Below, piece after piece: positions 1 through 39,675 of a stretch of 39,675 nt of DNA; positions within the stretch are counted from its first letter, which is position 1; each line of letters opens with the position of its first letter. This stretch comes from Methanocalculus alkaliphilus (lineage in GTDB: Archaea > Halobacteriota > Methanomicrobia > Methanomicrobiales > Methanocorpusculaceae): contig NZ_JALJYG010000010.1 in assembly GCF_024170505.1 (NCBI RefSeq), positions 1 to 39,675 on the forward strand, in the 5' to 3' direction. The position numbers and the translations under genes are program-made. The notes beneath the pieces are model-generated. The model worked only from the letters and a program-made list of their open reading frames with translations, was not told the DNA's origin and made no database searches.

Positions 1-308
1 ACGCTTATCGCCTCGCAGGAGGTCGATGACCAGCCATACATCAGGGGTTTCTTTGCGTCATAGAGGATCTTTGCGGTGTATTTTGCCGCCTCCTCATAGG
101 TGACGTCTGTCCAGTTCCCGTCTTCATCCTGCATCCGGGGCCGGGTGATCCGGTCTTCTGCCTGAGCATGAAGGAACTTCTCTGCACCGATGGCACAGGC
201 ATGATAGACCTCCTTGATCTTCTTGCCGTCATCGGAGAGCTCGATCTCAAGATCATCACAGAGCGTCCCGCAGAAGGTGCATATTACATCTGATACGATA
301 TTTGCCAT
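1..308 (-). CDS. fwdB: Formylmethanofuran dehydrogenase subunit B, N-terminal part (cut by window edge)
   Basis: This is the N-terminal 102 residues of the molybdopterin/tungstopterin-binding catalytic subunit that reduces CO2 to formate before it is passed to methanofuran. The ATG is at 306-308 and the frame is open to the window edge. The N-terminus carries the Cys pattern CTFCGTLCDD followed by a Cys at about residue 37, the [4Fe-4S] ligands expected in this family. The active-site Cys/Sec lies beyond the window, so neither a selenocysteine form nor the W versus Mo (fwd/fmd) type can be decided. It starts 9 bases after the fwdD stop and is the last visible gene of the fwdG-to-fwdB operon. 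Confidence 0.92.
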   Translation of the reverse strand, partial: MANIVSDVICTFCGTLCDDLEIELSDDGKKIKEVYHACAIGAEKFLHAQAEDRITRPRMQDEDGNWTDVTYEEAAKYTAKILYDAKKPLMYGWSSTSCEAIS

Positions 309-317
309 AGACTTTCC

Positions 318-719
318 TCACACCTTGAGTCCGCATGCCCTGCGAACAACTTCCAGGGAGTCGTATATCGGCTCGTTGATGGCAACCTCAACCTCAATTG
401 GTACGCCCTTGAAGGTCGGCATTCCGATTGAGTGTGTGTTTGGATCAACGACCATGTTTGACCATGGCCCCATCGGCATGTAGGCATCGCCAGGGTGGAG
501 ACCCTGGTCTGCTACTACGGCCTTGACGATGACGCTGCCAAACTCGTTAAAGACGCGGACGTTTGTGTTCTTCCAGACGTTGAGTCTCTTCATATCCTCA
601 GGGGTCATCTCGATGATGGCGGCGGCCTTTGTATAGGCCTTTCTGTGTTTACCGCCTTCCATCGTTGCTCCCTGCTGAATGGTTCGTCCGGTGAGCAGGT
701 TCAATGTAATCTTTGTCAC
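318..719 (-). CDS. fwdD: Formylmethanofuran dehydrogenase subunit D
   Basis: A 133-aa protein of the molybdopterin-dinucleotide-binding fold that caps the pterin cofactor of the catalytic FwdB subunit. The start MTKITLNLLTGRTIQQG and the segment GDAYMPMGPWSN match the FwdD/FmdD family, and the length is normal for the stand-alone D subunit (in some lineages it is fused to FwdB). It sits between mvhD and fwdB with short gaps and the same orientation, so it is very likely co-transcribed with them. The product acts in the cytoplasm in the first step of methanogenesis from CO2. Confidence 0.93.
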   Translation of the reverse strand: MTKITLNLLTGRTIQQGATMEGGKHRKAYTKAAAIIEMTPEDMKRLNVWKNTNVRVFNEFGSVIVKAVVADQGLHPGDAYMPMGPWSNMVVDPNTHSIGMPTFKGVPIEVEVAINEPIYDSLEVVRRACGLKV

Positions 720-733
720 GTTTTCAGCCTCCT

Positions 734-1159
734 CTATTCGTATCCGAACTCCTTCAGCGGGCTTGGTCCGAGTTCATTGACTGTCTTGACGACATCGCTG
801 ACGACCATTGCCCACTTTGCTCCCTCAGAAGCTGAGACGAATGTCATTCTGAGCCGCTTGTCTTCAAGGCCCATGTTCTTGAGGACACTCTTCATGAGGA
901 ACATCCTCTTTGCCGCCTTGTAGTTCCCTTCAAGGTAGTGGCAGTCCCCGAAGTGGCATCCTGAGATGAGAACGCCGTCTGCTCCGTCGATGAAGGCCTT
1001 CATGACGAAGAGGGTATCGACCCGTCCGGTACACATGACACGTACTGTCCTGATGTCAGGCGGGTACTGTGTCCGTGCACTTCCTGCCAGGTCTGCACCT
1101 GCGTAGGAACACCAGTTGCAGATGATCCCGAAGATCTTTGGCTTCCACTCGTCTGACAT
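734..1159 (-). CDS. mvhD: F420-non-reducing hydrogenase iron-sulfur subunit D (MvhD family)
   Basis: A 141-aa MvhD-type protein that carries a [2Fe-2S] cluster and passes electrons from a hydrogenase or formate dehydrogenase to HdrA. Cys residues of the family are visible in ICNWCSYAGAD, RVMCTGR and SGCHFGDCHYLEG. Its ATG follows the hdrA stop directly (TAA then ATG). No mvhA or mvhG hydrogenase gene is nearby. This agrees with the Methanomicrobiales situation, where HdrABC-MvhD takes electrons from FdhAB or F420-reducing hydrogenase; that partner is inferred, not seen. Confidence 0.93.
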   Translation of the reverse strand: MSDEWKPKIFGIICNWCSYAGADLAGSARTQYPPDIRTVRVMCTGRVDTLFVMKAFIDGADGVLISGCHFGDCHYLEGNYKAAKRMFLMKSVLKNMGLEDKRLRMTFVSASEGAKWAMVVSDVVKTVNELGPSPLKEFGYE

Positions 1160-3181
1160 TTACTGTTCACCTCCAAGGAGGAACGCATCAATCTGCGCAA
1201 CAATCTGTGGTGTGGTGAAGTGCTGCATCCAGATGGCACCGCCAGGGCAGAACCCTCCGCATGTACCGCATCCTTTGCATTTTGCCTCTGTCACCTGCAT
1301 AACCTCGCGGCCATCCTTCTCGACGAGGGCGAGTGCTGAGTATGGGCACTGGTCGATGCACATGCCACAGCCTGCACACTTGTCATCGATACACATGGCG
1401 AAGTATGGCTCAAGCTCGACTTCTCCGACATGGATCGGGATCGATGCTGCTGCCGCTGCTCCTTCTGCCTGTGCGACCGTGTCAGGGATATCCTTTGGTC
1501 CCTGGCAGACACCTGCAAGGAAGACACCTGCTGTCGTTGTACCGCATGGGTTCAGCTTGGGGTGGCCTTCAAGGAGCCATCCGTCACCGGAGCATGAGAT
1601 ACCAAAGAGGTTTCTGACATGTGTCGTCTCTGCTGTTGGCTGTACTGCAGATGCAAGAACAACCATATCAAGCTCGATATCAACCGGCTGGCCAAGGAGT
1701 GTGTCCTCGGTGATGACACGGAGGTTCTTTGTGATCGGATCCTCTTCGATCTTGGCGACACGTCCACGGATGAACTTGGCTCCCTCGTCCTGGATACGGT
1801 AGTAGAACTCCTCGTACATCTTTCCGAATGACCGGATATCCATGTAGAAGATGTATGGCTGTGCGCCAGGGATCTTTTCATGTATCTGGTGGGCGTGTTT
1901 GAGCGAGTACATACAGCAGAACCTGCTGCAGTACGGCTTGCCGATGCCGGTGTTGTCACGTGATCCTGCACAGAGGACGAAACCGACTCTCTTTGGAACC
2001 TCTCCATCGCTTGGCCTGATTACTTTGCCGCCGGTTGGACCGGATGCGCAGATGAGACGCTCAAACTCGAGTGCGTTGATGACATTGTCATACCGCTTGT
2101 ATCCCCACTCGGTCTTCTTCTCGATTGGGAAGAGCTCGTATCCGACGGCGAGAACTGCTGTTCCTACCTTGACGGTGACAAATTCGTCTTCCTGTTCAAG
2201 ATCAATGGCCTTCTTGTCGCCACAGATATCGACACAGAGGTTACACTTCACACAGGAGTCGAAGTCAACTGTATAGATGAGCGGAACGACCTGTGCGTGG
2301 TAGATATAGATCGCCTTGCGTGGTGCCATCCCCATCTCGAACGGGTTTGGCTTGATGACGGGGCAGACTCCTTCACAGTCGCCACACCCGTTGCATCCTC
2401 CACCGACGATGCCGCGTGCCTCAGCCTCGGCAGGGGTGAGGACACCACGTGCCTTCTTCCGGAGTGTTACATCGAAGTTTCCGATATATCCCTCGACCTT
2501 CTCGACCTCGGTATAGGTCATCATCTCGATGTTTGGATGCCTGTCGATATCCACCATCTTCGGTGTCAGGATACACTGTGAACAGTCGAGTGTCGGGAAT
2601 GTCTTGTCAAGCTGCGACATCCTGCCGCCGATTGTCGGGGACTTCTCGATAAGATAGGTCTTGATCCCTGAGCTTGCAAGATCGAGTGCTGCCTGAATAC
2701 CTCCGACACCTGCTCCGACGACCATTGCGGCGTGCTCGACCGGCACGGACTTTGGATAGAGATCCTCAAGGAGTGATGCCTTGGCAACTGCCATCTTGAG
2801 AGCATCTTTCGCCTTGTCGGTTGCACCCTGCCTGTCGTGCATGTGAACCCATGAGTTCTGCTCGCGGATGTTTGCCATCTCGAACCTGAACGGATTCAGT
2901 CCACCCTCTTTGGATGCTGTCCTGAATGTCGGTTCGTGAAGACGTGGAGAACATGCAGCAACAACGATGCCGGTGAGGTTGTGCTCTTTGATATGCTCTT
3001 CGATCTTCTTCTGTCCCGGGGTTGAACACATGTACTGGTATTCATCTACCAGGACGACATTCGGGATTTCTTTGGAATACTCTTCAAGTTCCTTAATGTC
3101 CATAGAACCAGCGATGTTGGTACCACAGTGACAGATATATACACCAACTCGTGGTTTTTGTGATTTTGCTTCGTCAGCCAT
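1160..3181 (-). CDS. hdrA: CoB-CoM heterodisulfide reductase subunit A (flavin bifurcation subunit)
   Basis: A 673-aa iron-sulfur flavoprotein, the site of flavin-based electron bifurcation between heterodisulfide and ferredoxin. N-terminal CHCGTNIAG and CSTPGQ motifs are followed by a GAGVGGIQAALDLA dinucleotide-binding loop near residue 150, a DCSQCILTP cysteine cluster, an inserted ferredoxin-like region (GGCNGCGDCEGVCP, SCVKCNLCVDIC) and two C-terminal ferredoxin motifs (CAGCGMCIDQCP, CKGCGTCGGFCP). The ATG at 3181 is chosen because GAGGTG lies 4 bases upstream; a GTG at 3193 would overlap hdrB. No in-frame UGA (Sec) is present, so this is the Cys form. It is cytoplasmic and in a complex with HdrBC and MvhD. 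Confidence 0.96.
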   Translation of the reverse strand: MADEAKSQKPRVGVYICHCGTNIAGSMDIKELEEYSKEIPNVVLVDEYQYMCSTPGQKKIEEHIKEHNLTGIVVAACSPRLHEPTFRTASKEGGLNPFRFEMANIREQNSWVHMHDRQGATDKAKDALKMAVAKASLLEDLYPKSVPVEHAAMVVGAGVGGIQAALDLASSGIKTYLIEKSPTIGGRMSQLDKTFPTLDCSQCILTPKMVDIDRHPNIEMMTYTEVEKVEGYIGNFDVTLRKKARGVLTPAEAEARGIVGGGCNGCGDCEGVCPVIKPNPFEMGMAPRKAIYIYHAQVVPLIYTVDFDSCVKCNLCVDICGDKKAIDLEQEDEFVTVKVGTAVLAVGYELFPIEKKTEWGYKRYDNVINALEFERLICASGPTGGKVIRPSDGEVPKRVGFVLCAGSRDNTGIGKPYCSRFCCMYSLKHAHQIHEKIPGAQPYIFYMDIRSFGKMYEEFYYRIQDEGAKFIRGRVAKIEEDPITKNLRVITEDTLLGQPVDIELDMVVLASAVQPTAETTHVRNLFGISCSGDGWLLEGHPKLNPCGTTTAGVFLAGVCQGPKDIPDTVAQAEGAAAAASIPIHVGEVELEPYFAMCIDDKCAGCGMCIDQCPYSALALVEKDGREVMQVTEAKCKGCGTCGGFCPGGAIWMQHFTTPQIVAQIDAFLLGGEQ

Positions 3182-3189
3182 AGTGCACC

Positions 3190-4107
3190 TCACTGGAGTT
3201 TGTTCAGGAATGGTTCGCAGGAGATTCCATGGAGATCAAGCGCAAGCTCCTGCGGGCTCATGCCCTGTGCAAGGCCGAGCAGCTCACTGAAGTGAAGAAC
3301 AGGTACTGACCATTCCATACCGAACTTCTCTCCGATCTCGATCTGGCCACGGTCAAACTGAAGTTGACAGAATGGGCAGATATCGGTTATTGCGTCCACA
3401 CCGACCTCATTCATATTGATCAGCTTCTCGTTGGTGATGTCGAGGGCATGGGCGATATCATATCCACGGACACCGCCGCCTGCGCCACAGCACTGCATCT
3501 TGTTGCGGTACTGGACCGGCTCTGCACCAAGTGCGCCAACGAGCTCTTCCATCCACATCGGGTTCTCGGTATCTCCGACAGCCTCGACCTCAAACTCACG
3601 GTCTTTCCGTGGCTTGATGAGGTGGCATCCGTAGTGGACGGCGATCTTGACGCCCTTGAGGGGTGTTGTCACGCTGTCGGCGAGTTTTGCCACACCACAG
3701 ATCGCTTCATCATAGTAGATCTCAGCAAGGTGGCGGACATCGATGGTTCCCTTAAACTCCATATCGATCTCTTTGAGGACTTCGTTGACGTCGTCCCTGA
3801 GCTCGTCATGGTGTTTGAGCTTGTGGTTAACCTCCCAGATTGACTTGTAACAGCCGTTGCAGATGAGGGCGATATCCATATTCATCTGCTCTGCAAGGAC
3901 AAGGTTCCGTGCTGCCATTGACATCCAGACCTTCAGGTCGATGGATCCGAATGCACCTGGTGCAGGACAGCATGATGCTCCTTTGAGAGGTACAAGGTCG
4001 ATACCAACGTTCCTACTGGTCTTGATGGCTGCTGCCTCAATGCCAGGGTACCGGTTTGGTGCGATGCATCCAAGGAAGAATGCGTATTGATGTGCTTTTC
4101 CTGACAT
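3190..4107 (-). CDS. hdrB: CoB-CoM heterodisulfide reductase subunit B
   Basis: A 305-aa catalytic subunit that reduces the CoM-S-S-CoB heterodisulfide on two non-cubane [4Fe-4S] clusters. Two CCG-type domains are seen: the N-terminal copy around GASCCPAPGAFG and ICNGCYKS, and the C-terminal copy around HYGCHLIKP, MQCCGAGGG and CPFCQLQFD. The start overlaps the hdrC stop by one base (TAATG), showing tight translational coupling. The length matches the soluble HdrB rather than HdrD, which is a HdrCB fusion of membrane-bound systems. Confidence 0.96.
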   Translation of the reverse strand: MSGKAHQYAFFLGCIAPNRYPGIEAAAIKTSRNVGIDLVPLKGASCCPAPGAFGSIDLKVWMSMAARNLVLAEQMNMDIALICNGCYKSIWEVNHKLKHHDELRDDVNEVLKEIDMEFKGTIDVRHLAEIYYDEAICGVAKLADSVTTPLKGVKIAVHYGCHLIKPRKDREFEVEAVGDTENPMWMEELVGALGAEPVQYRNKMQCCGAGGGVRGYDIAHALDITNEKLINMNEVGVDAITDICPFCQLQFDRGQIEIGEKFGMEWSVPVLHFSELLGLAQGMSPQELALDLHGISCEPFLNKLQ

Positions 4108-4688
4108 TACTGACCCTCCGCCAGAATTTCATCAGCTTTGTCCTTCAGGCCATAGTGGTCGAGGATCTTCTGAATTCCTGGGATAAAGTCCGGATATTTT
4201 GCTGTCGTCTCAGGTTCGGCTTCGAGTCCGAGTCTGACACGGGCTGCACGGTTCACATCGTTATTTGGAACCCCGTGCCCGGTCTTATAGATGAACTGAA
4301 CGGTGTTTAAGAAGTTCCGTGGAACAATCTCGCGTTTAAATGCCAGATTCCTCATCGCCATGATAATATCGGTCGGGGCGATATCACGGGGGCACCGGTC
4401 AGTGCATGAGTAGCAGGTGGTGCAGAGCCAGAGATCCGGGTCGGTCAGTGCATCATTTTCAAGTCCGAGGACAGCCCGGCGAACAAACTTCCGAATCCGG
4501 TAGGAGCTCCTCGGTGCTGATGGACATGACCCTGTGCAGGTACCACACTGGTAGCACATATGGGCGACGGTCATCCCGATCTTCTCAACATTCTTGAGGA
4601 AGTCTTCGGATGACTCTTCTGGACGGTAGTATCTGTCGGCGAGCCGGACAGACAGGTTTTCGTCGGAGTAACCTTTTGCTTTTGCCAT
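4107..4688 (-). CDS. hdrC: CoB-CoM heterodisulfide reductase subunit C
   Basis: A 193-aa electron-transfer subunit that links HdrA and HdrB. It contains two classical ferredoxin motifs, CYQCGTCTGSCP near residue 45 and CTTCYSCTDRCP near residue 90, and no predicted membrane segments. The gene lies 10 bases after fwdF, so the polyferredoxin of the CO2-reducing enzyme and the heterodisulfide reductase are made from the same message. This order is compatible with a physical Hdr-Fwd assembly. Confidence 0.95.
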   Translation of the reverse strand: MAKAKGYSDENLSVRLADRYYRPEESSEDFLKNVEKIGMTVAHMCYQCGTCTGSCPSAPRSSYRIRKFVRRAVLGLENDALTDPDLWLCTTCYSCTDRCPRDIAPTDIIMAMRNLAFKREIVPRNFLNTVQFIYKTGHGVPNNDVNRAARVRLGLEAEPETTAKYPDFIPGIQKILDHYGLKDKADEILAEGQ

Positions 4689-4698
4689 AATGAAAACC

Positions 4699-5880
4699 TC
4701 ACGCAGTCTCCATTCTCTTCAGCTGAACCTCTCCGATCTTTGCCTGGTCTTCCCGCACCTGTGAGGTCCGTGGAGTCAGAAGCTTCGCTTTGATCGTCTT
4801 GAAAAGGTCCGTCTCTTTGCCTTTGACCCTGATTCCGGTCCTCTTGAGAACGATGATATCTTCACCCGGGCAGGCGTTGACACATGCGCCACAGAGCATG
4901 CAGAAGTCCTTGTTCACGGCAATGACGTCTTCCTGCTCCCTCTTCAGCTCCTTTGCGGGCTTGGGGCTAGGCAGATAGATTGCATTGCAGGGGCAGACCT
5001 CGACACAGGTTGAACACCCTGACGGGCACTTCTCTGCATTGAAGGTGATGTCTCCCTCAAAGATCTTCTCGACGGTGATCGCCTCTTCCGGACAGTTCTT
5101 CGAACACCAGGTGCATGTACAGCACTCTTCCTGGATGATCGTGACGGTTCCGGGGAGCTTCTTGGACTCGACCGTCCTCTCGACGGTGATCGCCTCTTCC
5201 GGACATGCCTCGGCACAGACCTTGCATGTATCACAGAGGCTCTCGTCCCAGACAACCTCTCCATCAACAGCCCCTGTCTCGGGGGTGAATGGCTTGTGCT
5301 TCACGTAGATTGCGGGGCAGATTGCGCCGCAGATGCCACAGTAGTTGCATTTCTCGTCATCAACGACAAAGTCGGTCTTCGCCGTCAGTGCGTTCTGACG
5401 TGCAACACCCTCGTCATCTGCTCCCTCAAAAACAGGGACGTCGCGGTCAATTGCCTCACGTGGGCAGATTTCGTCACAGATGGTACAGCGGACACATTTC
5501 TCGTCATCGATCTCTGTGACCATATCATACTGTGGGAAGCCTTCGTTCTCCAGAATCGGGAGTTTCTCTTCTCCGTCTATCTCCAGGGACAGTGCGTTGA
5601 ACGGGCACATAATGACGCAGACACCACAGTAGGAGCATTTCTCAGCATCGACGCTCACGGGGGCGTCGTCTACTGGTGATACTGCTCCCCTGCGGATGGC
5701 TCCGACAAGGCCGAGGGTAATTGCCTCTTCCGGGCAGGCCTCGACACAGATGCCACATCCTGTGCAGGTTTCGCTGTCTAAGATCAGGTTATTGGTATGC
5801 TGCAGGAGCTTCTGCTCCATAACAACCTTTACGCCATCTCTTGTCCTGGAGAATTTTGGGTACAAATTGCTCATAGCCAT
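4699..5880 (-). CDS. fwdF: Formylmethanofuran dehydrogenase polyferredoxin subunit F
   Basis: A 393-aa polyferredoxin with eight Cys-rich cluster motifs from residue 35 to the C-terminus, for example CTGCGICVEACP, CSYCGVCVIMCP, CVRCTICDEICP, CNYCGICGAICP, CDTCKVCAEACP, CTCTWCSKNCP, CPSGCSTCVEVCP and CMLCGACVNACP. Eight clusters are the FwdF/FmdF arrangement, forming an electron wire between FwdB and HdrA. The ATG at 5880 is preferred over upstream starts because GAGAGGGA lies about 7 bases before it and because the N-terminus (MAMSNLYPKFSR) then matches the family; a longer reading into fwdG is not supported. It is flanked by fwdG and hdrC. Confidence 0.9.
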   Translation of the reverse strand: MAMSNLYPKFSRTRDGVKVVMEQKLLQHTNNLILDSETCTGCGICVEACPEEAITLGLVGAIRRGAVSPVDDAPVSVDAEKCSYCGVCVIMCPFNALSLEIDGEEKLPILENEGFPQYDMVTEIDDEKCVRCTICDEICPREAIDRDVPVFEGADDEGVARQNALTAKTDFVVDDEKCNYCGICGAICPAIYVKHKPFTPETGAVDGEVVWDESLCDTCKVCAEACPEEAITVERTVESKKLPGTVTIIQEECCTCTWCSKNCPEEAITVEKIFEGDITFNAEKCPSGCSTCVEVCPCNAIYLPSPKPAKELKREQEDVIAVNKDFCMLCGACVNACPGEDIIVLKRTGIRVKGKETDLFKTIKAKLLTPRTSQVREDQAKIGEVQLKRMETA

Positions 5881-5906
5881 TGTAAAATCCCTCTCTTCTC
5901 CTCCAA

Positions 5907-6188
5907 TCAGTGGTAAGCTCCGGCACCCTGAACAGGCGCCCGGATGGTCTCCCACGGTCCTACCAGTCGAATAACATTGTATGGACATGCCTCGACGCAT
6001 ACGCCGCATCCGGCGCAGAGCTCGCTGTTGACGTCAAGTACGATCGCCTTTCCGTCGCGTACAGAGTAGATCTTGTCATTTGTGACGGGATCTACTGTGT
6101 AAAGCTCCAATGCGTTTACCGGGCATGCAACAACACAATTGTTACAACCAGTACAACGCTCCAAATTGATATGCATTGCAAACGCCAT
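5907..6188 (-). CDS. fwdG: Formylmethanofuran dehydrogenase ferredoxin subunit G
   Basis: A small (93-aa) protein with two [4Fe-4S] ferredoxin motifs, CTGCNNCVVACP and CAGCGVCVEACP, matching the two-cluster FwdG subunit. The start is uncertain: ATG 6188 (MAFAMHINLE) is used, ATG 6176 would begin right before the first cluster motif, and a GTG at 6200 lies too close to the GAAAGG upstream. It is the first gene of the fwdGF-hdrCBA-mvhD-fwdDB transcription unit. A different two-cluster ferredoxin cannot be fully excluded, but the position next to fwdF argues for FwdG. Confidence 0.82.
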   Translation of the reverse strand: MAFAMHINLERCTGCNNCVVACPVNALELYTVDPVTNDKIYSVRDGKAIVLDVNSELCAGCGVCVEACPYNVIRLVGPWETIRAPVQGAGAYH

Positions 6189-6308
6189 GCTATCATGCAC
6201 CAGCCTTTCTATCGATATACAATCGATTACAGGAATGGTTGTTAGATAAGATAGATAAACTTTCTTAATTTTTCTGGAGTTTATCTCCATGATAATCCCC
6301 CTAAATTA

Positions 6309-6318
6309 AGATATAGTA
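6309..6318 (-). promoter_or_regulatory. TATA-like box for the fwd-hdr operon
   Basis: Read on the minus strand the bases are CTATATCTTA, close to the archaeal TATA consensus. Transcription would start about 25 bases on, near 6283, inside a TGGAG-TTTAT-CTCCA dyad (6275-6289). That would give a leader of about 95 bases before fwdG. This is inferred from sequence only. Confidence 0.35.
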
Positions 6319-6505
6319 GTTAATTTCCCCTTCCGATCCTGCCAAAGTGCTTTCTTTAAGGGGGTTCATTATGCGCTCTGATACGGGAAATGAAGATATT
6401 TATTGTTTAATTTTTATGTAATGAAATGTCAGCAGGTCTGGTCTTTCACCTTTGATCCTCTGACTTTGAGAATAGATCGCATGGGGTTTAGTGTCGGATG
6501 ATCTC

Positions 6506-6526
6506 CAGGTGATGTATCATCACCTG
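6506..6526. repeat. Perfect 21-bp inverted repeat in the fwd/ftr control region
   Basis: The arms CAGGTGATG and CATCACCTG are exact reverse complements separated by TAT. As DNA it could be an operator for a dimeric regulator; as RNA it would form a 9-bp hairpin with a 3-nt loop. It lies 177 bases before the ftr start and outside any gene, and no T-run follows it, so a terminator role is less likely. Confidence 0.75.
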
Positions 6527-6702
6527 CCGGTGCAACACACCCGGGGCCGGTTGTTGAGGATGCAGGAATCAATACCCCTGATCTGATCATTTATTATTAT
6601 GCCTGAGCTGGGTGCTCTTCTCTGGGGGTACTCTGTCTGAAGTACAAAGAGAAATCTTCTTTTATCCATCTCCCACATCTGATCATAGACGAAGGTGTCA
6701 TA

Positions 6703-7584
6703 ATGGAGTACAATGGAGTCATTATTGAGAATACCTACGCAGAAGGGTTCCCGACCTGGGTCTCCCGCGTAATCATAACCGCAGTGACGAAGGAATGGGC
6801 CTACAAGGCAGCAGTGGAAGCAACCGGATTTGCGACATCCACCATCGGATGCCCCGCTGAGGCCGGCATCGAGCGGTTCGTTCCTGCAGAAGAGACCCCC
6901 GACGGCCGGCCAGGCTATGCCATCCTTATCTGTGTCGGAAAGAAGAAGCTGAAGGAGCAGCTTGTTGAGCGTATCGCCGAGTGTGTTCTGACAGCCCCGA
7001 CGACTGCGGCATTCAATGGTCTTGATGCAGAAGAGAAACTTCCGGTGAAGCTTCACTTCTTCGGTGACGGGTATGAGTCCAAGGTGACCGTTGGTGACCG
7101 TGACTGCTGGTCGATCCCGATCATGGGTGGCGACTTCATCATCGAGGAGGAGTACGGAGCAGTGAAGGGTGTTGCTGGTGGAAACTTCCTGATATTAGGT
7201 GAAAACCAGATGGCAGCCCTCGTTGCAGCAGAGGCAGCGGTCGATGCAATCGCCCTCGTACCCGGTGTCATCACCCCCTTCCCCGGTGGCATTGTCTCAA
7301 GCGGCTCAAAAGTCGGGAGCAAGAAGTACAAGTTCATGGGAGCCTCCACCAACGAGGCATTCTGTCCGACCATCCGTGAGAAGGTCGAGGGTACCGAAGT
7401 TCCTGAAGGTGTCGGTTCGATCTACGAGATCGTCATCGATGGTGTCGATGAGGCAGCCGTGAAGGCAGCGATGGCGGCCGGTGTCAAAGCGGCATGCAAG
7501 GTACCTGGTGTCAAACAGATCTCTGCTGGAAACTACGGCGGATCCCTCGGTCCCTTCAAGTTCCAGCTTCATGAACTCTTCTAA
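6703..7584 (+). CDS. ftr: Formylmethanofuran--tetrahydromethanopterin formyltransferase
   Basis: A 293-aa enzyme that transfers the formyl group from formylmethanofuran to tetrahydromethanopterin, the second step of CO2 reduction to methane. The family signature is clear along the whole length: [20 protein letters not shown] near residue 40, [14 protein letters not shown] near 92, [13 protein letters not shown] near 190 and the C-terminal [18 protein letters not shown]. The start has AAGG 7 bases upstream (6692-6695). It is transcribed away from the fwd-hdr operon from a shared control region, which places the first two C1 steps under adjacent promoters. It ends at a T-run and is probably monocistronic. 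Confidence 0.98.
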
Positions 7585-7587
7585 TCC

Positions 7588-7594
7588 TTTTTTT
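7588..7594 (+). terminator. T-run terminator after ftr
   Basis: Seven T residues begin 3 bases after the ftr stop codon. Archaeal RNA polymerase commonly terminates at such T-tracts without a hairpin. The downstream gene has its own promoter-like region. Confidence 0.45.
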
Positions 7595-7610
7595 CCCGCA
7601 GGATCGAACA

Positions 7611-7657
7611 TCTTATATGATCTTGTAGCCGATTATTCTGTTAACGAAATTATCGGC
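7611..7657 (+). promoter_or_regulatory. TATA-like box and overlapping dyad upstream of the mmp11-aks operon
   Basis: TCTTATATGA at 7611-7620 resembles an archaeal TATA box. About 25 bases downstream, where transcription would begin, lies an inverted repeat GCCGATTATT (7628-7637) / AATTATCGGC (7648-7657), matching at 9 of 10 positions and enclosing the palindrome GTTAAC. A repressor bound there would block initiation. The leader to the first gene would be about 130 bases. Function is inferred. Confidence 0.4.
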
Positions 7658-7774
7658 AATAAGAGTGGCTCAGAATCCAATGCCTGACACCTTCCGGGGG
7701 TGGCGGCTTCATTCATTCAGCCGATATGATCGTACGACTCACCGTACATTGAATAATCATACTGGCGGCTCATC

Positions 7775-8665
7775 ATGCAGAGTATCAATGACCCCTATTC
7801 AATCATATACCCCGAGATCCTCGGGATTGCATCAGAGGATGGAACCTCTGTCGAACTGATCGAGCGGTTTGACTGTATCGGGGGGGCGATGTGGGTGAGG
7901 CATCACTACGCGAAGAGCCCCCTTGTCCGGCATGTCAGGACCCTCGGGCTGACGAACCGGTACTTTTTAACACCCGGGGCAGTGGATCTCGATCTCGTCG
8001 GTTCACGCTTCCCCGCTGGTATTGCCAGGGTTTCAGCCTCTGACTCTGAGATCGGGATCACCTACATCGGGATGGGTGGTGGTGGCGTCGGGGCTTCCAT
8101 CTGCCGTGCCGGTGCAACAGGCGTGATCCGCTCGGAATCGGATCCCTGTGGTGGTGGAAAGATTGCAGGCTCACGGATCGTCCTTCCACGCCGCCAGCGG
8201 CTGATCATTGGTGTTGACGATACCGATACCCCTGATGCAGGGGCAACCTGGACCCTCTGCCATAATATCGCAGAGGCAGTCTGCGACGATGCGACCCGAT
8301 ACCTCTCCCATACCATCACCCAGCTCTACCCTGTCGCCTACAGGACGAAGAACTGTGTCGCGGTTGCGTGCGAATTTGCAACGGCCGACCCTGCCGGATG
8401 TATCGATCGGTTTGAGAACCTTCTCATGGAGCATACCCTCTCCGATGAGACCGGGATGGCGGCATACACCGGGTTTGATCCCTCCCCTCTCCTTGAGTAT
8501 GGCTGGAAGGTGAAACGTGGTGAGATCACCCGGTCGGAGATGGACGACCTCCTCCCGCTTCTCGATGTCAGAGCCGCCGGGCGGGGGCTGATCGGTGCAG
8601 TTGCGGCGATTCCGTTTGCGACACGATTTGATGAGGCACTCCTCTTATGCGATGGCACGAACTAA
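7775..8665 (+). CDS. Methanogenesis marker protein 11
   Basis: A 296-aa member of the methanogenesis marker 11 family, which is found across methanogens and has no established reaction. A glycine-rich GMGGGGVGAS stretch near residue 105 precedes GVDDTDTPDAGATWTLCHN near residue 147. The latter resembles the GIDDTDSP element of the kinase-like domain of TiaS (the tRNA-Ile2 agmatidine synthetase), suggesting an ATP-dependent activity. The upstream ribosome site is weak (GGCGG). Its 3' end overlaps the radical SAM gene by 19 bases, making it the first gene of the aks operon. A direct role in coenzyme B synthesis is inference from that linkage. Confidence 0.85.
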   Translation: MQSINDPYSIIYPEILGIASEDGTSVELIERFDCIGGAMWVRHHYAKSPLVRHVRTLGLTNRYFLTPGAVDLDLVGSRFPAGIARVSASDSEIGITYIGMGGGGVGASICRAGATGVIRSESDPCGGGKIAGSRIVLPRRQRLIIGVDDTDTPDAGATWTLCHNIAEAVCDDATRYLSHTITQLYPVAYRTKNCVAVACEFATADPAGCIDRFENLLMEHTLSDETGMAAYTGFDPSPLLEYGWKVKRGEITRSEMDDLLPLLDVRAAGRGLIGAVAAIPFATRFDEALLLCDGTN

Positions 8666-9618
8666 AGGCAGGGCTCCTTGCAACCGGATCATGCAGAGTC
8701 ACCGGTGCCGATGCATCATCCTATATTGAGCGGTCCGCTGCCGGACCGGGCGCCGGCGGTTCCGGCTCACTCTTCTTCTCAACAGGTGGCAGGAGAATCC
8801 GTCTCTCCATCTCCCATGATTCTCCAATTGAGATACGGCATCTTGGAGGTGGAGAGGCGATCCTTCGGCACGGATCAACAGAGTGCACCGGAATCCTTGA
8901 GCAGGTCGGTCTTCACTGCCCCCGCCAGGCATATATCACCGTCACCGGGAGGTGCATCTTCTCCTGTAGATACTGCCCCGTCCCCGGAACTGATGGGCGG
9001 ATCAAAACACCGGATGAGATTGCAGCAATGATCGCCGGTGTCCGGGAGAGGATCGATGCCATATCCCTGACAAGCGGCGTCCTTGAATCGATCGATGATG
9101 AGGAGCGGCGGGTGCGTGCGGTTCTGAGACGGATCGGGGAGGTGGAGATACCGATCGGGGTCTCCATCTATCCGGGCCGGGATACGCCGGATAATCTCTA
9201 TGCAGACGGTGTTTCAGAGGTGAAGTTCAATCTTGAGGCGGCAACACCCACCCTTTTTGAAGAGATGTGCCCGCCCCTCTCCTGGGATGGTGTTATCAGG
9301 GCACTCGATCGTTCAGTCGAACTCTTTGGGGAAGGGCATGTCTTCTCAAATGTTATAATCGGCCTTGGAGAGAGCGATGAGGAGATGGAGGCATGTATCG
9401 AACTCCTCACCGGGAGGGGGGTGATCCCGGTGCTCCGCCCCCTCACTCCCGCCGCTGCCCTGCAGTCCTTTTCGCGTCCGGGAAGAGATCGCCTGCTCAG
9501 AACCGCAGCTCTCCATGCCCGATGGCTGAAGAAGGCGGGGCTTGATACACGGACTGCAGAGACGATGTGCACCCTCTGCACAGGATGCGACATCGTTCCG
9601 GGGAGGGACTGTCCATGA
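8647..9618 (+). CDS. Radical SAM protein with C-terminal cysteine cluster, in the coenzyme B operon
   Basis: A 323-aa protein with the radical SAM signature C103-x3-C107-x2-C110 (GRCIFSCRYCPVP). It is followed by a TIM-barrel-like region with SLTSGVLES, SIYPGRD, KFNLEAATP and IIGLGESDEE, a layout reminiscent of the biotin synthase/HydE/HmdB group. The C-terminus has C308, C311, C314 and C322 (CTLCTGC then DCP), which could hold an auxiliary Fe-S cluster. The first 90 residues are not recognised. It overlaps mmp11 upstream and the ThDP gene downstream (ATGA). The substrate is unknown; sulfur insertion or another radical step in coenzyme B synthesis is inferred from position only. It does not look like Mmp10, the McrA arginine methylase. 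Confidence 0.85.
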   Translation: MRWHELKAGLLATGSCRVTGADASSYIERSAAGPGAGGSGSLFFSTGGRRIRLSISHDSPIEIRHLGGGEAILRHGSTECTGILEQVGLHCPRQAYITVTGRCIFSCRYCPVPGTDGRIKTPDEIAAMIAGVRERIDAISLTSGVLESIDDEERRVRAVLRRIGEVEIPIGVSIYPGRDTPDNLYADGVSEVKFNLEAATPTLFEEMCPPLSWDGVIRALDRSVELFGEGHVFSNVIIGLGESDEEMEACIELLTGRGVIPVLRPLTPAAALQSFSRPGRDRLLRTAALHARWLKKAGLDTRTAETMCTLCTGCDIVPGRDCP

Positions 9619-10886
9619 AAGGGTATGAGGTGATTGCTCACCATCTGAAGGAATGTGCCGAGGCGATCTATACCGTCCCCGGTTATCCGGTAACGGAGAT
9701 TGGAACTGTGGTATCCGCAGAGACGGTCATTAACGAGAAGGTCGCCCTTGAGTATGCCCTGGGTGACTCCCTCTCCAGGCGGCGTTCTGCGGTCATCGTC
9801 AAACATGTCGGGATGAATGCACTCGCGGACCCCCTCATCAATGCTACAACCCAGGGGCTCATCGCTGGTGTCGTCATCATCGCCGGTGATGATCCTCTTG
9901 CTGTATCTTCTCAGAATGCCCAGGACTCACGGTACTATGGTGAGATTGCACAATGCCCGGTGATCGAGCCTGGGGAAGAGACGGTGAACGAGGCGGTGGC
10001 AACCGCATTTGAAGTATCGGAACGCTTCTCAAGGATTACAATCCTTCGGGTCACCCCAAAACTTCTTGATGCTGAGACCGAATGTGGCGATACCATCCAG
10101 ATGATACGAAAAGGACGTCTTGCAGAGGCTGACCTGACGATAGCGGGCAGGGTGACCCGTGCTGAGAAGGGAACCGGCGGACTCTTCGCATGGGCTGCCG
10201 GATCCGGGCTGAACAGGATCAGAGAGGGTGATACCGGTGTCGGCGCCGTACTGGCACCCTCGCATGTCACCATCTCCTATCCTCCGCCAAAACTACCTCC
10301 CGGTTCGAAGATCCTTGAGATCGGGAGGCCGTTTGTGCGGGAGCACCAGTCGCTTCTCCCCCCGCCGGTCTCCAGGAACTCAGAACGCTTCTCAGATCGC
10401 GGGTACTACCGGACATTCTGCACAGCCTGTCCATACCGCCCGCTCTTCTCGGTTCTGGTGAAGCGGGGCATGAAGGTCATCCCGGATATCGGCTGTTCAC
10501 TCCTCCTGCTGAATCCTCCTTATCAGGCAGGTATTGCAAGTTATGGTCTGGGTTCCTCCATTGCAGTTGCGGCGAAGAGTACCCGGGTTGCGGTTATCGG
10601 TGATGGCGCTCTCCTTCACTCAGGACTGAATGCCCTCATCGACTGCTATGAGATGGGCTATCCGCTCCTCTGTATCGTCCTTGAAAACCATTGTATGGCA
10701 ATGACCGGCGGCCAGAGATCATATGATATCCGCCGGTACCTGGCATGGGCAGATCCGGTCATCATCCCTGCTGAAGATACCGACGCCCTTGAAACAATCC
10801 TTTCCCTTCCAGTGGAAGGCCCAAAGATCGTCATCGTTGAAGGTTCATGCCCGGAGGGTGCCTGTTATGAAAAAGTGGAATGTTGA
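9615..10886 (+). CDS. IorA-like thiamine diphosphate protein lacking the ferredoxin domain
   Basis: A 423-aa protein resembling the alpha subunit of indolepyruvate:ferredoxin oxidoreductase. The N-terminal pyrimidine-binding domain is seen in GYPVTEIG, NEKVALEYALG, KHVGMNALADP and SSQNAQDSRYYG. The C-terminal ThDP domain has CTACPYRPLF near 269, DIGCSLLLL, VIGDGALLHSGLNALID near 326 and MAMTGGQ. IorA proteins usually end with a two-cluster ferredoxin domain; here the protein stops without it and no iorB is adjacent. That argues for non-oxidative chemistry such as 2-oxoacid decarboxylation. It starts inside the radical SAM stop and overlaps aksA by 20 bases. Decarboxylation of 2-oxosuberate is a plausible role, not proven. 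Confidence 0.85.
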   Translation: MKGYEVIAHHLKECAEAIYTVPGYPVTEIGTVVSAETVINEKVALEYALGDSLSRRRSAVIVKHVGMNALADPLINATTQGLIAGVVIIAGDDPLAVSSQNAQDSRYYGEIAQCPVIEPGEETVNEAVATAFEVSERFSRITILRVTPKLLDAETECGDTIQMIRKGRLAEADLTIAGRVTRAEKGTGGLFAWAAGSGLNRIREGDTGVGAVLAPSHVTISYPPPKLPPGSKILEIGRPFVREHQSLLPPPVSRNSERFSDRGYYRTFCTACPYRPLFSVLVKRGMKVIPDIGCSLLLLNPPYQAGIASYGLGSSIAVAAKSTRVAVIGDGALLHSGLNALIDCYEMGYPLLCIVLENHCMAMTGGQRSYDIRRYLAWADPVIIPAEDTDALETILSLPVEGPKIVIVEGSCPEGACYEKVEC

Positions 10887-11997
10887 GATATGTGATGTAA
10901 CGCTCCGGGATGGTGAACAGACCCCTGGTGTATCATTCTCCGCCGAGGAGAAGTGCCGGATTGCAGAATTACTTGACAGCGTCGGTGTTGATGTCATCGA
11001 GGCGGGTTTTCCCGTCGTCTCGAAGAATGAGGCCGCCTGTGTCCGGAAGATCGTTGATCTGGATCTAGATGCACGGATCTGCTGCCTCTCACGAGCATTG
11101 AAGGATGATATCGACTGTGCGATCCGCTGCGACATTGATATGGTCAGCATCTTCATCGCTACATCGGATCTGCATATGAAGATCAAGTACAAAAAGCCGC
11201 GGGAAGAGGTCCTTGCAGGGGCGCTTGAGATGATCGAGTATGCTCATGACCATGGTCTCCAGGTCCGTTTTGCAGCAGAAGATGCATCACGAACGGATCT
11301 CTCCTTCCTCCGTGAGATGTACGCACAAGGTGCTGAATACGGTGCGAATTATGTCTCCTATGCCGACACCGTCGGATGCCTGACACCCCTTGAGATGAGC
11401 CGGGTCGTCGATGATCTCCTCACTGATCTTCCTATTCCGCTCTGCATCCATTGTCACGATGACATGGGGTGTGCAACTGCAAATACCATCACCGCAGCAG
11501 AACGGGGGGCATACCAGCTTCACACCACCGTCAACGGGATCGGTGAGCGTGCCGGAAACGCATCGCTTGAGGAGGTACTGACCGCAGTCCGGTTCAAAGG
11601 GGGTGTTGACCGGTATGATCTCTCCCACCTTCTGACACTAAGCACTGCCGTCTCGGAGGCATCAGGAATTCCCATATCAAAGACGAAGGCAATCGTCGGA
11701 GAGCATGCCTTTGCCCATGAATCCGGGATACATATCGCCGCACTCATCGAGGACTCCTCGACCTACGAATATATCCATCCCGCACTCGTCGGGGGGCAGC
11801 GGCACTACATCCTTGGAAAACATACCGGAAAGAAGGCGGTCGCCCATATCCTCAGATCGATGGGCCATGAGATCTCCGAAGCACAGATCTGCTGGATCCT
11901 CGATCAGGTCAAATCGAGGGGGGAGAGCAAATGCAGCATCACCCATGACCTCCTCCTCTCGCTCATCCATCAGGCAGAGGCTGAGGTGCTGCGATGA
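10867..11997 (+). CDS. aksA: Homocitrate synthase family protein AksA
   Basis: A 376-aa member of the isopropylmalate/homocitrate synthase family. The metal- and substrate-binding motif CDVTLRDGEQTPG lies at residues 9-21, the HCHDDMG motif near 194 and NGIGERAGNA near 222; the leucine-sensing C-terminal domain of LeuA is missing. AksA condenses acetyl-CoA with 2-oxoglutarate, 2-oxoadipate and 2-oxopimelate in successive rounds of chain elongation toward coenzyme B. ATG 10867 gives the standard MKKWNVEICDVTLRDG start. Citramalate or isopropylmalate synthase is possible by sequence alone, but the aksDEF genes directly downstream favour AksA. Confidence 0.9.
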   Translation: MKKWNVEICDVTLRDGEQTPGVSFSAEEKCRIAELLDSVGVDVIEAGFPVVSKNEAACVRKIVDLDLDARICCLSRALKDDIDCAIRCDIDMVSIFIATSDLHMKIKYKKPREEVLAGALEMIEYAHDHGLQVRFAAEDASRTDLSFLREMYAQGAEYGANYVSYADTVGCLTPLEMSRVVDDLLTDLPIPLCIHCHDDMGCATANTITAAERGAYQLHTTVNGIGERAGNASLEEVLTAVRFKGGVDRYDLSHLLTLSTAVSEASGIPISKTKAIVGEHAFAHESGIHIAALIEDSSTYEYIHPALVGGQRHYILGKHTGKKAVAHILRSMGHEISEAQICWILDQVKSRGESKCSITHDLLLSLIHQAEAEVLR

Positions 11998-13214
11998 GCA
12001 GAACCCTCACAGAGCGGATACTGCAAGGGAATGCCGGTGAGTATGTCGATGCCCGGGTGGACCGGGCATATGTTCATGATGGAACCGGGGTCCTTACCCT
12101 CGCCTCGTTTCGTGAGATGGGCGTGCCAATAGGAATCGGCCCGGCACGGATCTCGGTCCTCTTTGACCATATATGCCCGGCGAACAATGGAACGACCGCA
12201 GATCTCCAGCGCGAACTCCGGCAGTACGCCTCATCAGCAGGCGTCCTCTTCTCAGACTGTGGCGGGGGAATCTGCCACCAGATCATGAGCGAAGGGTGTA
12301 TCCTCCCCGGTGAGGTGGTGGTAGGTGCAGATTCACACTCCTGTACAGGCGGTGCATTCGGGGCATTTGCAACCGGTGTCGGCGCCACAGACATGGCAGC
12401 AATCTGGGCTTCGGGAGAGACATGGTTCCGGGTTCCCGAGACGATCGGGATCTCACTGGATGGCAGCCTCTCGCAGAGTGCAGAAGCCAAAGATGTCGCA
12501 TTAACCGTCGTATCACGCCTTGGAATGGAGGGTGCCACATATGCGGCACTCGAATACACCGGTCCGGGTGCAGAAACGATCGATATGGATGGGAGGCTCT
12601 GCATCTGCAATATGGGTGTTGAGACCGGGGCAAAAAATGCACTTTTTTATGCAGACCCGGTCTGTCGTGAGTACCTGGCAGGATATGGCCATTCCGTTGA
12701 GACGCAGGTGCCGGAAGACTGTTCCTATCGCGAAGAGTGTACTATCGATCTCGATGATATCGTCCCGCTCGTTGCGCTTCCCCACCGTGTCGATTCGACC
12801 CGTCCGGTCGCTGATCTGGCAGGGACAGAGGTGGACCAGGTTCTCCTTGGAACCTGCACAAACGGCAGGTATACAGATCTCAAACGGTTTGCCGGCATGG
12901 TCCGGGGATCAAAGGTGAAGGTCCGGACGATCGTCGTCCCGGCATCCGCCCCGGTCCTCCTCCGTGCCACAGAGGATGGTATCATCGCCGATCTCATCGC
13001 TGCAGGCTGCATGGTGGTGACACCGGGGTGCGGTCCCTGCCTTGGCATTCATAGTGGTGTCCTCGGTGAAGGGGAGGTCTGCCTCTCGACGGCAAACCGT
13101 AACTTCAAAAACCGGATGGGCGTCGGTGGAGAGATCTACCTGGCATCTCCCGCGACCGCCGCGGCGACTGCCCTGAGCGGCGTTATCACCGAACCGGAGG
13201 TCTTCCATGCTTAA
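11994..13214 (+). CDS. aksD: Homoaconitase large subunit
   Basis: A 406-aa large subunit of the aconitase superfamily that dehydrates homocitrate-type acids and rehydrates the cis-unsaturated product. Typical segments are DHICPANN, GEVVVGADSHSCTGGAFGAFATGVG near residue 115, LLGTCTNGR near 283 and GCGPCLGIHSG near 343, giving the three Cys ligands of the [4Fe-4S] cluster. It overlaps aksA (ATGA) and aksE by eight bases. The sequence resembles LeuC, and the assignment to the coenzyme B pathway rests on the operon and on the specificity loop of the small subunit. Confidence 0.9.
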   Translation: MSRTLTERILQGNAGEYVDARVDRAYVHDGTGVLTLASFREMGVPIGIGPARISVLFDHICPANNGTTADLQRELRQYASSAGVLFSDCGGGICHQIMSEGCILPGEVVVGADSHSCTGGAFGAFATGVGATDMAAIWASGETWFRVPETIGISLDGSLSQSAEAKDVALTVVSRLGMEGATYAALEYTGPGAETIDMDGRLCICNMGVETGAKNALFYADPVCREYLAGYGHSVETQVPEDCSYREECTIDLDDIVPLVALPHRVDSTRPVADLAGTEVDQVLLGTCTNGRYTDLKRFAGMVRGSKVKVRTIVVPASAPVLLRATEDGIIADLIAAGCMVVTPGCGPCLGIHSGVLGEGEVCLSTANRNFKNRMGVGGEIYLASPATAAATALSGVITEPEVFHA

Positions 13215-13677
13215 AGGAGAGGCAATCTGCCTTGGATCCGACATCGATACCGATCTTGTCATTGCAGGCCGGTATCTCAGGACGAAGGAGAAGGCTGTAT
13301 GGGCAGCCCATGTCTTTGAGGATCTCGATCCGGCACTCGCCCCCCGGCTCTCAGGCGCCGTCATCGTCGCAGGCCGGAACTTCGGCTGCGGCTCATCACG
13401 TGAACAGGCACCTATTGCCCTGAAGGAAGCAGGGGTTGTTGCCGTCATCTCTCCCCTTTTCGCCCGTATTTTCTTTAGAAACGCAATCAACGTCGGACTG
13501 CCGGTTCTTGAGGCCAATATCCCGTCATGCAGCGATGGTGATGAGATCACCATTGATCTCGAAGCCGGATCATTTGAGCTGGGTGGAACGACCTACCCGT
13601 TCACCCCCCTCTCCCCCCGTATGCGCGAGATCCTCCATGCCGGAGGCCTCGTCAATTACTGGAGGGGGAAGGCATGA
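13207..13677 (+). CDS. aksE: Homoaconitase small subunit
   Basis: A 156-aa swivel-domain subunit partnering the large subunit. The motif GRNFGCGSSREQAP near residue 57 is the hallmark of LeuD/homoaconitase small subunits. The specificity loop reads Y23-L24-R25-T26 (GRYLRTKEKA); YLRT is the loop reported for the methanogen homoaconitase small subunit, as opposed to the YLVM-type loop of isopropylmalate isomerase. It therefore supports longer, dicarboxylate-type substrates. The stop overlaps the start of the next gene (ATGA). Confidence 0.92.
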   Translation: MLKGEAICLGSDIDTDLVIAGRYLRTKEKAVWAAHVFEDLDPALAPRLSGAVIVAGRNFGCGSSREQAPIALKEAGVVAVISPLFARIFFRNAINVGLPVLEANIPSCSDGDEITIDLEAGSFELGGTTYPFTPLSPRMREILHAGGLVNYWRGKA

Positions 13678-14480
13678 TCTTTCCTCCCGAATGCAAGGTT
13701 GTCGGTCATGCCTTTGAGAAGCCTGTTGGAGATAAGGTGTACTTCCTCTCCGAATACCTCGTCAGGAGGGTCGAGGACGGGTTTGAACTCCTGAAAGTCA
13801 CCCCGGATCCGGATGGCACCGGGATGATGCGCGATATTCTTCATGAAGAGGTGCTCTCGACCGCGGATGAGACGGTCCTGTACTCAGAGAGGGTCAATCA
13901 GCATGACCGGGCAGGCATGGTCCGGCGGGCTCTCTCGACCGGAAAACGGTGTACCATCTTCGGGGCGATGGATGAGCATATGAACTTCGTCCTCGATCCG
14001 GATCTCTCCCTCTTTCAAAAAGTCCATGTCTATGATATTCGGCCACCCCGGGCGAACCTCTCGGTAACCATCGAGGAGCTTGAAGAGGCCGGGCTTCTTG
14101 GAGAACTCAACTGCACCTTCTCCCATCACATCAGGGATATCTCAACGATCAATGCCGATGTCTTCCCCTGCCGGGCGGGAGGTTTCACCAGAACACTTGA
14201 TATGGACCGGATGACAGGGGGTGAACGGGTCGCCGGATGTCTGACCGGGAAACAGCTGTATGAGGAGTGCTATGGCACAAACTACTCACGTATCGATATC
14301 TGCCCCCTCTCGCAGGTCAATGAAGAGCCGTTCATAGCCAGATGCTGCAGAAAAGAGAGGAGTGGTATCGGAGAGTATAACGGGTATTTTGGTGCTGTCG
14401 TTCACTGGGGCGCCTCCCCAAAGACCGTCCTCGATGCGGTCTATGGAATGGTTGCGGCATGGAGGGAACATCATGGTTAG
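13674..14480 (+). CDS. Uncharacterised 268-aa protein in the coenzyme B operon
   Basis: I do not recognise the family. The protein is soluble-looking, without signal peptide or membrane segment. Noticeable elements are CTIFGAMDEHMNF near residue 98, CTFSHHIRDISTINADVFPCRAGGF near 145-170, YGTNYSRIDICPLSQV near 200 and ARCCRKERSGIGEYNGYFGAVVHWG near 222; the clustered Cys and His residues could bind metal. The start overlaps the aksE stop and the end overlaps the aksF start by 8 bases, so it sits translationally coupled between two coenzyme B enzymes. A role in the same pathway, for example coupling to threonine phosphate or a late step, is inference. Confidence 0.85.
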   Translation: MIFPPECKVVGHAFEKPVGDKVYFLSEYLVRRVEDGFELLKVTPDPDGTGMMRDILHEEVLSTADETVLYSERVNQHDRAGMVRRALSTGKRCTIFGAMDEHMNFVLDPDLSLFQKVHVYDIRPPRANLSVTIEELEEAGLLGELNCTFSHHIRDISTINADVFPCRAGGFTRTLDMDRMTGGERVAGCLTGKQLYEECYGTNYSRIDICPLSQVNEEPFIARCCRKERSGIGEYNGYFGAVVHWGASPKTVLDAVYGMVAAWREHHG

Positions 14481-15435
14481 GATCGCTGTTGTTCCCGGCG
14501 ACGGCATCGGAAGTGAGGTGATCCCGGTTGCACAGGCAGTACTCGCCTCCCTTCACCCCGACTGGGACTTCTTTGAGGTCGAGGTCGGGTATGCCAGATG
14601 GCAGAGGGAAAAAACAGCATGCACAGATGATGATATCAGGGCGATGAGGAGTGCGGATGCGATCCTCTTTGGTGCGGTAACGACACCTCCTGATCCCTGC
14701 TATGACTCCGTCATCCTGAAGATCAGGCAGGACCTTGATCTCTATGCCAACCTCCGCCCTGTGAAAGGTGAGGGCTTTGATATCATGGTGGTGCGTGAGA
14801 ATTCAGAGGGCCTCTACTCCGGGATCGAGTGGCGCGAGCGGGATCGCGCCTGCACGGTCCGCGTCGTCTCGGTCGCCGGGAGTATGCGTATCGGGCGGTA
14901 CGCCTCCCGCCTGGCAGCGGCACGAGGGGTTCCCCTTACCATCGGGAATAAGGCAAATGTCATTAAATCTGATATCCTCTTCCGGGAGATCTGCTCGGCC
15001 GAGGCATCCCGGGCAGGGGTGCCCTATGAATCACGGTACATCGATGCCCTCGCCCTTGACATCCTGATGCATCCGGGTCGCTACCATGTCATCGTAACCA
15101 CCAACATCTTCGGGGATATCCTCTCCGATGTCGCCGGGTATCTCGTCGGCGGGCTCGGCATGCTCCCTTCAGCCAATATCGGGGATCAGCATGCCCTCTT
15201 TGAGCCTGTCCATGGTTCGGCACCGGATATCGCAGGCCAGGGCATCGCAAACCCGATCGCCGCCGTCAGGAGTGCGGCGATGCTCCTCGATCACCTCGGG
15301 TATGTCGGTGAGGCAGCGAGGATTGAGGAGGCGATACTGTCTCTCCTCCACTCAGGGATCAGAACCCCCGATCTCGGTGGAGAGGCAACGACAGAGGAAT
15401 TTGGAGCCGCTCTTCTTCTGGCACTCGGATTCTGA
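14473..15435 (+). CDS. aksF: Homoisocitrate dehydrogenase AksF
   Basis: A 320-aa beta-decarboxylating dehydrogenase. The family motifs are VVPGDGIGSEV at residues 5-15, LYANLRPV near 92, VVRENSEGLYSG near 104, the NKANVIKSD element near 160 and TTNIFGDILSDVAGYLVGGLGM near 200-221 with its metal-binding Asp residues. It oxidises and decarboxylates homoisocitrate and its longer homologues to 2-oxoadipate, 2-oxopimelate and 2-oxosuberate. ATG 14473 is chosen because the PGDGIG motif then lies at the proper distance and GGAGGG is 7 bases upstream. By sequence alone it could be LeuB; the operon argues for AksF. Confidence 0.9.
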   Translation: MVRIAVVPGDGIGSEVIPVAQAVLASLHPDWDFFEVEVGYARWQREKTACTDDDIRAMRSADAILFGAVTTPPDPCYDSVILKIRQDLDLYANLRPVKGEGFDIMVVRENSEGLYSGIEWRERDRACTVRVVSVAGSMRIGRYASRLAAARGVPLTIGNKANVIKSDILFREICSAEASRAGVPYESRYIDALALDILMHPGRYHVIVTTNIFGDILSDVAGYLVGGLGMLPSANIGDQHALFEPVHGSAPDIAGQGIANPIAAVRSAAMLLDHLGYVGEAARIEEAILSLLHSGIRTPDLGGEATTEEFGAALLLALGF

Positions 15436-15491
15436 CCTCCCGGTTGCCCCCACCAATATCCTTTCATCGTTTTGCGGAGAACACCTTCTGC

Positions 15492-16334
15492 ATGGTATGT
15501 GTCGGTGTCCATGTCTCGATCGCCGGATCGATCGATCGTGCCGTCTCGCGTGCTGTTGGGAAGGGTTGCGATACCTTTCAGATCTTCTCACGAAACCCGC
15601 GCGGATGGCAGTATAAACCTCTTCCAGATGACCTGGCAACCGGCTTCCGGGAGGCATGTGCCGCGGCGGCCATCTCCTCTCCTGTTGTTCATATGCCGTA
15701 CCTCCCAAACCTCTCCTCAGAAAAAGATGAGATATACCAAAAGTCCGTCGAAAGCCTGAATGTGGAGCTCTTGCGCTGTTCACAGCTTGGGATTCCCTAC
15801 CTGGTAACCCATCTCGGCCACCATGGTATCTCAGGGAAATCGAATGGGCAGAAGCGGGTTGTTGATGCCATTAATACCGCTCTTCATGCGGCTGATCCCG
15901 GCGTCACCCTTGTTCTTGAAAATACTGCCGGTGAGAAGAACTCGGTCGGGAGTGATCTCGAAGGGCTTGCGGCGATCATTGGAGAGATCGAGGATCAGAA
16001 GAGGATAGCCGTCTGCTTTGATACCTGTCATGCCCATGCGGCAGGGTACGATCTCAGATCAGAGGAAGCGGTCGGTACAACCTTCGATCTCTTCGATGCG
16101 GAGGTCGGCCTTGATCGCCTCTCCATCATCCATCTCAATGATGCAAAAGGGCAGCTCGGGTCTGGGCTTGACCGGCATGAGCATATTGGCCTTGGTGCCA
16201 TCGGGGAGGAGGGGATTCGGGCTATCCTCCACCACCCCCGGCTCCGGCATCTCCTCTTCATCATGGAGACGCCGGAGGATGATCGCCGGGATGATGCCGG
16301 CAATATCGCAGAGGTCCGCAGGCTTGCTGCCTAA
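15492..16334 (+). CDS. nfo: Endonuclease IV (apurinic/apyrimidinic endonuclease)
   Basis: A 280-aa TIM-barrel metalloenzyme that cuts 5' of abasic sites in base-excision repair. Recognisable parts are GVHVSIAGSID at the start, FQIFSRNPRGW near residue 35, THLGHHG near 105, LVLENTAGEKNSVGS near 140, VCFDTCHAHAAGYD near 177, IHLNDAKGQLGSGLDRHEHIGLG near 213 and FIMETPED near 257, which supply the Zn ligands. ATG 15492 (MVCVGVHVS) is chosen because CGGAGA lies about 11 bases upstream and the longer reading adds no family sequence. It ends convergently with the beta-propeller gene, the stop codons overlapping. Confidence 0.95.
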   Translation: MVCVGVHVSIAGSIDRAVSRAVGKGCDTFQIFSRNPRGWQYKPLPDDLATGFREACAAAAISSPVVHMPYLPNLSSEKDEIYQKSVESLNVELLRCSQLGIPYLVTHLGHHGISGKSNGQKRVVDAINTALHAADPGVTLVLENTAGEKNSVGSDLEGLAAIIGEIEDQKRIAVCFDTCHAHAAGYDLRSEEAVGTTFDLFDAEVGLDRLSIIHLNDAKGQLGSGLDRHEHIGLGAIGEEGIRAILHHPRLRHLLFIMETPEDDRRDDAGNIAEVRRLAA

Positions 16335-17575
16335 CGCCCCTCTCTTCTCCTGAGCCAGATCGCTGCACCGGAAAGCCCGATTGCGGCGCTGATGAGGGTG
16401 AATCCTGCTGCCTCGGCAGGCTCCGGCTCTTGTGGTACAATGGTGGGGTCAAGGACGAGGAGCCATCCCTCCACACTTCCGGTGTGGCGGGACCAGCCGC
16501 CGACCGCAACAGAACCATCCGAGAGCGGTGCAACCGCTGTGAAGCGTCCGTCAGCCTCTGGGAACCGCTTTGAGGACGTCACCAAACCGTCCGGCTGCAT
16601 AGTTATGATGAGAGGGTTCTTTGGTCCTGTCCCTCCAACGATGAGGAACTCATCTCCATATGGAACGACTCCGTATGCTGCATACCCCTCCAGATCCTTC
16701 TCCCAGAGGATTGTGCCATCATCTGTTGTTCCTATTGCACGTGTCTGACCCTGTGATGTCCAGAAGGGTTTGGTACTTCCCACCATGATATACCCGTCAT
16801 CCATCTCTGCGATCGAGAAGATGTTCAGGTTCCTGAATGTTTCTGTCCATTGTGGCGTGCCCTCATCATCGACTTTTGTAAGGTGGCCATATTCAATCCT
16901 CTCGCCATCTGTTGTGCTGCCGCTACCTCCAACCAGAAGATATCCCCCGTCCGGGGCAGCGATCATATCAACAATGGCCATCTCAGCATACTCTGATCCT
17001 CCGAGGAGAGTCCCATCATTACTATACCTTGCCAGAAAGCCGGAGACTAATGACTCGTCTTCATCAGATGGCCATAGCCAGCCGGCAACAAGGATCCCAT
17101 CATCTGTCGTCAGAATTCGCCTCGGGGAAAATCCAGATAACTCTTCTCTCCAGAGGAGAGCCCCGTCATGATCAACTGCCATGATATGACTTGTTCCTGT
17201 TATTCTGTCACCCGGACTCTCCCCCATATCCCATTCGATGCCTGCAGCATAGATTGTTGTATCATTACCTTCTTTGATAGCAACGATCCAGTCGCCAGGA
17301 TACAATTGTTCCCATTGAATCCCACCACGTGCATCTGTTTTTATAAGGATAGATGATTCCGGACCGTCCTGTGCAGCATATCCTCCAAGAAGAAAGCCTC
17401 CATCCATAGTCTCTTCAATTGCATGGATGTCAGTATATAGTCCCTGCTGGTATGTCCGGTTAATAATTTCCTGTCCGGTCACATCCCCTCCGGATACCGT
17501 TATAGGGAGGGTAACAAGAAAGAGTACCAGTAGAATTTTCCAATTCAAAATTCCTGAAAATGCTTTCCACATCAT
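16331..17575 (-). CDS. Secreted beta-propeller-like protein with C-terminal membrane anchor
   Basis: A 414-aa exported protein. A hydrophobic signal (ILLVLFLVTLPITVSGG) lies near residues 13-29. The body repeats units of the type DGGFLLGGY, GILVAGW, GGYLLVGG, GYIMVGS and GSVAVGG, spaced about 50 residues apart and ending in W-x-x-x-L or T-K-x-D patterns, as in beta-propeller (PQQ/kelch-like) proteins. The C-terminus EPEPAEAAGF followed by a hydrophobic stretch and RRREGR resembles an archaeosortase PGF-CTERM signal, with Ala in place of Pro. The function is unknown; an S-layer-associated or adhesion role is possible. A TATA-like TTATAA near 17600-17605 suggests a near-leaderless message. Confidence 0.8.
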   Translation of the reverse strand: MMWKAFSGILNWKILLVLFLVTLPITVSGGDVTGQEIINRTYQQGLYTDIHAIEETMDGGFLLGGYAAQDGPESSILIKTDARGGIQWEQLYPGDWIVAIKEGNDTTIYAAGIEWDMGESPGDRITGTSHIMAVDHDGALLWREELSGFSPRRILTTDDGILVAGWLWPSDEDESLVSGFLARYSNDGTLLGGSEYAEMAIVDMIAAPDGGYLLVGGSGSTTDGERIEYGHLTKVDDEGTPQWTETFRNLNIFSIAEMDDGYIMVGSTKPFWTSQGQTRAIGTTDDGTILWEKDLEGYAAYGVVPYGDEFLIVGGTGPKNPLIITMQPDGLVTSSKRFPEADGRFTAVAPLSDGSVAVGGWSRHTGSVEGWLLVLDPTIVPQEPEPAEAAGFTLISAAIGLSGAAIWLRRREGR

Positions 17576-17671
17576 ACTACCACAGTTCTTTGAATAATGT
17601 TATAATCTTACTTTGAAAGCATTTCTCATCTGACGTGTTTTTATCTCGGATAACCGCCTATACCAGAGGTA
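17576..17671. promoter_or_regulatory. Divergent promoter region between the propeller gene and endA
   Basis: A leftward TATA-like box (TTATAA near 17600) sits about 28 bases from the ATG at 17575. A rightward TTTTTATC box near 17637-17644 sits about 30 bases before the GTG of endA at 17672. Both spacings fit leaderless or very short-leader transcripts. No other structure is seen. Confidence 0.35.
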
Positions 17672-18673
17672 GTGAAGGCGACATACGATGGAACAATGAT
17701 TCATACCGGCACAGAGGGGCGATCTCTCTATGAGCAGGGCGGGTATGGGCGGCCGACACCAGCGGGCCTCTCCCTCTCTCCTGAAGAGGCGCTCTACCTC
17801 CTTCAGAGAGGGAAGATCGATCCGGTCGGGTTTGATTTCGACTCACTTCTCCGGAAGTCCGCAGAGAAGAAGAATTTTCTGCGGTCATTCATCGTCTACC
17901 GTGATATCCGTGAGCGCGGATATGCGGTACAGGCAGGTCCCCATGACTTCCGGGTCTTCCGGCGCGGTCAGAAGCCGGGGAAGGGGACGACCCAGTACCT
18001 CGTCCGTGTCCTCTCGGAACGCGATCCCATCATCTTCTCATCACTCCTTCGTGAGGTGGCAACGGCTGAGAATATGCGGAAGAATTACCTCCTTGCCGTC
18101 GTCGATGATGAAGAGGAACTGACCTATTATGATCTCAGATTTCATCGCCCAAAAGCACGGGATGTCATCCCTCTCCCTGAAGGTATTGAAGGTATTCCTC
18201 TTGGAACACAGGTGATCGTTCATGGCGAAGGGGGCGATCAGCTCCAGTCTCAGTGGTATGGAACACGGCTCGATCCGGGCCGCCTCCTTCTCTCGCCCCC
18301 TGAAGCATTGTATCTCCTCGACACCGGTGTGCTCCTCTTCAACGGCGGCTCAACCGTTCGTGATGCATATTACGCCTCTGCCCTCTCCGGCGACACCGAA
18401 CTTGTCGAGAAGCTCCTCGTCTATACCATGCTGCGAAACCTCGGCTTTACGCCCCGTACCGGATACAAGTTCGGCCACCACTTCAGGGTCTATACAGAGA
18501 GTGACCGCCACTCCGAGATGCTCGTCCATGCGATCCCTGATGGTGCGGAGCTTGCAATCAGTACCATCTCACGTTCAGTCAGAATGGCACACAGTGTCAA
18601 AAAGAAGATGTTGTTTGCCTGTGTACAAAGTGACGAGATCGTGTACATCGAATTTGCACGGATAAAATTGTGA
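17672..18673 (+). CDS. endA: tRNA-splicing endonuclease, fused two-repeat (alpha2) form
   Basis: A 333-aa EndA that removes introns at bulge-helix-bulge sites of pre-tRNA and pre-rRNA. It contains two tandem copies of the endonuclease unit: repeat 1 (about 30-165) with GYAVQAGPHDFRVFRRG and repeat 2 (about 205-333) with LGFTPRTGYKFGHHFRVY. Only repeat 2 keeps the catalytic Tyr (about 264), His (GHHFRVY) and Lys (VKKKM near 310), as known for the homodimeric euryarchaeal form. The GTG at 17672 gives the usual MKATYDG start; ATG 17696 is the alternative, and the site upstream is a poor ribosome site. It is followed 10 bases later by trpS. Confidence 0.92.
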   Translation: MKATYDGTMIHTGTEGRSLYEQGGYGRPTPAGLSLSPEEALYLLQRGKIDPVGFDFDSLLRKSAEKKNFLRSFIVYRDIRERGYAVQAGPHDFRVFRRGQKPGKGTTQYLVRVLSERDPIIFSSLLREVATAENMRKNYLLAVVDDEEELTYYDLRFHRPKARDVIPLPEGIEGIPLGTQVIVHGEGGDQLQSQWYGTRLDPGRLLLSPPEALYLLDTGVLLFNGGSTVRDAYYASALSGDTELVEKLLVYTMLRNLGFTPRTGYKFGHHFRVYTESDRHSEMLVHAIPDGAELAISTISRSVRMAHSVKKKMLFACVQSDEIVYIEFARIKL

Positions 18674-18683
18674 GCGTACCCCT

Positions 18684-19937
18684 ATGGATTCTGTGATCAA
18701 CCCCTGGTCAAGCACACCTGCTGTCGATATCGACCGCCTCTTCTCGGAGTTTGGTATCGAGCCTGTTGAAGCTGAGGCATCTCTCCTCTCTTCAGCGCCT
18801 GCATTCTTCAGGCGAAAGATCGTCGTCGGCCACCGTGACTATGCCCCTATTGTTGAGGCGATCAACACCGGTTCCCCCTTCAATGTGATGACCGGGTTTA
18901 TGCCATCCGGCTATCCTCACCTTGGACACCTGATGGTGATGCGCGAAGTCGTCTGGCATGTGGAGCAGGGTGGATCAGGTTTTATATCCATCGCAGATCG
19001 GGAAGCGCACGCGGTTCGTGGCCTCTCCTGGGATGATTGCAAAAAATATGGTGCTCTCTATCTTGAATGCCTCTACGCACTTGGGTTTGAGGGAACCACC
19101 TATTACCAGAGCGAGAATGCATTGCTGAAGGATCTCGCCTTTGAGGCCGGGATAAAGATCAACTTCTCGGATCTCCAGGCGATCTATGGATTCACGCCGG
19201 AGACCTCCCTTGCGCATGCCGACTCGGTAGCGACACAGGTTGCGGACATCCTCTATCCCCAGGTCGTCTCAGGGCCCGCCCCGACGGTCGTCCCCGTCGG
19301 GATCGATCAGGATCCGCATATCAGGCTTACCCGAGATATTGCCCATAAGATGCGATGGTTCACGGTTCTGGATCGGGGGGAGTATATCAGTGTCAGATCC
19401 AAAAATGCACCTCTCCATGCCATGGATGCCGTTGCAGCAGCATTTCCTGGATCGAAGCGGTATGAAGGCCATCTTGATATCCCTGGTGCAGATATTCTCC
19501 TTGTCTCGGAGCAGGTTCGGCAGATTGAGGCGGCAAACGGAGGATATGGGTTCATCACCCCCTCCTCAACCTACCATAGCTTCATGAAGGGTCTCCAGGG
19601 CGGGAAGATGTCAAGCAGCATCCCTGACAGCCTCTTCTTCTTCGATGAGCCGGTTTCGGATGTCAAAAAGAAGGTGATGGGAGCTCTCACCGGCGGCAGG
19701 ATGACAAAAGAGGAGCAGGTGAGATGCGGGGGTGAACCGGATGGATGCCCGATCTATCTTCTCAACCTCTTCCATATGGTCGCAGATGATGATGAACTGC
19801 TTGAGATCAGATCGGCATGCCTCGGAGGCACGCTCCTCTGCGGTACCTGCAAGAAGGCAACATTTGAGCGGGTGAAGGAATTCCTTACCGACTTTAAGGA
19901 ACGGCGGGAGTCTGTCCGGCATATGGTGACGGGGTGA
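18684..19937 (+). CDS. trpS: Tryptophanyl-tRNA synthetase
   Basis: A 417-aa class I synthetase. The HIGH-type motif is PSGYPHLGH near residue 74, and the KMSKS-type motif is GGKMSSS near 311. FNVMTGFMPSG and VGIDQDPHIRLTRDIA identify TrpRS rather than TyrRS, and the N-terminal extension of about 60 residues is the archaeal/eukaryal type. It is downstream of endA and four bases before pheS. The endA-trpS neighbourhood makes sense because archaeal tRNA-Trp commonly carries an intron. Confidence 0.96.
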   Translation: MDSVINPWSSTPAVDIDRLFSEFGIEPVEAEASLLSSAPAFFRRKIVVGHRDYAPIVEAINTGSPFNVMTGFMPSGYPHLGHLMVMREVVWHVEQGGSGFISIADREAHAVRGLSWDDCKKYGALYLECLYALGFEGTTYYQSENALLKDLAFEAGIKINFSDLQAIYGFTPETSLAHADSVATQVADILYPQVVSGPAPTVVPVGIDQDPHIRLTRDIAHKMRWFTVLDRGEYISVRSKNAPLHAMDAVAAAFPGSKRYEGHLDIPGADILLVSEQVRQIEAANGGYGFITPSSTYHSFMKGLQGGKMSSSIPDSLFFFDEPVSDVKKKVMGALTGGRMTKEEQVRCGGEPDGCPIYLLNLFHMVADDDELLEIRSACLGGTLLCGTCKKATFERVKEFLTDFKERRESVRHMVTG

Positions 19938-19940
19938 ATC

Positions 19941-21377
19941 ATGGAGTTAACGGCAAATGAGAAACGGCTCCTCCTCATTCTTCAGAAGCATACATCTGCT
20001 GATGCGGAGCTGCTTGCGGATGATCTGGATGCGGATCCCGGTTCGGTGGTCCAGTGGGCTCACCTCGCCGCAGGCAGGGATCTCGTTCAGATCAGGCGGG
20101 ATGTCCGTGAGAGATACCATCTGACGGAAGAAGGGGAGCGTTACGCAGAGGAAGGCCTCCCTGAGCGGCAGGTCATCGAGAGCATTAATGGCGAAATACC
20201 GATGGGAGAGCTCTCCCGCCACCCCCTTGCGAAGGTGGCAATCGGGTGGATGCGGAAGAACGGGTGGATCAGGATCGAGGCTGGGATCGCAAAGAAGGCC
20301 GCTTCCATCCCTGAGACGGATGATGAACGGGCACTCAGGGCTATTGCCTCTGGTGAAGGTGAGATCTCCGGCATTGGTGATCTGAAATCCCGTGGCCTGG
20401 TCACCATCTCCGAGGAGGTCCGGTGGAATATCTCCATCACCCCGAAGGGAGATGAAATCGTCAGGAAAGGCCTTGATCTCCGCCCGGAGATCGGAACACT
20501 GACCCGTGAGCAGATCATCTCCGGATCATGGAGAGAGGAGTCCCTCCGCCGCTACAGCCTTGCCACCCCGCCACGGAGGATCTATCCCGGCAAGATCCAT
20601 CCATACCGCAGGATCCTTGACGAGGTCCGGACACTCCTCCTTGAGATGGGCTTCTCGGAGTTCTCAGGCAATATCGTCCAGAGTGCATTCTGGAACTTTG
20701 ATGCCCTCTTCCAGCCGCAGGACCATCCGGCACGAGAGATGCAGGATACCTTCTATCTTGATGTTACCTCCCCGTTGCCCGATGGATGGGAGAAGATACG
20801 CGATATGCATGAGCATGGCGGGGAGACCTCATCGACAGGCTGGGGTGGAAGATGGAACCCTGAGAAGGCACGCGCCTCGGTCCTCAGGACACATTCAACG
20901 GCTCTCTCGATCCAGTATCTCGCCGCGCACCCGGAACCGCCGGTGAAGGCCTTCTCGCTCTCCCGCGTCTATCGGAGGGAGTCGATTGATCCGACACATC
21001 TCGCCGAGTTTGAACAGCTTGAAGGGATTGTTATGGATAAGGATGTCACCTTCAATAATCTGCTCGGCTTTTTAAAGGAGTTCTACCACCGGATGGGCTT
21101 TTCAGATGTCCGGTTCCGTCCGGCTTACTTCCCCTATACGGAACCCTCGGTCGAGCCGGAGGTCTGGGTCGATGGTCTTGGATGGGTTGAGCTTGGGGGT
21201 GCCGGTATCTTCCGTGAAGAGGTGACCGCACCGTTTGGGATCACACAACCGGTCCTCGCATGGGGGCTTGGGATCTCCCGTGTTGCGATGCTCAGGCTTG
21301 GACTCTCTGATCTCCGCCAGCTCTATAAGAGCGATATCGACTGGGTGCGTTCAGCTCCGTCATACAGGAGGGCCTGA
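19941..21377 (+). CDS. pheS: Phenylalanyl-tRNA synthetase alpha subunit
   Basis: A 478-aa archaeal-type alpha subunit. The N-terminal part (1-180) is made of winged-helix-like segments that contact tRNA. The catalytic class II core follows, with motif 2 in SRVYRRESIDPTHLAEFEQLEG near residue 335 and motif 3 in VELGGAGIFREEV and AWGLGISRVAML near 415-450. It lies between trpS and pheT with spacers of only three bases. Confidence 0.96.
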   Translation: MELTANEKRLLLILQKHTSADAELLADDLDADPGSVVQWAHLAAGRDLVQIRRDVRERYHLTEEGERYAEEGLPERQVIESINGEIPMGELSRHPLAKVAIGWMRKNGWIRIEAGIAKKAASIPETDDERALRAIASGEGEISGIGDLKSRGLVTISEEVRWNISITPKGDEIVRKGLDLRPEIGTLTREQIISGSWREESLRRYSLATPPRRIYPGKIHPYRRILDEVRTLLLEMGFSEFSGNIVQSAFWNFDALFQPQDHPAREMQDTFYLDVTSPLPDGWEKIRDMHEHGGETSSTGWGGRWNPEKARASVLRTHSTALSIQYLAAHPEPPVKAFSLSRVYRRESIDPTHLAEFEQLEGIVMDKDVTFNNLLGFLKEFYHRMGFSDVRFRPAYFPYTEPSVEPEVWVDGLGWVELGGAGIFREEVTAPFGITQPVLAWGLGISRVAMLRLGLSDLRQLYKSDIDWVRSAPSYRRA

Positions 21378-21380
21378 ATC

Positions 21381-22994
21381 ATGGCGATTATAACACTGGA
21401 TTATGCGTATCTCGAACGGCTCTGCCGGACCGATCGTGAGACGATTCTTGCCGCACTCCCGATGATTGGATCCGATATCGAACGGCTCGAAGAAGATCAC
21501 GCCGATGTCGAGTTTTTCCCGGACAGAACCGATCTCTACTCGGTTGAGGGGGTTGCCCGGGCAATGCGTGGATTCCTCGGGATAGAGACCGGTCTCCCCG
21601 ACTACCCGGTCGGCGAGTCGGGGATCACCTTCTCCGTCGATCCCGGGCTTGCCGAAATTCGTCCCTGCCTTGGATCGGCGGTTATCCGTGGCCTCTCCTT
21701 TGATGAGGCATCGATCGAGTCGCTGATGGCGCTTCAGGAGGCGCTTCACTGGGCGATAGGCCGGGGACGGTCGAAGGTGGCGATCGGGGTGCATGATCTC
21801 TCGACGATCACTCCGCCATTCCGGTATATCGCCTCCCCACGGGACCGCCGTTTCGTCCCCCTCGATGAGACCCGTGAGATGACGATGGAGGAGATGCTGA
21901 CTGACCATCCGAAGGGGAGGATGTTTGCGGGTCTTGTCTCGGACTTTGACCGCTTCCCCCTGATCGTGGATGCAGAGGATGCCGTCCTCTCGTTCCCCCC
22001 GATCATCAACGGCGAGCTGACCCGGATCACCGAAGAGACGACCGACATCCTCCTTGATGTCACCGGTACCGATGAGCGGGCGGTTGAAAAGACCGTCTCA
22101 ATCATCTGTACGGCACTTGCCGAGGCCGGCGGCAGGATAGAGTCGGTGAGAATTGACGGGGTTCCATGCCCCTCCCTCGCACCCGTTGAGCGGATCATCG
22201 ATGCAGATGCCTGTGCCAGGCTCCTTGGCATCCCGGTGACGCGGGACTCGATCATCCCCCTCCTTCAGAAGATGCGGTTTGGTGCAGAGCCTCTTGACGG
22301 ATCCTCTGTCCGGGTGACGGTTCCCTGCTACCGGGCAGACATCATGCATGACTGGGATGTCTTTGAGGATGTGGCGATCGCATGGGGCTTCAATCACTTC
22401 TCCGGCGATCTTCCACCCACCTTCACGATAGGCAGGGCCGATCCCGCGATGGAGCTTGCCCGAATCGTCTCAGAGGTGGCAATTGGCCTTGGGTACACCG
22501 AGGTGATGCCGTTTACCCTGACAAACGACCGGGTCAGCTATGAGTATATGCAGCGGCCGGTCTCTGATCGCGCCCTGAGGGTGCTCCATCCCATCTCCCT
22601 TGAGAATACAATGCTCAGGACCGATCTCCTCCCCGGACTTCTTGAGATCCTCTCAGCGAACAAACACCGTGAACTGCCGCAGCGGATCTTCGCGGTCGGA
22701 GATGTGAATGATCATATCGTAACCCATCAGAAGGTGGCAGGTGCGGCGACGCATCCGGGTGCTGACTTCTCGGAGGTGTATGCAACAGTCGATGCATTAC
22801 TCCGGGAATGCGGCATTGAAACGAGTGTTGCCGCCTCAGAGGATCCCGCGTACCTTCCCGGCAGGCAGGGGGCGATATCTATCGGTTCAGAGGTGGTGGG
22901 ATCGTTTGGTGAGCTCCACCCCGATGTGATCCTTGCTTTTGATCTGGAACACCCGGTCATCGGCTTCGAGCTCGATCTCCGGCCCTTCCTCTGA
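21381..22994 (+). CDS. pheT: Phenylalanyl-tRNA synthetase beta subunit
   Basis: A 537-aa archaeal-type beta subunit, shorter than the roughly 800-aa bacterial form because it lacks the N-terminal EMAP-like and C-terminal anticodon-binding extensions. B3/4 domain features occur from about residue 100 to 250 (for example [27 protein letters not shown]), B5-type sequence near 275-345 and a catalytic-like domain with [20 protein letters not shown] near 400. It forms the (alpha beta)2 enzyme with PheS. It ends five bases before the convergent hisF. Confidence 0.96.
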
Positions 22995-22999
22995 AATCT

Positions 23000-23809
23000 T
23001 TATAGCCGCACAGGGACGCCCTTTGCGGCAAGATACTCTTTTACGTCGCGTATTGTATATTCCCCGAAATGGAAGACGGATGCGGCGAGGCAGGCATCTG
23101 CCTTGCCATGGACAAACCCGTCATAAAAGTGCTCAAGTGTACCGACCCCTCCGGAGGCGACGATAGGGATGCTGGTTGCAGATGCAATCGCCTCGGTGAT
23201 CGGAATATCAAAACCCTCCTTCGTCCCGTCCGTCTCCATCGATGTCAGGAGGATCTCGCCCGCTCCCCGCTCTTCCCCCTCTTGTGCCCACCGTATGGCA
23301 TCGATGCCAGTCGGTCTGCTCCCGCCATGCGTAACAACCTCGTACCAGCAGGTTCTTCCGTCAGGGAGCCTGATCTGGGTCGTTCCTTCCGTCTCCTCAA
23401 AATTCCGCCTGACATCCATCGCAAGGACGATACACTGGGTGCCAAATGCCGCCGCACCTTCGGAGATGATCGCCGGGTTCTGAACCGCCGCGGTATTGAT
23501 GGAGACCTTATCAGCCCCTGCCCTGAGAATGGCGGTGATGTCATCGTTTGTCCTGATACCGCCCCCGACGGTGAGGGGGAGGAAGAGCTGGTCCGCAGCC
23601 CGCGAGATGAGATCAATGATCGTCTTCCGTGCCTCTTTCGATGCGGTGATATCCAGGAAGACCACCTCGTCTGCCCCCTGTTCATTGTACCGCGCCGCCA
23701 GTTCGACCGGATCGCCCGCATCCCTGAGGTCCTCAAAATGTGTCCCTTTCACGACCCGTCCATTCTTCAGGTCGAGACATGGGATGATTCTGCGTGTTAA
23801 AGCCATCAT
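23000..23809 (-). CDS. hisF: Imidazole glycerol phosphate synthase subunit HisF
   Basis: A 269-aa TIM-barrel cyclase of histidine biosynthesis that uses ammonia from HisH to make imidazole glycerol phosphate and AICAR. The catalytic Asp residues are present in [15 protein letters not shown] (Asp13) and LAMDVRR near residue 135. Phosphate-binding loops are VGGGIRT and ASGGVGT. Two Met codons begin the ORF and either could be the start. No other his gene is in the window, so it is an isolated his gene, as is common in archaea. Confidence 0.96.
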
Positions 23810-23902
23810 CAGATCATAGGGCGCATCCTCTTATCAAGCGTCTGTTCCCATCGGGATTGATTAAGAGATCCTGCGTACATAGTGGTAGTACAGGGGTACA
23901 GA

Positions 23903-25126
23903 ATGCAGACAGGTGAAGCAAAGATCCGCTGGGCGGAGCAGTATATGCCGGTTCTGAACGTCATCAGGGACCGGTTTATCAAAGAACAACCATTTGAAGG
24001 AGTCGTCATCGGGATGGCACTCCATGTCGAGGCGAAGACCGCCATCCTGGCCCGGACACTTGCAGCCGGCGGTGCAGAGGTACATATTACCGGCTGCAAC
24101 CCCCTCTCGACCCAGGACGATGTGGCATCCGCCCTCTCAGGAGGGACGATCCACTGTTATGCGAAACGTGCCTGCTCGCTTGAGGAATATTATGAGGCAA
24201 TCGACAAGGTCCTTGATGCGCGCCCCTCGATCACCATTGATGACGGGATGGATCTCATCCACCGGCTTCATACAGGGAGGCGTGATATTCTCCCCGGCGT
24301 CCTCGGGGGGTGTGAAGAGACGACGACCGGGATTCACCGGCTGAAGTCGATGGCAGCGGAGGGGAAACTCCGGTTCCCGGTGATCGCTGTCAATGATACC
24401 CCGATGAAGCACTACTTCGATAATGTCCATGGTACCGGCGAGAGTGCGCTGACTGCCATCATGGCGACGACGAATAGTCTGATCGCAGGAAAGTACGTCG
24501 TCGTCGCCGGGTACGGGTATTGCGGCCGGGGTCTTGCAACGAAGGCACGGGCACTCGGCGCACGGGTCATCGTCACCGAGATCGATCCCCGCCGTGCCCT
24601 CCAGGCGCACTTCGACGGATTTGATGTGATAACGATCAGGGAGGCATCCCGGATTGGCGAGCTCTTCGTCACCACAACCGGAAACATCGGTATCCTGAAA
24701 GAGGCAGAGTTTGCCCTGATGCGTGATGGTGCGATCCTCTGTAATGCCGGCCACTTCAATGTCGAGATCGATATCGGGTATCTTGAGACGAATGCAGATA
24801 CAATAAGCCGCCGGGACGGGATCGATTCGTACACCTTCAGCGACCGGACGCTCCACGTTCTTGCAGAGGGCCGGCTGGTGAACCTTGCCGTTCCAAAAGG
24901 GATGGGCCACCCGATCGAGGTGATGGATCTCTCCTTTGCCGTCCAGGCACTCTCGACGGAGTACATGTTCAGATATGGAAAGAATCTCATTCCCGGTGTT
25001 CATGATGTTCCAACCGCAATCGATGAGGAGATTGCGCGGTTAAAGCTCGCCTCACTCGGATGCAGTATCGATACCCCTACCGCTGAACAGGAGGAATATA
25101 TGGCTTCCTGGGATGCCGGAACATAA
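23903..25126 (+). CDS. ahcY: S-adenosylhomocysteine/S-inosylhomocysteine hydrolase
   Basis: A 407-aa NAD-dependent hydrolase of the AhcY family. Substrate-domain motifs are DDGMDLIH and EETTTGIHRL; the NAD-binding loop is GYGYCGRGLATKARALGARV near residue 202; the C-terminus has LAVPKGMGHPIEVMDLSFA. ATG 23903 is used because AGGGG lies about 6 bases upstream; the longer reading adds only 7 residues. In some methanogens this family hydrolyses S-inosylhomocysteine after deamination of S-adenosylhomocysteine. The sequence alone does not settle which substrate is used here. It is important for recycling after the many SAM-dependent methylations in methanogens. Confidence 0.93.
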   Translation: MQTGEAKIRWAEQYMPVLNVIRDRFIKEQPFEGVVIGMALHVEAKTAILARTLAAGGAEVHITGCNPLSTQDDVASALSGGTIHCYAKRACSLEEYYEAIDKVLDARPSITIDDGMDLIHRLHTGRRDILPGVLGGCEETTTGIHRLKSMAAEGKLRFPVIAVNDTPMKHYFDNVHGTGESALTAIMATTNSLIAGKYVVVAGYGYCGRGLATKARALGARVIVTEIDPRRALQAHFDGFDVITIREASRIGELFVTTTGNIGILKEAEFALMRDGAILCNAGHFNVEIDIGYLETNADTISRRDGIDSYTFSDRTLHVLAEGRLVNLAVPKGMGHPIEVMDLSFAVQALSTEYMFRYGKNLIPGVHDVPTAIDEEIARLKLASLGCSIDTPTAEQEEYMASWDAGT

Positions 25127-25131
25127 CCGTC

Positions 25132-25971
25132 TCACTTTTTTATCTGATTCCGTGCCGCGAAGAGGTACTCCTGTGCATATCCGGCATAGGGGCCAAAGAT
25201 TGCCCGTGCCTCATCTGCGATCTGATCATAGCTGTACCGCCCCCCTTCCTCGAGGTAATGAGTCCGCATGATCCGATCGATCCAGACATCAACCGGAACC
25301 GCTTCAAACCGGTGAAAGGCAAAGAGGAGGATACAGTCAGCGACCTTCCTACCGACACCCGGAAACCTCATCAGTTCTCTTCTGGCATCCCTGTATTCGA
25401 GAGCGGCGATCCTCTCATCCCACCCGGGCTCATTGCTGACCATCCCTGCGGTCCCGCAGAGGAAGCGGTCGCGGTACCCGACACGACAGCTCCGGATATC
25501 ACAGAGCGGAGATGATGCCAGGGTGCCGGGCTTCGGGAAGGCGAACTCCCCGGCCCGGATCTCCTCACCGAACCGTTCACAGAGGAGGCGTATCCGGGTG
25601 CGTATTCCGGGTATGTTTGCAAAGGTTGCCACGATGTATGATGCAGCACACTCCCAGGCCGGCTGGCGGACGATCCTGAGCCCGTATGCATGCCTGACTG
25701 CCGAGGCAAGCAGGGGATCATCAGGAAATCCCCTCAGTATCCCCTCAAGATCCAGATCGAGATCAAAATACCTGATGATCTGATCCTCAGTGGTGCCTGC
25801 AAAGTGGAGATCTCTTCCCTCCTGCCGGATCCTGATCACCTCGTTTTCGAGGACGCCGCACCACCAGCGCCCGATCTTCTCGAAGCGGAAGACCTGGCCG
25901 CACCGGAGTGTTATATCGAGATCGAACGGGAGTGCCGATCCTTCAAGGGTGAGTTTCCTGCAGTGCTCCAT
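25132..25971 (-). CDS. ogg: 8-oxoguanine DNA glycosylase / AP lyase (OGG family)
   Basis: A 279-aa DNA repair glycosylase. The N-terminal beta-rich part contains LRCGQVFRFEKIGRWWCGVL, typical of OGG1-type proteins. The helix-hairpin-helix-GPD motif is LMRFPGVGRKVADCILLFAF near residues 203-222, with the putative catalytic Lys in GRKVAD and the conserved Asp in PVDVW near 230. ATG 25971 overlaps the stop of the upstream 713-aa gene (TGATG), so the two are probably co-transcribed. A GTG one codon earlier (25974) is possible. Confidence 0.9.
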   Translation of the reverse strand: MEHCRKLTLEGSALPFDLDITLRCGQVFRFEKIGRWWCGVLENEVIRIRQEGRDLHFAGTTEDQIIRYFDLDLDLEGILRGFPDDPLLASAVRHAYGLRIVRQPAWECAASYIVATFANIPGIRTRIRLLCERFGEEIRAGEFAFPKPGTLASSPLCDIRSCRVGYRDRFLCGTAGMVSNEPGWDERIAALEYRDARRELMRFPGVGRKVADCILLFAFHRFEAVPVDVWIDRIMRTHYLEEGGRYSYDQIADEARAIFGPYAGYAQEYLFAARNQIKK

Positions 25972-28112
25972 CACTCCTCCCCGGTGATGAGCAGAAGGCG
26001 CCTCATCATCAGATACACGTCGTTATTCTCCTCCTCAAACTCCGGTGCCGCCTCATAATGATATGATACCCAGCGGACGTTTCTCCCGTCGATCCGGTTA
26101 TAGAAGTACCATGCAGGCGCTCCTGTCTTTGAGTGTCTTTCAATCCTGAAGAGTGGAAGGAGTTCAAGCGGTTCCGAACTCCCCTGCGCATGAAGATACA
26201 CTTTTCCCGTATCAAGGGGGATACGTGTCTGGAGATGAATCGTCCGGAACCGGGAGCGGGACCCTGTAAGCGACTCTGCCGTATAGGTAAAGATTCCATT
26301 CCGGTACTCTCCTGTGCCGGGGAGTACAAGGGCCATATCCGCGAAATGATCCCGCAGGATCCGCTGATATCTCTTCAGGTACTCTTCAAGCGTTGCGACC
26401 CGCTCCTCATACCCTGCAATGCTCACAATTCCCCCATGTCCTTTCCAGTCATTTCTGAGATCCGCAACCTCGTCAAAGAGCGTGAAGAGCCGCTTATCGG
26501 TGATGAGATCGATGAAGCCTCGGGGCGGATTGCCGAAGAGTGCCATGATCTCGTCCCGCTCTTCCGGGGATCCAAGCCTCTTTCTGATAACCCTCCCTGC
26601 CCTCCTGCAGAGTATGATCCAGCTCCGAAACGTCGCATACCGGTAGATATCACGAAACTCAGGGTTCTCGTCAAGGAGGTCAATACCTTCCGCCTGTATG
26701 AGAGGGGCGACTCCGGATATGAGGATGAGGGAGAAGAACTCGGCAGATGCTTCGAAGAGATGGAAGAGATGGTTCTGTTTCTTCTCTGGAGATTCCTCAG
26801 CAATATATGCCCAGATGATGGAAGCAAGTGGAAATGGCAGGGTCTCTGTCCAGTCGTGAATGCCATCCCCTTCCAGCAGGTTTTTCACCCTCTCTCGAGC
26901 GGAACGGGATGAATGAGGATGATTCAGGAGATCATCCCCGATTTCATCGAGCTTCTGTTTCAGGGATTCGATCTCACCGTGGATTCCAAGCACCTCAGCC
27001 TGCACCTGCGGGGGTGGAAGATAGATCGTTGCCAGTGAGAGTTCCTTACGGAACCGGCTGATATCACCTGCCTTTCGTGCTATCAGTTCCCTGATGGCGT
27101 TGCCCAGCGGTGTGGTGAAGAAGAGGGTGAGGTATCCGGGATCGACGGCATCCGGCCTGAGGAGGATGCATGCGGCTTCAGTGGTGGCGATGGCGAGATC
27201 CTCATCTCGGGTTGCCGGTGGGATTGCCGGGGAGTAGGGGAGATAAAGCCGCCTGCCTGCATCCTGCGGCAGCCCGCATGCCCCGATTGTCATCGATCTG
27301 ACAAGACCGGAGAACGGAACCGGGGCTGTGCCATGCTCCTCTGCAAGCCTCTGAACCTCGTCCTCAAGGAGGATCTCTCCAAGGCTGCGGAACGCAGACG
27401 GGTGAATGAATCTCCCATGCTGTGCTGTCTTTCCATCCTTTCCACTCAGAAGATTCCGGATCAGAATCTCCTGCCGCCCGTCTTCTGGGGAGAGTTCTCC
27501 TGCCATCATCCTCTCCCCCGCTCCCTGCCGGATGATCACAAGGAGGCATCTCCTCCCGTCGATGGGGGTGAAGACTCCGCGTGGCAGGGAAAGTGTTGCC
27601 TGTGGGAAGAGTCCGTGTTCTTTCAGGATGCCTGCACTCGTTCCGCCTGCAAAGAAATCCGGATCGGTGATACAGAAGAGCGCTCCGTCAGGGGAGAGAA
27701 GTCCTCCTGCCCGGATCAACATTGCCGTTCTCTCTGCATTGCCAGGGCTGATATTCTGCTTTTCGTAAACCCCGGCATCCATGGCAAAATCCGGTCTTTC
27801 AATAGGTGGAACTGCAATAATGAGATCATATCTCTCACTGCAGGTGGAGAGTATCTCGTCTGTATCACCCTCAATGAGATGAATCCCCTCCCTCTTTGGA
27901 TCTTCGGGGTGCCGGGTGATCGCAACCAGCCGCGCTGCTCCGATCTCGTCAAAAAGGGATACATATGATGCAACATCCCCAATCCATGGTATGAGGACTG
28001 ATTGATATCCTCGGGGCCGGGTGTATCGTACAATGAATCTCCTGATGGCCTCTGGTAGTTGATCTCTCTCTTCGCTTATCCTACTCCCCCCTTTTCTCAT
28101 GACACGAATCAT
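25971..28112 (-). CDS. Degenerate HsdM-like / HsdS-like / HEPN-like fusion protein, candidate defence factor
   Basis: A 713-aa protein. Residues 25-200 follow the type I methyltransferase (HsdM) fold: motif X-like RYTRPRGY (29-36), a motif I-like IPWIGD (41-46), motif IV-like AVPPIERP (100-107), then NAERTAMLIRAGGLLSPDG and LSLPRGVFTPIDGRRC. The catalytic NPPF and the DPxxGxG loop are not conserved, so methylation is doubtful. Residues 255-400 resemble an HsdS half-unit (YLTLFFTTPLG, ISRFRKELSLATIYLPPPQVQ, then a coiled-coil-like helix). Residues 430-600 are helical with R553-N-D-W-K-G-H559, a HEPN-type R-N-x4-H motif. The last 110 residues are beta-rich (FYNRIDGRNVRWVSYHYE). No hsdR is nearby. 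The start could also be ATG 28100, the better fit to a leaderless transcript from CTATAAC near 28126. Confidence 0.7.
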   Translation of the reverse strand: MIRVMRKGGSRISEERDQLPEAIRRFIVRYTRPRGYQSVLIPWIGDVASYVSLFDEIGAARLVAITRHPEDPKREGIHLIEGDTDEILSTCSERYDLIIAVPPIERPDFAMDAGVYEKQNISPGNAERTAMLIRAGGLLSPDGALFCITDPDFFAGGTSAGILKEHGLFPQATLSLPRGVFTPIDGRRCLLVIIRQGAGERMMAGELSPEDGRQEILIRNLLSGKDGKTAQHGRFIHPSAFRSLGEILLEDEVQRLAEEHGTAPVPFSGLVRSMTIGACGLPQDAGRRLYLPYSPAIPPATRDEDLAIATTEAACILLRPDAVDPGYLTLFFTTPLGNAIRELIARKAGDISRFRKELSLATIYLPPPQVQAEVLGIHGEIESLKQKLDEIGDDLLNHPHSSRSARERVKNLLEGDGIHDWTETLPFPLASIIWAYIAEESPEKKQNHLFHLFEASAEFFSLILISGVAPLIQAEGIDLLDENPEFRDIYRYATFRSWIILCRRAGRVIRKRLGSPEERDEIMALFGNPPRGFIDLITDKRLFTLFDEVADLRNDWKGHGGIVSIAGYEERVATLEEYLKRYQRILRDHFADMALVLPGTGEYRNGIFTYTAESLTGSRSRFRTIHLQTRIPLDTGKVYLHAQGSSEPLELLPLFRIERHSKTGAPAWYFYNRIDGRNVRWVSYHYEAAPEFEEENNDVYLMMRRLLLITGEE

Positions 28113-28114
28113 TA

Positions 28115-28131
28115 TCTGCTGTTATAGCAGA
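28115..28131. promoter_or_regulatory. Dyad in the 29-bp divergent promoter
   Basis: TCTGCT (28115-28120) and AGCAGA (28126-28131) are exact reverse complements separated by GTTAT. The dyad contains a TATA-like box readable in both directions and lies between two divergent genes 29 bases apart. It could be a shared operator. Confidence 0.45.
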
Positions 28132-28141
28132 AGGTTCAGAT

Positions 28142-28735
28142 ATGGATACTCGTGCAATCGTTGTCGTTGCCATTGCGGTCATTCTTGGGGTCTCTCTGGC
28201 AGTATATACGGGGATACTACCACTCCCCGGTGATCGTGACGCAGATTCTGTGTCTGAACTGCCTCCAGCGCCACCATCTGGTGAAACGGACCCCACAGCA
28301 ACTCCTGAACCGGCTGCTCCTGCACCTGGAGGAATACGCACCATTTCGAGCATGCTGATCTGGGCAGAGCCTGCAGATCTTGGAGGGTTTGGTGACCTTG
28401 ATGGTCTAATCGTCAAATACAGGTTCTATGACGGGAATAACCACCACGTCACCTTCGAAGGCTCCTCCGTCTCGATGGAGGTCTCCGTGTACACCCCGGA
28501 TACAGATCGCAGGGGTCTTCGGATCTCTCCGCGTCTTCTGTACCGGGGCTTTGCAACCGTCAGCCGCTCGCTGCCTGAAGGGGACTTCCCGCTTCGGGGC
28601 ATCTGGATTCCATACCATGAAATCTCCTTCAACGAACAGGATCGTGGCATCGGAAGGATTCATGTGAAGGCCACATTCCCGCATGGAACATCCGTTGAGG
28701 CAGAGGAGTGGTATATCTGGCCTGTAAGACGATAG
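28142..28735 (+). CDS. Membrane-anchored extracytoplasmic protein, unknown function
   Basis: A 197-aa protein. Residues 5-24 (IVVVAIAVILGVSLAVYTGI) form an N-terminal membrane anchor. They are followed by a Pro/Thr-rich linker to about residue 65 and a 130-residue beta-rich domain (LIVKYRFYDGNNHHVTFEG, SMEVSVYTPDT, IHVKATFPHGTSVEAEEWYIW). The pattern suggests an outward-facing immunoglobulin-like or carbohydrate-type domain; I do not recognise a family. AAGG lies about 7 bases before the ATG. It is divergent from the HsdM-like gene and convergent with the small membrane protein gene. Confidence 0.75.
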   Translation: MDTRAIVVVAIAVILGVSLAVYTGILPLPGDRDADSVSELPPAPPSGETDPTATPEPAAPAPGGIRTISSMLIWAEPADLGGFGDLDGLIVKYRFYDGNNHHVTFEGSSVSMEVSVYTPDTDRRGLRISPRLLYRGFATVSRSLPEGDFPLRGIWIPYHEISFNEQDRGIGRIHVKATFPHGTSVEAEEWYIWPVRR

Positions 28736-28739
28736 AGTC

Positions 28740-28931
28740 TCACTCTTTCATGATGAAAACCCCGATGATGGCAAGGAAGATGCCGATAAGAAGGGCGATG
28801 ATTCCAAGCGATCCCTTCAATACGGTGATGACATCGGGGAGATACATGAAGATACCATAGGCTCCAAGTGCTATCAGAACCAGCCCTGCGATAAGACTGC
28901 CCAATCCTGCTTTATCAACCATAGCAATCAT
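28740..28931 (-). CDS. Small two-helix membrane protein
   Basis: A 63-aa (or 60-aa, from ATG 28922) hydrophobic protein with two membrane segments, LGSLIAGLVLIALGAYGIFMYL and SLGIIALLIGIFLAIIGVFIM, joined by a short polar turn (PDVITVLKG). The codon use looks coding and no competing ORF explains the stretch. The ribosome site is weak. The function is unknown. Confidence 0.65.
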   Translation of the reverse strand: MIAMVDKAGLGSLIAGLVLIALGAYGIFMYLPDVITVLKGSLGIIALLIGIFLAIIGVFIMKE

Positions 28932-29047
28932 ATTCTCTTTTTCCCAGCCGGTATATCAAGTATTGCCCGGAGTATGTACCTCCGTGTGCCATGTCAGCAT
29001 CTGACAAAGTCTATTGCAGTATAGTTACACACAAATGAGAAGAGGTA

Positions 29048-30352
29048 ATGACAGGGATGGCCATGTTCTGGGATAAAGAGAGAGAGACTCTTCGTGGGAA
29101 GCCCCTTGAGGAACTCCAGGCAAAACAGCTGAGATGGACGGTATCGCTCGCAGAGAACGTCCCCTTCTACAGGGAAAGGCTTCGTGAAGCCGGTATATCT
29201 GCTGGCGATATCAGAAGCACCGGTGATCTTACACGGCTTCCGTTCACAAAGAAGACCGATCTCCGGGAGGGATATCCGTTTGGTTTCTTTGCGGTTCCTC
29301 GCCGGGAAGTTGTGAGAGTCCATACGACCTCCGGAACAACCGGGAAGCCAACGGTCGTCGGCTATACACGGCATGATATTGATACCTGGTCGGATTTGAT
29401 TGCACGAAACCTGACGATGGTCGGCCTGACCGCAGACGATACATTCCAGAATGCAGTGAACTATGGCCTCTTCACCGGCGGTCTTGGATTCCATTACGGG
29501 GCGGAACGTACAGGGATGATGGTCGTTCCGAGTGCGACAGGAAATACAAAGCGCCAGATCGAGATGATCCAGGACTTCGGGGTGACGGCACTTCACTGTA
29601 CACCGGGATATGCGCTCCATATCACTGAAGTCGTTGAAGAGATGGGTGTGACCCTTGATTCACTGAGAATCGGCTGTTTTGGTGCGGAAGCATGGTCTGA
29701 GACGATGCGGCATGAGCTTGAGACCCGCCTTGCCATCGATGCCTATGACAGCTACGGGATGAGCGAGATGTACGGCCCCGGTGTCGCCTTTGAATGTACC
29801 GAGAAGCATGGTCTGCATATCTGGGAGGACTGCTATCTCCCGGAGATCATCGATCCGGCGACCGGCGAGACGCTTGGCCCCGGTGAGAAGGGTGAGCTGG
29901 TTATCACATCCCTGTCAAAGGAGGCGATGCCGATGATCCGGTATCGTACAGGCGATATCACCATGTTCATCGAGGATGAATGCCCATGCGGCCGGGGTCT
30001 GCGGATCGCACGTATTATGGGGAGGAGTGATGATATGCTTGTTATCCGGGGGATCAATGTCTTCCCATCCCAGATTGAGCATGTTCTCCTCGGCATTGCG
30101 GAGGTAGGGGATCAGTTCATGGTATATATCGACCGGGTACACCATCTTGATGAGATGACGATTGATGTTGAGATGAACCGCTCTGCCTTCTCAGGTGAAC
30201 TTGGCGACCTTGTCGGACTTCAGAAGCAGATACAGCAGAAACTGCAGGAAGCCCTCACCCTCAGGACGACCGTCAGGCTTGTCGAACCCGGCTCACTTCC
30301 ACGGTTTGAGGGGAAGGCGAAGCGTGTTATTGACCGGAGGGGTGATCTCTGA
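29048..30352 (+). CDS. paaK: Phenylacetate-CoA ligase family protein (first copy)
   Basis: A 434-aa adenylate-forming enzyme that activates an aryl acid with CoA and ATP. The nucleotide-binding loop is TTSGTTGKPTVVGYTRHD near residue 95; the adenylate motif is YDSYGMSEMYGPG near 235; LVITSLSKEAMPMIRYRTGDIT and MLVIRGINVFPSQIEHVL near 310-350 are PaaK hallmarks. The start could be ATG 29057, for which GAGG upstream is at a better distance. Its stop overlaps the second copy (TGATG). In methanogens such ligases are linked with IorAB and may recycle arylacetates for aromatic amino acid synthesis; that role is inferred. Confidence 0.92.
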   Translation: MTGMAMFWDKERETLRGKPLEELQAKQLRWTVSLAENVPFYRERLREAGISAGDIRSTGDLTRLPFTKKTDLREGYPFGFFAVPRREVVRVHTTSGTTGKPTVVGYTRHDIDTWSDLIARNLTMVGLTADDTFQNAVNYGLFTGGLGFHYGAERTGMMVVPSATGNTKRQIEMIQDFGVTALHCTPGYALHITEVVEEMGVTLDSLRIGCFGAEAWSETMRHELETRLAIDAYDSYGMSEMYGPGVAFECTEKHGLHIWEDCYLPEIIDPATGETLGPGEKGELVITSLSKEAMPMIRYRTGDITMFIEDECPCGRGLRIARIMGRSDDMLVIRGINVFPSQIEHVLLGIAEVGDQFMVYIDRVHHLDEMTIDVEMNRSAFSGELGDLVGLQKQIQQKLQEALTLRTTVRLVEPGSLPRFEGKAKRVIDRRGDL

Positions 30353-31653
30353 TGCATTGCTGGGACCCACGGATTGAGACGATGCAAAAGGACGATCTCG
30401 AAAGGCTTCAGTACAGGCTCCTCAAGACACTCGTCTACCGGCTGTACAGTTTCTCAGACTTCTACCATCGACGAATGAAGGAGGCGGGTGTACATCCGGA
30501 TGATATCAGGACTCTTTCTGATATCCGCCTCCTCCCGTTCATGTATAAACATGATCTCCGGGATAACTATCCGGACCGGTTATTCTGTGCACCCCATGAT
30601 GAGCTCGTCCGCTACCATGTCTCTTCCGGAACGACCGGGAAGCCGACCGTCGTCGGGTATACCCGGAGAGATCTCGATCTCTGGACGACCTCGCTTGCAC
30701 GTGCCCTCACCTCCTGTGGCCTTGGGCGGGGGGATGTCATCCAGGTCTCGTATGGGTATGGCCTCTTCACCGGGGGTCTTGGCCTCCATTATGGGGCTGA
30801 GCGGATCGGTGCGGCCGTCCTCCCGACAAGCGTCGGCAACACGGAGCGGCAGATCGAGCTGATGCAGGATCTGAAGGCGACTGCCATCGCATGTACACCA
30901 TCATACCTGATCCATATCGGTGAAGCGGCAGAACGGATGGGTATCTCTATCAAAAACGATACCGATCTCCGCTCTGCCATCATCGGTGCCGAACCCTGGT
31001 CAGAATCGATGAGGACACGAATCTATGAGACGATGGGGGTCAGGGCGTACAACATCTATGGTACAAGCGAGATATCCGGCCCGATGTTCTCTGAATGCAC
31101 TGCCCAGCAGGGCATCCATATCTGGGGTGATATCGCGTATCCTGAGATCATCGATCCCGTAACCGGGGAGGTGCTTGAACCCGGGGAGTCGGGCGAACTG
31201 GTTATGACCGTCCTTCAGAAAGAGGCACTTCCGATGATCCGGTACCGTATCGGGGATATTACCCGGATAGATGATGAGGCCTGTGCATGTGGCAGAACAC
31301 ATCCCCGGATCCAGCGGATCACCGGCCGCGTCGATGACATGCTGATCATCCGTGGTATCAACGTCTTCCCCTCAGCAGTTGAACATGCACTCCTTGGAAT
31401 TCCTGAACTTGCAGGCCATTTCATCATCGAGGTTGACCGGAAAGGCTCGCTTGATGATATGATCGTCAGGGTTGAGGTTGCCCCTGAAGCGTTCAGTGAT
31501 AGGATCAATGATCTCATCAACATCAAAAAGAAAGTGGAACATACGCTTAAAAGTGCCCTGAATGTGGCTGTCGTTGTGGAGCTTGCAGAACCGGGATCAC
31601 TCCCCCGGTTTGAGGGAAAAGCAAAACGTGTCATCGACCGGAGGGTTATCTGA
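30352..31653 (+). CDS. paaK: Phenylacetate-CoA ligase family protein (second copy)
   Basis: A 433-aa paralogue of the preceding gene, with SSGTTGKPTVVGYTRRD near residue 98, YNIYGTSEISGPMFSEC near 235 and MLIIRGINVFPSAVEHALLG near 330. It shares every hallmark with the first copy but differs throughout, so the duplication is old and both copies are intact. Differences in the substrate-pocket region (for example QVSYGYGLFTGGLG against NAVNYGLFTGGLG) suggest different aryl substrates. It is coupled through TGATG to the copy before and to the ACT gene after it. Confidence 0.92.
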   Translation: MHCWDPRIETMQKDDLERLQYRLLKTLVYRLYSFSDFYHRRMKEAGVHPDDIRTLSDIRLLPFMYKHDLRDNYPDRLFCAPHDELVRYHVSSGTTGKPTVVGYTRRDLDLWTTSLARALTSCGLGRGDVIQVSYGYGLFTGGLGLHYGAERIGAAVLPTSVGNTERQIELMQDLKATAIACTPSYLIHIGEAAERMGISIKNDTDLRSAIIGAEPWSESMRTRIYETMGVRAYNIYGTSEISGPMFSECTAQQGIHIWGDIAYPEIIDPVTGEVLEPGESGELVMTVLQKEALPMIRYRIGDITRIDDEACACGRTHPRIQRITGRVDDMLIIRGINVFPSAVEHALLGIPELAGHFIIEVDRKGSLDDMIVRVEVAPEAFSDRINDLINIKKKVEHTLKSALNVAVVVELAEPGSLPRFEGKAKRVIDRRVI

Positions 31654-32084
31654 TGCAGGAAGAGTATATCATCAAACAGATCTCCGTCTTCTCGGAGAAT
31701 AAACCAGGGAGGCTCGCTGCGATCGCAGAAGCCCTCCAGAAGAGCAATGTGAATATCTTTGCCTTCTCTATCGCAGAGGCGAGCAGTTTCGGCGTTGTTC
31801 GTGCACTTGTCGATACACCCGAGACTGCGCGTCTGGTTCTTGAGAAGCTTGGGTTTGCTGTCCAGTTCACGGATGTTATTGCGGTCCGGATGAAGGATGC
31901 GCCCGGGGGTCTTCATGAGGTTGCCCGGATCCTCGGTGATGCCGGCATTAATATCGAGTATGCGTATGCGTATTCCGGCAGGGAAGCTGCGGTGCTTATC
32001 CTGAGGGTGAGCCAGGCCGGTGAGGCGATCTCGAAGATTCAGGCTGCAGGCGGCTCCCTCCTTCGAGAGAGCGACCTTGGCTGA
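31653..32084 (+). CDS. Tandem ACT-domain protein associated with PaaK
   Basis: A 143-aa protein made of two ACT domains: residues 5-70 with ISVFSENKPGRLAAIAEAL and residues 72-140 with AVRMKDAPGGLHEVARILGDAGINIEYAYAY. ACT domains bind amino acids and regulate partner enzymes. The gene is fused into the operon with the two PaaK copies through a TGATG overlap, so it probably senses an aromatic amino acid and controls their activity or expression. There is no DNA-binding domain. Confidence 0.88.
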   Translation: MQEEYIIKQISVFSENKPGRLAAIAEALQKSNVNIFAFSIAEASSFGVVRALVDTPETARLVLEKLGFAVQFTDVIAVRMKDAPGGLHEVARILGDAGINIEYAYAYSGREAAVLILRVSQAGEAISKIQAAGGSLLRESDLG

Positions 32085-32103
32085 AGAAACCTACTCTTCT
32101 CCT

Positions 32104-32445
32104 CTACTCTTCTCCTTCTTTTGTAAACATGTGGACGCGGCCGGCGACTTTGTCGAGATTGATGACAAATGCGATCCCGCTGCCCGGCTTCTCAAGGTCT
32201 GCGGCCTGAACAATGGCCTCAAGGATCGTATCGGCTTGTTCAGGATTGACAATGGTGAGGATAATCTCCTTCTCAGGTTCGATCCGAAGTCCAAGGAGTG
32301 TCTGCATCTCATGGATCCCTGTCCCTCGGCCGGGAATTATCGTTCCGCCCGATGCACCTGCCTGACGGGATCCCTCGATCACCTTTTGTGACCAGCCTTT
32401 TTTGACGATTGTTACAATCAGTACTTTACAACCTTCACAGATCAT
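32104..32445 (-). CDS. PII-like signalling protein linked to DUF1538 membrane proteins
   Basis: A 113-aa protein of the PII superfamily. The ferredoxin-like core is visible in KVLIVTIVKKGWSQKVIEGSRQAGASGGTIIPGRGTG and EKEIILTIVNPEQADTILEAI. The T-loop is short (GIHEMQTLLGLRIEP) and lacks the Tyr used for uridylylation in bacterial GlnB, so it is not a canonical GlnK. The Met start overlaps the upstream DUF1538 gene (ATGA-type). By analogy with GlnK-AmtB it may bind the DUF1538 channel or transporter and gate it. The ligand is unknown. Confidence 0.85.
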   Translation of the reverse strand: MICEGCKVLIVTIVKKGWSQKVIEGSRQAGASGGTIIPGRGTGIHEMQTLLGLRIEPEKEIILTIVNPEQADTILEAIVQAADLEKPGSGIAFVINLDKVAGRVHMFTKEGEE

Positions 32446-33176
32446 GATACATTCACCTTTTTCTTTTTGAAGTAGATACCAAGGATGAGGATGGAGAGGA
32501 TCGGTGCCAGTGCAATGAGTGCGATCAGCCCGAACCCGTCGATCACCGGATCGCGCCCTTCTATCCCCGCTGCTGCCCCAACGGCAAGTGCCATTAAGAA
32601 GGTGACTGCCATCGGGCCTGTTGCAACACCGCCTGAGTCGAATGCGATCCCGACGAAGTCACGGTCCGCAAACCAGAGGAGGATGATAGCGATGATATAG
32701 CCGGTAATAATGATCGGGAGGAATGAGAATCCATAGACGATCCGTCCCATCCCGAATGCAACAGCAACCCCTACCCCGAGGGAGAGTGTGTAGAGTATGA
32801 GTCTTCCCCTGATGAACCCGCTTGACGAGTTCTCGATCTCGTAACAGAGGATCCTGACAGCAGGCTCTGCATAGGTTGCAAGGAGTCCGAGGAGAAAACC
32901 GAAGGGGATGAGGATCCAGGGTTTCCCGATAGCGCTGAAGAAGGATCCGATCGCCTCTCCTGCCGGGATAAAGGCGACTTTCACCCCCTGGAGGAAGAGG
33001 ATCATCCCAAAGAGGGTGAAGATAATTCCCTTGAAGAGATTGATGACATGCCCTATGGGGAGTTTCAGATAGGTAATCTGAAAGAGGATGAAGAAGGCTG
33101 AGAGCGGGATCAGTGCGATGATCGCTTCGAGGATGACATGGTTGATACCGCTCAGGATTCCAAGCTCTCCGATCAT
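32442..33176 (-). CDS. DUF1538 family membrane protein (second half-unit)
   Basis: A 244-aa integral membrane protein with about six or seven hydrophobic segments, for example VILEAIIALIPLSAFFILFQ, FLLGLLATYAEPAVRIL and FLMALAVGAAAGI. It contains the family elements ATYAEPAVR and DSGGVATGP, which correspond to ATVAEPDVR and DGGGVTTGP in the neighbour. The two therefore form a pair of related half-units, like a fused two-repeat transporter split in two. The function is unknown. It overlaps both neighbours by four bases, so the three genes form one unit with the PII-like protein. Confidence 0.85.
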   Translation of the reverse strand: MIGELGILSGINHVILEAIIALIPLSAFFILFQITYLKLPIGHVINLFKGIIFTLFGMILFLQGVKVAFIPAGEAIGSFFSAIGKPWILIPFGFLLGLLATYAEPAVRILCYEIENSSSGFIRGRLILYTLSLGVGVAVAFGMGRIVYGFSFLPIIITGYIIAIILLWFADRDFVGIAFDSGGVATGPMAVTFLMALAVGAAAGIEGRDPVIDGFGLIALIALAPILSILILGIYFKKKKVNVS

Positions 33177-33865
33177 AGGAGTATCCCCAGCACCATGATC
33201 CCGATGATCGGACCGATCGAAGCAAGCCCGATAAGTCCAAACCCGTCAGTGAGCGTCGATCTTCCCGCAAGGACCGAACTGAGACCTATACCGAGAGCGA
33301 GGATGAATGGGACGGTCAGCGGGCCGGTGGTGACGCCTCCGCCATCATATGCTATCTGGAGATAGTCTGCCGGTGCCAGAAAGGAGAGGATGATGACAAC
33401 CAGGTACCCTGCTGCAAAGAGCCAGGTGATCGGAATGCCAAGGACGATACGGAGCATTGCAAGCATGACGAAGAATCCGACACCGATTGCGATGGAGAGG
33501 ACGAGCGGGTTCTGGGCAATCTCTCCGTTGGATACCAGATCGACCATATTCGTCAGAACCCTGACATCAGGCTCGGCGACGGTTGCAAAGAATCCAAGCA
33601 GGAATGCTGTGATGATGACGAGATAGATCGATCCATGTTTGGGGAGATCTGATCCGATCGCCTCTCCCATCGGGAGCAGGCCGCTCTTCACACCGATGAG
33701 GAAGAGCGTGATTCCCGCTGTCAGCATCATGACCCCGAGAATATAGTCGATGATTTCTGTTGCGCTCGATCCAATCAGAACGAGTAATACCAGAAATACG
33801 ATCACAGCAATGGGGGTGACCGCCTGTACCACCTCCCGCAGCGTCTCCTTTGCCTCATGTAACAT
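33173..33865 (-). CDS. DUF1538 family membrane protein (first half-unit)
   Basis: A 230-aa integral membrane protein, the first gene of the DUF1538-DUF1538-PII unit. Hydrophobic segments include AVTPIAVIVFLVLLVLIG, MLTAGITLFLIGV, LVIITAFLLGFFATVAE and FAAGYLVVIILSFLA. The polar motifs ATVAEPDVRVL and AYDGGGVTTGP occur between helices at places matching the second copy. GGAG lies 9 bases before the ATG at 33865. A TTTTATC box read leftward near 33975 may be the promoter. Confidence 0.85.
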   Translation of the reverse strand: MLHEAKETLREVVQAVTPIAVIVFLVLLVLIGSSATEIIDYILGVMMLTAGITLFLIGVKSGLLPMGEAIGSDLPKHGSIYLVIITAFLLGFFATVAEPDVRVLTNMVDLVSNGEIAQNPLVLSIAIGVGFFVMLAMLRIVLGIPITWLFAAGYLVVIILSFLAPADYLQIAYDGGGVTTGPLTVPFILALGIGLSSVLAGRSTLTDGFGLIGLASIGPIIGIMVLGILL

Positions 33866-33990
33866 CTGCGTGACTCCGTTCCTTCATTCACTTCTCTCTT
33901 CCGGAGAGGACGAATCCCTGACCGCCCCGGTAAAGGTGATCCGGATTCGATTGGATAATAATTGTTCTGATAAAAGAAAAGTGATTGCTC

Positions 33991-34012
33991 CGGAACTATC
34001 CCGGTAGTTCCG
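33991..34012 (-). terminator. Hairpin plus T-rich tract after the HPS-RraA gene
   Basis: CGGAACTA and TAGTTCCG are exact reverse complements with a 6-base loop, giving an 8-bp stem. The hairpin begins 10 bases after the stop of the leftward HPS-RraA gene and is followed, in that direction, by T-rich sequence containing TTTTCTTTTATC. It resembles an intrinsic terminator and separates this gene from the DUF1538 operon. The rest of the 157-bp gap (33866-34022) holds the DUF1538 promoter region and nothing else obvious. Confidence 0.5.
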
Positions 34013-34022
34013 TCTCCCCTGG

Positions 34023-35309
34023 TTACTGCTTCTCCCAGCGGAGGAGCTCCATCACAACCGAGAGGGTGGAACCCCTTCTGATCTCCTCACGAAGCCGCTC
34101 CTCGGTCCGCGCAACAAGGACTGCCCGCCGGCTGATCTCATATGCCCGCTCTTTGGGGAGGACAACGACACCGCTTGCATCCCCGATGATCCAGTCGCCC
34201 GGCCGCACCTGCTGACCGCAGCAAACAATCTCCGCATTGATCTCTCCAAACCCTTTTGGTTCTCCGGCATTCGGGACCGCTGCGGTTGCATAGAGTGGAA
34301 TTGTCATTTCGAGGATATCGTCAAGATCACGGACCGCCCCGTCGATGATGACGCCAGCGACACCTTTATTCTGGCAGGAGAGTGTCGCAAGCTCTCCCCA
34401 TGGAGCGATGGTGGTATCCCGGCTGTTGTTGATGACGATCACATCCCCGGGGGATGCGACATCGATCGCCTCGACGGGTTTTGCCCAGTCTCCGGCGAAG
34501 GTCTGGACGGTGACGGCACGCCCGATCATCTTCCCGGTTCCGGAATACCGTTTGAGACCGCTCATCGCCCCTTTCCGATGCATCGCATCGGAGACATTTG
34601 ATGAGGAAGCCTCCTCCAGCATTGATCGGATCTCGTCGGTCTGATTCCGTTTGTGATGGGATCGTGGCTCCGGTGCATCGATAGCGGATCGGATTTGGGC
34701 GGTGGACGCGGTGACATCGCTGGATCGGATGATCGCTCCGCCGATGATGACGATCTCTGCCCCATGTGTCACTGCCTCTGCCGCCCGCGCAGCATCAAGG
34801 CCGCCGGCAGCCGCAATCGGGATCGATACCGCGCCGCTGAGGCGGTCGAGAAGATCAAGGGAGCTTTTTCCGACCATCTGCTGATCGATGCCAACATGGG
34901 CGTTGATGATATGCACCCCCATCTCCTCAAGTTCCTGAGCCCGGGTGATGGGATCTCTGACCGTCATCATATCACCCATCAGCCGTACGCCATAGAGATC
35001 TGCTGCCCGGACTGCTTCCCGGATGACCGAGTCGTCTGCATCCCCGAGGATACAGATGATATCTGCCCCTGCTTTTGCCGCCATCTCGACCTCGAGGGCT
35101 CCTGTATCGCTGATCTTCATATCAGCGATGATGGTTATCTTCGGGTTTCGTCGTCGGATCTCCCGCACAGCACCCATTCCCTCGCTCTTGATGAGCGGGG
35201 TGCCGATCTCAATCCAGTCAGCGCCTCCAGCTATCGCCTCTTCAGTGATCGCATAGGCACGGGCAAGATCAAGGATATCAAGTGCAACCTGGAGAACCGG
35301 TGGTGTCAT
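34023..35309 (-). CDS. Bifunctional 3-hexulose-6-phosphate synthase / RraA-like protein
   Basis: A 428-aa fusion. Residues 1-210 form an OMP-decarboxylase-like barrel of the 3-hexulose-6-phosphate synthase family (LQVALDILDLARA, WIEIGTPLIKSEG, IIADMKISDTG, VHIINAHVGIDQQ, IPIAAAGGLDAA). Residues 230-428 form an RraA/demethylmenaquinone-methyltransferase-like domain (SSSNVSDAMHRKGAM, GDVIVINNSRDTTIAPWGELA, GVIIDGAVRDLDDI, PGDWIIGDASGVVVLP). In archaea the HPS activity, run in reverse, supplies ribulose 5-phosphate for nucleotides and releases formaldehyde. The role of the RraA-like part is not established. A TTTATGCC box near 35340 and the lack of a ribosome site suggest a leaderless message. 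Confidence 0.92.
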   Translation of the reverse strand: MTPPVLQVALDILDLARAYAITEEAIAGGADWIEIGTPLIKSEGMGAVREIRRRNPKITIIADMKISDTGALEVEMAAKAGADIICILGDADDSVIREAVRAADLYGVRLMGDMMTVRDPITRAQELEEMGVHIINAHVGIDQQMVGKSSLDLLDRLSGAVSIPIAAAGGLDAARAAEAVTHGAEIVIIGGAIIRSSDVTASTAQIRSAIDAPEPRSHHKRNQTDEIRSMLEEASSSNVSDAMHRKGAMSGLKRYSGTGKMIGRAVTVQTFAGDWAKPVEAIDVASPGDVIVINNSRDTTIAPWGELATLSCQNKGVAGVIIDGAVRDLDDILEMTIPLYATAAVPNAGEPKGFGEINAEIVCCGQQVRPGDWIIGDASGVVVLPKERAYEISRRAVLVARTEERLREEIRRGSTLSVVMELLRWEKQ

Positions 35310-35390
35310 GGATAAATCTTGGGTCTTTTATCAGGCATAAATGCTGGTCTGAAATGGCCACCATCCTGAGAGAAAAGAGGGGTGGATGGT

Positions 35391-35924
35391 TCACTCGTTT
35401 GAGAACCGGTTCTTAAAGGTGATATCCGCGAGGAGCTTCTTCTTTGCAAGGACGAACCCTTCAGTCTTTGATTCACCAGCAGCAATGAGGGAGATGAGTT
35501 TGTACTTCTCAGGGACGCCAAGGAGCTTTCTGATCGGCTCGGCATACTCTTTGCCCTCGCCGGCAACCCAGCAGGAGCCGATCCCATATCCGGTCAGGGC
35601 GATGAGGATATTCTCGGTTGCCGCACAACAGTCCTCAAGGACATACTCCTGGTCGCGCTCGCCGAAGACGGCAAAGCAGACCGGAGCTTCGGCGATGAAT
35701 TTACCATGCGTCGTGAGGTCAGCGATCTGACTCCTGAGCGTCTGATCGGTGATCGTCCCAAATATCCAGGGCTGGATATTTCGTGCAGATGGTGCGGATT
35801 TTGCACAGTCAAGGACCTTCCTGATGATATCTTCTGGGATCGGGGTGTCCTTGAAGTGCCTGATACTGTGGCGTGCCTGAATGATGGTCACGCCGAAGTT
35901 CGCGATATTCTTGTTCTGGATCAT
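35391..35924 (-). CDS. Nitroreductase family flavoprotein
   Basis: A 177-aa FMN-dependent oxidoreductase. The phosphate-binding N-terminal motif ARHSIRHFKDTPI is at residues 17-29, followed by APSARNIQPWIFG near 45-57. The mid segment VLEDCCAATENILIALTGYGIGSCWVAG near 100-127 and LGVPEKYKLISLIAAG near 134-149 are standard for the family. The physiological substrate is unknown; enzymes of this size in methanogens are usually annotated only at family level. The gene is alone, with the DUF3821 gene 29 bases upstream in the same direction. Confidence 0.9.
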   Translation of the reverse strand: MIQNKNIANFGVTIIQARHSIRHFKDTPIPEDIIRKVLDCAKSAPSARNIQPWIFGTITDQTLRSQIADLTTHGKFIAEAPVCFAVFGERDQEYVLEDCCAATENILIALTGYGIGSCWVAGEGKEYAEPIRKLLGVPEKYKLISLIAAGESKTEGFVLAKKKLLADITFKNRFSNE

Positions 35925-35953
35925 AGTACATCAGAGTATTGTTCTTATGGTTA

Positions 35954-36928
35954 TTATTTTCGTATCAAAAGACATGTCACTATCGTCAGGGCTGCAAGGG
36001 CGATGAGAGCACCCATTGGCGCCGGCTCCGGCGTTGGTGTTGGTACCGGAGTCTCGGTGACCGGAGGTGTTGGTGGTGTCTCTACCGGCGCTGGCGTTGC
36101 CGGGGGTGTGGTCGGCTCCAGGGTTGCGGGTGGTGTCGTCGGAACAGGTGTCACAGGTGGAGTGGTGGTTGTTGGCGTGGTTGTCCGTGAGAGTGATACC
36201 GACTCATCGCGGGTTGTGATCGTCTTTCCGATAACCTGATAATTATCCTTCATATTATTTGCGTCACAGAAGGCATAGAAGTCGTACACTCCACGACTGT
36301 ATCCGGCATCCGGATACCAGATCCCACCGGTCATAAATGGTGACCGGTCGACATCGAAGAGGAGGGGGGTGCTGACACCAGCTCTGTTTCTGAGCATAGA
36401 ATACTCAATACCCTCCTCTCCAGTGATACGAACCTCGACTGGGGCTCCGGCAACCCCTGGCCGCTGTGCCATCGCATCAAGGTTCGTTGTTATCCGAAAC
36501 TGTAGTTCAAAATCCATCGGGACCCAGAGCCCGGTCCGGTCGATGGCTCCGTAATCGACATCAAATACCCGAATATGTAGGAACGGATCCGCAACCATGA
36601 ATGCAGGATTCCCGGTTGAGAGATTATACCAGACCCCGATTCGATCCGAGAAGATCTGTGGTGATACGAAGAACGAGGTTGCATCACTGACGACGACGGT
36701 GGCATCAGGATCCCCGGTAGCCGGGGATCGCCCTGGCGCAAACCAGCCGAGTGTATCGCCATCTGCTACTCCGCAGGCAGTAACATCAAGCCCCTCTTCC
36801 CCGATGAATACGGTTCCTCCGGCAGGGATGTCGGATATGGCAGCCGTTGCCGGGGTGATGAGGAGCATGGCCAGAATACAGGCCAGTCCAGGAATACTGA
36901 TTTTTCTATAGGATCTCTTTTCTTTCAT
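35954..36928 (-). CDS. DUF3821-type surface protein with Pro/Thr-rich linker and C-terminal anchor
   Basis: A 324-aa exported protein. ATG 36928 gives a signal peptide (KISIPGLACILAMLLITPATA) with cleavage near residue 29. Residues 30-235 match the DUF3821 domain (ISDIPAGGTVFIGEEGLDVT, GRSPATGDPDATVVVSD, WYPDAGYSRGVYDFYAFCDANNMKDNYQVIG), a family abundant on the cell surface of Methanomicrobiales. Residues 240-300 are a low-complexity Thr/Pro linker, probably glycosylated, and the end (EPAPMGALIALAALTIVTCLLIRK) is a membrane anchor with a short basic tail, possibly a sorting signal. The ligand is unknown. Confidence 0.87.
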   Translation of the reverse strand: MKEKRSYRKISIPGLACILAMLLITPATAAISDIPAGGTVFIGEEGLDVTACGVADGDTLGWFAPGRSPATGDPDATVVVSDATSFFVSPQIFSDRIGVWYNLSTGNPAFMVADPFLHIRVFDVDYGAIDRTGLWVPMDFELQFRITTNLDAMAQRPGVAGAPVEVRITGEEGIEYSMLRNRAGVSTPLLFDVDRSPFMTGGIWYPDAGYSRGVYDFYAFCDANNMKDNYQVIGKTITTRDESVSLSRTTTPTTTTPPVTPVPTTPPATLEPTTPPATPAPVETPPTPPVTETPVPTPTPEPAPMGALIALAALTIVTCLLIRK

Positions 36929-37030
36929 ATTACTCTTTAGATCCCTTCCCCCTACATGAGTCTTTCCCGTTGCTGCTCCTCTGTTGATGGTGTGGAATCT
37001 CTGCAAAAATAGGGTTTATTATGATTCTTT

Positions 37031-38236
37031 TTACCAGAACGCTGAGATCCTCTCCCAGATATTCGCCACTCCTTCCCCGATCAGGACCGTCGGATCGATT
37101 CCAAGGAGCGGGAAGATGAAGAGGAAGTAGAGGACGGTTCCAAGGGTGCTCCCCAGGTTGGCAAGTGCTGCGACGAGAACGACCCGGAAGAGTGGAATTG
37201 TGCTCATCTCAGTGATACTCTCTGCTTTACTGATGGCTTTGAAGTCCGAGAACGCAGGTTTTCGGATCTTCGCCTCGACGATTGCAGCAAACCAGCCGGC
37301 CGCCATCAGGGGATTGAGCGAGGTGAGCCACGCGGCAGAGAAGGCGACACCCGCTGAGATAGGATGGCCGCGTGCAAGGATGGTTCCAAGGGCTGCGAGT
37401 GTGCCGTTGATTGCGATCCACCAGAGGAATGCTACTGCCAGGACATCAACACCCACTCCTGAGAATGCAATGATAACGAAGAGGGAGATGAAGAGGGCGA
37501 GGACGCCCAGGCCGATGATCTTTCCCCATGGAAGGCGTTTCGTCTGCATGGTGAGATCCCGGATCGGAGGGAGTGTCTGAGGCTCTGACAGGTATCCGGT
37601 GACACCCCTCAGATGGCCGGCACCGATGACGGCGAGGACCTTCTGGTCTCCCCGCACAAGTGGAATGAGGCTGTGGGCAAGATATGCATCCCGCTCATCG
37701 ATTAATGCCCGTGCCCCGTTTGGCGAGAACTTCCGGAACTCCTCAAGTGCAAGGGTGACGACATCCTGATCGGTGAGGGCATCGATATCGATCTCCTCCC
37801 CTCCAATCCCAGTCGCTGAGACTGCAAGGGCATGGATCATCCTGAACTTCTCACGAAATGTCATCCCATCCCAGAAACGGGAGAGGGTGATCCTGATATC
37901 GCGATCAATGAGGGCGACTCTGATCCCTCGCTCTTCTGCAAGCCGGATCGCCTCTTTCATCTCTGCGCCAGGCTCAATCCCGACGTTCATCCCGATCTTC
38001 CGCTGGACATAGGCAAGAAGCCACTGGACGAGCATCTGGGTGAAGTTACCTGACTTCAGGATCTCACCGACCCCTGGCGCCTCACCTCCGGGATCCTGCT
38101 GCTTCAGTGCGGCGTAGCGGGGGGGATCAAGCTCAACTGCGATGATATCCGGCTCAAATTCTGCCACTCCGGCAATGACCTCGTCGATACTCTTCTGTGA
38201 GACGTGTGCAGTCCCGATTATCCTCAGTTCACCCAT
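37031..38236 (-). CDS. TraB/PrgY family membrane protein
   Basis: A 401-aa protein. Residues 1-235 are the TraB domain (LRIIGTAHVSQKSIDEV, IIAVELDPPRYAAL, ALIDRDIRITLSRFW, VLAVIGAGHLRGVTGYL), which carries conserved Glu/His residues resembling TIKI/EreA-type metalloproteases. Residues 255-401 contain about four or five membrane helices (IIGLGVLALFISLFVIIAF, VLAVAFLWWIAINGTLA, VVLVAALANLGSTLGTVLYFLF). ATG 38236 is chosen over the upstream reading because the family begins at GELRIIGTAHVS and it overlaps the YkgJ-like gene. The archaeal function is unknown. Confidence 0.88.
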   Translation of the reverse strand: MGELRIIGTAHVSQKSIDEVIAGVAEFEPDIIAVELDPPRYAALKQQDPGGEAPGVGEILKSGNFTQMLVQWLLAYVQRKIGMNVGIEPGAEMKEAIRLAEERGIRVALIDRDIRITLSRFWDGMTFREKFRMIHALAVSATGIGGEEIDIDALTDQDVVTLALEEFRKFSPNGARALIDERDAYLAHSLIPLVRGDQKVLAVIGAGHLRGVTGYLSEPQTLPPIRDLTMQTKRLPWGKIIGLGVLALFISLFVIIAFSGVGVDVLAVAFLWWIAINGTLAALGTILARGHPISAGVAFSAAWLTSLNPLMAAGWFAAIVEAKIRKPAFSDFKAISKAESITEMSTIPLFRVVLVAALANLGSTLGTVLYFLFIFPLLGIDPTVLIGEGVANIWERISAFW

Positions 38237-38771
38237 GAATGCTCCACATACCCTGACTGTCAAAGACGACGGTCTCACCCGCCGGAATTGCTGATTCTGA
38301 AAAGATCCTGCGGATCGCCTGCTCCTCCCTCTCTTCTGCCTCCTCTCGTCTGAGGAGTGCCGTTGCAAGTAATCGTGCGTCCGCCTCGGTAATATTCCCT
38401 CCCAGACCCGGACATTCTGAGACGCTCAGCTCCCCTCCCTCAAGCGCGAAAGGGTAGGTCCGGCAGATCCAGGGGCGTGCGTGATAGATGGTACATCGCT
38501 TTTCGGAAGAGAGGAAGATGCACCGCTCATCCCTCCTCCGGAGACACCAGGCAAAGGTAAACCGGCTTCCCCCTTCCCCCTCAATATACTCGGGATAGGG
38601 TGCTGCGATATCATCTCTCTCCCAACCCGTTGCAGAGCATATCTCTCCAATCTCATCCGGGGAGATGATCACCCTGCCTGACTCCTCGTCTCCACGACAG
38701 CAGACTCCGCATCCGGTGCAGACAAACCCGATCTCTGCAATTGCCCCTGCGAGGTCGCTCACTCTCTGCAT
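38229..38771 (-). CDS. YkgJ family cysteine cluster protein
   Basis: A 180-aa protein with the metal- or Fe-S-binding Cys set of the YkgJ/UPF0153 family: FVCTGCGVCCRGDE near residue 18, FAWCLRRRDERCIFLSSEKRCTIYHARPWICRTYPF near 75-110 (in parts) and SECPGL near 120. ATG 38771 overlaps the end of guaAA by 13 bases; a longer reading would run deep into guaAA. The end overlaps traB by eight bases. The biochemical function of the family is unknown. Confidence 0.87.
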   Translation of the reverse strand: MQRVSDLAGAIAEIGFVCTGCGVCCRGDEESGRVIISPDEIGEICSATGWERDDIAAPYPEYIEGEGGSRFTFAWCLRRRDERCIFLSSEKRCTIYHARPWICRTYPFALEGGELSVSECPGLGGNITEADARLLATALLRREEAEEREEQAIRRIFSESAIPAGETVVFDSQGMWSIHG

Positions 38772-39313
38772 ATCCTGTCGAAGTTCCTGTAGATGAGGCT
38801 GCCGTTTTCTGTATGGCTCACTTCGGGGTGCCACTGGAGGCCGAAGATTCGTCGCTCCTGCGATCCCATCGCCTCAACATCGCAGATTGGGGATCTGGCA
38901 AGGATGGTAAACCCTTCCGGCACGCGCTTCACCTCATCGGTATGGGATGCCCATACATGAATGGCGTCAGGATAGCCGGTAAGGATCGTTCCATGATCTA
39001 CGATCGTCACATCTACCCCCCCATATCCTCCGCTTCGTCCCGACCCTGTCTCTCCACCGAGGGATCGGGCGATAAGCTGATGCCCAAGACATATTCCGAG
39101 GACGGGTATGCCGAGATCAAGATATTCGGCACACCGCCCGGTCCGCTCAATGCTTGGCCCGCCTCCCAGGATGATCCCGCGGCATCCGTCCGCTACCTCA
39201 TCCGGGGGGGTGGTATTTGGGATCATCTTCACCTCAATCTCAAGATCGCGGAGCATCCGGTGAATGAGATGATTAAACTGCCCATGGTTATTGACAACAA
39301 AGATGGGTTGCAT
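38759..39313 (-). CDS. guaAA: GMP synthase glutamine amidotransferase subunit
   Basis: A 184-aa stand-alone class I glutaminase that feeds ammonia to the separate GuaAB synthase subunit (the archaeal two-gene form of GuaA). The nucleophile Cys is in LGICLGHQLIA near residue 74 and the His-Glu pair in GLQWHPEVSHT near 163. The N-terminus IFVVNNHGQFNHLIHRMLRDLE is typical of archaeal GuaAA. guaAB is not in the window. It lies 39 bases downstream of the cobT-like gene. Confidence 0.95.
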   Translation of the reverse strand: MQPIFVVNNHGQFNHLIHRMLRDLEIEVKMIPNTTPPDEVADGCRGIILGGGPSIERTGRCAEYLDLGIPVLGICLGHQLIARSLGGETGSGRSGGYGGVDVTIVDHGTILTGYPDAIHVWASHTDEVKRVPEGFTILARSPICDVEAMGSQERRIFGLQWHPEVSHTENGSLIYRNFDRICRE

Positions 39314-39352
39314 ATTCCTGGTGAAATATTGATGCTGGTCCCTCTTATCTCT

Positions 39353-39675
39353 TCAGGAGTAGGCCGCGACAGTTCTCATAACTGCATCACGGATCACTGC
39401 TCCTGTATGCCCCATGGCTCTGGCAAGGTACATCGCACCGCCTGCTCCCATCCCCTCCTTCACCTCCCCGATACAGTACCGGGCAAGGCCGGAGTGGCCG
39501 GTTTCGCCAAATCCGGGATCGACGTAGATGGGGGAGAGACCAATCTCTCCTGCAATCTCCCTGAAGTTCGCAGACGGGTCATCATGAACATAGATGGTCG
39601 TGGCTATCTTCGGAAGCCGGATACCTCTCGCCTTCGTCAATGCGGCGACAGAGAGCATCTGTGTCCCCCCTGCGA
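39353..39675 (-). CDS. cobT: Archaeal CobT-like nicotinate-nucleotide phosphoribosyltransferase, C-terminal part
   Basis: This is the C-terminal 106 or so residues of a protein cut by the right window edge; the frame is open to 39675 (AGGTQMLSVAALTKARG). The sequence AGGTQM, YVDPGFGETGHSGLARY and KEGMGAGGAMYLARAMGHT matches the archaeal CobT family (UPF0284), which acts in activation of the lower-ligand base of cobamides. That fits the cobamide needs of methanogens. It is the most upstream visible gene of the cobT-guaAA-ykgJ-traB series. Confidence 0.85.
   Translation of the reverse strand, partial: AGGTQMLSVAALTKARGIRLPKIATTIYVHDDPSANFREIAGEIGLSPIYVDPGFGETGHSGLARYCIGEVKEGMGAGGAMYLARAMGHTGAVIRDAVMRTVAAYS

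Follow-up and report, generated by a model that had tools for sequence, protein, structure and literature searches.

What use could a cell have for a protein in which a DNA methylase that has lost its catalytic motifs is joined to what appears to be a ribonuclease? The question is raised by a 713-aa protein of Methanocalculus alkaliphilus, encoded on the 39.7-kb stretch of DNA that we analysed at its full length of 39,675 nucleotides (hereafter the window; Table 1). A sequence-only reading had taken it for a solitary protein in which a DNA-recognising module, its catalytic motifs lost, is linked to an RNase domain of HEPN type. Alignments and structural models bear out that anatomy, whereas the word solitary does not hold for the bacterial relatives and the archaeal context proved to be different. 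The interpretation towards which we lean is that of a single-chain HEPN RNase which a pseudo-methylase/TRD sensor keeps inactive, with a predicted RNase activity, a presumed trigger and a putative role in defence.

The open frame is uninterrupted and intact, and it lies on the minus strand (28112..25971), a detail that the earlier description of a 713-aa chain had left out. Purifying selection acts on the gene and is most stringent in its HEPN domain. In a comparison of the window with the nearest species, dN/dS was 0.066 for this domain, 0.11 for the C-terminal end, 0.14 for the TRD and 0.31 for the methylase, with 0.05-0.13 for most neighbour genes. Scans of the protein against Pfam, NCBIfam and PADLOC gave no family apart from a weak Specificity_I match. 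There were no curated family matches for MADS, BREX or Hma/BR and no partner genes in the window, and the homologues scored far below the cut-off of the MADS2 and MADS5 models.

Table 1. Positions in the window of the gene, its predicted domains and motifs, and the adjoining ogg gene
Feature	Positions	Strand	Basis
Gene for pseudo-methyltransferase, TRD half-unit, HEPN domain and beta-rich end (713 aa)	25971..28112	-	Open frame; full-length archaeal and bacterial homologues; dN/dS 0.15
N6-adenine methyltransferase fold, catalysis lost (residues 18-247)	27372..28061	-	VIA-align to HsdM structures, profile cross-matches
SAM motif I, degenerate: I41-PWIG-D46 where intact relatives have DPxxGxG	27975..27992	-	Homologue alignment
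Degenerate catalytic motif IV, V101-PPI104 for NPPF	27801..27812	-	Homologue alignment
HsdS-like target-recognition half-unit (residues 248-366)	27015..27371	-	Model matches; Specificity_I / Methylase_S in homologues
HsdS-type long spacer helix (residues 368-397)	26922..27011	-	Model helix
HEPN-like all-helical domain (residues 418-590)	26343..26861	-	Domain model pLDDT 82.9; best matches include HEPN structures
E454, a conserved acid that precedes the motif	26751..26753	-	Nearly invariant; Asp in L019
Predicted RNase active-site motif, R553-NDWKG-H559	26436..26456	-	Invariant R and H
Beta-rich C-terminal domain (residues 593-713)	25974..26336	-	Model strands; CxxC pairs in L046, L048, L077
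ogg, 8-oxoguanine DNA glycosylase	25132..25974	-	Pfam OGG_N E 9.7e-18; start GTG 25974 or ATG 25971

Archaeal and bacterial settings of the gene

In Methanomicrobiales the gene belongs to the core genome, is passed on vertically and is tied to ogg; it does not lie in a defence island. Its stop codon shares bases with the ogg start (TGATG at 25973-25969), and a GGAGG just upstream of that start lies inside the gene itself. The gene stands directly upstream of ogg in three Methanomicrobiales genera from two families, with ends that overlap or nearly do so. The loci with this arrangement are L001-L004, L042 and L074-L076; two of the three genera, g16 and g116, belong to another family than Methanocalculus. 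Gene order around it is the same in all fully read Methanocalculus loci, and the surrounding genes of the window, among them pheS, pheT and hisF as judged by their sequences, have a housekeeping look. On the other side, a small divergent ORF (28142-28735, +) starts 29 bases from the upstream end of the gene; it encodes a hydrophobic N-terminal stretch, has no Pfam match, evolves as fast as the 713-aa gene and is kept beside it in Methanocalculus.

The family has members in Methanocalculus and other Methanomicrobiales, in further families of their phylum, in Bacillota and Bacteroidota, and on plasmids of Actinomycetota. They are found in 12 of the 232 genomes of the order, and in about one in 300 of the sampled Bacillota or Bacteroidota genomes when the genome used as the centre is excluded. 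At five independent loci (L006, L007, L009/L010, L072 and L020) bacterial homologues adjoin a complete hsdMSR set, with the identity of M, S or R confirmed by Pfam; on a Gordonia plasmid (L020:10522-13041) the homologue is split into two ORFs and directly follows a complete type I R-M operon. Another homologue adjoins gabija (L005), one adjoins other defence-type genes (L044), and two lie near ORFs with the appearance of mcrBC (L072 and L008). The R-M loci possess their own M, S and R, and the homologue is an extra gene; because a full hsdMSR set sits beside them, the homologues are not ordinary HsdM or HsdS subunits standing next to hsdR, a possibility that the earlier reading had itself raised. 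The description as solitary is accurate for the window, where none of the ORFs looks like an hsd gene, but not for the bacterial relatives with their type I R-M or defence-island neighbours. A distribution in defence islands, which the earlier reading had named as a check, is seen among these relatives and not in the archaeal lineage. Co-occurrence with HsdR was set aside as uninformative: nine of nine well-assembled carriers have HsdR, but so do 108 of 135 genomes across the order. No relatives of the 713-aa protein appeared in two scans of viral contigs, nor did tblastn searches with this protein and the effector half of L077 find any in phages.

Several neighbours of homologues were seen in passing. 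A cas1 gene (Pfam Cas_Cas1) with casposon-like-looking neighbours (L043:12075-18107) lies a few kb from an archaeal homologue (8016-10280). Conserved, uncharacterised ORFs adjoin the homologue in Bacillota: in two genera one of 458 aa comes directly after it (L007:10132-11508 and L008:10129-11505), and in L009/L010 two of 313 aa and 147 aa precede it (L009:6297-7713).

The 713-aa protein diverges faster than its neighbours, with about 50% identity in three of four comparisons within the genus (84% in the nearest species), while most neighbour proteins are 73-90% identical in those same three. This pace, the linkage of bacterial homologues to R-M and defence genes and the lack of the gene in most ogg-bearing relatives of the family make it doubtful that in Methanomicrobiales the protein has become a domesticated housekeeping or repair accessory, that is, a partner of OGG in the quality control of DNA or RNA, built as a platform that binds DNA and carries a domain for binding or cutting RNA, and with its antiviral role gone. 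Such a role would nonetheless agree with the fixed synteny in the genus, the same gene-ogg order with overlapping or nearly overlapping ends in g16 and g116, and the purifying selection on the gene as a whole. In the sister genus g2, ogg is present, and the 713-aa gene or any trace of it is absent at the loci checked.

The helical domain and the C-terminal end

The guarded-RNase interpretation depends on the nature of the helical domain, which in our judgement is very probably a HEPN domain. HEPN RNases are recognised by an Rx4-6H motif with a polar residue after the Arg, placed where the penultimate helix ends and the next loop begins, and by a conserved acid upstream, often as Ex3[KR] (PMC3710099). 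The segment from R553 to H559, already singled out from the sequence as HEPN-like, is strictly R-x5-H and falls inside this range. Neither residue varies in an alignment of 14 homologues drawn from archaea, Bacillota, Bacteroidota and Actinomycetota, nor in any other set examined, so that the pair is constant across the archaea and four groups of bacterial loci. In that alignment identity to the first row is just 16-20% and the only other invariant columns are L575 and G617, so the conservation of the R553/H559 pair is not a matter of chance. The Asn after the Arg (N554) is present in all 14 rows except L044, and position 454 is Glu in most homologues, although the [KR] of the Ex3[KR] pattern is absent. 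When the helical domain was folded alone, R553 fell in the last turns of the penultimate helix and H559 in the loop after it (helices at 143-160 and 168-189 in domain numbering, with the Arg at 156 and the His at 162). Alignment and model thus agree with the published description in motif, polar residue, upstream acid and motif position.

Fold comparison was less specific. With VIA-align the helical domain matched many HEPN proteins, among them 1wwp, 1jog, HepT, RnlA and MtlR-like structures at Z 5.7-7.2, but unrelated helical bundles scored alike, and Foldseek returned nothing significant, HEPN proteins included. The 713-aa protein matched neither HEPN family models nor PDB sequences; hmmsearch of the HEPN or C-terminal profile against PDB sequences gave chance matches only (for example interleukin-4 and G proteins), and hhalign against HepT profiles was null. 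A profile-profile comparison with the DUF4145 HEPN family was weak (probability 2%), yet it fell in the motif register and scored above all 60 column shuffles. This register, together with an Arg and a His that are the sole invariant charged residues and have HEPN spacing and position, the Asn after the Arg and the upstream acid, renders it quite improbable that the domain is something other than a HEPN RNase, with R553 and H559 structural or ligand-binding and the protein a non-enzymatic DNA-binding or regulatory one, as the missing sequence-family match to HEPN, the weak structural scores and the lack of profile similarity to HepT would allow.

Modularity of the C-terminal half is seen in a 665-aa protein from Bacteroidota (L077:8057-10054, -), which has the same HEPN/beta half, with the motif as RNSWTGHG, and no methylase; its N-terminus is instead a squalene-hopene-cyclase-like repeat (Pfam E 2.8e-9). 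Since L077 joins this half to a different N-terminus, the comparison supports the view that the half may be an independent effector module. The beta-rich end, suggested earlier from sequence, is seen as strands in the model. It is probably a zinc-knuckle domain whose metal site has been lost in the 713-aa protein, because the divergent relatives L046, L048 and L077 have cysteine pairs and a YFY...YxS pattern in their C-terminal end. The CxxC...H zinc-knuckle pattern is intact in L077.

The pseudo-methylase and target-recognition half

The methylase and HsdS-like parts of the protein represent real homology, as the sequence-only reading had proposed. In a full-length AlphaFold2 model (12 sequences, mean pLDDT 81.7), residues 9-390 matched HsdM, M.TaqI, M.BseCI and CamA at Z of about 14-18 with VIA-align; 3lkd scored Z 18.1, the value up to which HsdM structures matched over residues 12-247, M.TaqI (2adm) reached Z 16.0 over 292 residues, and the type IIG enzyme BpuSI was also matched. 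Matches to methylases that carry a TRD extended to residue 366-390. The family profile, run against archaeal genomes, found N6-methyltransferases at profile positions of about 40-240 and HsdS subunits at about 285-456, and homologues matched PADLOC Specificity_I and Pfam Methylase_S. The model holds one TRD half-unit and one spacer helix, whereas HsdS has two TRDs and conserved spacer helices. Kinship of this TRD with the HsdS subunits of the same genome was considered and rejected, as there was no similarity.

The loss of the catalytic motifs, too, is as first described: HsdM proteins have an intact motif I and NPPF, and the 713-aa protein has IPWIGD and VPPI in their place. Loss is graded across the homologues. 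In an alignment counted with the L073 row excluded, the catalytic Asn of motif IV is absent from every homologue that covers the motif, with L046 as the sole exception, while motif I is gone in Methanocalculus and intact in the related genera g16 (LDPQAGLGS) and g116 (LDPFAGAGG), so that SAM binding may persist in these members. It is hardly tenable, then, that the protein is an active orphan DNA methyltransferase or a type I/IIG modification subunit, as its methylase and TRD fold, the intact motifs of L046 and the annotation of plasmid homologues as 'N-6 DNA methylase' might suggest, given that the 713-aa protein and nearly all homologues lack the motif IV Asn, that Methanocalculus has lost motif I, that the methylase part is the least constrained region of the gene, and that there is no HsdM_N domain and no R or S partner in the window. 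The exceptional archaeal relative (L046:674-2768, from G303) has DPACGSG and NPPF together with RNETIGHGG; its C-terminal end runs on in a different frame, for which a frameshift or sequencing error is likely.

Possible mode of action and related systems

If the protein is indeed an RNase guarded by its own pseudo-methylase, the N-terminal half would be a former N6-adenine methyltransferase with one TRD half-unit, in the layout of type IIG or M.TaqI-like enzymes, which no longer transfers methyl groups but has probably kept its binding to DNA or to partners of HsdM/HsdS type. Its C-terminal counterpart would be a metal-independent HEPN endoribonuclease, with a predicted R553/H559 site that is completed in a dimer. 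In the resting cell the sensor half would keep the RNase off; foreign DNA at the sensor's site, or a type I R-M complex disturbed by an anti-restriction factor, might act as the trigger, and the released RNase would, much as PrrC does, cleave tRNA or mRNA of the cell and so halt the production of virus. For the bacterial members we favour the blocked R-M trigger, because of their R-M linkage, the M, S and R genes alongside and the PrrC precedent. In Methanocalculus and related genera the core gene would be co-expressed with ogg, and this operon suggests a possible role there for DNA damage, which may now be included in the trigger. Besides the missing HEPN family matches and the modest structural scores, two findings on the context of the gene count against the guarded RNase: no R-M gene is linked to it in the window, and the gene is vertically inherited beside ogg, unlike mobile defence genes. 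It could alternatively be that the dead methylase/TRD is a decoy which mimics type I R-M complexes, docks into them or takes up their sites, with the HEPN domain firing when an anti-restriction protein blocks restriction and the archaeal branch domesticated with ogg, a scheme that we think unlikely.

The guarded RNase that we prefer resembles PrrC, the anticodon nuclease of the EcoprrI type Ic R-M locus, in that the HEPN RNase is encoded by a supernumerary gene of a type I R-M operon and is proposed as a second line of defence; such linkage to type I R-M was observed at the five bacterial loci and not for the copy in the window. PrrC senses through an ABC ATPase, whereas the present family has a dead methylase and TRD as its sensor half. 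RloC likewise combines a HEPN RNase with its own regulator in one chain, and R-M linkage is not obligatory for it, but the regulator is a Rad50-like ABC ATPase with a zinc hook, which the 713-aa protein does not have. In place of the N-terminal ABC ATPase of PrrC and RloC we found a methyltransferase and TRD fold. Type IIG and M.TaqI-like methylases (BpuSI, M.BseCI, CamA) and HsdM/HsdS share this fold and the same order of methyltransferase and TRD; the 713-aa protein differs from them in its lost catalytic motifs, its single TRD half-unit and its RNase-type domain in place of a DNA nuclease. The HEPN domains of Abi, DUF4145, Swt1/DUF499 and BR/Hma systems have the Rx4-6H motif and an R-M or defence context, but are fused to nucleases, helicases or ATPases.

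R-M-linked HEPN effectors are already known; what would be new is one with a pseudo-methylase sensor. A survey of HEPN domains states that those linked to R-M are not fused to methylases, although its table has occasional HEPN-M fusions to nucleic-acid methylases (PMC3710099), and the methylase-HEPN fusion described here runs against that statement. A BREX survey of 2026 and DefensePredictor report HEPN effectors from different contexts. Openly accessible papers, with most subscription papers outside the scope of the text searches and an earlier description therefore possible, gave no account of a pseudo-methylase/TRD-HEPN architecture. If our interpretation is correct, a worn-out modification enzyme has been retained to serve a suicidal RNase as its sensor, which would provide a second route, beside the ABC ATPase of PrrC and RloC, for coupling DNA restriction to defence at the RNA level. 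In the archaeal branch with its ogg operon, methanogens would then, unusually, have kept an effector of defence type by vertical descent, and the RNase part of the plasmid members would have been overlooked under their methylase annotation.

The genome of M. alkaliphilus contains three type I R-M operons, all on contigs other than that of the window (L114, L115 and L116, on contigs C13, C7 and C12). Accessory genes are found in these operons, such as DUF262-like and AAA-type ORFs, judged by their sequence alone.
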